From Bacteroidota bacterium (GTDB lineage: Bacteria; Bacteroidota; Bacteroidia; B-17B0; Aurantibacillaceae): DNA of 64,000 nt. Every line of letters begins with the position of its first letter. Positions within the stretch are counted from its first letter, which is position 1. The notes beneath the pieces are model-generated. The model saw only the letters and a program-made list of their open reading frames with translations, searched no databases and had not been told where the DNA came from. The stretch is taken from positions 62,001 through 126,000 of the forward strand of contig JAUXZS010000015.1 of assembly GCA_030692515.1 (NCBI GenBank), in the 5' to 3' direction. The translations under genes and the position numbers were made by a program. Shown piece by piece: positions 1 to 64,000 of this stretch.

Positions 1-195
1 GTTATGAGCAAAGAAGAAACTGCACAACTTGCTATTCGTCAAGAAAAATACCTTGTTAATTTAAAAAATGCTCTGGTTCGTATTGAAAATAAAACCTACG
101 GTATTTGTAGAGTTACAGGTAAATTAATACCTAAAGAACGTTTACGCTCTGTACCTCATGCTACATTGGGTATAGATGCTAAATTAGGTCAATAA
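1..195 (+). CDS. DksA/TraR-family protein, C-terminal part (5' end outside window)
   Basis: This is the C-terminal 64 or so residues of a DksA/TraR-like protein; the frame is open to the left edge, so the Met at position 4 is probably internal. The family binds the RNA polymerase secondary channel or otherwise tunes transcription. The visible part is the end of the coiled coil followed by the finger region, with the hallmark YGIC, GKLIPKERL and PHAT segments. The usual four-cysteine zinc site is reduced to a single Cys (in YGIC); the second CxxC is absent, so zinc binding is unlikely. A strong terminator follows, then lspA in the same direction. The family call is good; the exact role is inferred. 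Confidence 0.8.
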   Translation, partial: VMSKEETAQLAIRQEKYLVNLKNALVRIENKTYGICRVTGKLIPKERLRSVPHATLGIDAKLGQ

Positions 196-213
196 TAAAT
201 GTTTAAAATTTTT

Positions 214-250
214 AAAGCTGTCTTTGTTTAAAGGCAGCTTTTTTATTTTT
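214..250 (+). terminator. Rho-independent terminator after the DksA-like gene
   Basis: Inverted repeat AAAGCTGTCTTT / AAAGGCAGCTTT (12 pairs, one G-U) with a 4-nt loop, followed directly by a T-rich run. It lies 18 nt after the stop codon and separates this gene from lspA. Confidence 0.85.
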
Positions 251-321
251 AATACGCTTGTAAACCAGAGATAATAAACTGTAAAAAGAGTATCTTTATA
301 CCTTAAAAAAATATTTCTTTA

Positions 322-1032
322 ATGCTTAGAAGATTTAAAATACCATTAATTACAATTTTTTCTGTTCTCTTTATTGATCAGTTTATTAAGATTTATATTA
401 AGTTACATTATCCCTTAGGAGAAGTTGGAAAGTTAGGCGATTGGTGCATTCTTCATTTTACAGAAAATCCCGGTATGGCTTTTGGGTTTGAGTTTGGTGG
501 CGATTTTGGAAAATTAGCATTAAGTATATTCAGAATTTTAGCTTGCATAGCAGGTGTTTTTTATATTCGCCACATTACAAAAATGAAGGAGCATTGGGGT
601 TTTATACTTTCAGTTTCATTAATATTAGCTGGTGCAATGGGAAATATTTTAGATAGTGCATTTTATGGATTGATTTTTGACAAAGGCACTACTTTTAATT
701 CAGAATTTAACGAGTATTTGCCATATGATGGAATTGCAAATTTTTCTGGTAATGGTTATGCTCCAACAATGTATGGATGCGTGGTTGACATGTTTTATTT
801 TCCAATATTAAACGGACGTTTTCCTGAGTGGTTTCCAATTTGGGGCGGCGAAGATTTTCAATTTTTTAGACCAATATTTAATTTTGCAGATGCTTCAATT
901 TCTGGCGGAGTAATTATTATTATAATTTTTCAAAAGAAATTTTCAAAGAAAACTGAAGATGTTTCCGAAAGCGTTGATTCTTCTGTATCTCAGTCTGAAA
1001 ATAATTCAGAACAAACTCTGAACCCAAACTAA
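322..1032 (+). CDS. lspA: Lipoprotein signal peptidase (signal peptidase II)
   Basis: Inner-membrane aspartyl protease that cuts the signal peptide of prolipoproteins before the lipidated cysteine. At 236 residues it is longer than the roughly 160-residue enterobacterial enzyme. The family motifs are present: D19 in the first membrane helix, TENPGMAFG near 47-55, GNILDS at 108-112, VVDMFYF with catalytic D156, and FNFADASIS with catalytic D190. The extra length comes from a loop at about 118-150 and another at 160-180 between the conserved blocks, plus a Ser/Glu-rich tail after 205; these are common in Bacteroidota. The window encodes many lipoproteins that would need it. The hemH start follows 20 nt later. 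Confidence 0.95.
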   Translation: MLRRFKIPLITIFSVLFIDQFIKIYIKLHYPLGEVGKLGDWCILHFTENPGMAFGFEFGGDFGKLALSIFRILACIAGVFYIRHITKMKEHWGFILSVSLILAGAMGNILDSAFYGLIFDKGTTFNSEFNEYLPYDGIANFSGNGYAPTMYGCVVDMFYFPILNGRFPEWFPIWGGEDFQFFRPIFNFADASISGGVIIIIIFQKKFSKKTEDVSESVDSSVSQSENNSEQTLNPN

Positions 1033-1052
1033 TTTTAGTTGTTGTATTTAAT

Positions 1053-2060
1053 ATGAAAGAAGCAATATTACTTATTAATCTTGGAACACCTGATGCGCCA
1101 ACTCCAGCAAAAGTTGGAAAATATTTAACGGAATTTTTAAATGATAAACGGGTAATTGATATTAATGCAATTGGTAGATTTATTTTAGTCAATTTAATTA
1201 TTGTTCCATTTCGCAGTTTTAAATCCTCTAAATTATATCAAAAAATTTGGACAAAAGAAGGATCGCCACTTTTAATAAATAGCATTTCTTTAAAAGAAAA
1301 ATTACAACAACATGTTGGCGATAAATATATTGTAGAGTTAGCAATGCGTTATCAAACACCAAGTATTAAACAAGCTCTAGAGAATATAAGAAAGCAACGG
1401 CCATCAAAAATTCATGTATTACCATTATATCCTCAATACGCCAGTTCAAGCACAGGTAGTACCATTGAAGAAGTTTTGAACCAAATAAAAGGTTGGGAAG
1501 TAATACCTAATTTAAATATCATTAGTAAATTTTATGATCACCCAAAATTTATTGAGGCACTTTTAGTAGAGGCAAAAAAACATAATATTGATGATTACGA
1601 CCATGTTGTTTTTAGTTATCATGGACTTCCTGAAAGACAAATTTTAAAAGGGTCGGCACACTATGGCGGGAACACTTGCAAAATGGGAGCTTGCTGTAAT
1701 TCAATTACAAAAAACAATCACTATTGTTATCGCGCCAATTGTATGGAAACAACTCGCCAAATTGTAAAAGGATTAAATATTCAAGAAGGAAAATATACAT
1801 CTGCCTTTCAAAGTAGGTTAGATCAAAAGTGGTTGCAGCCATTTAGTGACAAAGTAGTTGAGGACCTTGCGAAAAAAGGAAATAAAAAATTGCTTGTTTT
1901 TTCTCCAGCATTTGTTGCAGACTGTTTAGAAACAATTTATGAAATTGGGACTGAGTACGATGAGATTTTTAAAGAACATGGTGGCGAAAAAATAACCCTG
2001 GTTAACAGTTTAAATGCTAACGACCAATGGGTAAAGGCAATAAGTCAAATTATCCAGTAG
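1053..2060 (+). CDS. hemH: Ferrochelatase
   Basis: Inserts ferrous iron into a porphyrin ring (protoporphyrin IX or coproporphyrin III) late in heme synthesis. At 335 residues it has normal length. The start MKEAILLINLGTP is typical; FSYHGLPE carries the metal-site H190, and CLETIYEIG carries the conserved E293. A Cys-rich segment at 209-230 (C209, C214, C215, C225, C230) directly follows the active-site strand and could hold a [2Fe-2S] cluster, as in some bacterial ferrochelatases; that is inference. It lies 20 nt behind lspA and is probably co-transcribed. No other heme gene is nearby. Confidence 0.95.
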   Translation: MKEAILLINLGTPDAPTPAKVGKYLTEFLNDKRVIDINAIGRFILVNLIIVPFRSFKSSKLYQKIWTKEGSPLLINSISLKEKLQQHVGDKYIVELAMRYQTPSIKQALENIRKQRPSKIHVLPLYPQYASSSTGSTIEEVLNQIKGWEVIPNLNIISKFYDHPKFIEALLVEAKKHNIDDYDHVVFSYHGLPERQILKGSAHYGGNTCKMGACCNSITKNNHYCYRANCMETTRQIVKGLNIQEGKYTSAFQSRLDQKWLQPFSDKVVEDLAKKGNKKLLVFSPAFVADCLETIYEIGTEYDEIFKEHGGEKITLVNSLNANDQWVKAISQIIQ

Positions 2061-2177
2061 CCAAATAAAATATTATTATACTAGTAATCAATTTGTTAAG
2101 CATGAATAAAAATTTTATTTTGGTTTATAATATAAACTACTTTATATTTGAGATATATTTATAAAATAGCAAATAAA

Positions 2178-2783
2178 ATGAAAACAACAATTGAAAATGA
2201 TTTAAACCAAAATTTAATGCCTGAGGAAAGTCTTCAAATAATTAACTCCATGATAAGCAAGGCTAAGAACAAATTAGCGGATGATGGTTTTCATTTAATT
2301 TTTTGGGGATGGCTGGTGATGTTTTGTGCTTTAACACAATACATTACTTTTAAATTAAATATAGAGTGGGGAGGATGGGTTTGGATGCTTATGCCAATTG
2401 GCGGAATAGTTTCAGCTGTATATGGTTATAAACAAGGTAAAACCCAAAAAGTAAAAACCCATATTGATACTTACTTAGGTTTTTTATGGGGCGGATTTTT
2501 GATAGCAATGTTTATTACGCTTGCTTTTGGATACGCTCATGGTTTAAAATCTACTTATTTTTTCTTAATGTTATTGTATGGCCTTGCTACTTTTATTTCT
2601 GGAGGCATTTTAAATTTTAAACCCTTAATTTTTGGAAGTTTATTTTCTTTTGCTTTTGCAATTTTAGCAGTTTTTTTAGACAACGCCGATCAGTTTTTGT
2701 GTATTTCTGGAGCGTTATTATGCAGTTACATTATTCCTGGTCATTTATTGCGAGCAAAATTTAAATCAGAAAAAAATGTTTAA
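2178..2783 (+). CDS. Multi-pass membrane protein of unknown function
   Basis: About 201 residues. The first 30 or so are polar (with an EESLQIINSMISKAKNKL helix), followed by five predicted membrane segments starting near FHLIFWGWLVMFCAL. I start it at the ATG at 2178; an upstream in-frame TTG at 2148 would add ten residues and looks less likely. It overlaps the winged-helix regulator gene by 8 nt and a 2TM-domain gene follows, so the three form one transcription unit. A membrane protein with such a small MarR/ArsR-like regulator suggests a sensing or self-regulating cassette. I do not recognise a named family with certainty. Confidence 0.75.
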   Translation: MKTTIENDLNQNLMPEESLQIINSMISKAKNKLADDGFHLIFWGWLVMFCALTQYITFKLNIEWGGWVWMLMPIGGIVSAVYGYKQGKTQKVKTHIDTYLGFLWGGFLIAMFITLAFGYAHGLKSTYFFLMLLYGLATFISGGILNFKPLIFGSLFSFAFAILAVFLDNADQFLCISGALLCSYIIPGHLLRAKFKSEKNV

Positions 2784-3063
2784 GGATCTCGACCCAATTT
2801 TGCACTCTCAACTAAGACTTGCGATTGTCTCGCTTTTAGTCTCGGTTAAAGAAGCTGAGTTTACCTATCTTAAAGAGCAAACTAATTCAACCGCCGGAAA
2901 TTTAAGTGTGCAAATCCAAAAACTTAAAGAGGTTGGTTATGTTGATGTAGAAAAGAAGTTTAAAGACAACTACCCACAAACCATTTGTAAAATAACTCCT
3001 AAAGGAATTTCCGCATTTGAAACTTATGTAAAAATTTTAAAACAATATATAACTAAAAAATAA
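2776..3063 (+). CDS. Winged-helix DNA-binding transcriptional regulator
   Basis: A 95-residue single-domain winged-helix protein of the HTH_34 type related to MarR and ArsR/PadR. The pattern is DPILHSQLRLAIVSLL (helix 1), FTYLKEQTNSTAGNLSVQIQKLKEVGYV (recognition helix), then a beta wing around KKFKDNYPQTICKITPKG and a C-terminal dimer helix. It overlaps the upstream membrane-protein gene by 8 nt, which implies translational coupling, and is 4 nt before a 2TM gene. In similar Bacteroidota cassettes such a regulator is thought to control its own operon; its target here is not visible in the sequence. Confidence 0.85.
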   Translation: MFKDLDPILHSQLRLAIVSLLVSVKEAEFTYLKEQTNSTAGNLSVQIQKLKEVGYVDVEKKFKDNYPQTICKITPKGISAFETYVKILKQYITKK

Positions 3064-3067
3064 AAAA

Positions 3068-3352
3068 ATGGAAAACTTCGAATCTGAAAAAGAAAAAGAA
3101 TTATGGAAGCTTGCAAAAAAAAGAGTTGGCTTTAAAAGACACTTAGCGATTTATTTAATAATAAATACTTTTTTTTGGCTCATGTGGCTTTTTGAAATGA
3201 AAGAAGATAATGAAAATAATGCTGGAATTCCATGGCCATTATTTTGCACCCTAGGATGGGGAATTGGCATTGCTTTCAGCTTTTTAGGAGCTTATGTTTT
3301 CCCTAAAAACAACTCCATCGAAAAAGAATTTCAAAAATTAAGAAATAAATAG
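3068..3352 (+). CDS. 2TM domain-containing protein
   Basis: A 94-residue protein with the Bacteroidota 2TM domain: a charged N-terminus (EKEKELWKLAKKRVGFKRHLAIYL), a membrane helix (IINTFFWLMWLFEM), a short loop with PWPLFCTLGWGIG, and a second helix (GIAFSFLGAYVF). In this phylum the domain also occurs fused to LytTR and histidine kinase proteins, which fits a membrane signalling accessory role, but free-standing copies have no proven function. It is the last gene of a three-gene unit and is followed by a hairpin repeat that separates it from a convergent gene. Confidence 0.85.
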   Translation: MENFESEKEKELWKLAKKRVGFKRHLAIYLIINTFFWLMWLFEMKEDNENNAGIPWPLFCTLGWGIGIAFSFLGAYVFPKNNSIEKEFQKLRNK

Positions 3353-3366
3353 AGTTTTTTATTTTT

Positions 3367-3436
3367 AACCACAGATTTCTAAAATCTTTTTAAAAATAAA
3401 AATAGTTTAAAAAGATAATTACAGAATTCTGTGGTT
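3367..3436. repeat. Hairpin repeat between convergent genes (AACCACAGA family)
   Basis: Outer arms AACCACAGA (3367-3375) and TCTGTGGTT (3428-3436) plus inner arms ATCTTTTTAAA (3384-3394) and TTTAAAAAGAT (3406-3416) make a long two-part hairpin. It lies between the 3' ends of the 2TM gene (+) and the permease gene (-). Similar elements sit at 7471, 38527 and, as a half copy, 58952. The position suggests a bidirectional terminator; that function is inference. Confidence 0.7.
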
Positions 3437-3451
3437 TAAAAAATAATTAAA

Positions 3452-4714
3452 TTAATTTCCTGCAATTGGTTTTTCATCCAATGTTCTTGTATCTAAAGCA
3501 TCGCGTAAACCGTTACCAACTAACATAAACGCAAGAACTAAAATCATAATTGCTATACCAGGAATGAACGCCAAATAAGCTTTATCCATTAAAATATATC
3601 CGTGATGCGAACTAACCATTTCTCCCCACGAAGGAACAGGAGGTTGAGCACCAATTCCCAAAAAGCTTAAGCCAGCTTCAGTTAAAATTGCTGAGGCAAA
3701 ATTACTTGCTGCCATTACTACTACAGGCCCCATTACGTTAGGTAAAATATGACGTAAAACAATTCGCATATTTTTAAAACCTAAAGCTCTTCCGGCTTCT
3801 ACAAATTCTTTTTCTCGAATACTTAATATTTGACCCCGTACAATACGCGCTACATCAACCCACATCGTTAAACCTACCGCAATAAATACTTGTAAGATTC
3901 CCTTTCCTAAAACCAAAGTAATTGCAATAACTAATAATAATGTAGGAATACTCCATACAACATTAATTAACCACATAATAGCGGAGTCAGTTTTACCTCT
4001 ATAATATCCGGCTATTGCTCCTAATAGTATTCCTATAAAAATGGATATGATGACAGAAACTAAACCAACACTTAAACTAATGCGTGTTCCTATTAATAAT
4101 CTACTTAATAAATCTCTACCTAAAAGATCTGTACCAAGTAAATAAGTTTTATTTATTACATTTTCTTCTTTAATAGTATTTTGTAATTCTGAAACTGATT
4201 TAGTAATGCCGATGCTGTTTCCGATTTCATAAAATGATAATTCATTTTTTATTGAATCATATTTAATTGGATATTTTGTATCAATTGCATAAATAACATC
4301 TGCAATATTAAAAGTAGAAATGGCGGCGCGTTCGTTACCTACGTTGCCAGTATATTCTTCAACAATAATGTTTTGGCCTTTGAATTTGTAATCATGAATT
4401 GTATAATATGAAAACTCAGCATCTTTGCCAAATAGCATTGTGGAAAACATATTTGAATGTTTCTTTTCTTGATTTTTAAAAACAGATAGCATTCTAACTC
4501 CAAAACCAGGAGCTTTAATATGAAGTTCTGGTTTTTGATCGTTTGCGTAGAGTGTTTGGTCGGGCGTAATTAAATAGCCTAAAATGGATATTAGGCAAGA
4601 AACTATAATAGTCCACAACCCAAGCAACGAAAGCTTATTACGTTTAAATCTTCGCCAGGTTTGAGCACTTAACGATTCTGATTCAAAGTTTATAGATTTT
4701 TTCTTAAAAAACAC
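3452..4714 (-). CDS. ABC transporter permease, OppC/DppC type
   Basis: An inner-membrane permease of a peptide/nickel-type ABC importer, 420 residues with a probable GTG start. The OppC N-terminal segment (SAQTWRRFKRNKLSLLGLWTIIVSC, first membrane helix) is followed by a long periplasmic insert to about residue 195, then LLGTDLLGRDLLSRLLIGTRISL and the BPD_transp_1 domain with the EAA loop EAGRALGFKNMRIVLRHILPN. The insert is larger than in proteobacterial DppC but usual for Bacteroidota. No DppB, ATPase or binding protein is adjacent; upstream on the same strand is a glycosyltransferase gene ending 3 nt before this start. Substrate unknown. Confidence 0.9.
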   Translation of the reverse strand: MFFKKKSINFESESLSAQTWRRFKRNKLSLLGLWTIIVSCLISILGYLITPDQTLYANDQKPELHIKAPGFGVRMLSVFKNQEKKHSNMFSTMLFGKDAEFSYYTIHDYKFKGQNIIVEEYTGNVGNERAAISTFNIADVIYAIDTKYPIKYDSIKNELSFYEIGNSIGITKSVSELQNTIKEENVINKTYLLGTDLLGRDLLSRLLIGTRISLSVGLVSVIISIFIGILLGAIAGYYRGKTDSAIMWLINVVWSIPTLLLVIAITLVLGKGILQVFIAVGLTMWVDVARIVRGQILSIREKEFVEAGRALGFKNMRIVLRHILPNVMGPVVVMAASNFASAILTEAGLSFLGIGAQPPVPSWGEMVSSHHGYILMDKAYLAFIPGIAIMILVLAFMLVGNGLRDALDTRTLDEKPIAGN

Positions 4715-4717
4715 CAG

Positions 4718-5830
4718 TTACAATTTCCATTTAGGTTTAATAAAAACTGAGGCAATCGCAACAACACAAGCATACAATGGGTAAATTAAGCCCACAGGTA
4801 AACTAAACCAACCTAAACCTCTGTTTTTAACAAAACGTGATGCTAAAAATAGCAACAAATTGTCAATAATCAACTTAAATAGCACGAAAAATAAGATAAA
4901 TCCACCGTTTTGAGGTACAAATAAGCTATAAAAGAGACAAAATAACCAGGCTAAGTTTACGCCAAAACTTAAAATTGCCAGTAATAAATTTAGTTTGTTT
5001 TTATTGTTTTTGAATTTTGAAGCCCATCTTATTTTTTGGTGTATTAATTTAGCAAAAGAAAGTGAGGGGTAAGTATATACTATTGCTTGCTCTGATTTTA
5101 AATAATTTATTTTTGCCTCTGGAATTTTTTTAACGTCTTCTAAAAATAAAACATCATCACCCGAATTAATTTTTATGTGTGATGAATATCCATTTACTTT
5201 TTCAAAAATAGTTTTAGTGAAAACTAAATTTGCACCATTGCATAAAAAAGCTTTTTTAAAGTAAGAACTCCCGCAACTAATAACAGTTAAAACATTAGTC
5301 TCTATTGCTTGAAGCGCCCATAAAATTCCAAAATTGTTAGCAATAACAATTGGCGCAATTATTAAATCTGAATTGCTTGTCTTATAAAAATCTGAAATTG
5401 TTTGTAGCCAAAGTGTAGATGTTGTAAAGGTATCAGCATCTCGCAAAACTAAAAGATGGTTGCTTGCTTGAGAAATAGCATAAGTTATACTTAACTTTTT
5501 TCCTTTTTGAGTTGGATTGCTAATTATTTTATAATTAATCTTTGAATTTTTTAAAATCGCTTCGGCTTGAAACACTGTGCTATCAGAACTAGCATCATTA
5601 ATTAGTAGTAATTGAACTTTAGTAAAATCATAATCTTGTTTAAGTATGGAAACAAGACAACGACCAATTGTTTTTTCTTCGTTACGCGCGCATATAATAA
5701 TTGTTATGGGTGTAGTTGCATCATTAGTTAATCTAAAAAAATGTGTTTTAAGAAAACCAACACCAAAATAAATTAATATACCTGCGTAAATTATTAAAAA
5801 ACTAAAAAGTATGTAGGAGACTAAAACCAT
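4718..5830 (-). CDS. Glycosyltransferase family 2, membrane-associated
   Basis: A 370-residue GT-A glycosyltransferase. An N-terminal membrane helix (1-25) is followed by the catalytic domain: TIIICARNEEKTIGRCL, LLINDASSDST (nucleotide-binding Asp), VLRDADTFT (DxD-like motif), SGDDVLFLED (acceptor/base region) and QKIRWASKF (a QxxRW-like motif). Two or three membrane helices follow from about 285. The layout resembles processive or polyprenyl-linked GT2 enzymes of envelope polysaccharide synthesis. Its ATG overlaps the stop of the upstream membrane-protein gene by one base (TAATG), so the two are probably coupled. Substrate cannot be told from sequence. Confidence 0.9.
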   Translation of the reverse strand: MVLVSYILFSFLIIYAGILIYFGVGFLKTHFFRLTNDATTPITIIICARNEEKTIGRCLVSILKQDYDFTKVQLLLINDASSDSTVFQAEAILKNSKINYKIISNPTQKGKKLSITYAISQASNHLLVLRDADTFTTSTLWLQTISDFYKTSNSDLIIAPIVIANNFGILWALQAIETNVLTVISCGSSYFKKAFLCNGANLVFTKTIFEKVNGYSSHIKINSGDDVLFLEDVKKIPEAKINYLKSEQAIVYTYPSLSFAKLIHQKIRWASKFKNNKNKLNLLLAILSFGVNLAWLFCLFYSLFVPQNGGFILFFVLFKLIIDNLLLFLASRFVKNRGLGWFSLPVGLIYPLYACVVAIASVFIKPKWKL

Positions 5831-6801
5831 TATTTTTTTCCGAAAATTTTAAAATCAAAATTTTGTTTTAATAAAATACTATAACCATAAATACTTGGCA
5901 CAATAATATTTATGAGCCAAATTAAAACTGATGATAAAGCTAAAGCAGAATTGGAAATACCAGAATTGTGAAAAACTATTAAAGCAATAGCAGCTCTAAT
6001 TGGCGCTTCCAATATACTAATCATTGGAATAGTGGTTGTAATTAAAAAATAAATAGCTACGCCTATAAATACCGAAAAGTTTAAATTACCTTGATGAAAT
6101 AAATATAGTAATAAAATAAATTGGCCCGAAAAAACTAAATACCTTATTAATGATAATCCAAATAATTGAAATAGTTTTTTTGCTGTAAACTGATATTTAA
6201 AATCTCCAATTGGCTGTTGTTTGCCTATTTTTTTTGTGATGAGATTTAATATATAATCTATTTTTAAAAGACAAAAAATAAAGATTCCAAAAACTAAAAC
6301 TGCAATTGTGCTGGTGGTATATGCTAGCCAAACGTTTTCGCCTTCAAATTGTTTTAATTGAAGTATCAATGCTGTTAATCCAATTATATAGGTAATGCAT
6401 AATTGAAACATGCCATTAATAAAATGGAGGGCTGTAATTTTTGGTCTATTTTCTATTCTAAAAAAAACTATTTTTGCTAAAAACTCTGTTGCTCTACCTG
6501 GGGCTAAATTACCCAAACAAATGCCACTATAAACGGAATGGTTTGCGGTTTTAAAATTAATTTTTTCGATAGGTGCAGTAATCAATTGCCATTTATAAGA
6601 TTCAATTCCCCAATTTATTGGAATTAAAAGAAAGCACAAACCAAAACAGAGCATGCCTTTTGGGGAAAAAGCTAAAGAGGATAAAATGTCTAATTTTTCG
6701 GGTGTAAGATCTGTTTTTAATCGTGAATAGATGAGTAGAAAACTTGCAAAGCCTATTAACAATTTAATAATGGTGGAAATTATTTTTTTTCGCTCTCTCA
6801 A
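5830..6801 (-). CDS. Lysylphosphatidylglycerol synthase-type membrane protein (UPF0104-like)
   Basis: A 323-residue integral membrane protein with about eight helices, resembling the flippase-like half of MprF and the UPF0104/LPG_synthase_TM family. Recognisable parts are NWGIESYKW, the YSGICLGNLAPGRATEF block typical of the family, and the glycine-poor helices that follow. No soluble aminoacyl transferase domain is present, so a lipid or polyprenyl-carrier translocation role is likelier than lysyl transfer. The start is TTG; no ATG lies near. The gene overlaps the GT2 gene by one base, and the pair may build or move a lipid-linked glycan. Confidence 0.8.
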   Translation of the reverse strand: MRERKKIISTIIKLLIGFASFLLIYSRLKTDLTPEKLDILSSLAFSPKGMLCFGLCFLLIPINWGIESYKWQLITAPIEKINFKTANHSVYSGICLGNLAPGRATEFLAKIVFFRIENRPKITALHFINGMFQLCITYIIGLTALILQLKQFEGENVWLAYTTSTIAVLVFGIFIFCLLKIDYILNLITKKIGKQQPIGDFKYQFTAKKLFQLFGLSLIRYLVFSGQFILLLYLFHQGNLNFSVFIGVAIYFLITTTIPMISILEAPIRAAIALIVFHNSGISNSALALSSVLIWLINIIVPSIYGYSILLKQNFDFKIFGKK

Positions 6802-6905
6802 TTAACGCTAAATTTACATTATATACTTAAGTAATACCAATAGTTAATTTAAAAAAGTCAACCGCTCTTGTTTTTATTTTTAATAAACGAATTAATAAAA
6901 ATTCA

Positions 6906-7463
6906 ATGTCAGTAAACGACAGAATTATATTAGGAATTGACCCGGGCACTATTGTTATGGGTTATGGATTAATACACATAAAAAATAATGTGGTTAAACC
7001 AATTGGCATTGGTATTATTAAATTAGATCAATTTGATGACCATGGTGTTCGTTTAAAAATGATTTTTGAAAGAATGATTGCTATTATTGATGAATATAAG
7101 CCGGATGAATTAGCTATTGAAGCACCGTTTTTTGGAAAGAATGTGCAATCGATGTTAAAGTTGGGCAGGGCACAAGGCGTTGCAATTGCCGCGGCATTGA
7201 GTAAAGGCATTCCCTTTACAGAATATTCGCCAAGGAAAATAAAAATGAGCATTACCGGAAATGGCAGTGCCAGTAAAGAACAAGTTGCCGCTATGTTAGT
7301 TCAGATTTTAGGAATTGATAAAGAACAAAAATTTTTGGATGCAACTGATGCTCTTGGCGCAGCTCTATGCCATTATTATCAAAATAAAAAAGCAGGCGCG
7401 GCAACAAAATCTTTTAGCGGTTGGAAAGCATTTCTGGCAGAGAATCCCAAGAGGAAGTTATAA
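6906..7463 (+). CDS. ruvC: Crossover junction endodeoxyribonuclease RuvC
   Basis: Holliday junction resolvase working with RuvAB in recombinational repair. At 185 residues it is close to the usual size. All four acidic catalytic residues are visible: D12 in GIDPGT, E72 in [11 protein letters not shown], and D145 and D148 in [15 protein letters not shown]. The [15 protein letters not shown] segment gives the DNA-contact helix. A basic tail ([16 protein letters not shown] and so on) ends the protein. It stands alone, divergent from the glycosyltransferase operon and convergent with parC, with a hairpin repeat between them. Confidence 0.95.
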
Positions 7464-7470
7464 AAAAAGA

Positions 7471-7610
7471 AAGCCACGGATTACACTAATTAACACTAAT
7501 TTTTGAAGCAGAATTATTTTTCTAATGACTGTAGTTGTTTAGAAAAAATAAATTACAGCAATAGTATGCGCATAAATCTAAATTTGTGAAATTCGTGTAA
7601 TTAGTGGCTT
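7471..7610. repeat. Inverted repeat, GCCACGGATTACACTAATT family
   Basis: Left arm from 7471 (AAGCCACGGATTACACTAAT...) and right arm ending at 7610 (...ATTCGTGTAATTAGTGGCTT) are imperfect inverted copies over about 30 nt with a loop near 80 nt. It lies between the 3' ends of ruvC (+) and parC (-). The arms match those of the element at 38527 almost base for base, so this is a dispersed family. Confidence 0.75.
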
Positions 7611-7633
7611 ACTTTGTCAATACAAATTAAGTA

Positions 7634-10279
7634 TTAAAACTCAAACGTTATTTGTCCGTCGCCATCCAAAAAATCTTTGTTATTAGCCTTACTTAATTTT
7701 TCCATTGCTCTACGATGTAATTCAACCGGAGACAATCCTGTTTTTTCATCATCTGAGTTTTTTAAAAATTTACGCGCAGCTTTTATTTCTTCAGGCTCTT
7801 TTAAATTAATTTCTTTTACTTTATATGAACTTAATTTTTTTCCTTTTGCTTTAATATTTACAAGCGGAGAAAAATCAACCATTTTAATAGTTTCTTCCGG
7901 TAATTCTACTCCTTTTTCTTTTGCAAATTTAACTTCTACAATTGGATTAATTTGTGCAGTAATTAATTCAATACGAGATTGCTCATTCTCAGTAATGATT
8001 AAAGTTTTATTAGTAGTATTTTCTGGAGCAAAACGTTTAGTGAAGTATGATTTACTTATGCCATCATAATAAATACAAGTAAGTGTTTGATTTGGAAAAT
8101 ACTTTTCAATCATTACCGTGTCTTCATCAAAATGATTTAAGACGTCGTAAGTATATAATTTATAGAAACCTGAAGTGGTAACAGTTAAAATTTTATCATC
8201 GCCACTAAATTTACCTAAGTAAGTTCCTTTTTCGTTTTTATTTATTCGGTGTATCGTTTCGTCAAACCAATAGTCTTCTCCTTCTAATGTTGAAGTACCT
8301 TTTTCTTTTAACACTACTTTTTTAACGCTGTATTTGGTAACAATATTGCCTAAAGAAGTTCTTGCTTTAATTGGAATCTCAGCAAAATCAATATCTAACT
8401 CTAATTTACGAACACCGCTTAAAGGTTTTAAAATTACCATCACCTTTTCTGCTTCACCATTTGGATTAACTGTAAACCAATGTACCGCTGAGTTGGGGGT
8501 TCCTTTGGTAAGATTGTATTCTTTTTCACGTGTAACGCCAGTTACATTAAAGCGTTTAATAAACGTTATCCCTTTTGGCCCATCAGAATAAATCATGTTA
8601 TAAGTAGTGCGCTCGTCATTCTTTTTAAATATGGCTACATAAATAATATCTTTTCCAATAAATACTTTATCGGACACCTTGCACACTTTCATTTTACCAT
8701 CTTTGGTAAAGGCAATAATATCATCAATATTTGAGCAGTCTGTAACAAACTCATCTTTTTTAAGACTTATTCCAATAAACCCTTCAGCACGGTTAACGTA
8801 TAATTTTTCGTTAGCCATTATTACTTCGGTTGCAACAATTGTTTCGAGTTGTTTTGTTTCTGTTTTACGTTCGCGCCCCGTGCCGTATTTCTTTTTTAAA
8901 GTTTTAAAATACTCAACCGCATATTCAATTAAGTTTGCTAAATGATTTTTTACAACAGCAATTTTTTCATCTAGCTCTTTCATTTGCGCTTCAGCTTTTA
9001 TGCTGTCGAAACGCGTAATACGAATCATTGGAATTTGCGTTAAGCGATGAAGATCCTCATCATTTATTTCGCGAATTAATTTCTTTTTATAAGGTTTAAA
9101 ACGCTCATATAAATATTCGAATAACGTTTCTTTGTTAGAATATTTTTTAAAGTCGATGTACATTTCATCTTTAATAAATATTTTTTCGAGAGATGCAAAG
9201 TGCCACTTCTCTTCTAACTCCAATTGTTCAATTTCTAATTCTCTTTTTAAAAGTTCGAGCGTTTGATGCGTAGATATTTTTAAAATTTCGCTAACGCCAA
9301 TAAATCTTGGTTTATCACCTTCAATAATACAAGCGTTTGGCGATATACTCATTTCACAATTTGTGAAAGCATATAAGGCATCAATTGTTTTATCAGTAGA
9401 AATTCCGGGTTGTAAATGAATTAAAATCTCAACATTTTCAGAAGTGTTATCTTCAACTTTTTTAATTTTAATTTTTCCTTTATCGTTGGCAGCTATAATC
9501 GAATCAATTAAAGAGCCAGTAGTAGTACCAAACGGAATTTCGGAAATAATTAAAGTTTTTGGATTTAATTCTTTTACGCGAGCGCGTATTTTTATTTTGC
9601 CACCACGTAAACCATCTTTATAATCACTAAAATCGGCAATACCCCCTGTAATAAAATCTGGATAGATGTATGCTTTTTTTCCTTTTAGGATTTGAATCGA
9701 GGCATCAATTAATTCATTAAAATTATGCGGTAAAATTTTTGTTGCTAAACCTACTGCAATTCCCTCAACTCCCTGCGCTAAAACTAAAGGAAACTTAACT
9801 GGTAATGTAATAGGTTCTTTATTTCTACCATCATAACTTAAACCCCAATTAGTAGTTTTTGGGTTAAAGATAACTTCTTGTCCGAATTTAGAAAGCCTTG
9901 CTTCAATATAACGTGGTGCAGCGGCAGAATCTCCGGTTAAGATATTACCCCAGTTACCCTGGCAATCAATTAATAAATCTTTTTGTCCAATAGCCACTAA
10001 TGCATCGCCAATACTGGCATCACCATGAGGATGGTATTTCATGGTATTACCAATTAAATTGGCCACCTTGTTATAACGCCCATCTTCTAATTCCCACATG
10101 CTGTGTAATATTCTGCGTTGAACAGGTTTTAATCCGTCTTCCATTGCAGGTACAGCACGTTCAAGAATTACGTAGCTGGCGTAATCAATAAACCAATTCT
10201 TAAACATCCCACTAACGTGAGTTATTTTATCTACCTCGTTGTGGTTCTCTTTATCGTGTCCGTCAAAAATATCGCTCAT
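7634..10279 (-). CDS. parC: DNA topoisomerase IV subunit A (type IIA, GyrA/ParC-like)
   Basis: Cuts and rejoins both DNA strands to unlink sister chromosomes, together with the ParE-type subunit encoded at 13864-15720. At 881 residues it has a winged-helix/tower/coiled-coil breakage-reunion core up to about 480, with catalytic R123-Y124 in AAAPRYIEARLS, and a C-terminal propeller domain (about 490-800). HPHGDASIGDAL corresponds to the quinolone-contact helix; the position of the usual Ser is A88 and the usual acidic residue is D92. Called topoisomerase IV rather than gyrase because of the partner type and the lack of an obvious GyrA-box; the distinction is moderately sure. A promoter-like TATATTTG lies just upstream. 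Confidence 0.9.
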   Translation of the reverse strand: MSDIFDGHDKENHNEVDKITHVSGMFKNWFIDYASYVILERAVPAMEDGLKPVQRRILHSMWELEDGRYNKVANLIGNTMKYHPHGDASIGDALVAIGQKDLLIDCQGNWGNILTGDSAAAPRYIEARLSKFGQEVIFNPKTTNWGLSYDGRNKEPITLPVKFPLVLAQGVEGIAVGLATKILPHNFNELIDASIQILKGKKAYIYPDFITGGIADFSDYKDGLRGGKIKIRARVKELNPKTLIISEIPFGTTTGSLIDSIIAANDKGKIKIKKVEDNTSENVEILIHLQPGISTDKTIDALYAFTNCEMSISPNACIIEGDKPRFIGVSEILKISTHQTLELLKRELEIEQLELEEKWHFASLEKIFIKDEMYIDFKKYSNKETLFEYLYERFKPYKKKLIREINDEDLHRLTQIPMIRITRFDSIKAEAQMKELDEKIAVVKNHLANLIEYAVEYFKTLKKKYGTGRERKTETKQLETIVATEVIMANEKLYVNRAEGFIGISLKKDEFVTDCSNIDDIIAFTKDGKMKVCKVSDKVFIGKDIIYVAIFKKNDERTTYNMIYSDGPKGITFIKRFNVTGVTREKEYNLTKGTPNSAVHWFTVNPNGEAEKVMVILKPLSGVRKLELDIDFAEIPIKARTSLGNIVTKYSVKKVVLKEKGTSTLEGEDYWFDETIHRINKNEKGTYLGKFSGDDKILTVTTSGFYKLYTYDVLNHFDEDTVMIEKYFPNQTLTCIYYDGISKSYFTKRFAPENTTNKTLIITENEQSRIELITAQINPIVEVKFAKEKGVELPEETIKMVDFSPLVNIKAKGKKLSSYKVKEINLKEPEEIKAARKFLKNSDDEKTGLSPVELHRRAMEKLSKANNKDFLDGDGQITFEF

Positions 10280-10297
10280 CTAAAAATAAAATAATTG

Positions 10298-10305
10298 CAA
10301 ATATA
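10298..10305 (-). promoter_or_regulatory. Probable -7 element for parC
   Basis: On the minus strand TATATTTG matches the Bacteroidota -7 consensus TAnnTTTG and lies 18 nt before the parC start, giving a leader of about 12 nt. No TTG sits at the right distance upstream, so this is moderate evidence only. It suggests parC is not solely read from the lipoprotein operon. Confidence 0.4.
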
Positions 10306-10381
10306 CATTACCAATTCACAAAAAAGGTGGAAATAGTGGCTTTAGTGGAAAAAAACTGAACTAAATGTTCACAAATGACTG

Positions 10382-11785
10382 CTAATAAACTAAAATTTTC
10401 CTTTTTAAAAAGAAAAGCGCTTCAGAAAGCTTGGTGTTAAGTTTAGGGTTAGAGTAGGCATTCATGCCCGCTTTTTCAAGACTATTGGCATAACCGTATA
10501 CTTCACTTACTTGGGTTTTATAGATAACTTCCTTTGTAACATTATTTTTTAATTGCAAAGAAATTACCAAGGCGGCTAATTTTATTTTATAATTTGCATC
10601 TAAAATGTCACTGCTAATATCTTCTTTGGTTTCTGCAATAGATTCAATAATGTAATCTGCCTCATCTGGCTTACTAACGATTTGTACTTCTTGTCCGTTA
10701 AATTTTTGTCCAATAATGGCTTCCACTAAATTTAAGCCAGTTGGCTTACCAAGATTTTTTTCGGTAGCGGTAACAAAAATAGTAATGTTATTTACCCTTG
10801 CTTGTACTTTTAAGGAAGGGGTTTGAATAAATTGTTTTAATACGGTTATACCAGCTCTTCCTAAAGAATCAGAACCCATTAAGCTAGAGATATCAGGACT
10901 TAGCGCAAACGCAGCTGTTTGATTAATGGGTTCAACATAATTTACTTTTACTTGCAATTCACCATTTGAGTTAGTGGTTGTTTTTTCGTTTACTTTAATT
11001 TTTTCTTCATCACTAGTAACAACAAAGGGGAAGTTTTGCAAAGGTGTTTTTGATTTTAATTCGAGAGAATAAATTAATGGTGCGTAGGTTTGTTGATAGG
11101 GTTTTAAAATTGGCATTTCTTTTTTTGCAACAAGAGTTATAGATTGTAATTGTTGTTGTATAACTGCGGTTAAATCAAACACAGTTTTAATACCGTTTGT
11201 AAGTTTAGAATCAAATACAATTTCTTCACTTAAATAAGGCGTTAACACACCAAAAGCTTGAATTCGTTTTTTTAAGCAAGATGAAAAATCTTTGTTGTTT
11301 TCATCGTTAAAACTTAGGCTAATTAAATTAGAAGCTTTTGAAATTATTTGTTGTTTTTTTTGTGCTTTTTGATTTGCGTATTCTTGCTTGTCTAATTGAT
11401 AATATATCCAATATTGTTTTTCGTTTTCGTAAGAATCAACTAATTGATACCCTTCGATATTATCAGTATTTGAAAGGTTAATTAACGAATTAAAATTTTC
11501 ATTAAAATTGTTATTATTTTGTACAGTATACAATACCGAATTGCTAGAAATATTTACTTTAATCTCAGAACTTAGATCATAAAGCGCGTTTTTTTTGGCG
11601 TCCATTTGATAATTACCTCCTTTACCTTTTTCCGCTACGCCTACGCCTATATATTTAAAACCATTATTTGGCCTGCTACTTACCCAAATTGGCACCTTTA
11701 CTTCAACTGCTTCGGCAACTTCTTTCTTGCTTTTGCAAGCAACTAAAGTGATAAGCAAAACAAGTATGTAGCTAATTTTTTTCAA
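10382..11785 (-). CDS. LPP20-family-like lipoprotein
   Basis: A 467-residue lipoprotein: TTG start, hydrophobic signal, lipobox LVAC with C17 as the lipidated residue, then CKSKK. Residues 35-160 look like an LPP20/FlgP-type domain (VPIWVSSRP, YIGVGVAEKGKGGN, AKKNALYDLSSEI, QYWIYYQLDKQEY). The remainder includes a region like extracellular Ig-type repeats (KTPLQNFPFVVTSDEEK, TTTNSNGELQVKV) and a C-terminal domain with QIVSKPDEADYIIES, reminiscent of CsgG/LpoB-like folds. It starts one base after the stop of the TPR lipoprotein gene, so the two are coupled. Probably an envelope complex; function unknown. Confidence 0.8.
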   Translation of the reverse strand: MKKISYILVLLITLVACKSKKEVAEAVEVKVPIWVSSRPNNGFKYIGVGVAEKGKGGNYQMDAKKNALYDLSSEIKVNISSNSVLYTVQNNNNFNENFNSLINLSNTDNIEGYQLVDSYENEKQYWIYYQLDKQEYANQKAQKKQQIISKASNLISLSFNDENNKDFSSCLKKRIQAFGVLTPYLSEEIVFDSKLTNGIKTVFDLTAVIQQQLQSITLVAKKEMPILKPYQQTYAPLIYSLELKSKTPLQNFPFVVTSDEEKIKVNEKTTTNSNGELQVKVNYVEPINQTAAFALSPDISSLMGSDSLGRAGITVLKQFIQTPSLKVQARVNNITIFVTATEKNLGKPTGLNLVEAIIGQKFNGQEVQIVSKPDEADYIIESIAETKEDISSDILDANYKIKLAALVISLQLKNNVTKEVIYKTQVSEVYGYANSLEKAGMNAYSNPKLNTKLSEALFFLKRKILVY

Positions 11786-11786
11786 T

Positions 11787-13148
11787 TTACTTTATGTTAT
11801 TAATTACCGAAGTCGTGAAAAAATCAATTGTTTTATTATTTGTTTCTGTTTTTAAGTCATCAAAAGACTTTAAAGTGTTTTTGGCAGAAAACATACCGCG
11901 CCAATTTCTTGGGTTATACCGAGCGGCCGGTGCAGTTTGCTGTGGATTATACGGGAATACGGAATTAATGTTGCCATTAAAACCCTTGGTAAACTCGTTG
12001 TACTCCATCGCATCTTGACTAATTATGTTTTGCGTTTGAGTAGAAATAATTTGATTAGAGAAAGCATTAATTATTTTGTATTGATAATCGTATGAATAAG
12101 AGCGAGAACCTTTTACTAAATTGTAATTTACAGGTTTGTACTCAGTAATAATTAAAGTGTCATTTTTTTTAGTTTTTACTTCATTATAGGCAAGAAATGT
12201 GCTTTTAATTGGACCAGTATTTAATTCTTTTTTGTTCGAAACATTATAAGTGTAAAAATAATCAGCACCGGTTGCTTTTCTTATAGCTTGAATCAAATCA
12301 ACATTGCTGTTGTTGCTTAATAAATCAGAAGAGCCTGTAGAAGCCTCAAAAGGAGTATTGTTAATTAATTTAATTGTTGAAAATTTTTGAGCTGCAACTT
12401 GGGTAAAATTATTAAATAAATAATCTTTAATTTCTTTTTCAGAATTATCAGAATTGGTTTTGGGTTGGATTAATATAAAGCTTTTTGATTGTTGAGCTGA
12501 CGATAATTCATAAAGCTCATTGTAGTCTTTATAGTTTTCGGTTTTTGATTTTATAGTTGATAAAGAAACTAAAGCGCTCGCATAGTTTTTATTTTCTAAA
12601 CTTATAATAGCAGATTGATATAAAGGTTCGCAATAAGAAATAATTTCTAATTGCTTTGTGGTTTTATAGTTTGGGTTATATTTTTTAATTTTGTTAATAT
12701 GAGTGATGGCATCAGAGTATTTACCATGATTAACCAAGTCATAGGCTAAGTTGTAATTTTTTGAGCAATAATTCTCAACTGTTTTTTGGTAATCTTCTTC
12801 GTAGGATTTTGGATAATCCATTACCACATTTAATGCGGCAGTTCTAGAGCTAAAATCTTTTAATTTTTCGAAACTTTCTAATGAAGATTCTAATTGTTGT
12901 GTATTAAAACTTCTAAAAAAATCGGAAGACAAATTGGAAGCGTATTTTTGGCCAACACTTTTTAGTTTCACTCTAGCGTCAACATTGGTTGGTTTTCTTT
13001 GCAATGATTCTAAATAATATTCAGCAGCTTCATTTACCAAGCCTTGTTTTTCTAAACGCTCAGCGGCTTTAAAATATTTTTTAGATCCGTTACAACTGTA
13101 TAAAAACAGAATTGTAAGTAATATATATATAGGGTAATTTTTTTTCAA
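11787..13148 (-). CDS. TPR-like lipoprotein
   Basis: A 453-residue lipoprotein with a TTG start, signal and lipobox LYSC (C19). Just after it, KYFKAAERLEKQGLVNEAAEYYLESLQRKPTNVDARVKL is a TPR-type helical repeat, and two weaker repeats follow (YDLVNHGKYSDAITHINKIKKYNP and YQSAIISLENKNYASALVSL). The C-terminal half (from about 225) is a separate alpha/beta region with FILIQPKTNSDNSEKEIKDYL and GADYFYTYNV, similar in flavour to CsgG/LpoB-type secreted domains. A terminator separates it from the small lipoprotein gene upstream; it is joined to the downstream LPP20-like gene by a one-base gap. The two likely form one complex; the role is unknown. Confidence 0.8.
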   Translation of the reverse strand: MKKNYPIYILLTILFLYSCNGSKKYFKAAERLEKQGLVNEAAEYYLESLQRKPTNVDARVKLKSVGQKYASNLSSDFFRSFNTQQLESSLESFEKLKDFSSRTAALNVVMDYPKSYEEDYQKTVENYCSKNYNLAYDLVNHGKYSDAITHINKIKKYNPNYKTTKQLEIISYCEPLYQSAIISLENKNYASALVSLSTIKSKTENYKDYNELYELSSAQQSKSFILIQPKTNSDNSEKEIKDYLFNNFTQVAAQKFSTIKLINNTPFEASTGSSDLLSNNSNVDLIQAIRKATGADYFYTYNVSNKKELNTGPIKSTFLAYNEVKTKKNDTLIITEYKPVNYNLVKGSRSYSYDYQYKIINAFSNQIISTQTQNIISQDAMEYNEFTKGFNGNINSVFPYNPQQTAPAARYNPRNWRGMFSAKNTLKSFDDLKTETNNKTIDFFTTSVINNIK

Positions 13149-13171
13149 AAAAAGCTAAAGTATAGTTAAAA

Positions 13172-13199
13172 AAAGAGCACCTAGTTGTAGGTGCTCTTT
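13172..13199 (-). terminator. Rho-independent terminator of the small LPP20-like gene
   Basis: A perfect 12-bp stem (AAAGAGCACCTA / TAGGTGCTCTTT) with a 4-nt loop lies 8 nt after the stop of the 191-residue lipoprotein gene. On the minus strand it runs into a T-rich stretch. It divides the three lipoprotein genes into one single and one coupled pair. Confidence 0.85.
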
Positions 13200-13207
13200 C
13201 TATTTCA

Positions 13208-13783
13208 TTATTTTCCTTCGTCTGCTAATTTTTTCATCTCAGCATCAAAAATATTTTGGAATTTTTGTTTGTCGTAATCTAATTTTAATTTAGCATCGTT
13301 AGAAATTTTCGAGTCTAATTTTTCAAAAATAGTTTTTTTAGCTGCTTCAATAGCAATCCAATAGCTAAATGAACCATCAGTTTCTTTGAAAATTTTCTCT
13401 CCAATTTCTCTAACATTAGAGATTTCTAAGTTAACTACTTCACGAGCCAATTCTTCGAATTTATTTTCAAATTCTTGTGTATTTCCAACGGTACGTTGGT
13501 TTGTATACTGGTCAGTAACTCTCTTAATAGTGCTATTGATATTAGCAGCCATTTCTGATTTAGCATTTTGAAAAGCTATTTTTTTAGCTGTAGCTAAATC
13601 TGGAGACTTTCCAACTTGTTTTGCTCTGAAATTATCTTCATCTGAACGATATTCTTTCGCACTAAATGGCACGGAGATTTCTACTGCACCAGTTTCTTTT
13701 TGAATTGGTGTCTTTTTCGATTTACAACCCGCTAGAGATAAAACTGCGATAGCTGGTATTAAAAGTAAATTTGATGTTTTCAT
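13208..13783 (-). CDS. Small LPP20-like lipoprotein
   Basis: A 191-residue lipoprotein with signal MKTSNLLLIPAIAVLSLAGC (C20 lipidated) and the same CKSKK start of the mature protein as the 467-residue neighbour. The mature part resembles LPP20 proteins: a conserved stretch DLATAKKIAFQNAKSEMAANINS, then a helical segment and SYWIAIEAAKKTIFEKL. The domain is the same type as the N-terminal domain of the larger lipoprotein two genes on. A clear terminator follows and a -7-like element (TAAATTTG) lies upstream, so it is probably its own transcript, which would allow higher expression. Confidence 0.8.
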   Translation of the reverse strand: MKTSNLLLIPAIAVLSLAGCKSKKTPIQKETGAVEISVPFSAKEYRSDEDNFRAKQVGKSPDLATAKKIAFQNAKSEMAANINSTIKRVTDQYTNQRTVGNTQEFENKFEELAREVVNLEISNVREIGEKIFKETDGSFSYWIAIEAAKKTIFEKLDSKISNDAKLKLDYDKQKFQNIFDAEMKKLADEGK

Positions 13784-13830
13784 TTTTATGGTTTTTATGT
13801 ATGTGTTAAAATTAATTTCAAATAGCGTTC

Positions 13831-13838
13831 CAAATTTA
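13831..13838 (-). promoter_or_regulatory. Possible -7 element for the small LPP20-like gene
   Basis: TAAATTTG on the minus strand fits TAnnTTTG and lies 47 nt before the start codon. No good TTG box is present at the usual distance, so it is weak evidence. Confidence 0.3.
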
Positions 13839-13863
13839 TAAAAATTTCTGAAATTAACGTTTG

Positions 13864-15720
13864 TTAACCTATTAATTCTTTCTCTGTGGCCTTTTCAACA
13901 CGTAAATTTTCAATGATAAAATCTTGTCTGCCTTGTGTATTTTTGCCCATATAATAGTTTAAAAGCTCCGTTATACTTGCTTTCTGGTCAAGTAGCACAG
14001 GTTCTAAACGAATGTCTTTTCCAATAAAATGTTTAAATTCATCAGGAGATATTTCTCCCAAACCTTTAAATCGAGTTATTTCTGGTTTTGGACCTAATTT
14101 GGCTACCGCAGCCTTTTTTTCTTCCTCGGAATAGCAATAAGCTGTTTCTTTTTTGTTTCTAACTCTAAATAATGGAGTTTGTAATATTTTCACATGATTA
14201 GTTTTTACTAAATCAGGAAAGAATTGTAAAAAGAACGTTAGTAACAATAAACGGATGTGCATGCCATCCACATCGGCATCAGTCGCAATTATTACATTAT
14301 TATAGCGCAGTTCTTCTAAATTATCTTCAATATTTAAAGCAGCTTGTAACAAATTAAACTCTTCGTTTTCGTAAACTATCTTTTTTCCTAATCCAAAACA
14401 ATTTAGCGGCTTACCTTTTAAACTAAATACTGCCTGTGTATTAACGTCGCGTGTTTTTGTAATAGAACCACTTGCCGAATCTCCCTCACAAATAAAAATG
14501 GATGTTTCTAATCTCCTTGGGTCTTTAGTATCATCTAGATGTATGCGACAGTCGCGTAACTTTTTATTATGTAAAGATGATTTTTTTGCACGCTCTCTGG
14601 CTAATTTTTGAATACCCGACAATTCTTTACGCTCGCGCTCGTTAGCTACAATTTTTGCTTCAATAGCTTTTGCAGTTTCTGGATTTTTATGTAAATAATT
14701 ATCTAAATGCTGCTTCATAAAATCATTAACGAAACTACGCATACTCTGACCACCCGGAGCAATTTCTGATGAACCTAATTTTGTTTTTGTTTGGGATTCA
14801 AAAATTGGTTCTGATACTTTTATTGAAATTGCGGCAACAATTGATTTTCTGATATCTGAAGGATCGAATTCTTTTTTATAAAATTCGCGAATAGTTTTAA
14901 CTAAGGCTTCTCTAAAGGCTGCTTGATGGGTTCCGCCCTGGGTAGTATATTGACCATTAACATAACTATAATACTCTTCACTATAATGTTCGTTACTATG
15001 AGTCATTGCCAGTTCAATATCCTCGGCTTTTAAATGTATAATAGGATATATTATTTCGCCTGTGATGTTTTTTTCTAACAGGTCTTTTAATCCGTTATCG
15101 GATTTATATTCTTGACCATTTAAATATAATTTTAAACCTGTATTTAAAAATGCATAGTTCCAAATCATTCTATCAATATACTCATGTATAAAATGATATT
15201 TTTTAAAAATAGTATCATCGGGTCTAAACTCAACTAAAGTTCCATTTTTTTCGTTTGATGAAACTAATTTATGGTCTTTTACTAATTCACCTTTACTAAA
15301 ATCGGCAGTTTTTGCTTGACCATCACGGAAAGAGGTTACTCTAAAATTTATTGATAAGGCATTTACCGCTTTTGTTCCAACACCATTTAAACCAATAGAC
15401 TTTTTAAAAGCTTCGCTATCGTATTTACCACCGGTATTCATTTTAGAAACAACTTCTACAACTTTTCCTAAAGGAATACCACGCCCATAATCGCGAATAG
15501 AAACTACACCTTCTTTAACGGTGATGTCTATTTTATTTCCTTCGCCCATCATAAACTCATCGATGGAGTTATCCATAACCTCTTTTAATAGAACATAAAT
15601 ACCATCATCAAAAGCGCTACCATCTCCTAATTTACCAATGTACATTCCTGGGCGAGTACGAATATGTTCTTTCCAGTCTAAGGACTTAATATTATCTTCT
15701 GTATAATTTGATTTTGCCAT
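13864..15720 (-). CDS. parE: DNA topoisomerase IV subunit B (type IIA, ParE-like)
   Basis: ATPase subunit that captures and passes the second DNA duplex for topoisomerase IV. At 618 residues it has ParE size, with no GyrB-type insert. The GHKL ATPase domain shows [10 protein letters not shown] (Glu base and Asn-Mg), DYGRGIPLG and [14 protein letters not shown]; the transducer follows, with [11 protein letters not shown]; the TOPRIM domain has [10 protein letters not shown] and [10 protein letters not shown]. The C-terminal domain ends normally. It is the first gene of the minus-strand block parE, three lipoproteins, parC; the two subunits would normally be adjacent, so the intervening genes are noteworthy. 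Confidence 0.92.
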
Positions 15721-15851
15721 TGTATTATTATAATTTTTTTGTTCTATTTTTTTTAGTGTTTAATATTAATAACTAAACTCTAAAAAATCAATATTATTTT
15801 TAATTATTAAGGATGTCTTTTATCTTATGTCATGAATCCTTTGTCTTTCGG

Positions 15852-16952
15852 CTAAACATTAAACCTAAAGTGCATTACATCTCCATCATTAACAATGTAT
15901 TCTTTCCCTTCAATTTTTAATTTCCCAGCATCTCTACAAGCAGCTTCAGAGCCTAAAGTAGTAAAATCTTTATAGGCAATTACTTCTGCTTTAATAAAAC
16001 CTTTTTCAAAATCGGTATGTATTACACTTGCAGCTTGAGGCGCAGTCATACCTTTTGTAATAGTCCAAGCACGAACTTCTTTAACACCAGCAGTAAAATA
16101 AGTTTGAAGGTTAAGTAATTTATAAGCAGATTTAATTAATTTATTTACGCCTGGCTCATCTAATCCCATATCTGCTAAAAACATTTGTTTTTCTTCAAAA
16201 GTTTCTAAAGCAGCAATTTCACTTTCCATCTGAGCGGTAATAATTAATAATTCTGCAGCTTCATTTTTAATTGCCTCTCTAACGGCATCAACATGTTTGT
16301 TACCCGTTTTTGCTGAGGCCTCGTCAACATTACAAACGTACATTACAGGCTTAATAGTTAGTAAATGTAAATCTGATATATAAGGCAGTTCATTTTCTTC
16401 TAAAGCACATGAGCGCGCTGACATTCCGCTTTCCAAAGTATTTTTTAATTTTGTTAAAGTAGCAAAAGTTTTTACTGCTTCTTTATCAGCACCAACCTTA
16501 GCCATTTTTTCATACTTTTTCATTTTAACTTCAACACTGTCAAGGTCTTTAAGTTGCAACTCAGTATCAATAATTTCTTTATCCCTAACCGGATTAACAT
16601 TACCATCAACGTGTACCACATTATCATCATCAAAACATCTTAGTACGTGTAGTATTGCATCGCACTCACGAATATTCCCTAAAAACTTGTTTCCAAGCCC
16701 TTCTCCTTTGCTAGCACCTTTTACAAGCCCTGCTATATCAACTATTTCAACGGTAGTTGGTAAAATATTTTGAGGTTTTACAAGTTCTGCTAATTTGTTT
16801 AAGCGTTCATCCGGAACTGTTGTTGTTCCAACGTTAGGATCAATAGTACAAAAAGGAAAATTTGCAGCTTGAGCTTTTGCGTTGCTCAAACAATTAAATA
16901 AAGTGGATTTTCCAACATTAGGTAATCCAACAATTCCACATTTTAAGGCCAT
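15852..16952 (-). CDS. ychF: Redox-regulated ATPase YchF (Obg-like)
   Basis: A universally conserved P-loop ATPase/GTPase of the Obg family that binds ribosomes and takes part in translation and stress responses. The start at 16952 gives [19 protein letters not shown], the family N-terminus (G1 motif); 366 residues is the normal size. An upstream in-frame start at 17018 would add 22 hydrophobic residues and is unlikely. Other motifs are DIAGLVKGASKGEGLGN (G3), an NVDE in place of NKxD (G4, typical of the ATP-preferring YchF), and the C-terminal TGS-like domain with TDFEKGFIKAEV and YIVNDGDVMHFRFNV. Divergent from the transketolase genes. Confidence 0.95.
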   Translation of the reverse strand: MALKCGIVGLPNVGKSTLFNCLSNAKAQAANFPFCTIDPNVGTTTVPDERLNKLAELVKPQNILPTTVEIVDIAGLVKGASKGEGLGNKFLGNIRECDAILHVLRCFDDDNVVHVDGNVNPVRDKEIIDTELQLKDLDSVEVKMKKYEKMAKVGADKEAVKTFATLTKLKNTLESGMSARSCALEENELPYISDLHLLTIKPVMYVCNVDEASAKTGNKHVDAVREAIKNEAAELLIITAQMESEIAALETFEEKQMFLADMGLDEPGVNKLIKSAYKLLNLQTYFTAGVKEVRAWTITKGMTAPQAASVIHTDFEKGFIKAEVIAYKDFTTLGSEAACRDAGKLKIEGKEYIVNDGDVMHFRFNV

Positions 16953-17101
16953 AATTAAGTATAAATTAATAATAAATAAAACGTGCAAATATAGCAATAA
17001 CAAAGGCTTTTTGCTCAAAGCTCTAAAAACAAAAAATAACTTTAGTTTTTAACATCCTGTAATTATTATCAACATTAGACTTATAAGCTATAAGCAAATG
17101 C

Positions 17102-17109
17102 TAATTTTG
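17102..17109 (+). promoter_or_regulatory. Probable -7 promoter element of the transketolase gene
   Basis: TAATTTTG followed by CCGC fits the Bacteroidota TAnnTTTG element. A TTA, one mismatch from TTG, lies 18 nt upstream at 17081. The implied start site gives a leader of about 10-12 nt before the ATG at 17127. Confidence 0.45.
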
Positions 17110-17126
17110 CCGCAAATACTAATGTA

Positions 17127-17975
17127 ATGGCCAATATTGAAGAGTTAAAAAAATTATCTACCCAGGTTAGAAGGGATATCGTAAGAATGGTGCACGCGGT
17201 TAGTTCCGGGCATCCGGGAGGCTCATTAGGATGTGTAGAATATTTTGTGGCACTGTATAAGGTGGTTATGAAAAATAACCCAAGTGCTTTTACCATGGAT
17301 GGTAAAAATGAAGATCTTTTTTTCTTGAGCAATGGTCATATTAGCCCTGTATTTTACAGCGTTTTAGCGCGTTCCGGTTATTTTCCAATAGAAGAATTAA
17401 AAACATTCAGAAAATTAAATTCTCGTTTACAAGGACATCCAACAACTCACGAAGGTTTGCCAGGAGTTAGAATTGCTAGCGGTTCTTTGGGTCAGGGAAT
17501 GAGCGTTGCTATTGGTGCGGCTTTAGCTAAAAAATTAAATAACGATAATTGTGCCGTATACAGTTTGCACGGTGATGGAGAGTTGCAGGAAGGTCAAATT
17601 TGGGAGGCTGCCATGTATGCAGCTGCTAATAAAGTTGATAATCTTATTGCAACAGTAGATTATAATGGCAGACAAATTGATGGAGATGTTGATGATGTTT
17701 TATCTTTAGGAAGCTTAAAGGCAAAATTTGAAGCTTTTGGATGGACGGTTCTTGAAAATAATAATGGCAATGATATTGAAAGTGTTTTGTCTTATTTTGA
17801 AAAAGCGAAAGCATTAATAGGTAAAGGCAAGCCAATTATTATTTTAATGAAAACTGAAATGGGAATGGGCGTTGATTATATGATGGGTACGCATAAATGG
17901 CATGGCTCATCTCCAAACGATGAACAATTGGCAAAAGCTTTAGCTCAGTTAGAAGAAACTGAGAAAGATTATTAG
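17127..17975 (+). CDS. Transketolase, N-terminal subunit
   Basis: First half of a split transketolase, which moves two-carbon units in the non-oxidative pentose phosphate pathway. At 282 residues it covers the thiamine diphosphate pyrophosphate-binding domain: SSGHPGGSLG near 27-36, LPGVRIASGSLGQGMSVAIGAALA, and the GDG...N site as GDGELQEGQIWEAA with the following VDYNGRQIDG. The C-terminal half (19398-20351) supplies the pyrimidine-binding and C-terminal domains. Split transketolases are common in this phylum, but here a von Willebrand A gene lies between the halves. Confidence 0.93.
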   Translation: MANIEELKKLSTQVRRDIVRMVHAVSSGHPGGSLGCVEYFVALYKVVMKNNPSAFTMDGKNEDLFFLSNGHISPVFYSVLARSGYFPIEELKTFRKLNSRLQGHPTTHEGLPGVRIASGSLGQGMSVAIGAALAKKLNNDNCAVYSLHGDGELQEGQIWEAAMYAAANKVDNLIATVDYNGRQIDGDVDDVLSLGSLKAKFEAFGWTVLENNNGNDIESVLSYFEKAKALIGKGKPIIILMKTEMGMGVDYMMGTHKWHGSSPNDEQLAKALAQLEETEKDY

Positions 17976-18009
17976 AAATTAAAAATGTTGAATTTTAAAT
18001 ACTTTTTTA

Positions 18010-19389
18010 TTGAATAAGAATAGTTTAATAAAATATTTTATAATTTATAATTTAGCATTTATAATTTCACATTCTGCATTTTCTCAAGTTACAAATCGCA
18101 TACTTTTTATTTTTGATGATTCATACAGTATGTATGCGCCATGGAATAGCAACATTAAAATTGAAGTGGCTAAAAAAGTAATGAGCGAATTTTTAGATAG
18201 TTTAAAAAGCGTTCCAAATCTTGAATTGGCTTTACGCTGCTACGGACACACCACCTTTTTTAAACCAGATAGAAATTGCAAAGACAGTAAATTAGAAGTT
18301 CCGTTTGCAAATGCAATTATTAATTCCACAAAAATAAAACAACGCATTCAAAAGTTAGAGCCGCTTGGCACAACTCCCATTGCCTATTCATTAGCAGAGT
18401 GTATTAGTGATTTTACTCCAAAGGCAAATTGTAGAAATATTGTTATTTTAATAACCGACGGAATTGAAGAGTGTGATGGCAACCCCTGTCAGGTAAGCAT
18501 TGATATGCAGAAAAAAGGAATTTTTTTACGCCCCTTTGTTATTGGTGTTGGTTTGGATGTAAAATTTGCAGATGTATTTGCTTGCATGGGAAAATTTTAT
18601 GACGTTAGTAATGAGGCTAATTTCAAAGATGTTTTAAAATTAGTTTTTACGGAGGCAATTACGCAAACAACTGTTCAAGTTGATTTGTTAGATATTTTAA
18701 AAAAACCAACAGAAACAGATGTGAATATGACTTTTTACGAATCGGGAACAACTAAAGTAAAATATAATTATTTACACACGATTAATCACCGTGGTAATCC
18801 CGACACTTTGGTTTTAGATCCTGATTTAAAATATGATTTAACCGTACATACAATTCCCGTTCAGGAAAAGAAAAATGTTTCCATTATAAAAGGGAAACAT
18901 AATGTTATAAAATTGGATGCTCCTCAGGGTTTTTTGAAATTAGATTTGGATGGAACCATCAATAAATATTATCCTACTACTTTAGTAAGAAAGGGGGGGG
19001 AATTGCAAACTTTAAACGTTCAGGATTTTGGAAAGTTGGAAAAATACATTGTCGGAAAATATGATTTAGAAGTGCTAACATTGCCCAGAATATATTTAAA
19101 AGACGTTGAAATTAAACAAAGCACAACAAACTTCATTAAGATCCCTACAAGCGGCAGTCTGGTTTTTAGTAAACAAGGTACTGGATATGGAAGTATTTAT
19201 TTAGATGATGGTAAAACAGTAGTTTGGGTTTGTAACTTAAATCCCACACTCCAAAACGAAATTATATATTTGCAACCGGGTAAATATAAAGTTGTATTTA
19301 GGTACGAATTTGCTAAAGAAACGGTAAAAACCATTGAGCGGAATTTTGAAGTAAAATCAGGCATGGCTCAAACAGTTAGACTATTATAA
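18010..19389 (+). CDS. Secreted von Willebrand factor A-domain protein
   Basis: A 459-residue protein with a TTG start, a signal peptide (ending about HSAFSQ, residue 26) and a VWA domain at about 30-215. The metal-ion-dependent adhesion site is intact: DDSYS at 36-40, the Thr in PLGTTPIAYSL, and the Asp in ITDGIEECDG. Several Cys pairs in the domain suggest a periplasmic or surface location. The rest is beta-rich repeats with phrases such as YDLTVHTIPVQEKKNV and GKYKVVFRYEF, like carboxypeptidase-regulatory or Ig-like folds. It begins 34 nt after transketolase N and ends 8 nt before transketolase C, so it is transcribed with them although no functional link is evident. Confidence 0.85.
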   Translation: MNKNSLIKYFIIYNLAFIISHSAFSQVTNRILFIFDDSYSMYAPWNSNIKIEVAKKVMSEFLDSLKSVPNLELALRCYGHTTFFKPDRNCKDSKLEVPFANAIINSTKIKQRIQKLEPLGTTPIAYSLAECISDFTPKANCRNIVILITDGIEECDGNPCQVSIDMQKKGIFLRPFVIGVGLDVKFADVFACMGKFYDVSNEANFKDVLKLVFTEAITQTTVQVDLLDILKKPTETDVNMTFYESGTTKVKYNYLHTINHRGNPDTLVLDPDLKYDLTVHTIPVQEKKNVSIIKGKHNVIKLDAPQGFLKLDLDGTINKYYPTTLVRKGGELQTLNVQDFGKLEKYIVGKYDLEVLTLPRIYLKDVEIKQSTTNFIKIPTSGSLVFSKQGTGYGSIYLDDGKTVVWVCNLNPTLQNEIIYLQPGKYKVVFRYEFAKETVKTIERNFEVKSGMAQTVRLL

Positions 19390-19397
19390 AAAAGAAA

Positions 19398-20351
19398 ATG
19401 AAAAAATATACTTATACAGAAAAAAAAGATACTCGTTCAGGTTTTGGCGTGGGGCTATCCGAATTAGGAAAATCAAATCCAAACGTTGTCGCGCTTTGCG
19501 CCGATTTAACTGGGTCTTTAAAAATGGATGCTTTTGAAAAAGAAAATCCCGATAGATTTTTTCAAATTGGTATCGCGGAAGCTAACATGATGGGGATTGC
19601 CGCAGGTTTAACTATTGGTGGAAAAATTCCCTTTACCGGAACTTTTGCAAATTTTAGCACAGGCCGTGTTTACGATCAAATACGCCAGAGTATTGCCTAT
19701 TCAGGAAAGAATGTAAAAATTTGTGCCTCACATGCCGGACTTACATTAGGTGAAGATGGAGCAACACATCAAATATTAGAAGATTTAGGTTTAATGAAAA
19801 TGTTGCCGGGGATGGTAGTAATTAATCCTTGCGATTTTAATCAAACAAAAGCTGCAACTATTGCAATTGCCGACTATGAAGGCCCGGTATACTTAAGATT
19901 TGGAAGGCCGGTAGTCCCGAATTTTACACCAGCTGACCAAAAATTTGAAATAGGAAAAGCAGTAATGCTGAATGAAGGAACAGATGTAACCATTATTGCT
20001 ACAGGACATTTAGTTTGGAAAGCAATTGAAGCCGGAGAAGCTTTAGCAGCGAAAGGTATAAGCGCTGAGATAATCAATATTCATACAATTAAACCTTTAG
20101 ATACCGATGCGATTTTAAAATCTGTTTTAAAAACTAAATGTGTTGTAACAGCCGAAGAACACCAAATGAATGGTGGCTTAGGGGATAGCGTTGCACAATT
20201 TTTAATACGCAATAAACCAACGCCTCAAGAATATGTTGCGGTAAATGATTCCTTTGGAGAAAGCGGTACGCCCGATGAATTAATGACAAAATACGGCTTA
20301 GATACTTTAGATATAATTAATGCAGTTGAAAAAGTTATAAAACGAAAATAA
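19398..20351 (+). CDS. Transketolase, C-terminal subunit
   Basis: Second half of the split transketolase, 317 residues, covering the pyrimidine-binding and C-terminal domains. Visible are DTRSGFGVGLSELGKSNPNVVALCADLTGS, the catalytic Glu region QIGIAEANMMGIAAGL, YSGKNVKICASHAGLTLGEDGATHQ, the GPVYLRFGRP loop and the C-terminal EEHQMNGGLGDSV. It needs the N-terminal partner at 17127-17975 for an active site at the dimer interface. The next gene, a lipoprotein, starts one base after its stop codon, so this operon probably continues. Confidence 0.93.
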   Translation: MKKYTYTEKKDTRSGFGVGLSELGKSNPNVVALCADLTGSLKMDAFEKENPDRFFQIGIAEANMMGIAAGLTIGGKIPFTGTFANFSTGRVYDQIRQSIAYSGKNVKICASHAGLTLGEDGATHQILEDLGLMKMLPGMVVINPCDFNQTKAATIAIADYEGPVYLRFGRPVVPNFTPADQKFEIGKAVMLNEGTDVTIIATGHLVWKAIEAGEALAAKGISAEIINIHTIKPLDTDAILKSVLKTKCVVTAEEHQMNGGLGDSVAQFLIRNKPTPQEYVAVNDSFGESGTPDELMTKYGLDTLDIINAVEKVIKRK

Positions 20352-20352
20352 A

Positions 20353-20891
20353 ATGAAAAAAATAATAATGTATTGTGCTTTTGTTGGAGTAATAACTTCA
20401 TGCAATATTCCAAAAGATGGCGAAGGTGAAAATGTGCCAACTAGTAAATTGGAAATTTTAACTTCTTTGGGCGATGATGATACAACTGGAGTTTTAGCAG
20501 AAGATTCCACAGCAGTTAATGCTGAAAAAAAAAAGATGACGGAATAAATTCATCGCGTAGCTTTCAACCCACAAAACCTCTTTTAATTGCGAGAGGTAGC
20601 GAACCGGGCTGGTATGCCGAGTTTTTTGCCGATCATTTACGTTTGCTTGTTGATTACGGAACCGATAGTTTAATACTTGAAAAAGATTTTTCTGGAATTA
20701 ATAGTGATAAAACTTACAATGCTGTAATCGTAGAAAAGAGTACCGAAAATAAAACTCATACAAACATTTCTTTATCTATATTGTTAACCGATAAACCCTG
20801 TACAGAAGAAGGCAGCGGAGAGAAAAGAGAAAAGATAATTTCTATCAAGTATAACAATAAAAACTATAAAGGTTGCGCAACGGCTAAATAA
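20353..20891 (+). pseudogene. COG3650-like lipoprotein gene split by a frameshift at an A10 tract
   Basis: Reading from 20353 gives a lipoprotein start (MKKIIMYCAFVGVITSC, lipidated C17) and an Asp/Glu/Lys-rich segment that stops at 20547. The -1 frame downstream is open from the A-tract at 20525-20534 to 20891. It encodes a domain with IARGSEPGWYAEFFADHLRLL and KIISIKYNNKNYKGC, which resembles the COG3650/DUF-type periplasmic domain whose motif is RGNEPGW. With eleven As instead of ten the two parts join in one frame of about 179 residues. The tract contains A AAA AAG in the first frame, the dnaX-type slippery heptamer. It may be a pseudogene, a homopolymer error, or true recoding. Confidence 0.75.
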
Positions 20892-20905
20892 TTTTTTTGA
20901 AGTTA

Positions 20906-20939
20906 GATACCCCTTGCTTTTTTCAATCTTAGGGGTATC
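20906..20939 (+). terminator. Possible terminator before pyk
   Basis: Inverted repeat GATACCCCT (20906-20914) and AGGGGTATC (20931-20939), 16-nt loop, 14 nt after the frameshifted lipoprotein gene. The T-tract afterwards is poor, so termination strength is uncertain. Confidence 0.45.
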
Positions 20940-21017
20940 AATAAAATAACTATTAAATAATTTCAAAGCTTCAATCCTTTTTTTACCTTAGATGTCGATT
21001 ATTTAAATCAAGAAACT

Positions 21018-22445
21018 ATGAGTCATTTTAACCGTACAAAAATTGTTGCCACAATGGGGCCTGCAACCGCCGATATTAATGTTTTGGAAGGCATGTTTAA
21101 TCAAGGTTTGGATATATGTAGAATTAATTTTTCTCACGGCGATTATGAGGCTGTTTTACACACAGTAAAAAACATTCACGAATTAAATAAAAAATTAAAT
21201 CGTCATGTTGGAATTTTAGCTGATTTACAAGGACCAAAATTACGAATTGGTGTAATGAAAGATAATAGCGCCAATCTTATTAACGGAGAAATTATTTCTA
21301 TTACAACAAAAGAATGCGAGGGAGATGAGCGTCAGATTTATATTACCTATCCGCAATTTCCGCAAGACGTTAATGTTGGAGAAACTGTTTTAATTGACGA
21401 TGGAAAAATTCATTTAAAAGTTATTGATACAAACGGGAAAGATATGGTACGTTGCGAAATTTTGGTGGGAGGAATTTTATCATCTAAAAAGGGCGTGAAT
21501 TTGCCAAACACAAAAATTTCTTTGCCTTGTTTAACTATAAAAGATATTAGGGATTTAGAGTTTGCTTTAGAGCACGATTTTGATTGGATAGGTTTGTCTT
21601 TTGTAAGAAGTGTTACTGATATCGTTGAACTAAAGGATATTATTAAACATAAAGGAAAACGTGCGCGTGTTATTGCAAAAATAGAAAAGCCAGAAGCGAT
21701 AAATGAAATTGATAACATTATTGATGTGACCGATGGAATTATGGTGGCACGTGGAGATTTGGGCGTTGAATTGCCAATGGAGCAGGTACCTTTGTTACAG
21801 AAAATGATTGTTCAAAAATGTGTACAAGTGGGTAAGCCGGTTATTATTGCTACACAAATGATGGAAAGTATGATTACAAGTTATACACCAACCCGTGCTG
21901 AGGTGAATGATGTTGCTAACGCTGTAATGGATGGTGCAGATGCGGTTATGTTAAGTGCAGAAACTTCAGTTGGAAAGTATCCTGTTAAGGTTATTGAAAT
22001 GATGCGTAGAATTATTACCCAAGTTGAAGAATTGGATAGCATTTATTACAAAGAACATACACCACAAATAAAAACAATCACTTATATAACAGATAGTATT
22101 TGTTATAATGCTTGTTCATTGGCTCATCATGCGGGAGCACAAGCAATTATTAGTATGACAAATAGTGGTTACACAGCTTTTAAATTATCTAGTCACCGAC
22201 CTAAAGCACACTTATTTATTTTTACCGACAACCAATCATTACTTACAACTTTAAGTTTAGTGTGGGGAATTAGAGGTTTTTATTATAACAAATATGAAAG
22301 CACTGACGAAACAATTAACGACTTAAAAGAATTTGTAAAGAGCAGAGGTTTTGTTCATGATGATGATCTTGTTATCAATATTGCAAGTATGCCGATGAAA
22401 GAAAAAGGCAGAACCAATATGATGAAGTTGAGTTATATTAATTAA
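21018..22445 (+). CDS. pyk: Pyruvate kinase
   Basis: Last step of glycolysis: phosphoenolpyruvate plus ADP to pyruvate plus ATP, in the cytoplasm. At 475 residues it is full length. Motifs: RTKIVATMGPA at the N-terminus, RINFSHG, ILADLQGPKLRIG, ARVIAKIEKPEAINEIDNI with the active-site Lys, MVARGDLGVELP, and MLSAETSVGKYPV. The C-terminal domain runs from about 355 with AIISMTNSGYTAFKLSSHRP. The stop overlaps the next ATG by one base (TAATG), so pgeF is coupled to it. Confidence 0.95.
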   Translation: MSHFNRTKIVATMGPATADINVLEGMFNQGLDICRINFSHGDYEAVLHTVKNIHELNKKLNRHVGILADLQGPKLRIGVMKDNSANLINGEIISITTKECEGDERQIYITYPQFPQDVNVGETVLIDDGKIHLKVIDTNGKDMVRCEILVGGILSSKKGVNLPNTKISLPCLTIKDIRDLEFALEHDFDWIGLSFVRSVTDIVELKDIIKHKGKRARVIAKIEKPEAINEIDNIIDVTDGIMVARGDLGVELPMEQVPLLQKMIVQKCVQVGKPVIIATQMMESMITSYTPTRAEVNDVANAVMDGADAVMLSAETSVGKYPVKVIEMMRRIITQVEELDSIYYKEHTPQIKTITYITDSICYNACSLAHHAGAQAIISMTNSGYTAFKLSSHRPKAHLFIFTDNQSLLTTLSLVWGIRGFYYNKYESTDETINDLKEFVKSRGFVHDDDLVINIASMPMKEKGRTNMMKLSYIN

Positions 22446-23149
22446 TGTGGTTAAGCGCGCCTAATATTGATTGCATTCATGGCTTTTCAAATAGGCACGG
22501 GGGCATTTCAGTTTCGCCATTCGATTCTTTAAATTTAGGAGGTTCAGAAGATGAGCCAATAAAAATTGCAACCAATAGAAAATTGGCTTTAAAAAATTTA
22601 AATTTATCAATAGATAAATTATGTAATCTTAAACAAATTCACAGCAATAAAGTTTGCATTGCAAAAATTGGCCAACAAGAAGGCGATGCTTTAGTTACAA
22701 ACGAAAAAAATTTAATTCTTGCAATTAGTATAGCCGATTGTTATCCAATATTATTTCATGATAAAGTAAACAACGTAATTGGTGCGGCGCATGCGGGGTG
22801 GAGAGGTACGGTGTCTAAAATTGCAGAAAACACCATCAATGAAATGATTAAATTAGGCGCGCAAGCTGAAAACATCAAAGTTGCAATCGGTCAGGGAATT
22901 TCTCAAGATAAATTTGAAGTAGGAAATGAAGTGATAGAGCAATTTGAAAAAGCAGGTTTTCCTTCTTATTGTTGGAAGGAGAATAAAATAAATCTTATTG
23001 CTTGTAATAAATTTGTATTGTTTCAAAATGGCATTTTAGAACAAAATTGTTGGACAATGAATAGCTGCACATTTGAAAATGATTTTTTCAGTTATCGTCG
23101 CGATAAAGGAAAAACAGGAAGGATGTGGGCCATGATTAATATGGGCTAG
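22445..23149 (+). CDS. pgeF: PgeF/YfiH/LACC1-family purine nucleoside phosphorylase-like protein
   Basis: Member of the YfiH/DUF152 family, once called multicopper polyphenol oxidase, with peptidoglycan-editing and purine nucleoside phosphorylase or deaminase activities known in relatives. At 234 residues it is normal. Zinc or substrate ligands seen: H in QIHSNKV, C in SIADCYPIL, and H in IGAAHAGWRGTV, with the C-terminal SYRRDKGKTGRMWAMI typical of the family. It overlaps pyk by one base. The gene name follows the Escherichia coli homologue; the substrate in this organism is not evident. Confidence 0.88.
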   Translation: MWLSAPNIDCIHGFSNRHGGISVSPFDSLNLGGSEDEPIKIATNRKLALKNLNLSIDKLCNLKQIHSNKVCIAKIGQQEGDALVTNEKNLILAISIADCYPILFHDKVNNVIGAAHAGWRGTVSKIAENTINEMIKLGAQAENIKVAIGQGISQDKFEVGNEVIEQFEKAGFPSYCWKENKINLIACNKFVLFQNGILEQNCWTMNSCTFENDFFSYRRDKGKTGRMWAMINMG

Positions 23150-23246
23150 GTAATAGTGTGACTAATTGTAGTTGCAAACACTTTTTTTGAGGAATATTTT
23201 TATTACCTTTAATAGAATAAAACTACATTAATTTATATTTAAAAAA

Positions 23247-23942
23247 ATGAAATCACTTTTTATAGTTTCTTTTATAATCATTAATCTAATTAGCCAAGGG
23301 CAAACTGTTTTTTCAAAAGTAAGAGAATACATTTTGGTTGGGTCGTTTAAAACACCTTTAGCACAGCTTGATTCATGCGTTGCTAAAAATTATCAAAAAG
23401 ATAGCGCTATATATTATAAGGGTTTAGTTTATTTAAAAATGAATAATTTAAAAGAAGCTAATACTAATTATAACTTATTAACCAAATCATATCCAAACTT
23501 CAACGATGCACATTTTCTAAAGGGATTAATTTATTTTTCAGAAAAAAAATATGACAATAGCATAAGTGAGTTTGATATAGTGTTATCTAAACAGCCAAAG
23601 CATTTAAATGCACTATACAATCGTTCCATGGCTTTAGGTTGGTCTGGTAATTATAAGCAAGGAATAGAAGGACTAAATAAATGCATCTCATTAAAGCCAA
23701 TGAATCATCAAGCATATTCATCACGGGCATATTGGCACGACAAAATTGGTGACCACGATAAAGCGATAAAGGATTACGAAACAAGTATTAATCTTGATCC
23801 AAAAAACTTTGATGCCTATTTTGATTTAGCAAGAATTTATCGAGAAAAAAATGAAAAAGAAAAGTCTTGTGATGTTCTCAATAATGCCATTAAATCTGGC
23901 TCACAAATAGCTGAAGAATTAAAGGAAATGTTTTGTAAATAG
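23247..23942 (+). CDS. Secreted tetratricopeptide repeat protein
   Basis: A 231-residue protein with an N-terminal signal peptide (MKSLFIVSFIIINLISQGQ) and at least four TPR units from about residue 48, such as AIYYKGLVYLKMNNLKEANTN, AHFLKGLIYFSEKKYDNSISEF, ALYNRSMALGWSGNYKQGIEGL and AYSSRAYWHDKIGDHDKAIKDY. It ends with a short Cys-containing tail. TPRs mediate protein contacts, so it is probably a periplasmic adaptor. It has its own spacing of 97 nt from pgeF and is convergent with dut. Specific role unknown. Confidence 0.85.
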   Translation: MKSLFIVSFIIINLISQGQTVFSKVREYILVGSFKTPLAQLDSCVAKNYQKDSAIYYKGLVYLKMNNLKEANTNYNLLTKSYPNFNDAHFLKGLIYFSEKKYDNSISEFDIVLSKQPKHLNALYNRSMALGWSGNYKQGIEGLNKCISLKPMNHQAYSSRAYWHDKIGDHDKAIKDYETSINLDPKNFDAYFDLARIYREKNEKEKSCDVLNNAIKSGSQIAEELKEMFCK

Positions 23943-23950
23943 GTAAAAAA

Positions 23951-24388
23951 TTATTTTTTTCCTGTACTGCCAAATCCTCCAGACCCTCTATCTGATTCTT
24001 CCAACGTAGAAACCGGTTCCCAAGAAATTTGTTCATGTTTTGCAATTACCATTTGTGCAATTCGTTCACCGTCATTAATGGCAAAATCGGTATCTGAAAG
24101 ATTAACTAATAATACTTTAATCTCACCTCTATAATCCGCGTCAATAGTTCCTGGCGAGTTTAAAACAGTAATGCCATTTTTAAAAGCTAATCCACTACGC
24201 GGTCTTATTTGTGCTTCGAAACTATTTGGTAGTTCAATAAATAAACCGGTTGGTATTAGTTGACGCTGAAGCGGTTTTAAAATAATTGCTTCACTGATGT
24301 TTGCCTTTAGATCTAAACCAGCCGCTTGCGTGGTGGCATATTCGGGTAATGAATGTTTGGATTGATTAACTACTTTTATTTGTATCAT
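23951..24388 (-). CDS. dut: Deoxyuridine 5'-triphosphate nucleotidohydrolase (dUTPase)
   Basis: Hydrolyses dUTP to dUMP and pyrophosphate, keeping uracil out of DNA and feeding dTMP synthesis. At 145 residues it is typical of the trimeric class. The five conserved motifs are present: [33 protein letters not shown] with the catalytic Asp, GERIAQMVI, and the C-terminal P-loop-like [11 protein letters not shown]. It overlaps the flippase gene by one base (TAATG), so the two are translated together although functionally unrelated. Confidence 0.95.
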
Positions 24389-25869
24389 TATTCTAGATGT
24401 TTAAGTTTTTTTAAATTTTCAAATTCTAATTTATAAAATATGTAAGCAAACACAAACAACAAAATATTATTTAATACTAATTTTAGGATGGTGTTACTTA
24501 ATCCTTCATAGGTTATAGAGATGAAATAAAAAGCAAGCGCTATTCCAGTAAATACCGAAATACTGCGGATATTATATTTTATTGGATAATATTTTTTCCC
24601 TATCAAATACGAAATTATCATCATAATTGAATAAGATGCAAGTGTTGCCCACGCGCAGGCCATGTATCCAAACTTTGGAATAAAAAGTAAATTTATACTT
24701 AATGTGATAATTGCTCCAATTATTGTAATGATTGCACCATAGCGGGTTTGGCCTGTTAGTTTAAACCAAATAGAAAGATTCCAATAAACACCCAGACATA
24801 AATTTGCCCATAATAAAATTGGCACCACGCTTAATCCGACGCGATAGTTTTTACTAATTGCAAGTTGTATCCAAGGTAAATTCATCATTGTTCCTAAGAA
24901 CAAAAACAAACAAAACAAAATGTAATATTTCATTACAAGTGCATTTAGTTTTTGAGAGTTTGTGTCTTTTATTCCATTAAAGAAAAAAGGCTCAGCAGCG
25001 TACTTAAATGCTTGTGTAAAAATAGTCATGAGCATAGCTATTTTGTAACAATTACTATAGATACCAATTTCATTATCGGCAATATTTTCGGGCAATAAGT
25101 ATTTTAAAATAATACGATCAAAAGTTTCGTTAACCATCCCTGCAAGTCCCAATATTAATAAGGGCCAAGAGTATGAAAACATTTTTTTCCATAATTCTTT
25201 GTCGAATGTAAAATTTAAGCCTTTAAATTCTTTTGCTAATAAAAGAATGCAAAATAAGTTCGCTAATAATTGTGCCAAAAATGCATAGCCAATTCCAACT
25301 TCTGGACTATATAATCCAGCCACAAAAGAATCATCTCCTTTTTCGAAGGCTCGTTTACAAATAATAAAGAAAAATACGTTTAAGGCAATGGTTGCTATTA
25401 CTTTAATGAAATTTATCGCTGCAAATCGCTTCGCGTTATTAGTTAATCTTAATCTCGCAAATGGAATCGCCATAATAGCATCGGTAGCAACTATTAATAC
25501 GCACCAAACAACATAGTTGGCGTGATCAGGTTCTTTAATTATAGTTGAGATAGGACTTGAAAATACAATTAGCAACAAGGTTAAAAAAACGGTACTTGCT
25601 AAAATAGAAATTAGAGCTGTTGAATATACTTTTTCTTTATCTTCTGTTTTATTTACGAAATTAAAAAAAGCGGTTTCCATTCCGTAGGTAAAAATAATAT
25701 TCAAAAAACTTATGTATCCAAAAAAAACAGCGTTTGGGGCAAGGGCGGCTGGCTCCAAAAATATATAGGTTAGTACGAACGAAAACAAGTAATTAATAAA
25801 ACGAGGCAATACATTACCAAGGCCATAAATGACTGTTTGACCTGCTAGTTTTTTTAATGGGTTAGACAC
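24388..25869 (-). CDS. Polysaccharide biosynthesis flippase (MATE/Wzx-like)
   Basis: A 493-residue multi-pass membrane protein of the polysaccharide-transporter branch of the MOP superfamily, which moves lipid-linked glycans across the inner membrane. It begins with a GTG start, then [33 protein letters not shown], a family-typical N-terminus, and has about 14 helices ending in a basic tail. Its partner glycan genes are not adjacent; an RmlD-like reductase lies 3 kb away and other envelope glycosyltransferases are in the window. Substrate cannot be predicted. Confidence 0.88.
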
Positions 25870-26204
25870 GCTTTTTAATTAATAATAAAATTAAATAATA
25901 TAAAGATTAGATATTCTAAAAAAGAAAGTAAGATATTAACTAATCAATGTATAAACTCAAGTTTAAGTTTTTAGTTTTCTGAAACTCCAGTCATATTTGT
26001 GATGCAAAAGGTGTATAGTGCTTATGTTTTATGACTTTTTTAGTATAGCGATGAATTGGTGGTAAAACCGTTAGTGTTTTATTTTTATAATACCTGTGCT
26101 TTTGGTCACTCTTAAACACAACCTTCATCATTTATTAATAATCTTAAATGGTTTAATTTTACTTGTTATAAATATTGGCATGTTTGATATAATTAGTTTT
26201 AAAT
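25870..26204. other. Non-coding gap between divergent flippase and PAS genes
   Basis: 335 AT-rich bases with no open frame of note and no tRNA or clear inverted repeat. It must hold the promoters of both divergent genes, but I found no convincing TTG/TAnnTTTG pair on either strand. Confidence 0.6.
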
Positions 26205-28769
26205 ATGCGCAATTTTTATCATTTTGATATGAAAATTTCCTTCGAAAAAAAAATATTCCTTGGGTTTGTTGCCAATTTATTAGTTGTTTTTGCTTCTGCA
26301 TGGATTTACCTTTCAGACTTCAATAAAGATAAAAGTCAAACTGTTAATTCACTTTCTACTAAAATTGAACTTTATTTATTTGGTGTCTCTATAATTTTAC
26401 TGACAATTGTTTATTTTATTATTAGAAGTCAGTTTAAAGCTAAAAATATTGCTGAAAAATTATTAATTGAAAATAAAAAACTGTTACAATCAATTATTGA
26501 TAATACTTCCAATCCTATTTCAATAAAGAAGTTAGACGGAGAATATTTATTTGTGAACAAACAATTTGAAGATTTAGTTCAAAAATCGATAGACGACATA
26601 ATTGGCAAAACCGATCATGATTTTTTATCAAAAGAAACAGCCGACGTTTATCGTAATTCTGATCTTGAAGTTGTTAAGGCATTAAAGGCATTAAAGTTAG
26701 AAGAAACAATTCAAAAATTCGATGGATCACATACTTATATTGCCTCAAAATTCCCATTATTCGATTCCACTGGAAGAATTTACGCGATAGGTGGAATTTC
26801 TACAGACATCACGGAAAGAAAAAGAAACGAGGAGTCTATAAAGGCCGGCGACACATTTTTTAATATGTCCTTAGATATGATGGTTATTGCCTCACATGAA
26901 AAATTTATAAAAATTAATCCGGCAGTTATTAAAATATTAGGCTATTCTGAAGATGAATTATTAAACCAGCCATTTTTTAAATATATACACCCCGATGATG
27001 AAGTAATTACAAGAGCTGAAATCAAAAAGCTTAAAACAGGTACGCCAACGATAAAATTTGAAAACAGATGGATTTGTAAGGACGGCTCGATTAAATGGCT
27101 TTCATGGTCGGCCTCACCAGATTTAGCTACTGGATTTATATATGCTAGAGCAAATGATGTTACGAGTTTGAGAGAGGCCCAAAAATCTTTAATTTATTCT
27201 GAGAAATTTTTTAATATGTCTTACGATATATTTTTTCTTTCTCAGGGGGAGTATATTACTAAAATAAATCCTGCTTTTATTCGCATTTTCGGATTTAATT
27301 TAAAAGACTTGGAAGACAAGCCATTTTTATCTTTAGTGCATCCTGACGATCTTATAACTACTACCGAAGCTGTAAAAAAATTAAAAAGTGGAGGGTCTGT
27401 AGTGAATTTTAGAGTTCGTTCAATTTGTAAAGATGGTTCCTATAGATGGGTGGTTTGGTCGGGCACCGGTGATATTCATACAGGATTGATTTTTGCGGCC
27501 GGGCGTGATATTTCTGAATTAATTGAAAATGAAGAGTCTTTAAAAATAACCAACAGTTTTTTTGAGATGTCGTTCGATGCATTTTTTGTTGCAAAAGGAA
27601 AGCAAATAATAAAAATTAACCCTGCCATAACCAAAACATTGGGATATAGTTTAAGTGATTTAGAGAACAGATCATTTTTGGATCTTATTCATCCTGATTA
27701 TGTAAAAATTGCAAATGAAAAATTAATAAAACGTTTGCAAGGATTAGAAGGTGATTCTAAAGCTGAATATCCTGTAAGGTGCAAGGATGGCTCTTATAAA
27801 TGGGTAGAAGCAATGATAACAACTAACCTTAAAACAGGAATGGTATACGCGATTTTAGAAGATATTACTCAAAAAAAGAATAACGAAGAGAAATTAAATA
27901 AATATACACAGGAGTTAAAAGATAATGAACAACAAATACAAAGCATTTTTAGTGGCGCTCCAGATCCTGTTATTGTGATTGATGAAGAGAACAAAATTTT
28001 AAAATGGAATCCCAAAGCCGAAACTGTTTTTGGTTGGAAAGCTAGCGAAGTTGATGGAAAGCTATTACATGAATTTATTATTCCAATGCGGCATCGTGAA
28101 TTACATAAAAAAGGAATGGAAAAATTTTTAACAAACGGAATTGGCCCTATTTTAAATAAGTCTACAGAGATGGAAGCCGTTAATAAAGATGGGGTAGAAT
28201 TTCCTGTTTCTCTTAGTATTTCGCCTATTAAAATAGGGGAAAAGAATGTTTTTATAGTTTTTGTAAGAGACATAACTGAAAACAAAAAAATTCTAAATGA
28301 ATTGTTTGAAAATGAAAAAACCTTGCGGTTAATTATCGAAAACATAGCAGAAGGTGTTGTTGTTGTAAATGCAGATAAAAAAATAGTGATGACAAATTAC
28401 ATGGCTAATAAAATTTTTGGGATCTAGGAAGAGGATCAAATCTCTAGTAATATAATTAGTAACTCAGAAGTATATTATCCTGATGAAAAAACTATTTTCC
28501 CTCTACAAAACTTACCCATGGAGCGCGCATTTAAAGGAGAAATAATTGATGATATTGATGTTGTGATTTTAGATTCGGTTTCAAGGGAAAAGAAACGAGT
28601 ACTCATTAGTGGGAGACCATTAGTTAATCAAGAAAATGAGATTGTTGCAGCAGTAGTAACTATAAAAGACATAAGTAAATACAAGCAGCTAGAAACGGAA
28701 TTAAAAGAATCAGAGTCAAAATATAGAAATTTAATTGGCTTTAGACAAAATGGAAACAGGCCGGTTTAA
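26205..28769 (+). pseudogene. Multi-PAS membrane sensor, interrupted by an in-frame TAG and lacking an output domain
   Basis: Two membrane helices (about 12-35 and 50-70) are followed by five complete PAS domains, and a sixth is cut by TAG at 28425-28427. The same frame stays open after the TAG to 28769, completes the sixth PAS fold (KKRVLISGRPLVNQENEIVAAVVTIKDISKY) and starts a seventh (SESKYRNLI) before ending in unrelated sequence. PAS domains 2-4 are close repeats, each starting with a FFNMSxD-like motif. No histidine kinase, cyclase or HATPase region is found. The normal gene would be a PAS histidine kinase; this copy appears disrupted. Readthrough of the amber codon is an alternative. 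The ATG at 26205 or 26229 could be the start. Confidence 0.75.
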
Positions 28770-28801
28770 TTTAAGCTTAGTGTTTTACAAAATTAACCGA
28801 G

Positions 28802-29731
28802 CTATTTCCCCATTTCCTTAATTTGTTCCTCAAGTATTTTTATACCCTCAGTAAAACTATGCGGATTGTAGCCTAATTCTTTTTTTGCTTTCTCAATTAT
28901 AAAGCCTGTAATTGGTGGGCGCTTTGCAGGTTGCTTAATATCGGCGCTTTTGCTTGGTTTTATTAAACTTTTATCTAATTGATAATAATCGGCTACAACA
29001 TTTGCTAATTCTAAAATGCTATAAAAATCTTTTCCAGAAATATTATAAATTCCCTTTGCTCTTTTTTGAGCAATTAAAATACAACCGTCCGCTAAATCTT
29101 CTGCAAGAGTTGGTGTTCTGAATTGGTCATCCACAACATTAATAATTTTGCCTTGCTCTAAATTTGATTTTACCCATAACACAATATTGCTACGGCTCAT
29201 ATTATCTACAATACCAAAAACAAGCACGGTGCGAGCAATTGCCCAGTCTAACAAACTTGCTTGTACAATTTTTTCGGCGGCTAATTTACTTTCAGCATAA
29301 TAACTTAAAGGGTTTGGAGTTTCGTTTTCATCTAAAGGACCATGAGTTCCATCAAAAATAAAATCTGTACTTAAGTGAATAAAATGAGGGTTATAATTTG
29401 AATGTTTAATTTTTAAATTTTCTAAAGCTTTTACTTGATGGTTAACAGAAGTTACATTCATTGCCCAACAAGCATCTTTTTCAGTCTCGCATGCATCAAC
29501 ATTAGTCATTGCCGCGGTATTAACTATTACATCAGGTAAATGTTTAGAAAACACATTGTTTACGTTTTCCTTATTTGTAATATCTAATGATTCAAAAACA
29601 TAACCTTCTTGTTTAGCCAGTCTGTTTTCTCCTCTAGCAGTTGCAATGCATGTTACTGCAGCATTATTTCTAAGTTTATAAACTAATTTTTGTCCTAGTA
29701 AACCGTTAGAGCCTGTTATTAAAATTTTCAT
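28802..29731 (-). CDS. SDR-family dTDP-4-dehydrorhamnose reductase-like protein (RmlD-like)
   Basis: A 309-residue extended short-chain dehydrogenase: GSNGLLG nucleotide-binding loop at 7-13, D49 in FESLDIT, NTAAMTNVDACE, and the catalytic SYYAESK with Y145 and K149. RmlD enzymes make dTDP-L-rhamnose for envelope polysaccharides; this one lacks the neighbouring rmlABC genes, so another substrate in a similar sugar pathway is possible. It ends 33 bases from the PAS pseudogene and is 8 nt downstream of the DUF3109 gene on the same strand. Confidence 0.85.
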   Translation of the reverse strand: MKILITGSNGLLGQKLVYKLRNNAAVTCIATARGENRLAKQEGYVFESLDITNKENVNNVFSKHLPDVIVNTAAMTNVDACETEKDACWAMNVTSVNHQVKALENLKIKHSNYNPHFIHLSTDFIFDGTHGPLDENETPNPLSYYAESKLAAEKIVQASLLDWAIARTVLVFGIVDNMSRSNIVLWVKSNLEQGKIINVVDDQFRTPTLAEDLADGCILIAQKRAKGIYNISGKDFYSILELANVVADYYQLDKSLIKPSKSADIKQPAKRPPITGFIIEKAKKELGYNPHSFTEGIKILEEQIKEMGK

Positions 29732-29738
29732 GCAATTA

Positions 29739-30314
29739 TTATTTTTTCAAAAAAAGCTTGGCGCTTATTTCCAATTGTTTAAACCAATCTTTACCGTATT
29801 TTCTAATTAAGGGTTCTTTTAAAAATTTGTATACTGGCACATCTAATTTTGCACCGCATTCACAAGCGGGTTTACATATGTCCCATTTGTCATAATTCAC
29901 CGCATCATATTCTTTATGTTTTGTAATTCTAACCGGGTATAAATGACAACTTATAGGTTTTTTCCAGGTAATTTTTCCGTCATAATAGGCTTGTTCTATT
30001 GAGCACTTTGCAATTTTATTATCGTCAAAAAAAACAAAAGCGCATTCTGCTCCGGGGCTTACTAAAGTTGTCGTGTAATCACCGTCACCATCTATAACAT
30101 AAGCACCAAATTTTTCAATTGCTTTGATACCTTTTTTTACCATATAAGGCTTTACCTTATCAAGTATAGATTCGAGTATTTGAAGTTCTTCTTTTTCAAG
30201 AGGAGCACCACTATCGCCAGCAACACAACAAGCTCCTTTGCATGCGTTTAAATCACAAACAAATTTTTTGTCTAATAAATCTTCGCTTATTAATGTTTTG
30301 TTAATTGCAATCAT
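29739..30314 (-). CDS. DUF3109 family cysteine-rich protein
   Basis: A 191-residue cytoplasmic protein starting at the ATG at 30314 (MIAINKTLISEDLLDKKFVCDLNAC); the upstream in-frame start would add ten residues without support. It carries the DUF3109 cysteine pattern: CDLNACKGACC, ECAF, KCSIEQA, SCHLYP and CKPACECGAKLD. The cysteines probably bind zinc or an Fe-S cluster (compare the YkgJ-type family), but no activity is established. It lies 8 nt before the RmlD-like gene and appears co-transcribed with it. Confidence 0.85.
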   Translation of the reverse strand: MIAINKTLISEDLLDKKFVCDLNACKGACCVAGDSGAPLEKEELQILESILDKVKPYMVKKGIKAIEKFGAYVIDGDGDYTTTLVSPGAECAFVFFDDNKIAKCSIEQAYYDGKITWKKPISCHLYPVRITKHKEYDAVNYDKWDICKPACECGAKLDVPVYKFLKEPLIRKYGKDWFKQLEISAKLFLKK

Positions 30315-30421
30315 AATTCGTTTCGTAAAGATAGGGAAGTGCAACCAATATTAATTAATTTTTTTGAGAGAGAAATTCTATGGCTTAATAAATTGGTGGA
30401 CTTATTATCAGTTAAGAATAA

Positions 30422-31237
30422 TTATTTAACTGCCATTATTTGGCCCATATAGGAACCCAAATGCTTTTCAAGAGTGAGTGAATAGTTATTGGTTTTTTTA
30501 AAACCAGTAAAAAATTCATTAAAAGAAGCTTTATGAACGTTGGTTTTTGGTAAAATAAAACCATACTCTTCTTTTGCTTGCATTAGCTGTTTTTGATTTT
30601 TCACAAATTTTCCAGGATTATTTTTTACAAAAGACCAAAAGGTAACTGCATCTACATATCCAAAATACAATACGTTTTTGGCAATGTCGTTTAATATTTT
30701 TGTTGCGTCTGTTTGCGCCATTATTTTTAAATCGGGTAAATAGGTTTTTTTAAGTTCAGTTGTGTATTTATTCAGAGTAGTGTTTGTAACAGTTAAAGCA
30801 GTCATTATACCTAAGGCTTTAATAATTTCTGGCTGTGTTTTTGCTTTGATATCGGGAGCATTGCCATTTGTAATGCAAAAAGCAACATTTTTAAGGTATG
30901 GACAAGTAAATTCTATTTCTTTTATTTTTTCAGGATTGATAGTTACAGAACCAAGGCCAATTGTATTTTTAGAAGCATTTTTTACGCTAATATAAAATTG
31001 TTCAAAGTCTCTATAGCCAACGTATTTTGGAACAAGGGTTGTTTTTTTTGTTGTTTTTAACCAAAGTAAATAATCATTTAATACATCAATTTCCAATCCT
31101 TTTGAGGCACCGGCTTCAGTACTTGAAAATGGGGATTTTTCAAAATAATGCACGAAAATGGTATCATTATTAATTATTTGCGAGAAGCAAAAAAATCCAC
31201 AAAAAATAAACAGTGTTATTATTCCTATTTTTTTCAT
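30422..31237 (-). CDS. Periplasmic substrate-binding-type protein (SBP family 3-like)
   Basis: A 271-residue protein with a signal peptide (MKKIGIITLFIFCGFFCFSQ) and a body resembling extracellular solute-binding proteins of family 3: FSSTEAGASKGLEIDVLNDYLLWLKTTK at the first lobe, TIGLGSVTINPEKIKEIEFTCPYLKN, and the second lobe with VLYFGYVDAVTFWSF. Such proteins deliver amino acids to ABC transporters, but no permease or ATPase gene is adjacent, and some family members bind other ligands. It is divergent from the SUF operon with a 259-base gap. Confidence 0.75.
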   Translation of the reverse strand: MKKIGIITLFIFCGFFCFSQIINNDTIFVHYFEKSPFSSTEAGASKGLEIDVLNDYLLWLKTTKKTTLVPKYVGYRDFEQFYISVKNASKNTIGLGSVTINPEKIKEIEFTCPYLKNVAFCITNGNAPDIKAKTQPEIIKALGIMTALTVTNTTLNKYTTELKKTYLPDLKIMAQTDATKILNDIAKNVLYFGYVDAVTFWSFVKNNPGKFVKNQKQLMQAKEEYGFILPKTNVHKASFNEFFTGFKKTNNYSLTLEKHLGSYMGQIMAVK

Positions 31238-31404
31238 TAATTTTTAAAACTATCTAAAATTTAGAAAGAATAGTGGCCTTAAACAAAAAGGTTTTAATCA
31301 TTCGACTGTTAATATAATATTATTACATTTTTTAACTAATATCTTAATTCAATGAGTCTTCCAGCTAAAAATGCTGTTATTATCAATTATTTTTCTTTTT
31401 TAAC

Positions 31405-31435
31405 TTGTATACCTACCTTTTTTATGGTATTTTTG
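31405..31435 (+). promoter_or_regulatory. SUF operon promoter (TTG - N20 - TATTTTTG)
   Basis: TTG at 31405-31407 and TATTTTTG at 31428-31435 with a 20-base spacer fit the Bacteroidota -33/-7 promoter exactly. The implied start is near 31442, about 55 nt before the first SUF gene. Confidence 0.65.
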
Positions 31436-31442
31436 TCCCAAT

Positions 31443-31457
31443 TTAGATTTAATCTAA
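31443..31457 (+). promoter_or_regulatory. 7-1-7 palindrome at the SUF transcription start (putative operator)
   Basis: TTAGATT T AATCTAA is a perfect inverted repeat placed right at the predicted start site. Geometry and location suit a repressor of the Fur, DtxR or Rrf2 type that senses iron or Fe-S status; which protein binds is unknown. Confidence 0.5.
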
Positions 31458-31496
31458 TTAAGGTTAACGAAATAAACTACTTAAATTCAATTAGTT

Positions 31497-31823
31497 ATGA
31501 TAACAGTTACAGAAAATGCAAAGAATCACGCAATAGATTTGATTAAGACTGAGAACCGTCCAGACGATACTTTTATTAGAGTAGGAGTTGATGGAGGAGG
31601 TTGTTCAGGATTATCATATAAGCTTGAATTTGATAATCAAATAAAAGAAGGCGACCAAATGTTTGAAGATAAAGGAATAAAAATAGTCGTTGATAGAAAG
31701 AGCTTTCTTTATTTAATTGGAACCGAATTAGAATATACTGGTGGATTAAACGGTAAAGGTTTTGTATTTAATAATCCAAACGCTAATCGTACTTGCGGTT
31801 GCGGCGAATCATTTTCAGTTTAA
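31497..31823 (+). CDS. A-type iron-sulfur carrier (HesB/IscA/SufA)
   Basis: A 108-residue Fe-S carrier that hands clusters from the SUF scaffold to target proteins. The three conserved cysteines are C36 in GGGCSGL, and C100 and C102 in TCGCGES. Start ATG at 31497 gives MITVTENAKNHAIDLI, a normal N-terminus. It opens the SUF operon, 6 nt before sufB. Called SufA-like by context, IscA family by sequence. Confidence 0.93.
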   Translation: MITVTENAKNHAIDLIKTENRPDDTFIRVGVDGGGCSGLSYKLEFDNQIKEGDQMFEDKGIKIVVDRKSFLYLIGTELEYTGGLNGKGFVFNNPNANRTCGCGESFSV

Positions 31824-31829
31824 GAAAAA

Positions 31830-33284
31830 ATGGCAAACGAAATTTTAGAAGAACATATTAATAGTGAATATAAGTGGGGCTTTACCACTGATATTGAAAC
31901 TGACACTTTTGCGCCGGGTTTAAATGAGCAAGTTGTTACTGCTTTGAGTAAAAAGAAAAATGAGCCCGATTGGTTGCTTGAGTTTAGGTTAAAAGCATTC
32001 CGTCATTGGCAAACTTTACCTGAACCAAATAATTGGGCACATTTAACATATCCAAAAATTAATTATCAGGATATTAGTTATTATTCAGCCCCAAAAATTA
32101 AACCCGAGTTAAAAAGTTTGGATGAAGTAGATCCGGAAATATTAAAAACATTTGAAAAACTTGGAATTTCTTTAGAGGAACAAAAACGCTTAACGGGTGT
32201 TCAATCAAACATAGCAGTTGACGCAGTTTTCGACAGTGTTTCGGTTAAAACAACTTTTAGAGAAACACTTTCTGAAAAGGGAATTATTTTTTGTTCTTTT
32301 AGTGAAGCGGTGCAGGAATTTCCTGAACTTATTAAAAAATATATGGGAACAGTAGTTCCTTATACTGATAATTATTTTGCTGCATTAAATAGTGCCGTTT
32401 ACAGTGATGGTTCTTTTTGCTACATACCAAAAGGCGTTAGATGTCCTATGGAATTGTCAACTTATTTCCGAATTAATGCTACAGGCACTGGGCAGTTCGA
32501 GCGCACATTAATTGTTGCCGATGAAGGAAGTTACGTTTCTTATCTTGAGGGCTGCACAGCGCCTCAAAGAGACGAAAATCAATTGCACGCTGCCATCGTA
32601 GAAATTATTACTCATAAAAATGCTGAAGTAAAATATAGTACTGTCCAAAATTGGTATCCCGGCGATAAAAATGGTAAGGGCGGAATTTTTAATTTTGTTA
32701 CAAAGCGTGGAATCTGTTTAGAAGATAATTCAAAAATTAGTTGGACTCAAGTAGAAACTGGTTCAGCAATTACTTGGAAATATCCTTCGGTAATATTGAA
32801 AGGAAATAATAGTGTTGGTGAATTTTATTCTGTGGCTTTAACCAATAATATGCAAGAAGCCGATACCGGAACTAAAATGATTCATATCGGAAAAAACACC
32901 CGTAGCACAATTATTTCAAAAGGAATAAGCGCGGGAAAAAGTAATAATAGTTACAGAGGATTAGTTCAAATAAGAAAAGGAGCAACTAACGCCAGAAATT
33001 TTTCGCAATGCGATAGTTTATTAATGGGCGATAAGTGTGGCGCACATACTTTTCCTTATATAGAAATTAAAGACAAAACTGCCATTGTTGAGCATGAAGC
33101 TACAACCAGTAAAATTGGTGAAGACCAATTATTTTACTGTAAACAAAGAGGTATAGATAATGAAAAAGCAATTGGGTTAATTGTAAATGGTTATTGTAAA
33201 GAAGTTTTAAATAAATTACCAATGGAATTTGCAGTTGAAGCTCAAAAACTTTTAGCAGTTAGTTTAGAAGGAAGCGTGGGTTAA
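31830..33284 (+). CDS. sufB: Fe-S cluster assembly protein SufB
   Basis: Scaffold subunit of the SufBCD complex, on which clusters are built with sulfur from SufSE and ATP hydrolysis by SufC. At 484 residues it is full length. Characteristic segments: [63 protein letters not shown] and the C-terminal [24 protein letters not shown] and [12 protein letters not shown]. The beta-helix core lies between about 150 and 430. It is the second gene of the operon and is followed by sufC after 53 bases. Confidence 0.96.
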
Positions 33285-33337
33285 ATTTCAAAATCCAAAT
33301 AATTTTCACATTCAAAAAATAGTATTAAAATAAAAAT

Positions 33338-34099
33338 ATGATATCAATTAAAAATCTTCACGCCTCAATTGGCGAAAAAGAAATACTTAGAGGAATTAAT
33401 TTAGAAATTAAAGCAGGAGAAATTCATGCTGTAATGGGACCAAACGGCTCTGGAAAATCTACTTTAGCAAGTGTATTGGCAGGAAGAACTGATTATGAAG
33501 TGACACAAGGAGAAGTTATTTTTAACGGAAAAAATCTTTTAGATCTTTCTCCAGAAGATAGAGCGCGCGAAGGTTTATTTTTAGCTTTTCAATATCCAGT
33601 TGAAATTCCGGGAGTAAGTAACATTAATTTTTTGAAAACTGCCGTAAACGAAATTAGAGCTTATAAAGGTCAGGAAGATATGCCGGCTAAAGATTTTTTA
33701 GCATTAGTAAAAGAAAAACAAAAACTAGTAGAGTTAGACGGAAAGCTTGCAAATCGTAGCGTAAACGAAGGCTTTAGTGGTGGAGAAAAAAAGAGAAATG
33801 AAATTTTTCAAATGGCAATGTTAAATCCAAAATTAGCAATATTAGATGAGACGGATAGCGGTTTGGATATTGATGCTTTACGTATTGTAGCAAGCGGAGT
33901 TAATGCATTAAAAAGTAAAGATAACGCCTATATTGTAATTACACATTACCAACGCTTATTGGACTATATCGTTCCTGATTTTGTACACATTCTTTATAAC
34001 GGAAAAATTGTAAAATCTGGCGGAAAAGAATTAGCATTAGAATTGGAAGCAAAGGGCTATGATGAAATAAAAGAGAAGTTCGAAAGTTTAGAAAGTTAG
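33338..34099 (+). CDS. sufC: Fe-S cluster assembly ATPase SufC
   Basis: ABC-type ATPase of the SufBCD complex, 253 residues. Walker A GPNGSGKST at 34-42, the Q-loop region AFQYPVEIPGV, signature FSGGEKKRNEI, Walker B LAILDETDSGLD and the H-loop ITHYQRLL are all present. The last residues, KFESLES, are encoded by the first GTTTAGAAAGTT copy of the repeat array that precedes the four-helix-bundle gene, so the C-terminus has been remodelled by that insertion. Translation otherwise continues the normal SUF order. Confidence 0.96.
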   Translation: MISIKNLHASIGEKEILRGINLEIKAGEIHAVMGPNGSGKSTLASVLAGRTDYEVTQGEVIFNGKNLLDLSPEDRAREGLFLAFQYPVEIPGVSNINFLKTAVNEIRAYKGQEDMPAKDFLALVKEKQKLVELDGKLANRSVNEGFSGGEKKRNEIFQMAMLNPKLAILDETDSGLDIDALRIVASGVNALKSKDNAYIVITHYQRLLDYIVPDFVHILYNGKIVKSGGKELALELEAKGYDEIKEKFESLES

Positions 34100-34132
34100 G
34101 TTGGTTTAGAAAGTTCAATAGTTTAGAAAGTC
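34086..34132 (+). repeat. Repeat array left of the inserted four-helix-bundle gene
   Basis: Three copies of GTTTAGAAAGTT (34086-34097, 34104-34115 and 34121-34132, the last ending GTC). The first copy overlaps the end of sufC. They are imperfect inverted matches to the AACTTTTTAAC units on the other side of the gene at 34542-34569. Confidence 0.7.
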
Positions 34133-34135
34133 AAA

Positions 34136-34543
34136 ATGGGAAAAATAGAGAAGTTTGAAGATATAATTGCCTGGCAAAAAGCATTAGAATTGTCTGATTT
34201 AATATATTCTCATTCCACCGATGGATCATTTTCTAAAGATTATGGATTAAGAGATCAAATAAGAAGAGCTTCTGTTTCTGTTGTATCAAATATTGCAGAG
34301 GGTTTTGAAAGAGAAAGTAATAATCAGTTTATTTATTTTCTCAGTATTTCAAAAGCTTCAGCTGGAGAGATTAGAGCTCAATTATATATTGCTAGAAATC
34401 AAAATTATATATCTCAGGATGAATTTATATTGTTAAATAATAAAGTAATTGAAGTGAGTAAAACAATTAGTGGATTTATTGCTTATCTGAAAGGATTAAA
34501 AAAATCAAAATCTGCTGCAAATTTAAATGCAGAACTTTCATAA
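34136..34543 (+). CDS. Four-helix-bundle protein of the 23S rRNA intervening-sequence (IVS/S23) family
   Basis: A 135-residue all-alpha protein of the S23/IVP family, first known as ORFs in excised 23S rRNA intervening sequences and related to the diversity-generating accessory protein Avd. The signature is clear: FEDIIAWQKALELSDLIYS, YGLRDQIRRASVSVVSNIAEGFERES, and FLSISKASAGEIRAQLYIARN. Function unknown, probably nucleic-acid binding as a pentamer. It interrupts the SUF operon between sufC and sufD and is bracketed by inverted repeat arrays, which together look like a small mobile or RNA-level insertion. It has no catalytic motif. Confidence 0.9.
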   Translation: MGKIEKFEDIIAWQKALELSDLIYSHSTDGSFSKDYGLRDQIRRASVSVVSNIAEGFERESNNQFIYFLSISKASAGEIRAQLYIARNQNYISQDEFILLNNKVIEVSKTISGFIAYLKGLKKSKSAANLNAELS

Positions 34544-34569
34544 CTTTTTAACTTTTAAAACTTTTTAAC
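34542..34569 (+). repeat. Repeat array right of the inserted four-helix-bundle gene
   Basis: Two copies of AACTTTTTAAC (34542-34552 and 34559-34569) that can pair with the GTTTAGAAAGTT copies left of the gene, with one bulge and a G-U. Placed between the inserted gene's stop and the sufD start. Confidence 0.65.
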
Positions 34570-34575
34570 TGTCAA

Positions 34576-35850
34576 ATGATTGCCGAAAAAACAAATACAG
34601 CTCAAGTTATTATAGATAAAATATCTTCTACGTCAAGTAAAGTAAATTTTATTGATAACGATAAACTTTCTAAAGCCTTATTGTACTTAGAAAATAAAGG
34701 TATTCCTACTAATAAGCATGAAGAGTATAAATACTGTAATGTAGACGGAATATTTAAAAAAGAATTTAAAAATATAGAGCAAAAATTAAATTCAGTTACA
34801 GATATAAATAAATATAAATTAAACAATGCCTTAACAATTGTTGTTGTAAATGGAAATTATTCTGAAAAATTAAGCGATAAATTAATTTTAAAAGGTTTGC
34901 ACCTGAACGCTTTTTCCAATTTAGATAATGACGGAAAAAATTTAATTGGCACTTTAGCTAATGTTGAATCTGACGCCTTTGTGGCTTTAAACACCGCTTT
35001 TTGCGGCGATGGATTTCATTTAAAAATCGCCGATAATGAACAATTGCAAATGCCAATTCATATTTTGTATGTTTCTAGCGCTAGCGCAGAGTCTTTAGTT
35101 AACCCAAGAAATATTATCGAACTTGGAAAAAACTCTGAAGCAACTATTATTGAAGAACAAATAAATATTGGCGATTCAAAAGTGTTTACTAATTTTTTAA
35201 GTGAAAAATTTATTGGCGAAAATGCTAAACTTAATTCTTATACTTTTCAAAACGAAGGAAACAATGGTTATTCTGTAAATACTAATAATATTACACTGGG
35301 TCGCTATGCTAAGTACGATAATACAACCATAACTTTAAGCGGCACTCTCGTTAGGAATAATCACCAAGTTGTTTTGGCTGCACAAAATTGTGAAGCACAT
35401 TTAAATGGATTCTTTTCAACTAAGTCTAACCAGTTAGTTGATAATCATACATTGATGGATCATCAAATGCCTAATTGCGAAAGCAACGAATTGTATAAGG
35501 GAATTGTAAATGACAAAAGTACAGGCGTATTTAACGGGAAAATTTTTGTTAGACGAGATGCTCAAAAAACCAACGCTTATCAAAGCAGTAAAAATATTTT
35601 ATTAAGTGATGATGCAACTATTAATACAAAACCACAATTAGAAATTTACGCCGACGATGTAAAATGTTCGCATGGTACTTCAACAGGAAAGATAGATGAA
35701 GCAGCTGTTTTTTATTTAAACGCTAGAGGAATTGGCAGAGAAAGCGCAAAAAAATTATTACTTAATGCTTTCGCGCAGGAAGTAATTAATAAAATTGAGG
35801 TGGAAGAATTAAAAGAAAAAATTCTGAATTTATTCGAGAACGAATTATAA
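34576..35850 (+). CDS. sufD: Fe-S cluster assembly protein SufD
   Basis: SufB paralogue and third member of the SufBCD complex, 424 residues. It shares the beta-helix core; typical segments are NKHEEYKYCNVDGIF near 46-60, HLNGFFSTKSNQLVDNHTLMDHQMPNCESNELYKGIV, GVFNGKIFVRRDAQKTNAYQSSKNILL, KPQLEIYADDVKCSHGTSTGKIDE and LNARGIGRESAKKLLLNAFAQEV. Translation restarts after the inserted four-helix-bundle gene, only 7 nt behind its right-hand repeat array. sufS follows after 2 nt. Confidence 0.96.
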   Translation: MIAEKTNTAQVIIDKISSTSSKVNFIDNDKLSKALLYLENKGIPTNKHEEYKYCNVDGIFKKEFKNIEQKLNSVTDINKYKLNNALTIVVVNGNYSEKLSDKLILKGLHLNAFSNLDNDGKNLIGTLANVESDAFVALNTAFCGDGFHLKIADNEQLQMPIHILYVSSASAESLVNPRNIIELGKNSEATIIEEQINIGDSKVFTNFLSEKFIGENAKLNSYTFQNEGNNGYSVNTNNITLGRYAKYDNTTITLSGTLVRNNHQVVLAAQNCEAHLNGFFSTKSNQLVDNHTLMDHQMPNCESNELYKGIVNDKSTGVFNGKIFVRRDAQKTNAYQSSKNILLSDDATINTKPQLEIYADDVKCSHGTSTGKIDEAAVFYLNARGIGRESAKKLLLNAFAQEVINKIEVEELKEKILNLFENEL

Positions 35851-35852
35851 TA

Positions 35853-37070
35853 GTGACTGAGCAAAATAAAATAAGAGAGCAATTCCCTATTCTTAATCAA
35901 AAGGTAAATGGTTACGATTTAATTTATTTTGATAATGGCGCAACAAGTCAAAAACCAGTTTGTGTAATTAATAGCATTTCTGATTTTTATAAAACTTCAA
36001 ATTCTAATATTCATAGAGGCGTTCATACACTTAGTCGAACTGCAACCGAGTTGTTTGAAAATGCACGAAAAACAATTGCAAATTATTTTAATGTAAAAAA
36101 TGATCAGCAAATAATATTTACTTCTGGCACAACTGATTCGATAAATTTAGTAGTAAATGGCTTAGCTAAAGATTATTTAAAGGCTGGGGACGAAATAATA
36201 CTATCTGCTTATGAGCATCACTCAAATATTTTGCCTTGGCAAATGTGGGCACAAGAAAATGGCGGCAAGCTTAAAATAATTCCTTTATTGGAGGATGAAA
36301 GTATTAATTATGATGCTATCCCTTCTTTAATTTCTGATAAAACAAAATTAATTGCAATCACACAAGTTTCTAATACCTTGGGATTAATTACAGACATTGA
36401 AAAAATTAAGAGTTTCGCTCAAAAAAACAACATCCCTGTTTTACTTGATGGCGCACAGTCTGCACCACATATGTTAATTGACTTGCAAAAATTAAATGTT
36501 GATTTTTTTGTTTGTAGTGCACATAAGATGTATGGACCAACAGGCATAGGTTTATTATATCTTTCAGAAAAATGGTTAAGAGAATTACCAATTTCGAAAC
36601 CAGGAGGTGGAACAATTAAAACTGTTACGTTTGAGAAAACAGAATATGCAGAAGGTGCTTTGAGGTTTGAGCCGGGAACACCAAATATTTCTGGTGCAAT
36701 TGGTTTTGCAGCGGCAGTTAATTTTATTAAAAGTGTTGGTATTCAAACAATATTTGAGCACGAAAATGAATTGGTGCAATATGCTCAAACAAAAATGAGT
36801 GAGTTACCCGAAGTAATTATTTATGGTGTAAGTAAACATAAAGCCGGTGTTATTTCTTTTAATGTAAAAGGACAACATCCTTTTGATGTTGGTACACTTT
36901 TGGATAAATACGGAATTGCGGTAAGAACTGGTCACCACTGCACTCAGCCATTAATGCAACATTTAAAAATTCAAGGAACGGTAAGAATATCTTTTGCTAT
37001 TTATAATACAAAACAAGAAATTGATTTTTTTATTGAAAAATTAAAAAAAGTAATTACAATGCTATCTTAA
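35853..37070 (+). CDS. sufS: Cysteine desulfurase SufS
   Basis: PLP enzyme that takes sulfur from cysteine and passes it as persulfide to SufE. GTG start 2 nt after sufD; 405 residues. PLP lysine K225 in CSAHKMYGPTG, the conserved AYEHHSN and LDGAQSAPHM, and the persulfide-forming C363 in RTGHHCTQPLM on a short loop, which is the class II (SufS-type) arrangement needing SufE. It fits with the sufE gene one base downstream. Confidence 0.96.
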   Translation: MTEQNKIREQFPILNQKVNGYDLIYFDNGATSQKPVCVINSISDFYKTSNSNIHRGVHTLSRTATELFENARKTIANYFNVKNDQQIIFTSGTTDSINLVVNGLAKDYLKAGDEIILSAYEHHSNILPWQMWAQENGGKLKIIPLLEDESINYDAIPSLISDKTKLIAITQVSNTLGLITDIEKIKSFAQKNNIPVLLDGAQSAPHMLIDLQKLNVDFFVCSAHKMYGPTGIGLLYLSEKWLRELPISKPGGGTIKTVTFEKTEYAEGALRFEPGTPNISGAIGFAAAVNFIKSVGIQTIFEHENELVQYAQTKMSELPEVIIYGVSKHKAGVISFNVKGQHPFDVGTLLDKYGIAVRTGHHCTQPLMQHLKIQGTVRISFAIYNTKQEIDFFIEKLKKVITMLS

Positions 37071-37071
37071 G

Positions 37072-37488
37072 ATGACCATAGAAGAAATTGAAAAAGAAAT
37101 TATAGAGGAGTTTGAGATTTTCGGCGATAGCTGGGAATCTAAATATGAGCATTTAATAGACTTAGGAAAATCTTTACCATTAATTAATGAAAAACTAAAA
37201 ACAGAAGATAGAATTATTAAAGGATGTCAGAGTAGAGTATGGTTAAACTCTGAACTTATTGATGGTAAAATTGTTTATACAGCAGATGCAGATGCAATAA
37301 TTACAAAAGGAATGGTGGCTTTATTGGTAAGGGTTTTATCAAATCATAAACCAGAAGCAGTTGTGAAAGCAGATTTAAAATTTATTGATGAAATTGGATT
37401 AAAAGAACATTTAAGTCCAACTAGAGCAAATGGATTAGTTAGTATGATTAATAAAATGAAAACGGATGCTCTGATGCTAAGTCGATAG
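37072..37488 (+). CDS. sufE: Sulfur acceptor protein SufE
   Basis: Accepts persulfide sulfur from SufS and relays it to SufB. At 138 residues it is normal. The acceptor cysteine is C52 in DRIIKGCQSRVWL, with the family tail GLKEHLSPTRANGLVSMI. It begins one base after the sufS stop codon. Confidence 0.95.
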   Translation: MTIEEIEKEIIEEFEIFGDSWESKYEHLIDLGKSLPLINEKLKTEDRIIKGCQSRVWLNSELIDGKIVYTADADAIITKGMVALLVRVLSNHKPEAVVKADLKFIDEIGLKEHLSPTRANGLVSMINKMKTDALMLSR

Positions 37489-37490
37489 AG

Positions 37491-37623
37491 ATTAGTCATT
37501 AGAGTTTAGTCCTTGATTAACAAAAAGTAATAAGAGAGAATAAAACACATTAGGGTTTAATAAATTATTTAAAACAATAAGTTGCTAGGACTAAATTCTA
37601 AAGACTATCAACTAAAGACTAAT
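37491..37623. repeat. Inverted repeat in the sufE-sufT spacer
   Basis: Arms 37499-37513 (TTAGAGTTTAGTCCT) and 37587-37601 (AGGACTAAATTCTAA) pair over 15 bases with one mismatch; ATTAGTC (37491) also pairs with GACTAAT (37617). It fills the widest spacer of the operon. No ORF is inside. Confidence 0.65.
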
Positions 37624-37629
37624 AAGAAA

Positions 37630-37959
37630 ATGAGCGCAATAATTGTTACAAAAAATACTGAATTAATGCAACGCGTTATCGAAGAAATTAAAACATGCTT
37701 TGATCCTGAAATTCCTGTTGATGTTTGGGAGCTAGGATTAATTTATGAATTGCATTTAGATGATGAAAATAATTTAAAAATAGTTATGACTTTAACATCT
37801 CCAAATTGCCCGGTAGCAGAGAGTTTGCCGGCTGAGGTAGAAAATAAATGTAAACTGTTAGCAGGCATAAAATCTGCCGAACTTAAATTAACTTTTGAGC
37901 CAACTTGGGAAAAAGAGATGATGAGCGAAGTAGCGCAATTAGAATTAGGATTTATGTAA
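37630..37959 (+). CDS. sufT: SUF-system maturation protein of the DUF59/MIP18 family (SufT-like)
   Basis: A 109-residue DUF59 protein, used in Fe-S protein maturation next to SUF genes. I start it at the ATG at 37630 (MSAIIVTKNTELMQRV); an upstream TTG frame would run into the repeat hairpin. The hallmark DPEIPVDVWELGLIYEL and MTLTSPNCPVAESLP (conserved Cys) are present. It lies after the inverted repeat that separates it from sufE and before a second repeat that precedes DUF2480, still in the SUF operon order. The gene symbol rests on context. Confidence 0.85.
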   Translation: MSAIIVTKNTELMQRVIEEIKTCFDPEIPVDVWELGLIYELHLDDENNLKIVMTLTSPNCPVAESLPAEVENKCKLLAGIKSAELKLTFEPTWEKEMMSEVAQLELGFM

Positions 37960-37970
37960 GAGTATATTGC

Positions 37971-38006
37971 CCTCCTCTTGAGGAGGTGTCCGAAGGACGG
38001 AGGAGG
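37971..38006 (+). repeat. CCTCCTCTTGAGGAGG repeat ending in an AGGAGG before DUF2480
   Basis: CCTCCTC (37971-37977) pairs perfectly with GAGGAGG at 37980-37986, or alternatively with the second copy GGAGGAGG at 37999-38006; GTCC and GGAC make a small hairpin in between. The second AGGAGG sits 10 nt before the ATG at 38017 and would be a very strong ribosome-binding site, unusual in this phylum. Confidence 0.6.
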
Positions 38007-38016
38007 AAAAAAACAA

Positions 38017-38520
38017 ATGGAAGAAATAACAAATAAAGTAGCAAATAGTGGCATTGTAACCATCGACTTGGAAGAATTTTATATTCCGGGCGAAAGAATT
38101 TTATTTGATATTAAACCACTTTTATTTCAAGAACTAATATTGAAAGAAAAAGATTTTAGAGATTTTATTAAGACTAACGATTGGAGTATTTATAAAGATA
38201 AAATTGTTGGGTTAATTTGTACAGCAGATGCAATTGTGCCTACCTGGGCCTACATGTTGTTAACTTTAGCTTTAGAACCATTTGCTAAAAGAGTTTTGTT
38301 TGGAAACTTAAATGAGATAGAAAACATTTTATTCTCTGAAAAATTAAATGCATTAGATGTTTCTCAATTTAAAGATGCTCGTATAGTAATTAAAGGTTGT
38401 GGCGATAAACCAATGCCTATAAATGCTTATGTGCAATTAACAACGCTCTTAAAACCTCTTGCTAAAAGTATTATGTATGGAGAGCCTTGCAGTACTGTGC
38501 CTTTGTATAAAGCGAAATAA
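38017..38520 (+). CDS. DUF2480 family protein, SUF operon accessory
   Basis: A 167-residue cytoplasmic protein of family DUF2480, restricted to Bacteroidota. The ATG at 38017 is preferred; an upstream TTG would read through the GAGG repeat. Features include IDLEEFYIPGERILFDIKPLLFQ, IYKDKIVGLICTADAIVPTWAYMLL, and KGCGDKPMPINAYVQLTTLLKPLAKSIMYGEPCSTVPLY with conserved Cys. No enzyme motif is recognised. Its place as the last gene of SUF suggests a role in Fe-S assembly or repair; that is inference. Confidence 0.85.
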   Translation: MEEITNKVANSGIVTIDLEEFYIPGERILFDIKPLLFQELILKEKDFRDFIKTNDWSIYKDKIVGLICTADAIVPTWAYMLLTLALEPFAKRVLFGNLNEIENILFSEKLNALDVSQFKDARIVIKGCGDKPMPINAYVQLTTLLKPLAKSIMYGEPCSTVPLYKAK

Positions 38521-38526
38521 TTTTTT

Positions 38527-38598
38527 AGCCACGAATTGCACTAATTTTCACTAATTCTTTAAACTATTGATTTGTGTTAATTCGTGTAATTCGTGGCT
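38527..38598. repeat. Inverted repeat, GCCACGAATTGCAC family, between convergent genes
   Basis: Left arm AGCCACGAATTGCACTAATT and right arm AATTCGTGTAATTCGTGGCT match in 18 of 20 positions as an inverted pair, with a loop near 30 nt. It lies between DUF2480 (+) and the HMA lipoprotein gene (-), 6 nt after the first and 15 nt before the second. Same family as 7471-7610. Confidence 0.75.
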
Positions 38599-38613
38599 TT
38601 ATGAAACTGGAGG

Positions 38614-38958
38614 CTAATTATCTCTACGCTCGTATTGACACGCTTCTGGTAAATTAGAATACGCGTAATCATTACCATAAAAAAGTTCATTATCAAAACC
38701 TGCGCTTGCAACAGATTTTAAAACTGCATCAGTGGTTATAACTGTAGTATCTATTTTAAATACTAATAATTTAGAATCAAGATTCCAATTAACATCCGAA
38801 ACCCCATTTAATTTACTGGCCTTTTCAATACTTTTTTTACAGATATCGTTATTCCCCCAAACGTGAAAAGTTTTTTCTACAACAGTATTTGATTTTGTTC
38901 CGCAAGAAATAAAAAACAAAAAAGAAAATAAGAACACCAACCCAATTATTCGCATCAT
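38614..38958 (-). CDS. Lipoprotein with a heavy-metal-associated-like domain
   Basis: A 114-residue lipoprotein; lipobox FISC (C19) follows a hydrophobic signal. The mature part (about 30-95) resembles an HMA/ferredoxin-like metal-transport fold: FHVWGNNDICKKSIEKASKLNGVSDVNWNLDSKLLVFKI and TDAVLKSVASAGFDNE. The metal-binding CxxC is reduced to one Cys (C41 region), so it may bind metal differently or not at all. Its ATG overlaps the TGA of the polysaccharide deacetylase gene (ATGA), so the two are coupled. Confidence 0.75.
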   Translation of the reverse strand: MMRIIGLVFLFSFLFFISCGTKSNTVVEKTFHVWGNNDICKKSIEKASKLNGVSDVNWNLDSKLLVFKIDTTVITTDAVLKSVASAGFDNELFYGNDYAYSNLPEACQYERRDN

Positions 38959-39578
38959 GATTCTATAACATTAAATTCGTATTGCAAATGTGCGAAATGT
39001 TTCAGAAATAATGGCAAAGAAAAGCGTAAATTTTTTTCAGCTTTGTAATTATCATGAAAAAGCACAATAGAACCAGGTTTTGTATTAGAAATTACATTTT
39101 TAACAACTGCTTTTTCGCTTATTTTTTCGTAATCGTAACTGATTACATCCCAAAAAATAATTTTATAACCATTACTCATCAAAGCCTTGTACTGACTACG
39201 TTTAAGCTGTCCATATGGCGGACGAAAAAGATTGTTTTTAACAAGTTTTTTACAATTATTTACTTCATCTAAATAATCTAAATTTTTAGTTTTGAATCCT
39301 TTGAGATGAGTCATAGTATGATTTGCCACAACATGTCCTTCTGCTTTTATACGTTCAAAAACCTCTGGGTTTTTAACAATATTTGCGCCAACACAAAAAA
39401 AAGTAGCTTTAGCGTTGTATTTTTTTAGCTCATCTAATACCCACTCAGTAAGACCTGCAATTGGACCATCATCAAATGTTAAATAGATAATTTTTTTGTT
39501 TGTGTTAATTTTCCATACAGCTTTTGGATAAATAATCTTTAAAAAAGATTTTGGCTGTATGAGAAGAAAGTTTTTCAA
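38955..39578 (-). CDS. Polysaccharide deacetylase (NodB-like)
   Basis: A carbohydrate esterase family 4 protein, probably acting on peptidoglycan or another envelope glycan. The NodB motifs are all there: TFDDGP, NHTMTH for the metal-binding His pair, RPPYG, and the C-terminal ILFHDN segment. The longest frame starts at 39623, but that TTG lies within the stem of the terminator of the upstream gene; I prefer the TTG at 39578, giving 207 residues (MKNFLLIQPKSFLKIIYPK). The HMA-like lipoprotein gene overlaps its end by 4 nt. Confidence 0.85.
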   Translation of the reverse strand: MKNFLLIQPKSFLKIIYPKAVWKINTNKKIIYLTFDDGPIAGLTEWVLDELKKYNAKATFFCVGANIVKNPEVFERIKAEGHVVANHTMTHLKGFKTKNLDYLDEVNNCKKLVKNNLFRPPYGQLKRSQYKALMSNGYKIIFWDVISYDYEKISEKAVVKNVISNTKPGSIVLFHDNYKAEKNLRFSLPLFLKHFAHLQYEFNVIES

Positions 39579-39618
39579 AACTTGTTTATTTTTTAATAAG
39601 TATAAACAAAAAGAAAAC

Positions 39619-39653
39619 CACAAAGAGTGAATTTTTTGATTACACTCTTTGTG
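39619..39653 (-). terminator. Terminator after the GT117 gene
   Basis: Arms CACAAAGAGTG (39619-39629) and CACTCTTTGTG (39643-39653) form a perfect 11-bp stem, 10 nt after the stop of the DUF2723 gene. On the minus strand the stem is followed by GTTTTCTTTTTG. It overlaps the longest possible start of the deacetylase gene. Confidence 0.75.
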
Positions 39654-39663
39654 ATTAAATAAG

Positions 39664-42600
39664 TTAGTTTAAGTCAGGCATTTGTTGCCCTTCTGGCGCT
39701 AATTCCTCAGGGGGAATAATTGCAGAAATACGAGCAATAAATTCTTTAGATAATGCCTCTTGTTTAAATTGTTGAGACATGCCTGTTAATCTTTTTAATA
39801 TTTCTTTGCATTGATTTACTTCTCTTCCAAAAGCAACTCTGTGGCTAGGTTTTTGTGCATTGTAAATTCTTAAGTCACCTTCAAAAATATCAAACAACTT
39901 TTTAGCTAAGTCATTTGCTTTTTTTATCTCTCCAATTTGATAATAACCTGCGCAAATTGTAAAAATAGTAGCGTCATAAGGTATATTTTCATCAGGCATT
40001 ACTTCTAAGCATTTATCTAAAATTGCTTTTGCTTTTTTATCTTTGCCTTCGTTAATTAAGGCGCCGGCCAAAACTCCCATTTGCATACGTAAATTACCTG
40101 TCATGCGTATACAATTCTCATCTAAATTTATTCCTTTTTTATCCATTCCTCCCCACAAAAATTTAGTCATAATGTTATCGTACATCGCATCTGTATTTAC
40201 ACGACCACCTTGAGACTCTTCCATATCGGTTTGTTTAATTGGCACAAATCTGTATGCTAAACCTTCTAATTGAAAGTATTTTTTTAATCCAACATAAGCT
40301 TCATCACCAGTAGTAACAGCAAAATAAATTGGTCGCTCCCATTTGCTATTTGCAATAAGGTCTAACACCATCAAATCGTTTTTAGTTATATAACTTCTGC
40401 CACCCATATCCCAACTTACTCTTTTTACTAGACGCGAAGTATCCCTAACAGAAATAACTTTGTTCTTCATAACTGTTAAACTATCTACATTAACGTAAAA
40501 ACTTTTTGTTGGAATAACATCTATCAAATCACCACCGTTATCATACTTACCCGTAGGATCATCGCTAATTGCTTGCAATAAAGCATCCTTTAAATTCATT
40601 GGTGTATTGTTTTGACTATTAATAACCAAGTATTCTAATTTAGAGGCCTCCAATTTTTCTTCAGGAATTGTAAACGGCACAGGTTTGCTATCATAAGCTG
40701 CTCTGCGCATTTGTTTAATATACCAATCTGTTTGTAGTAAACTTAAATTCACAACGCGCACATCTGTCCTAATTCCTTCTACCTCTTGGGCGTACCAAAG
40801 CGGGAAAGTATCGTTGTCTCCATTTGTAAATAAAATTGCATTAGGAGCACAGCTTTGTAAATAATTAATAGCGCAATCGCGTGACATTGTTCTTAAAGAA
40901 CGATCATGATCATTCCAACCTTCTTTTGCCATAATACCTGGCACAACCAAACTTAATGCGGTAGAGCCAATTGCAATACCCATTGTTGCGGCCTTTTTGC
41001 TTAATAAATCATATATAAACAATACACCAAAGCCTATCCAAATGGCAAAGGCATAGAAGCTGCCGGCATAGGCATAATCACGCTCACGTGGTTGATATGG
41101 CGTTTGATTTAAATAAACTACAATTGCTAAACCGGTTAATAAAAAGAAACTTAACACAATCCATGCATCGGGTTTATTACGCTTAAAATGAAAGAACATT
41201 CCAAATAAACCTAAAATTAACGGCAGAGCATAAAAATGATTTTCGGCAAAATTGTTTTTATCGCGGTAAATCTTTTTTGAGGTATCACTATCTAACAAGG
41301 CATCATCAATACCTTTTATACCTGTTACCCAATTTCCTTCCATGCTGTTTTTCATTAAGCCTTGTACGTCATTTTGTCTTCCAACAAAATTCCAAAAGAA
41401 GTAACGTAAATACATAAACTTAACTTGATAAGCAATAAAATAAGATAAATTAGCTGCCATGGTTGGAATTTCAACAGTTGAAGGTTCTCCGTTCCTGTCC
41501 TCCACCATTTTAGTTTTGTGGTGTTCAGCAATATTGCCCCAGTATTTATAGGCCGATTCGTGATGTGATTGACTACTCCACATACGAGGGAAAATTGTAC
41601 AAAATTCTTTCTGATATTTTGGAATTGAATTTTTTCTTGAATCGATTACTTTATAATTTTTATTTTTATCATCTTTCTTGAAAATAGGATCACCACTGCC
41701 AAATTCACTTTTAGAAACTGTTGGAGCGTTATAATATTGTCCGTACAAAATTGGCCAATCACCATATTGCTCACGTAATAAATACGATAACATGTTTGGC
41801 GCATTTTCAGGATCGTTTTCATCCATTGGGGTATTTGCTTGAGAGCGAATTACCAATACAAAAAATGAAGAATAACCAATTAACAATGTTGCAAAACTTA
41901 AAAATACTGCATGAAGAGTAACTGTTTTTGTTTTGAATTTATGAATAGCATATAAAATACCACCAATCATAATTAAACGCGTAAACATTCCGCCTCCGCT
42001 AGGAGCAGTTACTACTGCAAATAAGCCCAAAATAGCTCCAGAGTAAAATCCTATTTTATAATGTTGTTCTTTTTTATTTAAGGTATAAAGAATTAAAAAA
42101 GTAAGAGAAACAATTAAAAGTAAAAAGAAGATGATTGTGCCTGTACCAAAACCGAAACTCATTTTATTAGTAAAGAAAACTTCATAATCACTAACAAATT
42201 TAACCACTTTAGGAATGATTAGATTTTGTACGAAGCCTAAAATTAAAACCGAAGAAATGCCGGCAATAAAAAAACCTTTCCAAGTAAATTGGTATTTTTT
42301 AAAATAAATTACAAATCCAATTGCAGGAATAACCAATAAGTTAAGTAAATGGACCCCAATAGAAAGACCAATTAAATAACTAATTAATATTAACCAACGT
42401 AAGGCAGCTGTTGGATTAACAGAATCCTCTTCATCCCATTTTAAAATGGCCCAAAAAACAATGGCGGTAAATAATGCCGACATTGCATAAACCTCCCCTT
42501 CAACTGCGCTAAACCAAAAAGAGTCGGAAAATGTATAAGCCAATGCGCCAACTATACCAGCTCCTAAAATTGCCCATTGTTGAGGTTTAGCTAAATCTGC

Positions 42601-42936
42601 TACTTTTTTAGCGTACACTTTAATGCCCAAACGGGTAATTGTCCAAAACAAAAATAAAATAGTAAACGAGCTTGAAAGTGCGCTCATAATGTTAACCATC
42701 ATTGCGGCAAGCGCCGGGTCGCCACCGGCTAATAAAGAGAAAAATCGGCCTACAATTAAGAAAAATGGAGCTCCAGGAGGGTGACCAACTTCTAATTTAT
42801 ATGCACACGCAATGTATTCACCACAGTCCCAAAAGCTTGCTGTTGGCTCAATTGTACAGCAATACGTGTAAGTAGCAATAGCCCAAACAAGCCATCCGAT
42901 AATGTTGTTTAATTTTATAAATTCCTTTGTCATCAT
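39664..42936 (-). CDS. DUF2723 / GT117 family membrane protein (protein O-mannosyltransferase-like)
   Basis: A 1090-residue polytopic GT-C-like glycosyltransferase of the DUF2723 family (GT117), common and abundant in Bacteroidota, where it is linked to protein O-glycosylation. The N-terminal signature is TYTYCCTIEPTASFWDCGEYIACAYKLEVGHPPGAPFF with the acidic pair near 36-40, followed by about a dozen helices to residue 670, then a large soluble domain with NGDNDTFPLWYAQEVEGIRTDVRVVNLSL and TPR-like helices at the end. Substrate proteins in this organism are not known. Confidence 0.9.
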   Translation of the reverse strand: MMTKEFIKLNNIIGWLVWAIATYTYCCTIEPTASFWDCGEYIACAYKLEVGHPPGAPFFLIVGRFFSLLAGGDPALAAMMVNIMSALSSSFTILFLFWTITRLGIKVYAKKVADLAKPQQWAILGAGIVGALAYTFSDSFWFSAVEGEVYAMSALFTAIVFWAILKWDEEDSVNPTAALRWLILISYLIGLSIGVHLLNLLVIPAIGFVIYFKKYQFTWKGFFIAGISSVLILGFVQNLIIPKVVKFVSDYEVFFTNKMSFGFGTGTIIFFLLLIVSLTFLILYTLNKKEQHYKIGFYSGAILGLFAVVTAPSGGGMFTRLIMIGGILYAIHKFKTKTVTLHAVFLSFATLLIGYSSFFVLVIRSQANTPMDENDPENAPNMLSYLLREQYGDWPILYGQYYNAPTVSKSEFGSGDPIFKKDDKNKNYKVIDSRKNSIPKYQKEFCTIFPRMWSSQSHHESAYKYWGNIAEHHKTKMVEDRNGEPSTVEIPTMAANLSYFIAYQVKFMYLRYFFWNFVGRQNDVQGLMKNSMEGNWVTGIKGIDDALLDSDTSKKIYRDKNNFAENHFYALPLILGLFGMFFHFKRNKPDAWIVLSFFLLTGLAIVVYLNQTPYQPRERDYAYAGSFYAFAIWIGFGVLFIYDLLSKKAATMGIAIGSTALSLVVPGIMAKEGWNDHDRSLRTMSRDCAINYLQSCAPNAILFTNGDNDTFPLWYAQEVEGIRTDVRVVNLSLLQTDWYIKQMRRAAYDSKPVPFTIPEEKLEASKLEYLVINSQNNTPMNLKDALLQAISDDPTGKYDNGGDLIDVIPTKSFYVNVDSLTVMKNKVISVRDTSRLVKRVSWDMGGRSYITKNDLMVLDLIANSKWERPIYFAVTTGDEAYVGLKKYFQLEGLAYRFVPIKQTDMEESQGGRVNTDAMYDNIMTKFLWGGMDKKGINLDENCIRMTGNLRMQMGVLAGALINEGKDKKAKAILDKCLEVMPDENIPYDATIFTICAGYYQIGEIKKANDLAKKLFDIFEGDLRIYNAQKPSHRVAFGREVNQCKEILKRLTGMSQQFKQEALSKEFIARISAIIPPEELAPEGQQMPDLN

Positions 42937-43007
42937 ACGTTTAAATAGTATTTGCGAAGATAGTATTTTACTTTGTTTATAATAGAACGAATTTTCGTAA
43001 AAAATAT

Positions 43008-43036
43008 TTGAAACAATTAAAAATTTTGTATTTTTG
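43008..43036 (+). promoter_or_regulatory. tRNA-Gln promoter (TTG - N18 - TATTTTTG)
   Basis: TTG at 43008-43010 and TATTTTTG at 43029-43036 are spaced by 18 bases, matching the phylum promoter. The start site near 43042 is about 10 nt before the tRNA. Confidence 0.65.
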
Positions 43037-43052
43037 CAGTCTTAAAATAAAT

Positions 43053-43123
43053 TGCCCGATCGTCTAAGGGCAGGACTTCAGTTTTTGGTTCTGACTATGT
43101 TGGTTCGAATCCAGCTCGGGCAA
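43053..43123 (+). tRNA. tRNA-Gln (TTG)
   Basis: Acceptor arms TGCCCGA (43053-43059) and TCGGGCA (43116-43122) pair perfectly, with discriminator A at 43123 and no encoded CCA. Anticodon loop TTTTGGT with anticodon TTG at 43085-43087, T-arm GTTGG TTCGAAT CCAGC. About 71 nt. Confidence 0.9.
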
Positions 43124-43129
43124 CAACTA

Positions 43130-43158
43130 AACCCCTTCTGCTTGCAGAAGGGGTTTTT
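43130..43158 (+). terminator. Terminator of tRNA-Gln
   Basis: AACCCCTTCTG / CAGAAGGGGTT stem with a CTTG loop, followed by TTTTTTG. Directly downstream of the tRNA. Confidence 0.85.
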
Positions 43159-43215
43159 TGTTTTCTTTGAGGAAGGAAAACTAGGCTTTTATGTCGAAAA
43201 GAAAACAAAAAACCC
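43151..43215. repeat. 18-bp inverted repeat overlapping the tRNA-Gln terminator
   Basis: GGGTTTTTTGTTTTCTTT at 43151-43168 is the exact reverse complement of AAAGAAAACAAAAAACCC at 43198-43215. The left arm is shared with the 3' arm and T-tract of the terminator, so the two hairpins exclude each other. The 43216-43300 remainder up to the der gene shows only short complementary pieces and no gene. Confidence 0.7.
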
Positions 43216-43301
43216 ATTTTCGAGAAGCGAAAAGGTTTTGTTGAGCATCAACCTCTTTTCGGGATCAACGCAGTTAATCCTTCGTAACCTTTAAAAACAA
43301 A

Positions 43302-43334
43302 AGACCTGTCAGGTTTTTAAAACCTGACAGGTCT
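43302..43334. repeat. 33-bp palindrome AGACCTGTCAGGTTTT-T-AAAACCTGACAGGTCT
   Basis: A perfect inverted repeat of two 16-base arms around one base, between tRNA-Gln (+) and der (-). I recall similar AGACCTGTCAGG palindromes as frequent intergenic elements in this phylum; that frequency is from memory, not tested. Confidence 0.8.
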
Positions 43335-43370
43335 AAAGTAAATCCTGTAGAAAATCAAAAAAATAAAAAA

Positions 43371-44678
43371 TTAATTTTTCTTACGCATACTCACTACGAT
43401 GGGAACACCACTAAAATCGTACTCTTCACGAATTTTATTTTCTAAAAAACGCTTGTAGGATTCGGTTACATATTGCGGTAAGTTGCAGTAAAACATAAAT
43501 AGAGGCTCTGTTTTTAACTGAGTAATATATTTAACTTTTATGTATTTACCTTTAACAGCCGGAGGTGGAAAAGTAGCCATAACCCCTTGTAAAAAATCAT
43601 TAAGCTGGCGCGTAGGAATGTGTTTCATTTTGTTGTTGTATACCATCATAGCAACTTCAACAGCTTTCATTATACGTTGTTTATCAAGTACAGAAATAAA
43701 AATAATTGGAATATCTTTAAAAGGGGCAATACGTTCTCTGATTTTTTCTTCAAACTCTTTTGCAGTTTTAGTGTCCTTTTCAATTAAATCCCACTTATTT
43801 ACAATAATTGCCAAGCCTTTTCTGTTTTTTTCGATTAAGCTTAAAATACTCAAATCTTGCGCCTCAACACCATCTTGAGCATCAATCATTAAAAGACAAA
43901 CATCACAATCTTCAATTGCTTTTATAGTTCTTAATACACTATAAAATTCTAAATCTTCATGAACCTTAGCTTTTTTGCGCATTCCTGCGGTGTCAACCAA
44001 ATAAAAATCATGACCAAATTTTGTGTATCTTGAATTAATGGTATCGCGCGTTGTGCCTGCAATTTCAGTTACAATATTACGCTCTTCCCCTAAAAGGGCA
44101 TTTGTTAAAGACGATTTTCCAACATTTGGTCTCCCAACAATGGCAATTCGAGGAATATCAGCCTGCTCAATTCCTTTTTCGTCTTTTGGTAAAATCTTAA
44201 TTAAAGAATCCAGTAATTCGCCCGTTCCACTACCCGTTATTGCGGAAATAGGAAACACTTCTCCTAAACCAAACTGGTAAAACTCTGCGGCATAAGCAGC
44301 TTTATCATGAGAATCTACCTTATTAGCTACAATCAGAGCCGGTTTTTTGCATTTTCTTATGATGTTTGCAACTTCGGTATCAAACGAAGTCACACCTTCG
44401 GTAACATCAACCACAAATAAAATAGCGCTACATTCTTCTATAGCAATTACAACCTGTTTGCGAATTTCACCTTCAAAAATATCGTCACTTCCCTTAATAT
44501 AACCACCAGTATCAATTAAACTAAACTCAACGCCGCACCATTCTGATTTTCCGTAATGGCGGTCGCGAGTAACTCCCGAAACCTCATCAACAATAGCTTG
44601 ACGCGTTTCTGTTAAACGATTAAAAAGTGTTGATTTTCCAACATTCGGTCTTCCTACTATAGCAACAATATTTGGCAT
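43371..44678 (-). CDS. der: Ribosome biogenesis GTPase Der (EngA)
   Basis: Essential GTPase needed for 50S subunit maturation. At 435 residues it has the two tandem G domains that define the family: first G1 [11 protein letters not shown] near 8-18 with DTGG (G3) and NKVD (G4), second [11 protein letters not shown] near 182 with DTAG and NKWD, then the KH-like C-terminal domain from about 360. A -7-like TAATTTTG ends 8 nt before its start, suggesting a very short or absent leader. No neighbour relevant to its function. Confidence 0.96.
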
Positions 44679-44685
44679 AAGGCTG

Positions 44686-44693
44686 CAAAATTA
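44686..44693 (-). promoter_or_regulatory. Possible -7 element of der
   Basis: TAATTTTG followed by CAG on the minus strand matches TAnnTTTG and lies 7 nt before the ATG. No TTG was found at the correct distance. Confidence 0.35.
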
Positions 44694-44840
44694 CTAAAAA
44701 TCATGGTAGAGCCAGCTTATATTTTAGCATATTAACTTTGTTTTTGTATATTTTTAAACGAAAATTGAGAAATTTATTGGATTTCTAGTTAAAGGAATCA
44801 AAAAAATAAATCAACTAAATTTTATTCTTATGCAACTCAA

Positions 44841-44871
44841 TTGCAAAATAAACTTGTTTAATGTATATTTG
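44841..44871 (+). promoter_or_regulatory. Promoter of the T9SS cargo gene (TTG - N20 - TATATTTG)
   Basis: TTG at 44841-44843 and TATATTTG at 44864-44871 with a 20-base spacer. The start site would fall at 44876-44879, on or beside the start codon at 44876, so the mRNA could be leaderless. Confidence 0.55.
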
Positions 44872-44875
44872 GTTA

Positions 44876-47800
44876 ATGCTTAAAAAAGGTTTTATACTGC
44901 TTTTTTTTATTGGAAGTTTTGCTACTTTTTTTTCTCAGAACCAAGTTGACAGAAAGGTCGTGACTCCACGTGTAAGTCCTGCTTTAAAGTTTACCGAAAA
45001 CTTGGGACAATGGGACGATAAAATTTTGTTTAGAGCCCAAATGGATGGAGGAGCATTGTTTGTTGAACGAAAATGTTTAACATTTAATTTTTTTGATAAA
45101 AAAAAGTATAGAGCAATTCATCATGCTGCATTTGCAGGTTATAGTTATTCAGATTATGTAATAAAACAACAAGCATATAAAGTAAATTTTTTAAATTGTA
45201 ATGAAGAACCAAATATTGAAAAATTACAAAGAAGTAACGATTGGGAAAATTATTTTTTGGGTAATGATAAAGATAAATGGAAAGGAAATGTTTCAAGTTA
45301 TCATCAAATTTGGTTAAAAGAAATTTATAACGGAATTGATTATGAAGCCATTACTTCTGTTAATGGAATGAAGTATAACTTTCATGTGAAGCCATTCGCA
45401 GATCCTGAAAATATTAAAATGCAATATGAGGGGATTGATAAAATTAAATTAAAAAATGGGGTTTTATATATTAAGCTTGATGTGAACGAAGGGTTGGAGC
45501 AAAAGCCTTACTCTTATCAAGTAATTAATGATGTTGTAATTGAAGTGCCATGTTACTATAAATTTGAAAATAAAATTTTAAGTTATGTTTTCCCGAACGG
45601 ATACGATAAGAATTATGAATTAGTTATTGATCCTATATTAGTATTCGCTGCACAGAGTGGAAGTACTGCAGATAATTTTGGAATGACAGCGACCTTTGAT
45701 AAATCTGGAAATTTATACTCAGGAGGAACTTGTTTTTTCACAGGCTATCCAACAACCTTAGGTGTTTACAATCCAAATTTCACAACTGTACCTGCTCAAA
45801 CTGCTCCAATTGCTGGTTTAACAGATGTTGTTATTACTAAATATAATTCTACTGGTAATTCTCTCGTGTACTCTACTTATTTAGGTGGAAGTGGTTCAGA
45901 AATTGTAACTAGTTTAATTACTGATAGTTTGGATAATTTATATTTGTATGGTGCAACTGGTTCAAACAATTTTCCAATGCAGGGCGCTTATGACAACACT
46001 TTTAATGGAGGTACCTATTTAAATTTTGTTTTTAATGGAACAGAATTTATTAACGGAACCGATATATATGTTGCTAAATTTAATCCATCTGGTAGTAGTT
46101 TGCTGGCATCAACATATGTAGGCGGCAGCGGTAATGATGGCGTTAATCATAACAATGTCACATCTACATATACCTTACCAGTATGTTTATTTAATACTAC
46201 GATAGCAAATAATTTTGTATCCAATGTTAATAATGAATATAAAGCCGATTCTCTTCAATATAATTATGGTGATCAATTTAGGGGAGAGATACAATTAGAT
46301 AAAAAATTAAATGTTTATATAATTAGTTCAACCAGATCTACTAATTTTCCCGTTGCAGCATCAGTACCAAGTTTATCAGCCTATTCGAGTACTTTAAGCG
46401 GAAAACAAGATGCAGTAGTTTTTAAGCTAAGTAATAATTTATCTACACTTAAATACAGTACTTACTTGGGAGGTAGTGGCAACGACGCTGGTTATTCAAT
46501 TATTGTTGATGATACTTTGCAGGCTTTCGTCACTGGTGGAACATATAGCACAAACTTTCCTACAAAATCAGGCTGTTATCAAACTGTTTATAATGGTGGA
46601 AAGGCAGATGGATTTATTTCTAAAATAGATTCAACAGGCAGCATCCTTTTAAAATCAACTTTCATTGGTACTCCAAGTTATGATCAAAGTTATTTTATTC
46701 AAAGTGATGTGCAGGGTAGAATTTACGTTTATGGACAATCGCAAGGAAATATGCCTGTAACACCAGGTACTTACTCAAACACAAATGCGCATCAGTTTCT
46801 TGCAAGGTTAGATCGCCAATTATCAAATATAAACAGGTCAACGGTATTTGGATCTGCAAATAGCGGCTCAATTGATATTTCTCCTTCTGCATTTGCTGTT
46901 GATGTTTGTAATGGAAATATTTATTTATCAGGTTGGGGTGGTTCGTTTATCAATTGTGTTCCAATAAATGGCATGCCCATTACACCAGGAGCGCTTTTTA
47001 CTACCCCGCCAAACGGCGTTGATTTTTATTTAATGGCGCTTGGCCCAAACTTTAATAACTTGTTATACGGATCTTACTTTGGGGGAAATCAAAGTGCCGA
47101 ACACGTAGATGGCGGAACTTCGAGATTTGATAAAAAAGGAATTATTTATCAATCTGTTTGTGCAGGTTGTTATTCATATACTCAAACACCTACTGGATTA
47201 GCTGGTGGACCAAACCAAGATTTTCCTGTTACACCTGGCGCTTGGCCATCAGCCTCACCTACATTACCTGGATTAATAAATAAAAGTAATAACTGTAATA
47301 ATGGAGTTTTTAAGCTCGACTTCCAGTTACAAAATACTACAGCCACATTAAATAGTAATACTATTACTGGCTGTGCACCATTAACAGTTACTTTTACAAA
47401 TGCCACTCCAGGCACGGGTTACACGTGGTATTTGCTATCAGGTAACACAACATCAACAACTTTAAACCCTGTTGTTACTTTTACAAATCCAGGAACTTAT
47501 ACAATTTCTTTAGTGGTGAGAGATACAACAAAATGTGTAAAAAAAGATAGCGCTATTAAAATTATTACTATTAATCCTAAGCCCTCACTAGCATTTACTT
47601 CTACAGTCACTCAATGCTCAAATACCTTTACAGCTACTAATACAACAATTGGCGGTAATACTTTTGTTTGGAATTTTGGTGATGCTACGGCCACTTCAAC
47701 TTTATCAAACCCAACTCATACTTATGCAAGTTCTGGAAACTACACGGTTACGTTAGTTTCAACAAATACGTTTGGTTGTAAAGATTCTATTAAACAACCC

Positions 47801-49057
47801 GTCTCTGTTTTTATTTTTAATCCGGGAGTTGCCAGTGGCTCAACAATATGTAGTGGTGAAAGTGCAAATATTTCTGCGAGTGGCGGTACAAGTTATACTT
47901 GGTCACCTAGCTCGCAGGTTAGTAATACAAATATTGCAAACCCAATAGTTACGCCAACTGTAAATACAATTTATACCGTCACCATTTTTAACAACACTGC
48001 CGGAAATAATTGTTTAAGAACTTTAACAACTAATGTAATTGTAAATCCAAAACCTAACGCGAATTTTAACTTCACCATGAACCCTTGCGGTGGCGGGGTT
48101 AACTATAATGATTTATCCGCCGCAAACATTACCTCATGGCAATGGACATTATCTCCAACTGCAACAAGTACTGTTCAAAATCCTTATAATTTTTATAGCA
48201 CAGGGGGAACACAATCCGTGATATTAATTGTGACTAATAATTTCGGATGTAAAGATACATCTGCGCAAATTATTAATGTTTTAATACCACCACCAGTTTC
48301 AGCAGGCGGTGGTAGTTTAATTTGTGTTGGAGGTAGCGCCCAACTTTTTGCAACTGGTGGAGTTTCATACGCTTGGACCCCAACACTCTCTCTGGACATC
48401 CCTTATACCGCAAATCCTAGCGCCTCACCTACCATTAGTACTCAATACACTGTTGTTATTACAACCTCTGTTGTTGTAAATTCAGTGCCTTGTCAATTTT
48501 TATTAACCACAAACGTAAATGTTTCGCAATTTTCTTCTATACCGATTAGTGCAAACGCTAATCCGGTTATTGTTACTACCGGCAATATGACAACACTTAC
48601 TTATGTTGGTGATCCAGGTGCAATTGTTACATGGTTGCCTCCAGGAAGTACAATACCAACCGTTGGGTATACTGTTACTGCTTATCCGGATAGACCAACA
48701 ACCTATACTGCTGTAGCTACAAAGGGTGCGTGTAAAGAGTACACTCAGGTTTCTGTTGAAGCTTTTTCTGCTGGTTGTATCGATGATGATGTTTTTGTTC
48801 CAAACACATTTACACCAAATGGCGATGGTAAAAATGATATTTTATATGTGAGAGGATTAAAGGTAGATGAGGTTTATTTTGCAGTTTATAACCGTTGGGG
48901 CGAAAAAGTTTTTGATACCAACGATAAAACCAAAGGTTGGGATGGAATATATAAAAGCCGACCAGCCGACGTAGGCGTTTTTGGCTGGTACTTAAAAGTT
49001 AAGTGTATTAATGGCGAAGAAAACTTCAAAAAAGGAAATGTGACCCTTATTAGGTAG
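44876..49057 (+). CDS. Large secreted PKD/SBBP protein with T9SS type B (gliding) sorting domain
   Basis: About 1393 residues, probably a surface or extracellular adhesin-like protein exported by the type IX system. Signal peptide LLFFIGSFATFFSQ; an N-terminal DUF7948-type domain (TENLGQWDDKILFRAQMDGG); SBBP beta-propeller repeats to about residue 790 (many YSTYLGGSGxD units); PKD-like domains at about 790-1120 (GCAPLTVTFTNATPGTGYTW, FVWNFGDATATS); and a C-terminal type B sorting domain (FVPNTFTPNGDGKNDILYVRG, VYNRWGEKVFDT, KGNVTLIR). I start at 44876, just after the promoter, not at 44861. The repeats end cleanly. Confidence 0.9.
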   Translation: MLKKGFILLFFIGSFATFFSQNQVDRKVVTPRVSPALKFTENLGQWDDKILFRAQMDGGALFVERKCLTFNFFDKKKYRAIHHAAFAGYSYSDYVIKQQAYKVNFLNCNEEPNIEKLQRSNDWENYFLGNDKDKWKGNVSSYHQIWLKEIYNGIDYEAITSVNGMKYNFHVKPFADPENIKMQYEGIDKIKLKNGVLYIKLDVNEGLEQKPYSYQVINDVVIEVPCYYKFENKILSYVFPNGYDKNYELVIDPILVFAAQSGSTADNFGMTATFDKSGNLYSGGTCFFTGYPTTLGVYNPNFTTVPAQTAPIAGLTDVVITKYNSTGNSLVYSTYLGGSGSEIVTSLITDSLDNLYLYGATGSNNFPMQGAYDNTFNGGTYLNFVFNGTEFINGTDIYVAKFNPSGSSLLASTYVGGSGNDGVNHNNVTSTYTLPVCLFNTTIANNFVSNVNNEYKADSLQYNYGDQFRGEIQLDKKLNVYIISSTRSTNFPVAASVPSLSAYSSTLSGKQDAVVFKLSNNLSTLKYSTYLGGSGNDAGYSIIVDDTLQAFVTGGTYSTNFPTKSGCYQTVYNGGKADGFISKIDSTGSILLKSTFIGTPSYDQSYFIQSDVQGRIYVYGQSQGNMPVTPGTYSNTNAHQFLARLDRQLSNINRSTVFGSANSGSIDISPSAFAVDVCNGNIYLSGWGGSFINCVPINGMPITPGALFTTPPNGVDFYLMALGPNFNNLLYGSYFGGNQSAEHVDGGTSRFDKKGIIYQSVCAGCYSYTQTPTGLAGGPNQDFPVTPGAWPSASPTLPGLINKSNNCNNGVFKLDFQLQNTTATLNSNTITGCAPLTVTFTNATPGTGYTWYLLSGNTTSTTLNPVVTFTNPGTYTISLVVRDTTKCVKKDSAIKIITINPKPSLAFTSTVTQCSNTFTATNTTIGGNTFVWNFGDATATSTLSNPTHTYASSGNYTVTLVSTNTFGCKDSIKQPVSVFIFNPGVASGSTICSGESANISASGGTSYTWSPSSQVSNTNIANPIVTPTVNTIYTVTIFNNTAGNNCLRTLTTNVIVNPKPNANFNFTMNPCGGGVNYNDLSAANITSWQWTLSPTATSTVQNPYNFYSTGGTQSVILIVTNNFGCKDTSAQIINVLIPPPVSAGGGSLICVGGSAQLFATGGVSYAWTPTLSLDIPYTANPSASPTISTQYTVVITTSVVVNSVPCQFLLTTNVNVSQFSSIPISANANPVIVTTGNMTTLTYVGDPGAIVTWLPPGSTIPTVGYTVTAYPDRPTTYTAVATKGACKEYTQVSVEAFSAGCIDDDVFVPNTFTPNGDGKNDILYVRGLKVDEVYFAVYNRWGEKVFDTNDKTKGWDGIYKSRPADVGVFGWYLKVKCINGEENFKKGNVTLIR

Positions 49058-49145
49058 CCATTTTAAACTTCAATTTTTATATTATTTAAATAATTATTAC
49101 ATTTGCCACCCCATACCAAGTTTGAGTTAATATTGGTATTACATG

Positions 49146-49219
49146 GTAGATGTAGCTCAGTTGGTTAGAGCATCGGTTTGTGGTACCGAGGGTCGTGGGT
49201 TCGAGCCCCATCATTTACC
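49146..49219 (+). tRNA. tRNA-His (GTG)
   Basis: Acceptor GTAGATG pairs with CATTTAC; the extra 5' G at 49145 (G-1) can pair with C73 at 49219, the hallmark of tRNA-His. Anticodon GTG at 49180-49182 in loop TTGTGGT, T-arm GTGGG TTCGAGC CCCAT. No CCA is encoded as a complete triplet. Confidence 0.93.
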
Positions 49220-49229
49220 CAAAAATTTA

Positions 49230-49255
49230 AACCTCGCTTTTGGCGGGGTTTTTTT
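49230..49255 (+). terminator. Terminator of tRNA-His
   Basis: AACCTCGC TTTTG GCGGGGTT stem (one T-G pair) followed by TTTTTATTTC, 10 nt after the tRNA. Between here and 49379 I see no further feature. Confidence 0.8.
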
Positions 49256-49378
49256 ATTTCAAGAATCTATAAGTAAATAAAAACAATTAGTTTTTTGTAA
49301 CAACTGTTTTAAAGCTACTATAACTATTGTATAAAACAGACAAAAATTTGACTACCTTTTATTTCGGAATATTTTAAC

Positions 49379-51754
49379 TTGAATTATATAAAATACATTA
49401 AACGTTTTTTTATTGGCTTACTTAGCGGTATTCTTTTGCTTATTATTTTTGTTTTTATTTTAATTACGTTTTATAAAAAGGAAATTTTATCGGCGGTAAT
49501 TAGCAACCTAAAAGACGATTATGGCTTGGTGTTAAAAACAGAAGACATCAACGTTTCTTTTTTTAGTAATTGGCCTCACGCATCCATACAATTAAAAAAC
49601 ACAAACTTAACAAGAGAATTGTTTGAGGACAAGCCGATATTAGTTGCGCAATCCGTTTCACTTTCTTTTGACATAATGAAATTGCTAAAAAAACAGTTTA
49701 TAGTTGAGACTGTTGTAATAAAAAACGCACAAATTAATCTTGTTAAAAACATAGATGGCTCTAAGAACTTTGAACTAAAATCAAAAATCAAAAATTCATC
49801 CTCTCAATCAATAAAATTTGAAATTAATAAAGTAGTTGTAAAAAACACACAATTCAATTTTAACGATAACGAAAAAAAACAAAAAATAAATATTCAGTTT
49901 ATCAATAACACGCTTAAATTTAAGTATGAAATTGACGGCATTGAAGCAAAGGTTTTAGGAGAAGTTAATGTAGGCGGCTTATTATTTGATACAAAAAAAG
50001 GGGCCTTTCTTAAAAATACAAGGGCTAATTTAAACCTTCATGTTAGTTTATTTACTAAAAGTAAATCTATATTCATTCACACACCATCTGTTATAATAAT
50101 TAATGAGCAGAATTTTTTGGTGAATTCTTTTATTGAACTAAAAGAAAATAAACAAATTACTTTATTTATTGAAAGCAAGAATGTTAACTACGCAATGGGG
50201 AAGAGTTTGTTAAACACGAAGCTAAAAAAAATGTTGTCTAGTTTTAGTGTTGATAATACAATAAATATAAAATTATTATTAATTTCTAAACTGGAAATAA
50301 AACAAGACCCGATTATAATAACCCATATAAATGGAAAAAATAATAATGTTACAATTGGGCTTAGTAAAATCCCATACTCCCAATTATCATTTGATGCAAC
50401 TATTGTCAGCTTAGATTCGTCACAACAAAAAGGCGACACCGAACACGCAAGAATAATTTTAAAAAACATAAAAGGTAAAATTTATGATTTCCCTTTTACA
50501 GCTTCTGTTTCGATAATAAACTTTGATGAACCAGCGATTAATATTGATGCGAACTTACTCATTAACGCCTCTAAAATTAATTTTAAACCTGGAAAAGATT
50601 TTATTTTAAACGGAAATTGTGTGGCGAAAATAAAATATTTTGGTCCAGCAAATAAATTGAATAAAAAAGAATTTTTAGAAGCGCCAATGAAATTAAAAGC
50701 CGATTTATTTTTTAATCAATTGAGTTACCGCGAAATTGACAAACCCTACATTTATACTATTAATGGAAAGGCAACCCTTGGTAATAAAGTTCTTCAATTT
50801 GATAATTTATTTATTAAGACCAACGCTGGTAGCGCTGTTTTAAAAGGAAAAGCGGAGGACTTTACCAATTATGTTTTAGGATATAGTGATGGCTTTAGAG
50901 CAACATTATCCGCTAAGACAGATAGCTTTAATTTAAATCCATATTTGACCAAAGAAACTGAAAAGAATATGACCAATACTCAAGCTGGCTACAAAAAAAC
51001 AATAAAAGAAGAACAGAGTAATTTTGAGTTTAATGTTTCGCTAATGGCTAAAAAGTTATTTATTAGAAAAGTTAAGGCAGAAGAGGCCAGCATTATTTTA
51101 TCATATAATCATAAGTTACTAGATGTAAAATCTGTTAACATGAATACTTGCAAGGGAAAACTATTTGCAAAAGGCACAATTTACAACTTAAAGAAAATAA
51201 CTGCGGAAGTAAAAATTGATAATGTTGATGTGAATGAACTATTTAACGAATTCGAAAATTTTGGTCAAATAGCTGTTGAAAGTAGGCACTTACAAGGGAC
51301 TGTTTTTGTAGATGCAAAGTTAAAAACAGATCTTGATAAGAACATGGAGGTGGTTGGTAAAACAATGGACGGCGAAATAAAATTAAAATTGAAAGAAGGA
51401 CATTTAATAAATTTTGAGCCCATACAAAATATTTCAGATTATGTTTTCAGGAACAGGGATTTTAAAGATATCTCTTTCTCTGAAATTAATGAAACATGCA
51501 AAATAAAAGGTTTTGAAATGCACATTCAAGAATTAGAGATTGCATCAAATGTTTTAAATTTATTTGTTAGCGGAGTGTATAATTTTAAAGGAAATTCAAA
51601 TATCAATATTTTAATTCCTTGGAGTAATTTAAAAAAACGCCAAAAGGATCATACTCCAAAAAACAGTAATCAAAGTGCAGAAAACTCAAAAGGATTAAAA
51701 CTTAATTATTCTGGTCTTCCAAAAAAATTAAAACTAAGCTTAGGGTATAAATAA
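49379..51754 (+). CDS. AsmA-like family envelope protein
   Basis: A 791-residue protein with an N-terminal membrane anchor (residues 10-32: FFIGLLSGILLLIIFVFILITF) and a long beta-rich body of the AsmA/TamB-like type (NLKDDYGLVLKTEDINVSFFSNWPHASIQLKNTNLTREL), typical of phospholipid transport bridges between membranes. The C-terminal part (about 650-740) has the AsmA-2 pattern: ESRHLQGTVFVDAKLKTDL and KLKEGHLINFEPIQNISDYVF. TTG is the only start before the anchor. No neighbour is clearly linked, and the function is inferred from family. Confidence 0.85.
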   Translation: MNYIKYIKRFFIGLLSGILLLIIFVFILITFYKKEILSAVISNLKDDYGLVLKTEDINVSFFSNWPHASIQLKNTNLTRELFEDKPILVAQSVSLSFDIMKLLKKQFIVETVVIKNAQINLVKNIDGSKNFELKSKIKNSSSQSIKFEINKVVVKNTQFNFNDNEKKQKINIQFINNTLKFKYEIDGIEAKVLGEVNVGGLLFDTKKGAFLKNTRANLNLHVSLFTKSKSIFIHTPSVIIINEQNFLVNSFIELKENKQITLFIESKNVNYAMGKSLLNTKLKKMLSSFSVDNTINIKLLLISKLEIKQDPIIITHINGKNNNVTIGLSKIPYSQLSFDATIVSLDSSQQKGDTEHARIILKNIKGKIYDFPFTASVSIINFDEPAINIDANLLINASKINFKPGKDFILNGNCVAKIKYFGPANKLNKKEFLEAPMKLKADLFFNQLSYREIDKPYIYTINGKATLGNKVLQFDNLFIKTNAGSAVLKGKAEDFTNYVLGYSDGFRATLSAKTDSFNLNPYLTKETEKNMTNTQAGYKKTIKEEQSNFEFNVSLMAKKLFIRKVKAEEASIILSYNHKLLDVKSVNMNTCKGKLFAKGTIYNLKKITAEVKIDNVDVNELFNEFENFGQIAVESRHLQGTVFVDAKLKTDLDKNMEVVGKTMDGEIKLKLKEGHLINFEPIQNISDYVFRNRDFKDISFSEINETCKIKGFEMHIQELEIASNVLNLFVSGVYNFKGNSNINILIPWSNLKKRQKDHTPKNSNQSAENSKGLKLNYSGLPKKLKLSLGYK

Positions 51755-51763
51755 AGATGCGGC

Positions 51764-53416
51764 TTATTTAAAAAAATCGTTTAAGGGTTGCGCAATTGTG
51801 GAATTAGGTTGATTTATTTTTAATAACTCACAAATGGTAGGAGCAATTTGTGTTATTGTAATATAATTAAAGGACTCTCCTTTTTTTATTCCCTTACCGT
51901 AAAACAGAACCGGAACATGTGTGTCATAGTTATAACCTGCCCCATGAGTTGTTCCTTTTTCTGAATAATCCATCCATGCAGCATTATAAATAAAACAAAC
52001 ATTGCCACTTAATTTATGGTTGTATCCATTTTGCAATAAGGCACGATAATCTGCTTTTTCGAAAGCCTCATTTTTTAAAACTTTGGATGGGTATGCTTCT
52101 GAAATTCCTTTAATCGTAATTAAAAAATCGGAAAGCTTTTCTTCTACTTCTTCTTTATTTAATTTCAAAGCCTCTAGTTTTTTATCATTAAGATAAACTT
52201 GTTCATTACAAATAGTGGCTAATAGCAAACTATCACCATAATTATTTTGAAAATAGTGTTTTACTTTTTTAATTATTTTTTCTTCTTTTAAATAGCCTGC
52301 CGAAATTTTATTATCCAATAAATGATTAGGAACATCTGCACCACCATGATCGGCAGTTAAAAAAACCGTGTAGTTGTCTTTGCCTACTTCTTTGTCTAAA
52401 GCATTAAGTAAATCTTCTATTTCTTTATCAAGTCTTAGATAAATATCTTCTACTTCTATTGCGCGCGGGCCATAAGAGTGAGCAACGATATCTGTACTAG
52501 AAAAACTAATACAAAATAAATCTGCTTCATCATCTTTACCAAGCTGTTCATTTATTAAGCATTCTATTGCTATATCTTTAGTAATTGAGTTACCGTGTGG
52601 CGTTGCCTTTAATATTGCGTATTTGTTTTTATCTAGAAACGATTTATATTCGTAAGGAAAAATCGCCTTTTCCTTTTTATTTGGGGCTGCTTCATATTTA
52701 TTTTCATCAGCAATAGAGTTAGTATACGTTTCAATTGGGTATAAAGTTGACCAACCTTTTTCTAAATAACTTTTCGTTAAATTTTTAGCATTAAAATTAA
52801 TCAGCCATTTTGGTAATGTATTTGTATACCATGTGGATGAAATAAAATTGCCGGTTGAATCATCAAACCAAAAAGCTGCATTAGCGGCATGACCTGCTGG
52901 TAGAATTGCGCTTCTGTCTTTTAAAGCAATGCTAAAAACTTTTGCCCTTTGATTCGAACTCATTTTTAATTCATCACCAATGGTTGAACTCAATAAATTT
53001 TTCGGAGACATTAAACCGTTTTTACTTGGTGAACCTACCGTTTTTACTTCAGAGTCCTCGCAGCAATAAGTTGAAACGCCGGAAGTTTTCACAAACCAAT
53101 CATTTGCAATTATGCCATGGGTTCTTGGAAAAGCACCCGAGTAAATGCTGCTGTGACCAGGGCCAGTGTATGTTGGGATATAATTAAAATGTGCATTTCT
53201 AAAATAATACCCGCTATTAATCAGTCTTTTAAAGCCACCATTACTGTAACGATTCCAGTAGCGATAGATATAATCGTTACGCATCTGATCAACAACAATG
53301 CCAACTACTAATTTAGGTTTTGTGTTTTCTGAAGAAGATATTATTGTTTGCGAATAAGATGTTGAAGAGATAACAACTAAAAGGTAGATGGAAAGGTTAA
53401 GAAAATAATTTTTCAT
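51764..53416 (-). CDS. Alkaline phosphatase of the PafA type (phosphodiesterase superfamily)
   Basis: A periplasmic or surface phosphatase of the alkaline phosphatase superfamily, 550 residues with a signal peptide ending about SSTSYSQ. The PafA active-site residues align well: D43 in VVDQMRND, nucleophile T84 in TYTGPGHSS, N105 in IIANDW, and K166/R168 in ALKDRSA, with the later metal ligands in HGGADVPNHL and GTTHGAGYNYDTHVPV. The usual role is phosphate release from organic phosphates without Pho control. It starts directly after the stop of the dehydratase gene. Confidence 0.88.
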   Translation of the reverse strand: MKNYFLNLSIYLLVVISSTSYSQTIISSSENTKPKLVVGIVVDQMRNDYIYRYWNRYSNGGFKRLINSGYYFRNAHFNYIPTYTGPGHSSIYSGAFPRTHGIIANDWFVKTSGVSTYCCEDSEVKTVGSPSKNGLMSPKNLLSSTIGDELKMSSNQRAKVFSIALKDRSAILPAGHAANAAFWFDDSTGNFISSTWYTNTLPKWLINFNAKNLTKSYLEKGWSTLYPIETYTNSIADENKYEAAPNKKEKAIFPYEYKSFLDKNKYAILKATPHGNSITKDIAIECLINEQLGKDDEADLFCISFSSTDIVAHSYGPRAIEVEDIYLRLDKEIEDLLNALDKEVGKDNYTVFLTADHGGADVPNHLLDNKISAGYLKEEKIIKKVKHYFQNNYGDSLLLATICNEQVYLNDKKLEALKLNKEEVEEKLSDFLITIKGISEAYPSKVLKNEAFEKADYRALLQNGYNHKLSGNVCFIYNAAWMDYSEKGTTHGAGYNYDTHVPVLFYGKGIKKGESFNYITITQIAPTICELLKINQPNSTIAQPLNDFFK

Positions 53417-55303
53417 TTAATCTAGTTTTTGAAATATAGAATTATTGCTTTTAAATTCTGGCACAAGCACTTTCATGCGCTGCACAATTAATTCATTGTT
53501 TTGAGAGTTAAATAAATTTATTAGTTCGTTAATAATACTTTTTACTTCTTCATAATCGTATTCTCTAACTTTACCAATTAATATTTGCTTATGATGAGTA
53601 GGTAAAGTGTTTTCATTATCTGCTAATAACTCTTCAAATAACTTCTCACCTGGTCTTAATCCTGTAAATACAATTTTTATATCCTTATTTTCTTTTAAGC
53701 CAGAAAGAAGAATCATTTTTCTGGCTAGATCAATTATTTTTACGGAGTTACCCATGTCAAACACAAATATCTCGCCGCCTTTACCAATACTTGCTGCCTC
53801 TAATACTAATTGACTAGCCTCAGGAATTGTCATGAAATAGCGGGTTATATCAGGGTGTGTAATTGTAATTGGCCCGCCATCCTCAATTTGCTTTTTAAAC
53901 CTTGGTATTACAGAACCATTGGAGCCAAGCACATTTCCAAAACGTGTTGTAATAAATTTTGTTTTAGATTTTTTACCTAAACTTTGAATATATATTTCTG
54001 AAATTCTTTTACTTGCCCCCATCACATTTGTTGGGTTTACCGCCTTATCTGTACTTACAAAAACAAAACGCTCTACATTAAACTCATCTGCAAGGTCTGC
54101 TGTGTTTTTTGTACCTAAAATATTTGTAAAGATAGATTCTGATGGATTATTTTCCATCATAGGCACATGTTTATAGGCAGCTGCGTGAAAAACTATTTGT
54201 GGTTGAAAAGAATTAAATACATGGCGTAAACGTTCATTATTTCTAATATCGGCTATAACTACCTCGTAAGGTGTGTTTTTAAATTTCTCTGAAAATTCTA
54301 AATCAAGTTCATGTAAGGGACTTTCGGCCTGATCTAATAAATAGATTTTTTTTGGAGAATAGTTTGCGCATTGTCTTGCTAACTCACTACCAATGCTTCC
54401 CGCAGCTCCTGTAATTAATATTATTTTGTTTTTGAGTTGTAAGTTAATAATGTCATCATCTAGTTTTATAGGCTCACGCTCTAAAAGATCTTCAATTTTA
54501 ATACTTTTAATTTGGTTAAAGCTTAATTCACCATTAATCCAATTGGTAACCGGGGGCACAGTTAAAACCCGAACGTTATTTTCTAAACAAATGTCCGCAA
54601 TTTCATTTTTCTTTTTTGGAGATATTTTTTGAATAGAAATAATTACAAGTTCAATTTCATTTTCTTTTATCAACTCAGGTAATTTTTTTGGAGGATAAAT
54701 AAATATTCCTTCAAGGCTTCTGCCTAATTTTTCTATGTCATCATCAATAAAAGCAATTACTTTGTATTTTATGGCGGCATCTCTGTCAAGCGTTCGTTTG
54801 GTAATTATTCCAGCCTCTCCGGCGCCATAAATAATTACGTTCATTTTTTCTTTAGTTGGATTTTTAATTTCTAAATACAATGCTTTTACTGCAAGACGTG
54901 TACTAATCATTATAAACAAAGAAACTAAACCATCAATAATAATTACAGAATTTGGAATAAAATAATATCCTAAAACAAGATTTAAACTAATAGTGTTTAG
55001 TACAAATAATAAAAGGCTACCTGCCAGAATTACTAAAAATATTCGAATGGTATCTCTTGTGCTCGTATATCTTACAACTCCCTTATAGGTTTTAGAAATA
55101 AAAAAAGAAATAAATCGGATGCTAAGAACAATTAAAAAATCAAATGGTAAATTTTCTTTATCAATTGATGACATTACCGAGTCAAAATAAAAGCGAATAA
55201 AAAACGCAAGCGACAAGGCAAAGGCGCAAATAAAAGTGTCGATAAATAATATCGACCACCGAGGTAAATTATATTGCCAAAAGAGCTTAAATAATCTATA
55301 CAT
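53417..55303 (-). CDS. Nucleoside-diphosphate-sugar 4,6-dehydratase, FlaA1/CapD/WbpM-type membrane protein
   Basis: A 628-residue enzyme with four N-terminal membrane helices (to about 130), a CoA-binding-like NAD domain (YGAGEAGIITKRTL) and an extended SDR domain: TGAAGSIGSELARQ, and the S-M-K triad (STDKAVNPTNVMGASK) that replaces S-Y-K in the long WbpM-type dehydratases. These act on UDP-N-acetyl sugars for envelope glycans such as bacillosamine or capsule. It is followed without gap by the PafA gene, and preceded by an unknown secreted protein. Confidence 0.92.
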   Translation of the reverse strand: MYRLFKLFWQYNLPRWSILFIDTFICAFALSLAFFIRFYFDSVMSSIDKENLPFDFLIVLSIRFISFFISKTYKGVVRYTSTRDTIRIFLVILAGSLLLFVLNTISLNLVLGYYFIPNSVIIIDGLVSLFIMISTRLAVKALYLEIKNPTKEKMNVIIYGAGEAGIITKRTLDRDAAIKYKVIAFIDDDIEKLGRSLEGIFIYPPKKLPELIKENEIELVIISIQKISPKKKNEIADICLENNVRVLTVPPVTNWINGELSFNQIKSIKIEDLLEREPIKLDDDIINLQLKNKIILITGAAGSIGSELARQCANYSPKKIYLLDQAESPLHELDLEFSEKFKNTPYEVVIADIRNNERLRHVFNSFQPQIVFHAAAYKHVPMMENNPSESIFTNILGTKNTADLADEFNVERFVFVSTDKAVNPTNVMGASKRISEIYIQSLGKKSKTKFITTRFGNVLGSNGSVIPRFKKQIEDGGPITITHPDITRYFMTIPEASQLVLEAASIGKGGEIFVFDMGNSVKIIDLARKMILLSGLKENKDIKIVFTGLRPGEKLFEELLADNENTLPTHHKQILIGKVREYDYEEVKSIINELINLFNSQNNELIVQRMKVLVPEFKSNNSIFQKLD

Positions 55304-55321
55304 AATGTAGCATAAATTTAC

Positions 55322-55996
55322 TTATTTTTTCTGAGGTACAGATGTGGTAGTTGTTTTAGTGGCCTCTATTGGCGCTACCAATTTCATGGTTGGCCTAAAT
55401 GGTGCATCTGCAGCCACTATTTCGCAGGAGGTACAAATTTCTTTCCATTTTAATTCCATTTTACAATCGGTAGGTTGAACGTAAATTTTTTTCATCGTGC
55501 TGTCCGGCATCATAAATTCCATGTTGGTTGCCATGGTTTTTGGACCTTCAAAAGCGAAAGGTTCTTTAAAGTAATCCTCTAAATGAATATCTTTAATGTG
55601 TATTTTTTTTCCAAATAGCATCGTGTAAAGTTCAAAAATGGCTCTCGAAATTTTAATAAAAATTAAATTTTTTTCGTTGTCGTAAGTAATTTTTACAATT
55701 CCTACTACCTGAGTTTTATAATTAAACGGACCAACATTTACCAATGCATCACACGTAAAATCACTACTATCCGGACGGATATTTATTTTTGGATTTTGAA
55801 CTGTCCAATGATATTTCCCGCTAATAAGTAAAACCTCGTAATCGTTTGTTCCTTTTATATCACCAATTGCAGCAATTACTTTATTAATTGCTTCTTCATG
55901 CAGAATAACTGAAAAATCGTTAATGATTGTTTTTTTATTTTGGCTATACGAATTAAAACCAAGTACAATTAGGAAAATTAGAAATTTATTAGCCAT
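55322..55996 (-). CDS. Secreted protein of unknown function
   Basis: A 224-residue protein with a signal peptide (MANKFLIFLIVLGFNSYSQ). I do not recognise a family. The body is beta-rich and amphipathic, with NDFSVILHEEAINKVIAAIGDIKG, EVLLISGKYHWTVQNPKINIRPDS and KTQVVGIVKITYDNEKNL, reminiscent of lipid-binding or SMP-like beta domains. A CTSC motif (CTSCEIVA) and two more Cys (CDALV, DCKMELKW) lie in the middle to C-terminal part; the tail is Thr/Pro-rich. It sits between an envelope dehydratase and a membrane glycosyltransferase, on their strand. Confidence 0.6.
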   Translation of the reverse strand: MANKFLIFLIVLGFNSYSQNKKTIINDFSVILHEEAINKVIAAIGDIKGTNDYEVLLISGKYHWTVQNPKINIRPDSSDFTCDALVNVGPFNYKTQVVGIVKITYDNEKNLIFIKISRAIFELYTMLFGKKIHIKDIHLEDYFKEPFAFEGPKTMATNMEFMMPDSTMKKIYVQPTDCKMELKWKEICTSCEIVAADAPFRPTMKLVAPIEATKTTTTSVPQKK

Positions 55997-56025
55997 GCCT
56001 AAAACGCTTATTTCAAATTTAAGAA

Positions 56026-57423
56026 TTAATATTCATCAATTCCTTGTTTTGCTTTTTCATAATCAGGATGTTTTAAGAATTTTTCACGTTCCGGATTTTT
56101 TGTTAACCTTAAAAAAGCGTCAAAGTAGGCCTCTTTAGTCATGCTGTCGAAATGAATTGTATTCCACTTTGCCTGCATGGTTTGAAAAATATTTAATAAA
56201 ATCATTAAAACAATTAGACTATAAATTACTTGTTTTATTATTTTTTTGGAGGATTGAATATGAGATATAAATGCAGCAAAAGGCAAAGCAAGAAGCGGAT
56301 AAATGTCTATTAAAGCTCTTTGGCCGAAAGAACCACCATACCACCAGCACCACCATGAAAATACAATGTACAAATACAGGATAGTAAATAGCAGAAGCGC
56401 GGTAAAAAACGGTTTATTGTTTTTTCTTAAATAATAAAATCCTATTAGCGAAAAGCCCATTATTGGTGTATAAATTAACCAACCTTTTCTGAAACTAAAA
56501 AGCCCATCAATTATATGTGGATTATTAAAATAGAATTGTTCGCCCACGTAAGAGTTAATAAAAAAATTGCCGCTTACCCATTTCCAATAAATTAGTTGAG
56601 GGAGATAAATTAATATTCCGCAAATAATAATTAATATAACGTGTAGGTAATTATGCAACAAGAATTTTATTTTTTCAGTCAGTTCTTTTATTGAATTAAC
56701 GTTGCATAAAAAGAAAATGATAAACACAAGAATATTTATTGGACGAATGAGAGTTATTAATCCTCCAACTAAGCCAATTGCAAATGCATACTTAAGGGTT
56801 TGATTTTGATACCACTTGATGGTGAAATACAGAAATGCTGCAATAAGTGCAAAATCGGTTGGGTGAGCCATGCCGGCTCCATTTGTTAAGTAATATAAAA
56901 CGTTAGTGCCAAATATTAAGGATAAAGAAGTAATAAAAACTACTTTCTTAGTATAATACATTTTGAGAATTCGGAGTAAATAAAATAAACCTATTAAAAA
57001 ATAAAACAAAGAGGCAAACTGAATTGCAAAATGATAAGGTTCAGAAAATCCATCAGCTGTTTCATTAAATAATTTGCTGTACACATGGGCGGCACCAAAG
57101 AATGGTAAATAGGTTATCGCCATTCCCATGCCGACTTTGATTATTTTGTTTCCATTTGCATCTATATTAGGCCAATAATATCTCTGCTCAATAGTGCTAT
57201 TTATTGTGTCGTCTAAAAATGAAAGCGACAAATCATGTTCGTAAAAAACCGCAGGTAAATAACTATAATAACTAATAACATCATAATTAATAATATTACC
57301 TTTTTGCCATCTTGTTATATTAAAATTAACCCAGGTTACCGAGATAAGTGTAATAACTAATACCCACCTAGTGTTTAATTGTTTTATGTTTTTAAAGAGA
57401 TTCAAAGTTTTATTTAAATACAA
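56026..57423 (-). CDS. Membrane glycosyltransferase, GT39/GT83-like
   Basis: A 465-residue multi-pass protein of the GT-C fold (dolichyl or undecaprenyl-phosphate sugar dependent). Recognised by NITRWQKGNIINYDVISYYSYLPAVF with an Asp in the first periplasmic loop, about ten later helices including LIFGTNVLYYLTNGAGMAHPTDFALIAAFLY, and a large C-terminal periplasmic end. The TTG start is the furthest possible and may be up to a few codons long. No substrate can be assigned; its neighbours are envelope genes. Confidence 0.78.
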   Translation of the reverse strand: MYLNKTLNLFKNIKQLNTRWVLVITLISVTWVNFNITRWQKGNIINYDVISYYSYLPAVFYEHDLSLSFLDDTINSTIEQRYYWPNIDANGNKIIKVGMGMAITYLPFFGAAHVYSKLFNETADGFSEPYHFAIQFASLFYFLIGLFYLLRILKMYYTKKVVFITSLSLIFGTNVLYYLTNGAGMAHPTDFALIAAFLYFTIKWYQNQTLKYAFAIGLVGGLITLIRPINILVFIIFFLCNVNSIKELTEKIKFLLHNYLHVILIIICGILIYLPQLIYWKWVSGNFFINSYVGEQFYFNNPHIIDGLFSFRKGWLIYTPIMGFSLIGFYYLRKNNKPFFTALLLFTILYLYIVFSWWCWWYGGSFGQRALIDIYPLLALPFAAFISHIQSSKKIIKQVIYSLIVLMILLNIFQTMQAKWNTIHFDSMTKEAYFDAFLRLTKNPEREKFLKHPDYEKAKQGIDEY

Positions 57424-57492
57424 CTTTCTTAATAATTCTTTGAATTAAATAAAAATAACTATCACTAAAATTTAACGATGACAAATCTTAAG

Positions 57493-58938
57493 TTAAAATT
57501 TTAAATAAGGCATTAAACCGTGTAGGCCGCCTTCTCTCCCAAAGCCACTTTCTTTATAACCACCAAAAGGAGACGTAGGATCAAATTTATTGTAAGTATT
57601 TGCCCAAATAACTCCGGCGCGAAGTTTTGTTGTTAAGTTAAATATTTTAGAGCCTTTATCTGTCCATACACCAGCGCTTAAACCATAAGGAATATTATTT
57701 GCCTTTTCAATTACTTCTTCAATGGTTCTAAAAGTTTGAATAGTTAAAACCGGACCAAAAATTTCTTCTTGTACCACACGGTTACTTTGTGCGGCGCCAA
57801 TAAATAATGTTGGTTTACAAAAAAATCCTTTTTTAGGAATTGCGTTGGATGTTTGAAATAATTCTAATCCCTCTTTTGCGCCTATCTCTAAATACTTAGT
57901 TATTTTATCTAATTGCTCTTTGCTATTAATAGCACCTATATCAGTATTTTTATCTAAAGGGTCGCCAACAATTAAAGTTTGCATTCTAGCTTTTAATTTT
58001 TGAATAACTTCATCAGCAACATTTTCTTGCACAAATAAACGAGAGCCCGCGCAACAAACATGACCTTGATTAAAAAATATACCATTTACAATTCCTTCTA
58101 CGGCCTGGTTAATTGGAGCATCATCAAATACGATGTTAGCAGCTTTACCACCTAATTCTAAGGTTGCTTTTTTGTTAGTTCCTGCAATTGCTTTTTGAAT
58201 AATTTTCCCAACATCTGTACTGCCTGTAAATGCAACTTTGCTAACATTAGGATGATTAACCATTGCTGCTCCGGTATCGCCAAAACCGGTAATAATATTT
58301 ACTACACCCGGCGGCAAATCACATTCTTGAATTATTTCGGCTAATTTTAAAGCTGTAAGCGGCGTGCTTTCTGCAGGTTTTAGTACAACTGTATTTCCAG
58401 TTGCTAAAGCAGGAGCTATTTTCCATGCGGCCATTAATAAAGGAAAATTCCAAGGAATAATTTGCGCAGCTACACCAAGTGATTGTGGATTTCTATTTGG
58501 AAATGCGTAATCTAATTTATCGGCCCAGCCAGCGTAATAAAAAAAATGGTTAGCGGCAGTAGGCACATCAAAATCTCTACTTTCACGAATTGGTTTTCCA
58601 CCATCCATAGTTTCAATTACGGCAAGTTCTCTTGCGCGTTCTTGCATAACTCGAGCAATTCTAAAAATGTATTTTGCGCGTTCTTTAGCAGGCATTTTTT
58701 TCCAAGTTTTGTCGTAAGCATTTTTAGCAGCGCTAACAGCAAGGTCAACATCCTTTGCATTGGCTTGTGCAACTTCAGCTAATTTTTCTTCAGTGCTTGG
58801 ATTATGTGTTTCGAAATATTTTTTGCTATTTGGTTTTACAAACTTCCCATTAATAAATAAATCGTATTGTGATTTTAATTTTATATGATCTTTTGCTTCG
58901 GGAGCAGGAGCGTAGTCCCAGTTAAAATTCGATTCCAT
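57493..58938 (-). CDS. Aldehyde dehydrogenase family protein
   Basis: An NAD(P)-dependent aldehyde dehydrogenase, 481 residues starting at the ATG at 58938. An upstream in-frame start would translate part of the 58952 hairpin repeat and is rejected. Motifs: YDLFINGKFVKPNS, IPWNFPLLMAAWKIAPALATGNTVVLKPAE, the catalytic Glu in LELGGKAANIVF, and the catalytic Cys in GHVCCAGSRLF (two adjacent Cys). It lies directly downstream of deoC (gap 135 nt, same strand). DeoC releases acetaldehyde, so acetaldehyde oxidation is a plausible job, but inferred. Confidence 0.88.
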   Translation of the reverse strand: MESNFNWDYAPAPEAKDHIKLKSQYDLFINGKFVKPNSKKYFETHNPSTEEKLAEVAQANAKDVDLAVSAAKNAYDKTWKKMPAKERAKYIFRIARVMQERARELAVIETMDGGKPIRESRDFDVPTAANHFFYYAGWADKLDYAFPNRNPQSLGVAAQIIPWNFPLLMAAWKIAPALATGNTVVLKPAESTPLTALKLAEIIQECDLPPGVVNIITGFGDTGAAMVNHPNVSKVAFTGSTDVGKIIQKAIAGTNKKATLELGGKAANIVFDDAPINQAVEGIVNGIFFNQGHVCCAGSRLFVQENVADEVIQKLKARMQTLIVGDPLDKNTDIGAINSKEQLDKITKYLEIGAKEGLELFQTSNAIPKKGFFCKPTLFIGAAQSNRVVQEEIFGPVLTIQTFRTIEEVIEKANNIPYGLSAGVWTDKGSKIFNLTTKLRAGVIWANTYNKFDPTSPFGGYKESGFGREGGLHGLMPYLKF

Positions 58939-58951
58939 ATGTTTATGTTTT

Positions 58952-58984
58952 AAGCCACAGATTTCGCTGATTTCACAGAGAATC
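58952..58984. repeat. Half copy of the GCCACAGATTTC hairpin repeat
   Basis: AAGCCACAGATTTCGCTGATTTCACAGAG is a single arm similar to those at 3367 and 7471. The partner arm is decayed; it lies between deoC and the aldehyde dehydrogenase gene. Confidence 0.5.
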
Positions 58985-59073
58985 AAGGCGAATTATTTTG
59001 TTAGTATTACTCTTTTGTATTTCAATGAATTCTATTTTAATTGCGAAATCTTTGGCTATAAACTCTGTAATTA

Positions 59074-59970
59074 TTAATCTATACTTATATAATCCTTGCT
59101 GTAGTAAACGCCTTTTTGTTCTTTACCTAATTGTAAAACAATATCATTTGCTAAGCTGCTGGCACCAAAACGAAACCATTCGTTTGTCATCCATTTAGGG
59201 CCAAGTGTTTCATACACCATAACCAAATATTGCAATGCGTTTTTAGCAGTTGAAATTCCACCTGCTGGTTTCATTCCAATCATAATATTTGTTTTTAAAT
59301 GGTAATCTTTTATTGCTTCCAGCATAACCAAAGTAACCGGCATAGTTGCGGCAGGTTGAATTTTTCCTGTTGAAGTTTTTATAAAATCTGCACCTGCATA
59401 AATAGCTATTTCACTTGCTTTTCTAACATTGTCTAATGTTGATAGTTCGCCGGTTTCTAATATTACTTTTAAACGGGCTTTACCACAGGCGTTTTTAATT
59501 GCTGCAATTTCATCAAAAACAAAATTATAATTTCCGGTTAAAAATTCACCTCGACTAATAACCATATCCACTTCATCTGCACCACTATCAACGGCAAGTT
59601 TTGTATCGTCTAATTTAATTTGTAAAGTTGAATTTCCACTTGGAAAAGCGGTTGCAACAGAGGCTATTTTTACTTGACTGTTTTTTAAAACCTGTTTTGC
59701 AGTTTTTACATGATTTGGATAAACACATACTGCAGCTACTGTTGGTAAACCCGGAATGTCGTCTGCAACATGCATAGCTTTATTACACATTTGTTTAACT
59801 TTTCCCTCTGTATCTTTTCCCTCAAGAGTGGTAAGGTCAATCATGTTTAAGGCTAAAAGTAAACCACTTAATTTGGTTTCTTTTTTTAGACTTCTGGTGT
59901 TAAATCGCGCAACTCGCTCTTCAATGCCTACTTGATCAATAGCTGGTGTATGTTTAAAATCGGGGTTCAT
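59074..59970 (-). CDS. deoC: Deoxyribose-phosphate aldolase
   Basis: Splits 2-deoxyribose-5-phosphate into acetaldehyde and glyceraldehyde-3-phosphate during DNA-nucleoside breakdown. I use the ATG at 59970 (MNPDFKHTPAIDQVG), 298 residues; a TTG at 59994 would add eight. Catalytic features: GADEVDMVIS, the Schiff-base lysine in GADFIKTSTGK, and IGMKPAGGIST with the second lysine. It is longer than the Escherichia coli enzyme at the N-terminus. The ALDH gene downstream may use the acetaldehyde. Confidence 0.94.
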   Translation of the reverse strand: MNPDFKHTPAIDQVGIEERVARFNTRSLKKETKLSGLLLALNMIDLTTLEGKDTEGKVKQMCNKAMHVADDIPGLPTVAAVCVYPNHVKTAKQVLKNSQVKIASVATAFPSGNSTLQIKLDDTKLAVDSGADEVDMVISRGEFLTGNYNFVFDEIAAIKNACGKARLKVILETGELSTLDNVRKASEIAIYAGADFIKTSTGKIQPAATMPVTLVMLEAIKDYHLKTNIMIGMKPAGGISTAKNALQYLVMVYETLGPKWMTNEWFRFGASSLANDIVLQLGKEQKGVYYSKDYISID

Positions 59971-60074
59971 ATTTGATGATTTAAATATAGTCAATTTTAA
60001 AACTGTAAATTAAAATTATTTAAGGTTTTTTAGCAAAGATTACTCAAGATTTAATTAGTATTTTTAGATGTATT

Positions 60075-61319
60075 ATGTTCACTTTTTGTAAACCCGTTTC
60101 ATCAAAGAAAAGATTTTTGCCATTTAGAGTTTTAAATGATGATTTTTCATTTTCCCTTTATGAAAAGGCAGATGCCATACCAGAAAAAGATTGGGAGGCA
60201 ATTACAAAAGGAGATTCTGTTTTTCTAGAAAAAAACTACTTAAAAATTGTAGAAACATGTGAGCACACCAAACTAACATCCCGTTATGTAATTTTATACC
60301 ATAAAACTAAACCTTGTGGAATCATCTATTTTCAAATAGTAGATTTTAAGGCAAGTGTTTTTGGCGAGCTGTTAGAGAACCAAGTAGAAAGCATTAAATC
60401 AACTCGCTTAAATTTATTTGAAAAATATATTGATTCCAACAAAGACGAGGTGCTTTTACGTTTATTTACTTGTGGAAATAATTTAGTTAGCGGTGAGTAT
60501 GGTTATTTGTTTGATAAAAAAATTGCTGATGAAAAAGCACACACTTTGTTATTAAATATTATTGATGTTGTTTCTAAGGAAGAAAAATTAGCGCGTACTA
60601 TTTCTGCAATTTTACTTAAAGATTTTCATTCTCCATTAAAACCTAAGGAGTTATTTGAGGACGAAAAATATTCTGAATTTTTTGTGGAGCCAAATTTAAT
60701 TGTTGATATTCCTGAAAATGTAGACTCTTTGGAAAGTTATATCGCTTTGTTTTCTAAAAAATACAGAAATAGAGCCAAATCTATTTTCAAGAGTTTTACT
60801 GAAATAGAAAGCAAACAATTAAATACCGATGAGATTAAATTGCATGAAAAACAATTGTATAAATTGTATGAAGGTATATTTGAAAAAGCAAAGTTTAAAT
60901 TAATTAAGTTGCCAAAAAATTATTTTAGTAGCGTTAAGAGTATTTACGAAACTAAATTTAATGTAAAAGCTTTTTTTTATAAAGGAGAAATTGTTGCTTT
61001 TGCCAGTTGTTTTAAAATGCCAGATAACTCTTTAGAGGCTCATTACATAGGCTTTGATTACGAATTAAATCAGGAATTTAATTTATATCAAAATATTTTA
61101 TATTCAATGATTGATGAAGCCATTAAAAACAAATTATCAAAAGTAAATTTAGGAAGAACAGCCGCGGAAATAAAAACTACAGTAGGGGCAAAGGCCGAAA
61201 ATTTAATTTGTTATATTAAACCACAAAATACAATTTCAAAAATAATTCAAAAACCATTTATTTCTTTTTTACAACCCGCAGAATGGATTCCTCGCAATCC
61301 TTTTAAAGAAGAGGCATAA
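60075..61319 (+). CDS. GNAT-family N-acetyltransferase-like protein
   Basis: A 414-residue protein with an N-terminal region of unclear fold and a C-terminal acyltransferase domain (about 220-390) of the FemAB/Acetyltransf_6 type: ESYIALFSKKYRNRAKSIFKSF, KAFFYKGEIVAFASCFKM, AHYIGFDYELNQEFNLYQNILYSMI and LGRTAAEIKTTVGA. Such proteins transfer acyl groups to amino sugars or peptides. It stands alone between divergent and convergent genes. A promoter is not clear. The substrate is unknown. Confidence 0.75.
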   Translation: MFTFCKPVSSKKRFLPFRVLNDDFSFSLYEKADAIPEKDWEAITKGDSVFLEKNYLKIVETCEHTKLTSRYVILYHKTKPCGIIYFQIVDFKASVFGELLENQVESIKSTRLNLFEKYIDSNKDEVLLRLFTCGNNLVSGEYGYLFDKKIADEKAHTLLLNIIDVVSKEEKLARTISAILLKDFHSPLKPKELFEDEKYSEFFVEPNLIVDIPENVDSLESYIALFSKKYRNRAKSIFKSFTEIESKQLNTDEIKLHEKQLYKLYEGIFEKAKFKLIKLPKNYFSSVKSIYETKFNVKAFFYKGEIVAFASCFKMPDNSLEAHYIGFDYELNQEFNLYQNILYSMIDEAIKNKLSKVNLGRTAAEIKTTVGAKAENLICYIKPQNTISKIIQKPFISFLQPAEWIPRNPFKEEA

Positions 61320-61331
61320 GGGAAATAAAAA

Positions 61332-61368
61332 AGCGGAGTTAAAAATCATTCAGATTCTTAACTCCGCT
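61332..61368. terminator. Terminator between convergent GNAT and ALDH7 genes
   Basis: AGCGGAGTTAAAAATC / GATTCTTAACTCCGCT pair in 15 of 16 positions with an ATTCA loop. The minus-strand side is followed by TTTTTT, so it best terminates the ALDH7 gene, and it may also serve the GNAT gene. Confidence 0.8.
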
Positions 61369-61386
61369 ATTATAATCAAGGAAAAA

Positions 61387-62916
61387 TTATATTCCTAAAT
61401 CAAACTTTATTCCTTGTGCTAATGGTAAACTATTACCCCAGTTAATAGTGTTTGTTTGTCTGCGCATATAAGCTTTCCAAGCATCTGAACCGCTTTCGCG
61501 TCCGCCACCAGTTTCTTTTTCGCCACCAAATGCACCACCAATTTCTGCACCGCTAGTTCCTATATTCACATTTGCAATTCCGCAATCGCTGCCCTTATAA
61601 CTTAAAAACAATTCTGCTTCACGCATATTTAAAGTCATAATTGCACTTGATAAACCTTGTGGAACGCCATTTTGTAATTCTATAGCTTCTTCTAAAGTTG
61701 AATATTTCATTAAATATAAAATAGGGGCAAAAGTTTCATGTTGTACAATTGCCATGTCGTTAGTTGCTTCTGCTATTGCAGGTTTAACATAACAACCGCT
61801 TTCATATCCTTTTCCATCTAAAATACCTCCCGGAACAATAATTTTTCCGCCTTCAGTAATAACACGTTCTAATGCTGCCATGTATGCGTTAACTGCATCT
61901 TTATCAATTAATGGGCCAACATGATTTTTTTCATCTAAAGGATCACCAATTTTTAATTGAGAGTAAGCTTTAATCAATGCGTCTTTTACTAATTGAAAAA
62001 TATTCTCATGAACGATTAATCTACGTGTAGATGTACAACGTTGCCCGGCAGTTCCAACTGCTCCAAAAACCGCACCAACTAAAGTTGTGTTAAGATCTGC
62101 ATTTTCAGTAATGATAATAGAATTATTACCACCTAATTCTAAAATGCTTTTCCCAAAACGTTCTGCTACTTTTGAGCCAACAATTCTTCCCATTCTGGTA
62201 GAGCCAGTAGCAGAAATTAGAGGAACGTGTGTGTCTTCAGTTAATAATTCTCCAATAGTATAATCACCATTAACAACATTTGAAATTCCTTCTGGTAAAT
62301 TATTTTCTTTAGCTACTTCATTCCAAATATTCTGACAAGCAATTGAACATAAAGGCACTTTTTCAGAAGGTTTCCAAACGCATACGTCGCCGCATACCCA
62401 TGCCAATGTTGTGTTCCATGCCCAAACAGCAACCGGAAAATTAAACGCGCTAATAATTCCAACAATACCTAATGGATGCCATTGCTCCATCATTCTATGA
62501 TTTGGACGCTCGCTGTGTAATTGTAATCCATATAATTGGCGAGATAATCCAACTGCGAAATCGCAAATATCAATCATCTCTTGTACTTCACCTAAGCCTT
62601 CCTGAAATGATTTTCCCATTTCGTAAGAAACTAGTTTTCCTAATTCTGTTTTTTTAGCGCGTAGTTTATTTCCAAACTGACGAACATATTCTCCACGCTG
62701 CGGTGCAGGGATTCCGCGCCAGTAATGAAATGCTTGATTTGCAGCAGTAATTACTTTTTGATAATCTGATTTAGTAGCTGTTTTTACTTTGCCAATTAAT
62801 TTTCCATCAACAGGACTGTAAGACTCAATGGTTTGTCCAGATGAAAACCAATTTTTTCCTGTAGAACATCCTTCGTTAACTTCCTTTAATCCTAAAGCTT
62901 TTAATGTGTTTTGCAT
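61387..62916 (-). CDS. Aldehyde dehydrogenase family 7 member (aminoadipate-semialdehyde dehydrogenase-like)
   Basis: A 509-residue ALDH7/antiquitin-type dehydrogenase, which oxidises alpha-aminoadipate semialdehyde in lysine catabolism or related aldehydes. Recognised by QWHPLGIVGIISAFNFPVAVWAWNTTLAWVCGDVCVWKPSEK (typical of ALDH7), catalytic Glu in LELGGNNSIII, catalytic Cys in GTAGQRCTSTRRL, and the end FGGEKETGGGRESGSDAWKAYMRRQTNTINW. No lysine-pathway gene is nearby. A weak promoter (TTG, 21 nt, TATCTTTA) lies upstream. Confidence 0.9.
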   Translation of the reverse strand: MQNTLKALGLKEVNEGCSTGKNWFSSGQTIESYSPVDGKLIGKVKTATKSDYQKVITAANQAFHYWRGIPAPQRGEYVRQFGNKLRAKKTELGKLVSYEMGKSFQEGLGEVQEMIDICDFAVGLSRQLYGLQLHSERPNHRMMEQWHPLGIVGIISAFNFPVAVWAWNTTLAWVCGDVCVWKPSEKVPLCSIACQNIWNEVAKENNLPEGISNVVNGDYTIGELLTEDTHVPLISATGSTRMGRIVGSKVAERFGKSILELGGNNSIIITENADLNTTLVGAVFGAVGTAGQRCTSTRRLIVHENIFQLVKDALIKAYSQLKIGDPLDEKNHVGPLIDKDAVNAYMAALERVITEGGKIIVPGGILDGKGYESGCYVKPAIAEATNDMAIVQHETFAPILYLMKYSTLEEAIELQNGVPQGLSSAIMTLNMREAELFLSYKGSDCGIANVNIGTSGAEIGGAFGGEKETGGGRESGSDAWKAYMRRQTNTINWGNSLPLAQGIKFDLGI

Positions 62917-63130
62917 AATTTAATTTTAGAAGGCATAAAGATAATTATTATTTGTTGAGCGAAGGCAATAGTTTTTTAATTATAGATACAATTGTAAATA
63001 AATTGTGAACAGATTCGTATTTCACATAACTCTCAGTTAATTTTTCACTAAATATGTTTACTAATGAATAATCTTAAAGGTGTTTATACTTAAACTAAGG
63101 GAGAGTTCTTTGTTAAAAAATATAACGAAG

Positions 63131-64000
63131 ATGAAAAAGAATTTATTTATTACGCTTATTGCGTTTTTTGTGATAAGATTGAGTGCTCAAAATCCGGGTT
63201 TAGCTATTAGCGAATTTTTTCCTAATCCAACTGGTACAGACTCTTGTCAAGAATTTGTTGAATTAATTGCTACCAAACCTATAAATTTTGGATTAACACC
63301 TTATACTGTTATTGTTAATAATAACGGTACAGCAAATACTCAAGGTTGGATTGCAGGTGGCGCACTTTCTTATGCATTTGCAATTACTGCTGGCACAGTT
63401 GCTGCGGGTAATGTTGTTTATGTTGGCGGTAGTTGTATGGCTCCAGCTGGCCAAAAACTAAGAATAATAAATGTTAAATATAATGGCGGCGATGGCGGAA
63501 TAGGAAATGCAAATGCCGCAGGAGTTTTTGGAAATGGAGGGGCTAACGCTGATGGCGTTGCAGTTTTTGATCTTCCTATTTCTGCAATTACAAACTCTTC
63601 CGTTCCAAAAGATGTATTGTTTTTTGGCACAGGCTTAGGCGCTGCAATTGTAAATGCTGGTCTCGATGGTTATCAATTACCCGTTAATGATCTTTATTCT
63701 GGCGGAAAATTAAGCGCAACAAGTTTTTTTACAGGAGATCCTGGTGCAGATGTGATTACATCAACCGGAATTTTTAATACAACTAATAATGTGTGGACAT
63801 TGCCTAGAACATTTTCAATTACACCGTTCGCTTCTCAAACAAACGCATCAAGCTCCGTCTCACTTACAACCAGTGCAGCGCCTGCTACAATTTCATTTTT
63901 AAGTAATGATACTTCTGTCGTTGAAACAAATTCTAGCGCTACAATTTATTTAAAGCAAACAGTATCGAGCACTTCTGTAAGTGTGGTAAGTGTTGTTGCT
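63131..64000 (+). CDS. Secreted protein with a lamin-tail-like N-terminal domain, 3' end outside window
   Basis: An open frame from the ATG at 63131 to the right edge, at least 290 residues. Signal peptide MKKNLFITLIAFFVIRLSAQ, then LAISEFFPNPTGTDSCQEFVELIA, the opening of a lamin-tail domain as found in many secreted proteins of this phylum. The next part is Gly/Ala-rich (NVKYNGGDGGIGNANAAGVFGNGG), then a Ser/Thr-rich stretch that ends in repeats at the window edge. Probably an exported, multi-domain protein, likely with a sorting domain further on; the rest cannot be seen. Confidence 0.8.
   Translation, partial: MKKNLFITLIAFFVIRLSAQNPGLAISEFFPNPTGTDSCQEFVELIATKPINFGLTPYTVIVNNNGTANTQGWIAGGALSYAFAITAGTVAAGNVVYVGGSCMAPAGQKLRIINVKYNGGDGGIGNANAAGVFGNGGANADGVAVFDLPISAITNSSVPKDVLFFGTGLGAAIVNAGLDGYQLPVNDLYSGGKLSATSFFTGDPGADVITSTGIFNTTNNVWTLPRTFSITPFASQTNASSSVSLTTSAAPATISFLSNDTSVVETNSSATIYLKQTVSSTSVSVVSVVA

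Follow-up and report, generated by a model that had tools for sequence, protein, structure and literature searches.

An S23-family gene between sufC and sufD of a Bacteroidota genome, flanked by mirrored repeat arrays, and its relatives beside core-operon genes

The window analyzed here, a stretch of 64,000 nucleotides from a Bacteroidota genome, contains an S23-family gene between sufC and sufD, bracketed by two arrays of short repeats in mutually inverted orientation. The S23 unit is an insertion relative to close relatives. Many other S23 genes of the genus, of other Bacteroidota, and of other phyla carry mirrored arms as well, and S23-less arrays, rare in the sampled genomes that lack S23, are scattered through most of those that carry it. 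These features may reflect a rarely moving element whose inverted ends act at the DNA level and would be recognized by the S23 protein, a reading to which we give an even chance. The locus, together with a decayed second element further downstream in the same operon, is composed as follows.

33338..34099, plus strand: sufC; the closing codons, GAAAGTTTAGAAAGTTAG, double as unit one of the left array, and relatives whose junction is empty show a counterpart
34076..34132, plus strand: left array, units of about 8 to 9 bp, two copies of GTTTAGAAAGTT and one of GTTTAGAAAGTC
34136..34543, plus strand: S23 (four-helix-bundle) gene, PF05635 and TIGR02436, 135 amino acids
34533..34570, plus strand: right array, inverted complement of the left array, overlapping the 3' end and stop codon of the S23 gene
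34576..35850, plus strand: sufD, SUFBD_core
37480..37512, plus strand: left arm of a decayed S23 element at sufE-sufT, overlapping the sufE stop codon
37539..37581 (approximate borders), plus strand: remnant of the S23 3' end of the decayed element, placed by aligning it with the intact G009, G024, and G032 elements
37585..37626, plus strand: right arm of the decayed element

The gene order in the window is sufC, S23, sufD (33338 to 35850), with all three genes on the plus strand, which places the element outside any 23S rRNA gene. The open reading frame matches the profile PF05635 (8e-34, 116.5 bits, with a curated cut-off of 33.8) and TIGR02436 (4e-32, 110.7 bits, with a cut-off of 24). PF05635 is the only domain found in it, and no other domain, including the Y1 tyrosine transposase, is detected. 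The structure model shows a helical bundle (pLDDT 90.9), and Foldseek places it with the four-helix fold of 2gsc and 2rld (best E values of 1e-6 and 2e-5). The left units are located at 34086 to 34097 and 34104 to 34115 (GTTTAGAAAGTT) and at 34121 to 34132 (GTTTAGAAAGTC), and the right units (AACTTTTTAAC) are located at 34542 to 34552 and 34559 to 34569, with the start of the right array (34533) lying within the 3' end of the S23 gene. Coordinates and profile matches agree with the first-pass annotation, which had described an S23-family open reading frame with three left and two right units, inverted and able to pair. Its statement that the left array encodes the end of SufC also holds for the first unit. 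The unit length of 8 to 9 bp instead of 7 bp makes the window copy a minority form.

The best arm pairs of the window element comprise 22 to 23 nucleotides with 78 to 82% complementarity between mutually inverted arrays. Compared with shuffles, this complementarity has a P value of 0.025 for the flank after the stop codon and of 0.012 for the arm including the S23 end; compared with positions of the same geometry in the 64 kb, the P value is 0.020 or 0.007. For the window copy alone, arm complementarity is only moderately beyond chance, and the strength of the mirrored-arm case comes from the family and not from this single copy.

The SUF operon was compared in 34 relatives and the window, with several loci ending at contig ends. 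A tblastn search with the window S23 protein finds an S23 gene at sufC-sufD in 1 of the 35 genomes and in none of eight relatives whose SufC is 91 to 93% identical (in G010 over part of its length). The gap between sufC and sufD measures 0 to 1 bp in six of these (G009, G014, G003, G032, G013, and G010), 10 bp in G024, and 44 bp in G037, compared to 476 bp in the window. The search for empty sufC-sufD junctions suggested earlier has thus located them in close relatives, and the parallel search for repeat flanks finds mirrored repeats around many other S23 copies. Consistent presence of the gene in close relatives, or absence of repeats at its other copies, had been named as arguments against mobility; instead, empty sites exist and other copies have repeats. 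Since relatives without the insertion likewise carry GAAAGTTTAGAAA where sufC ends, the first left unit was probably not brought by the element. A target-site duplication is not clear by eye, with an empty junction of 0 to 1 bp in most close relatives.

Across the operon, tblastn detects 14 S23 elements at five junctions in 11 of the 35 genomes, some loci again ending at contig ends: two at sufA-sufB, five at sufB-sufC, one at sufC-sufD, one at sufS-sufE, and five at sufE-sufT. The window S23 protein is 77, 75, 74, and 73% identical to the sufB-sufC copies of G020, G025, G038, and G023, respectively, and the word AACTTTC is common to the window element and these four elements, while the fifth sufB-sufC copy (G027) shows only 47% identity. 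The identity of 73 to 77% and the common word indicate that the element either changed junction or came from elsewhere with its word kept. The empty sufC ends of G009, G014, G003, and G032 align with the arms of the sufB-sufC elements with a score of 27, which is attained by 1.25% of 2,000 random 50-bp windows, and that of G010 aligns with a score of 22, attained by 9.4% of random windows. Insertion via a matching word is left as a hint, as several sufS and sufB ends among 33 other gene ends reach scores of 27 to 35. The left arm extends into the upstream gene in 24 of 48 elements. In the window itself, sufB and sufC are separated by 53 bp (33285 to 33337), where many relatives carry a segment of ∼1.7 kb. 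The window also holds two gene-less hairpin-like repeats of the AATTCGTG type (38527 to 38598 and 7473 to 7608), with another word and a period of about 9 to 10 bp; their outer ends read GCCACG and CGTGGC or GTGGC, and G001 and G002 have similar words between sufC and sufD.

S23 elements decay through internal deletion with the arms left behind. The sufE-sufT junction of the window (37489 to 37629) retains both arms and the last S23 codons, and the middle is deleted; an intact S23 element occupies this junction in G009, G024, and G032, and G023 has a different deleted form. Apparent lone arms without a gene are visible by eye at sufA-sufB in G014 and at sufE-sufT in G013. A miniature without S23 is found elsewhere in the window's own genome, between two codirectional open frames (L041, 1501 to 1548; C68:262421-262468), and carries the GTTTAGAAAGTT word of the window element in mirrored orientation.

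The family is widespread. The window's own genome contains four S23 genes, located between sufC and sufD, between sdhA and sdhB, between the E1 and E2 genes of pyruvate dehydrogenase, and between nuoJ and the following gene, which we take to be a nuo gene. S23 genes occur in 32 of 40 genus genomes and in 232 of 296 Bacteroidota genomes sampled. The genus elements occupy 37 distinct sites after merging of split labels, and 103 of 114 distinct elements lie between two genes of the same strand. The S23 gene itself is under purifying selection, with a median dN/dS of 0.09 (74 of 130 genus pairs usable).

Of 112 genus copies, 72 have mirrored arms that score above every one of 40 dinucleotide shuffles, compared to 6 for the direct orientation, leaving 40 copies without arms above all shuffles. 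A comparison with 40 randomly paired flanks, taken from other elements and in part sharing site or word, is exceeded throughout by 30 of 112 copies, with about 3 expected. An arm score of at least 22 is reached by 80 of 112 S23 copies versus 19 of 139 control open reading frames. Outside the genus, mirrored arms score above every shuffle in 42 of 65 copies from other Bacteroidota (direct, 9) and in 34 of 48 copies from other phyla (direct, 7); the loci behind these counts include the best 80 of 550 confirmed loci, picked by likeness to the genus alignment, and therefore are not a random sample of the phyla.

The arms follow a common grammar. Flank autocorrelation appears at 7, 14, and 21 bp in the genus, in other Bacteroidota, and in other phyla, and no lag-7 peak is seen further upstream. 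Among elements with good arms, lag 7 scores best in 40 of 56 (genus), 23 of 35 (other Bacteroidota), and 20 of 31 (other phyla), followed by lag 8. Left arms are G rich and C poor, with AGT and GTT overrepresented, and right arms show the reverse, with ACT and AAC cores. In the left flank, heptad runs most often reach a maximum of 5 units (54 of 225 flanks), and the right flank has no peak at 5.

Words differ among S23 lineages while the two arms of each element match. Arm scores within an element average 24 to 27 in every identity bin, and scores across elements at the same site drop to 16 to 18 below 65% amino acid identity. For same-site pairs with 50 to 65% identity, the cross-element mean is 17.6 versus 26.1 within elements, and for those with 30 to 50% identity it is 16.1 versus 25.1, the shuffle average being 16.5 when computed with a longer flank than that used for the cross-element scores. 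Different-site pairs with at least 58% identity show a mean arm match of 20.0, above that of pairs below 50% (p 9e-5) and above that of same-site pairs below 58% (mean of 17.2; p 0.012), a comparison of 15 nonindependent pairs. In these pairs, the array word appears to track S23 relatedness somewhat more than it tracks the site.

Scattered arrays were counted with an AGT-N4 repeat pattern, the counts including the arms of S23 itself. The 32 genus genomes with S23 yield 843 matches (109 reversed), and the 8 without it yield 8 (6 reversed), a difference with p 6e-4. The reversed pattern is not a neutral control, since TGA-core arrays also occur; the better control, a period of 10, gives 38 matches in the 40 genomes, 22 of them in G017, compared to 851 matches for period 7. 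AGT-type arrays are absent from five S23-bearing genomes of the genus (G007, G017, G020, G037, and G038). In the phylum sample of 295 genomes, which leaves out the window's own genome, at least five matches with an AGT or TGA core are found in 203 of 231 S23-bearing versus 14 of 64 S23-lacking genomes, and with AGT alone in 172 of 231 versus 8 of 64. The association of arrays with S23 across the phylum has p 2e-19. Among the S23-lacking genomes, 20 are named as having no S23 match and 44 are assigned from their absence in the match table. When S23 status is shuffled within families, the observed value is attained in 0 of 5,000 trials. Exceptions are G133, with 281 AGT matches and no S23, and G217 and G227, with S23 and zero matches.

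The arrays can be located far from S23 genes. In G001, the 73 array matches form 31 clusters, none of them closer than 4.1 kb to an S23 gene. One array locus was inspected in each of 30 genomes: 29 of these loci lack an S23 gene within ∼1.5 kb, 5 have an inverted partner, and 8 lie inside long open frames, e.g., isoleucyl-tRNA-synthetase-like and phosphatase-like frames (names read from the sequence). In four genomes, in-frame arrays with different words occupy roughly the same position in a phosphatase-like protein (L387, L388, L392, and L409). Two further S23-less arrays are situated just 5' of a 5S-rRNA-like sequence (L389, near 1500) and just 5' of an ftsZ-like gene (L410, near 1500), both named by sequence.

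Movement of the elements looks rare, as near-identical S23 copies are not seen within the genomes examined. In three multicopy genomes (30 of 43 listed places), no S23 pair exceeds 72% nucleotide identity, barring one duplicate at a contig end, and the closest same-genome pair in the genus consists of two adjacent copies in G007 with 81% amino acid identity. Most S23 proteins at one site form one clade, and this clustering by site indicates mainly vertical descent. The earlier description as a minimal mobile element therefore fits in its anatomy, but near-identical copies at separate loci within a genome are not seen in the genomes examined. Active copy-and-paste transposition receives no support from the within-genome copies.

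For the proposed rarely moving element, a mechanism can be envisaged. One S23 gene between inverted arrays is set in sense orientation into a tight operon junction, and the arms would serve as DNA-level inverted ends that the S23 ring protein would recognize. The protein could bridge the two ends or direct a host enzyme of recombination or replication to them, leading to rare insertion and to arms that are kept matched. The same activity might perhaps spread or maintain S23-less arrays elsewhere in S23-bearing genomes. We know of no catalytic activity of the S23 protein, so a host enzyme would have to cut or copy.

Other explanations place the arms at the RNA level or separate them from the protein. 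In an RNA-level intervening sequence, the arms would pair in the mRNA and RNase III would cut the stem, separating the sufC and sufD messages; a cut stem that separates these messages had been considered in the first-pass annotation. The protein family and layout shared with 23S intervening sequences, the sense orientation of 103 of 114 elements, and the pairing of the arms in the predicted RNA fold are consistent with this, as is the intervening sequence of Coxiella, which in the available part of the source has tandem heptamers 5' of its S23 open reading frame and a terminal stem cut by RNase III for its excision (PMC4990558). Maintenance of an RNA stem should leave an excess of G.U-type over A.C-type arm mismatches, but the ratio is 102:102 in 85 genus elements and 231:235 in all 180 elements, and stricter thresholds give 197:209, 158:173, and 135:147. 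An identical procedure applied to 48 SRP RNA hairpins, whose sequences are mutually related, gives 50:2. The fold of the window unit is likewise not unusual (z-score of −0.88). Because of the kinship of the SRP sequences and a possibly fast turnover of the arms by a DNA process, which could hide RNA selection, the mismatch test counts against the RNA reading without deciding the matter; RNA-stem maintenance as the main reading is set aside on this test and its control, and we consider this alternative unlikely. In another RNA-level reading, a TRAP-like autoregulator, an S23 ring might wrap the array in its own mRNA and control translation of its own and the downstream gene. The solved S23 relative, from Xanthomonas, is indeed a pentameric ring, i.e., a ring of five four-helix bundles, according to the available text (PMC4990558), and the purifying selection on S23 and the preference for 5 units in the left flank agree with such a role. 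The arms read differently on RNA, however, so that a single-strand binder does not account for mirrored arms, and the right flank lacks the peak at 5 units, which makes autoregulation of this type very unlikely.

It is rather unlikely, though less so, that the 7-bp arrays arise passively at tolerant junctions, through polymerase slippage and hairpin-templated correction, with S23 as a separate passenger or host gene persisting beside them. Hairpin-templated correction would keep arms matched without a protein, and the G001 arrays show that arrays can occur far from S23; heptamer repeats are known in several lineages, with slippage proposed in work cited in the available part of PMC4679880. Slippage alone leaves unexplained, however, the mirrored arms around S23 genes in several phyla and the co-occurrence of arrays and S23 within families, and the word follows S23 relatedness somewhat more than site in the 15 nonindependent pairs (p 0.012). 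Movement of the arms by S23 through a reverse transcriptase in trans, as Avd acts in diversity-generating retroelements (DGRs), would be in line with the match of the S23 model to the Avd of the Bordetella phage DGR and to the DGR ribonucleoprotein (Foldseek TM of 0.70 to 0.85; E values of 0.01 to 0.08). RVT_1 is present in only 14 of 40 genus genomes, however; RVT_1 matches are lacking from G010, G016, G020, G021, G022, G025, G027, and G032, each with 4 to 7 S23 copies, and G031 shows the opposite, RVT_1 without S23. Reverse-transcriptase dependence is set aside on this co-occurrence, and such a partnership appears most improbable. An extension of the rarely moving, protein-recognized element is offered tentatively, as a possibility that we rate well below an even chance: S23 may be the trans-acting factor behind bacterial heptanucleotide repeats. 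In this joint reading, each S23 ring would recognize its own 7-bp (or 8- to 9-bp) word, and S23 together with host replication or repair enzymes would make, spread, and keep matched the flanking and scattered arrays, sometimes in frame, with the intervening sequences of 23S rRNA as one special case of the repeat-making system.

Among known systems, REP sequences with their RAYT proteins and MITEs share several features with the S23 elements: a gene between inverted repeats, scattered gene-less repeats of a similar kind, and internally deleted copies. In contrast to these, the S23 element has no transposase, and its word varies by element. Inverted ends and empty sites in relatives also connect it with MITEs and insertion sequences, from which it differs in that near-identical copies within one genome were not found (three multicopy genomes; genus pairs). 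With Avd of the DGRs, the window S23 protein shares the fold, at a weaker Foldseek match than to 2gsc and 2rld, but no reverse transcriptase lies on the contig of the window element, and the sole RVT_1 match of the genome is on contig C11. In the accessible portions of two studies, PF05635 ranks first in frequency among the Pfam families in the data of one, which deals with DGRs and immunity and remarks on its likeness to Avd (PMC10053308), and appears in the other in the legend of a figure on CRISPR-linked domains (PMC10910872).

As far as the available texts of PMC4679880 and PMC4692102 describe them, heptanucleotide repeats include TAACTGA in Beggiatoaceae, Cyanobacteria, and a few Bacteroidetes, GGGAATC in Xanthomonas, and GGGGA(T/C)T in Nostoc, with 70 and 75 convergent repeat pairs in two Xanthomonas genomes; that some bacteria are rich in 7-bp repeats is noted there without an established cause. 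They resemble the arrays described here in their 7-bp units and mostly intergenic location; unlike them, the present arrays bracket an S23 gene and track S23 presence. The word S23 is absent from the main texts of both papers on a word search, the terms sought are absent from the accessible part of a paper on rRNA insertions of CPR bacteria (PMC11270868), and no prior link between S23 and 7-bp repeats was recognized in the parts of the open-license literature available, barring the Coxiella heptamers. For S23 proteins, structures are solved and the function is stated as not known in the available part of PMC4990558. The tie between S23 and 7-bp repeats, seen as arms in several phyla and as within-family co-occurrence in Bacteroidota, makes both puzzles directly testable. 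Another known system close to the present one is the S23 intervening sequence of 23S rRNA in Coxiella, Leptospira, and others, which, in the same part of that source, likewise contains an S23 open reading frame inside complementary ends (PMC4990558). It differs in that the host here is a protein-coding operon, the S23 genes of the genus are under purifying selection, and the arms carry no sign of RNA-stem selection. The comparison suggests the 23S rRNA intervening sequence as an example of a wider element living between core-operon genes.
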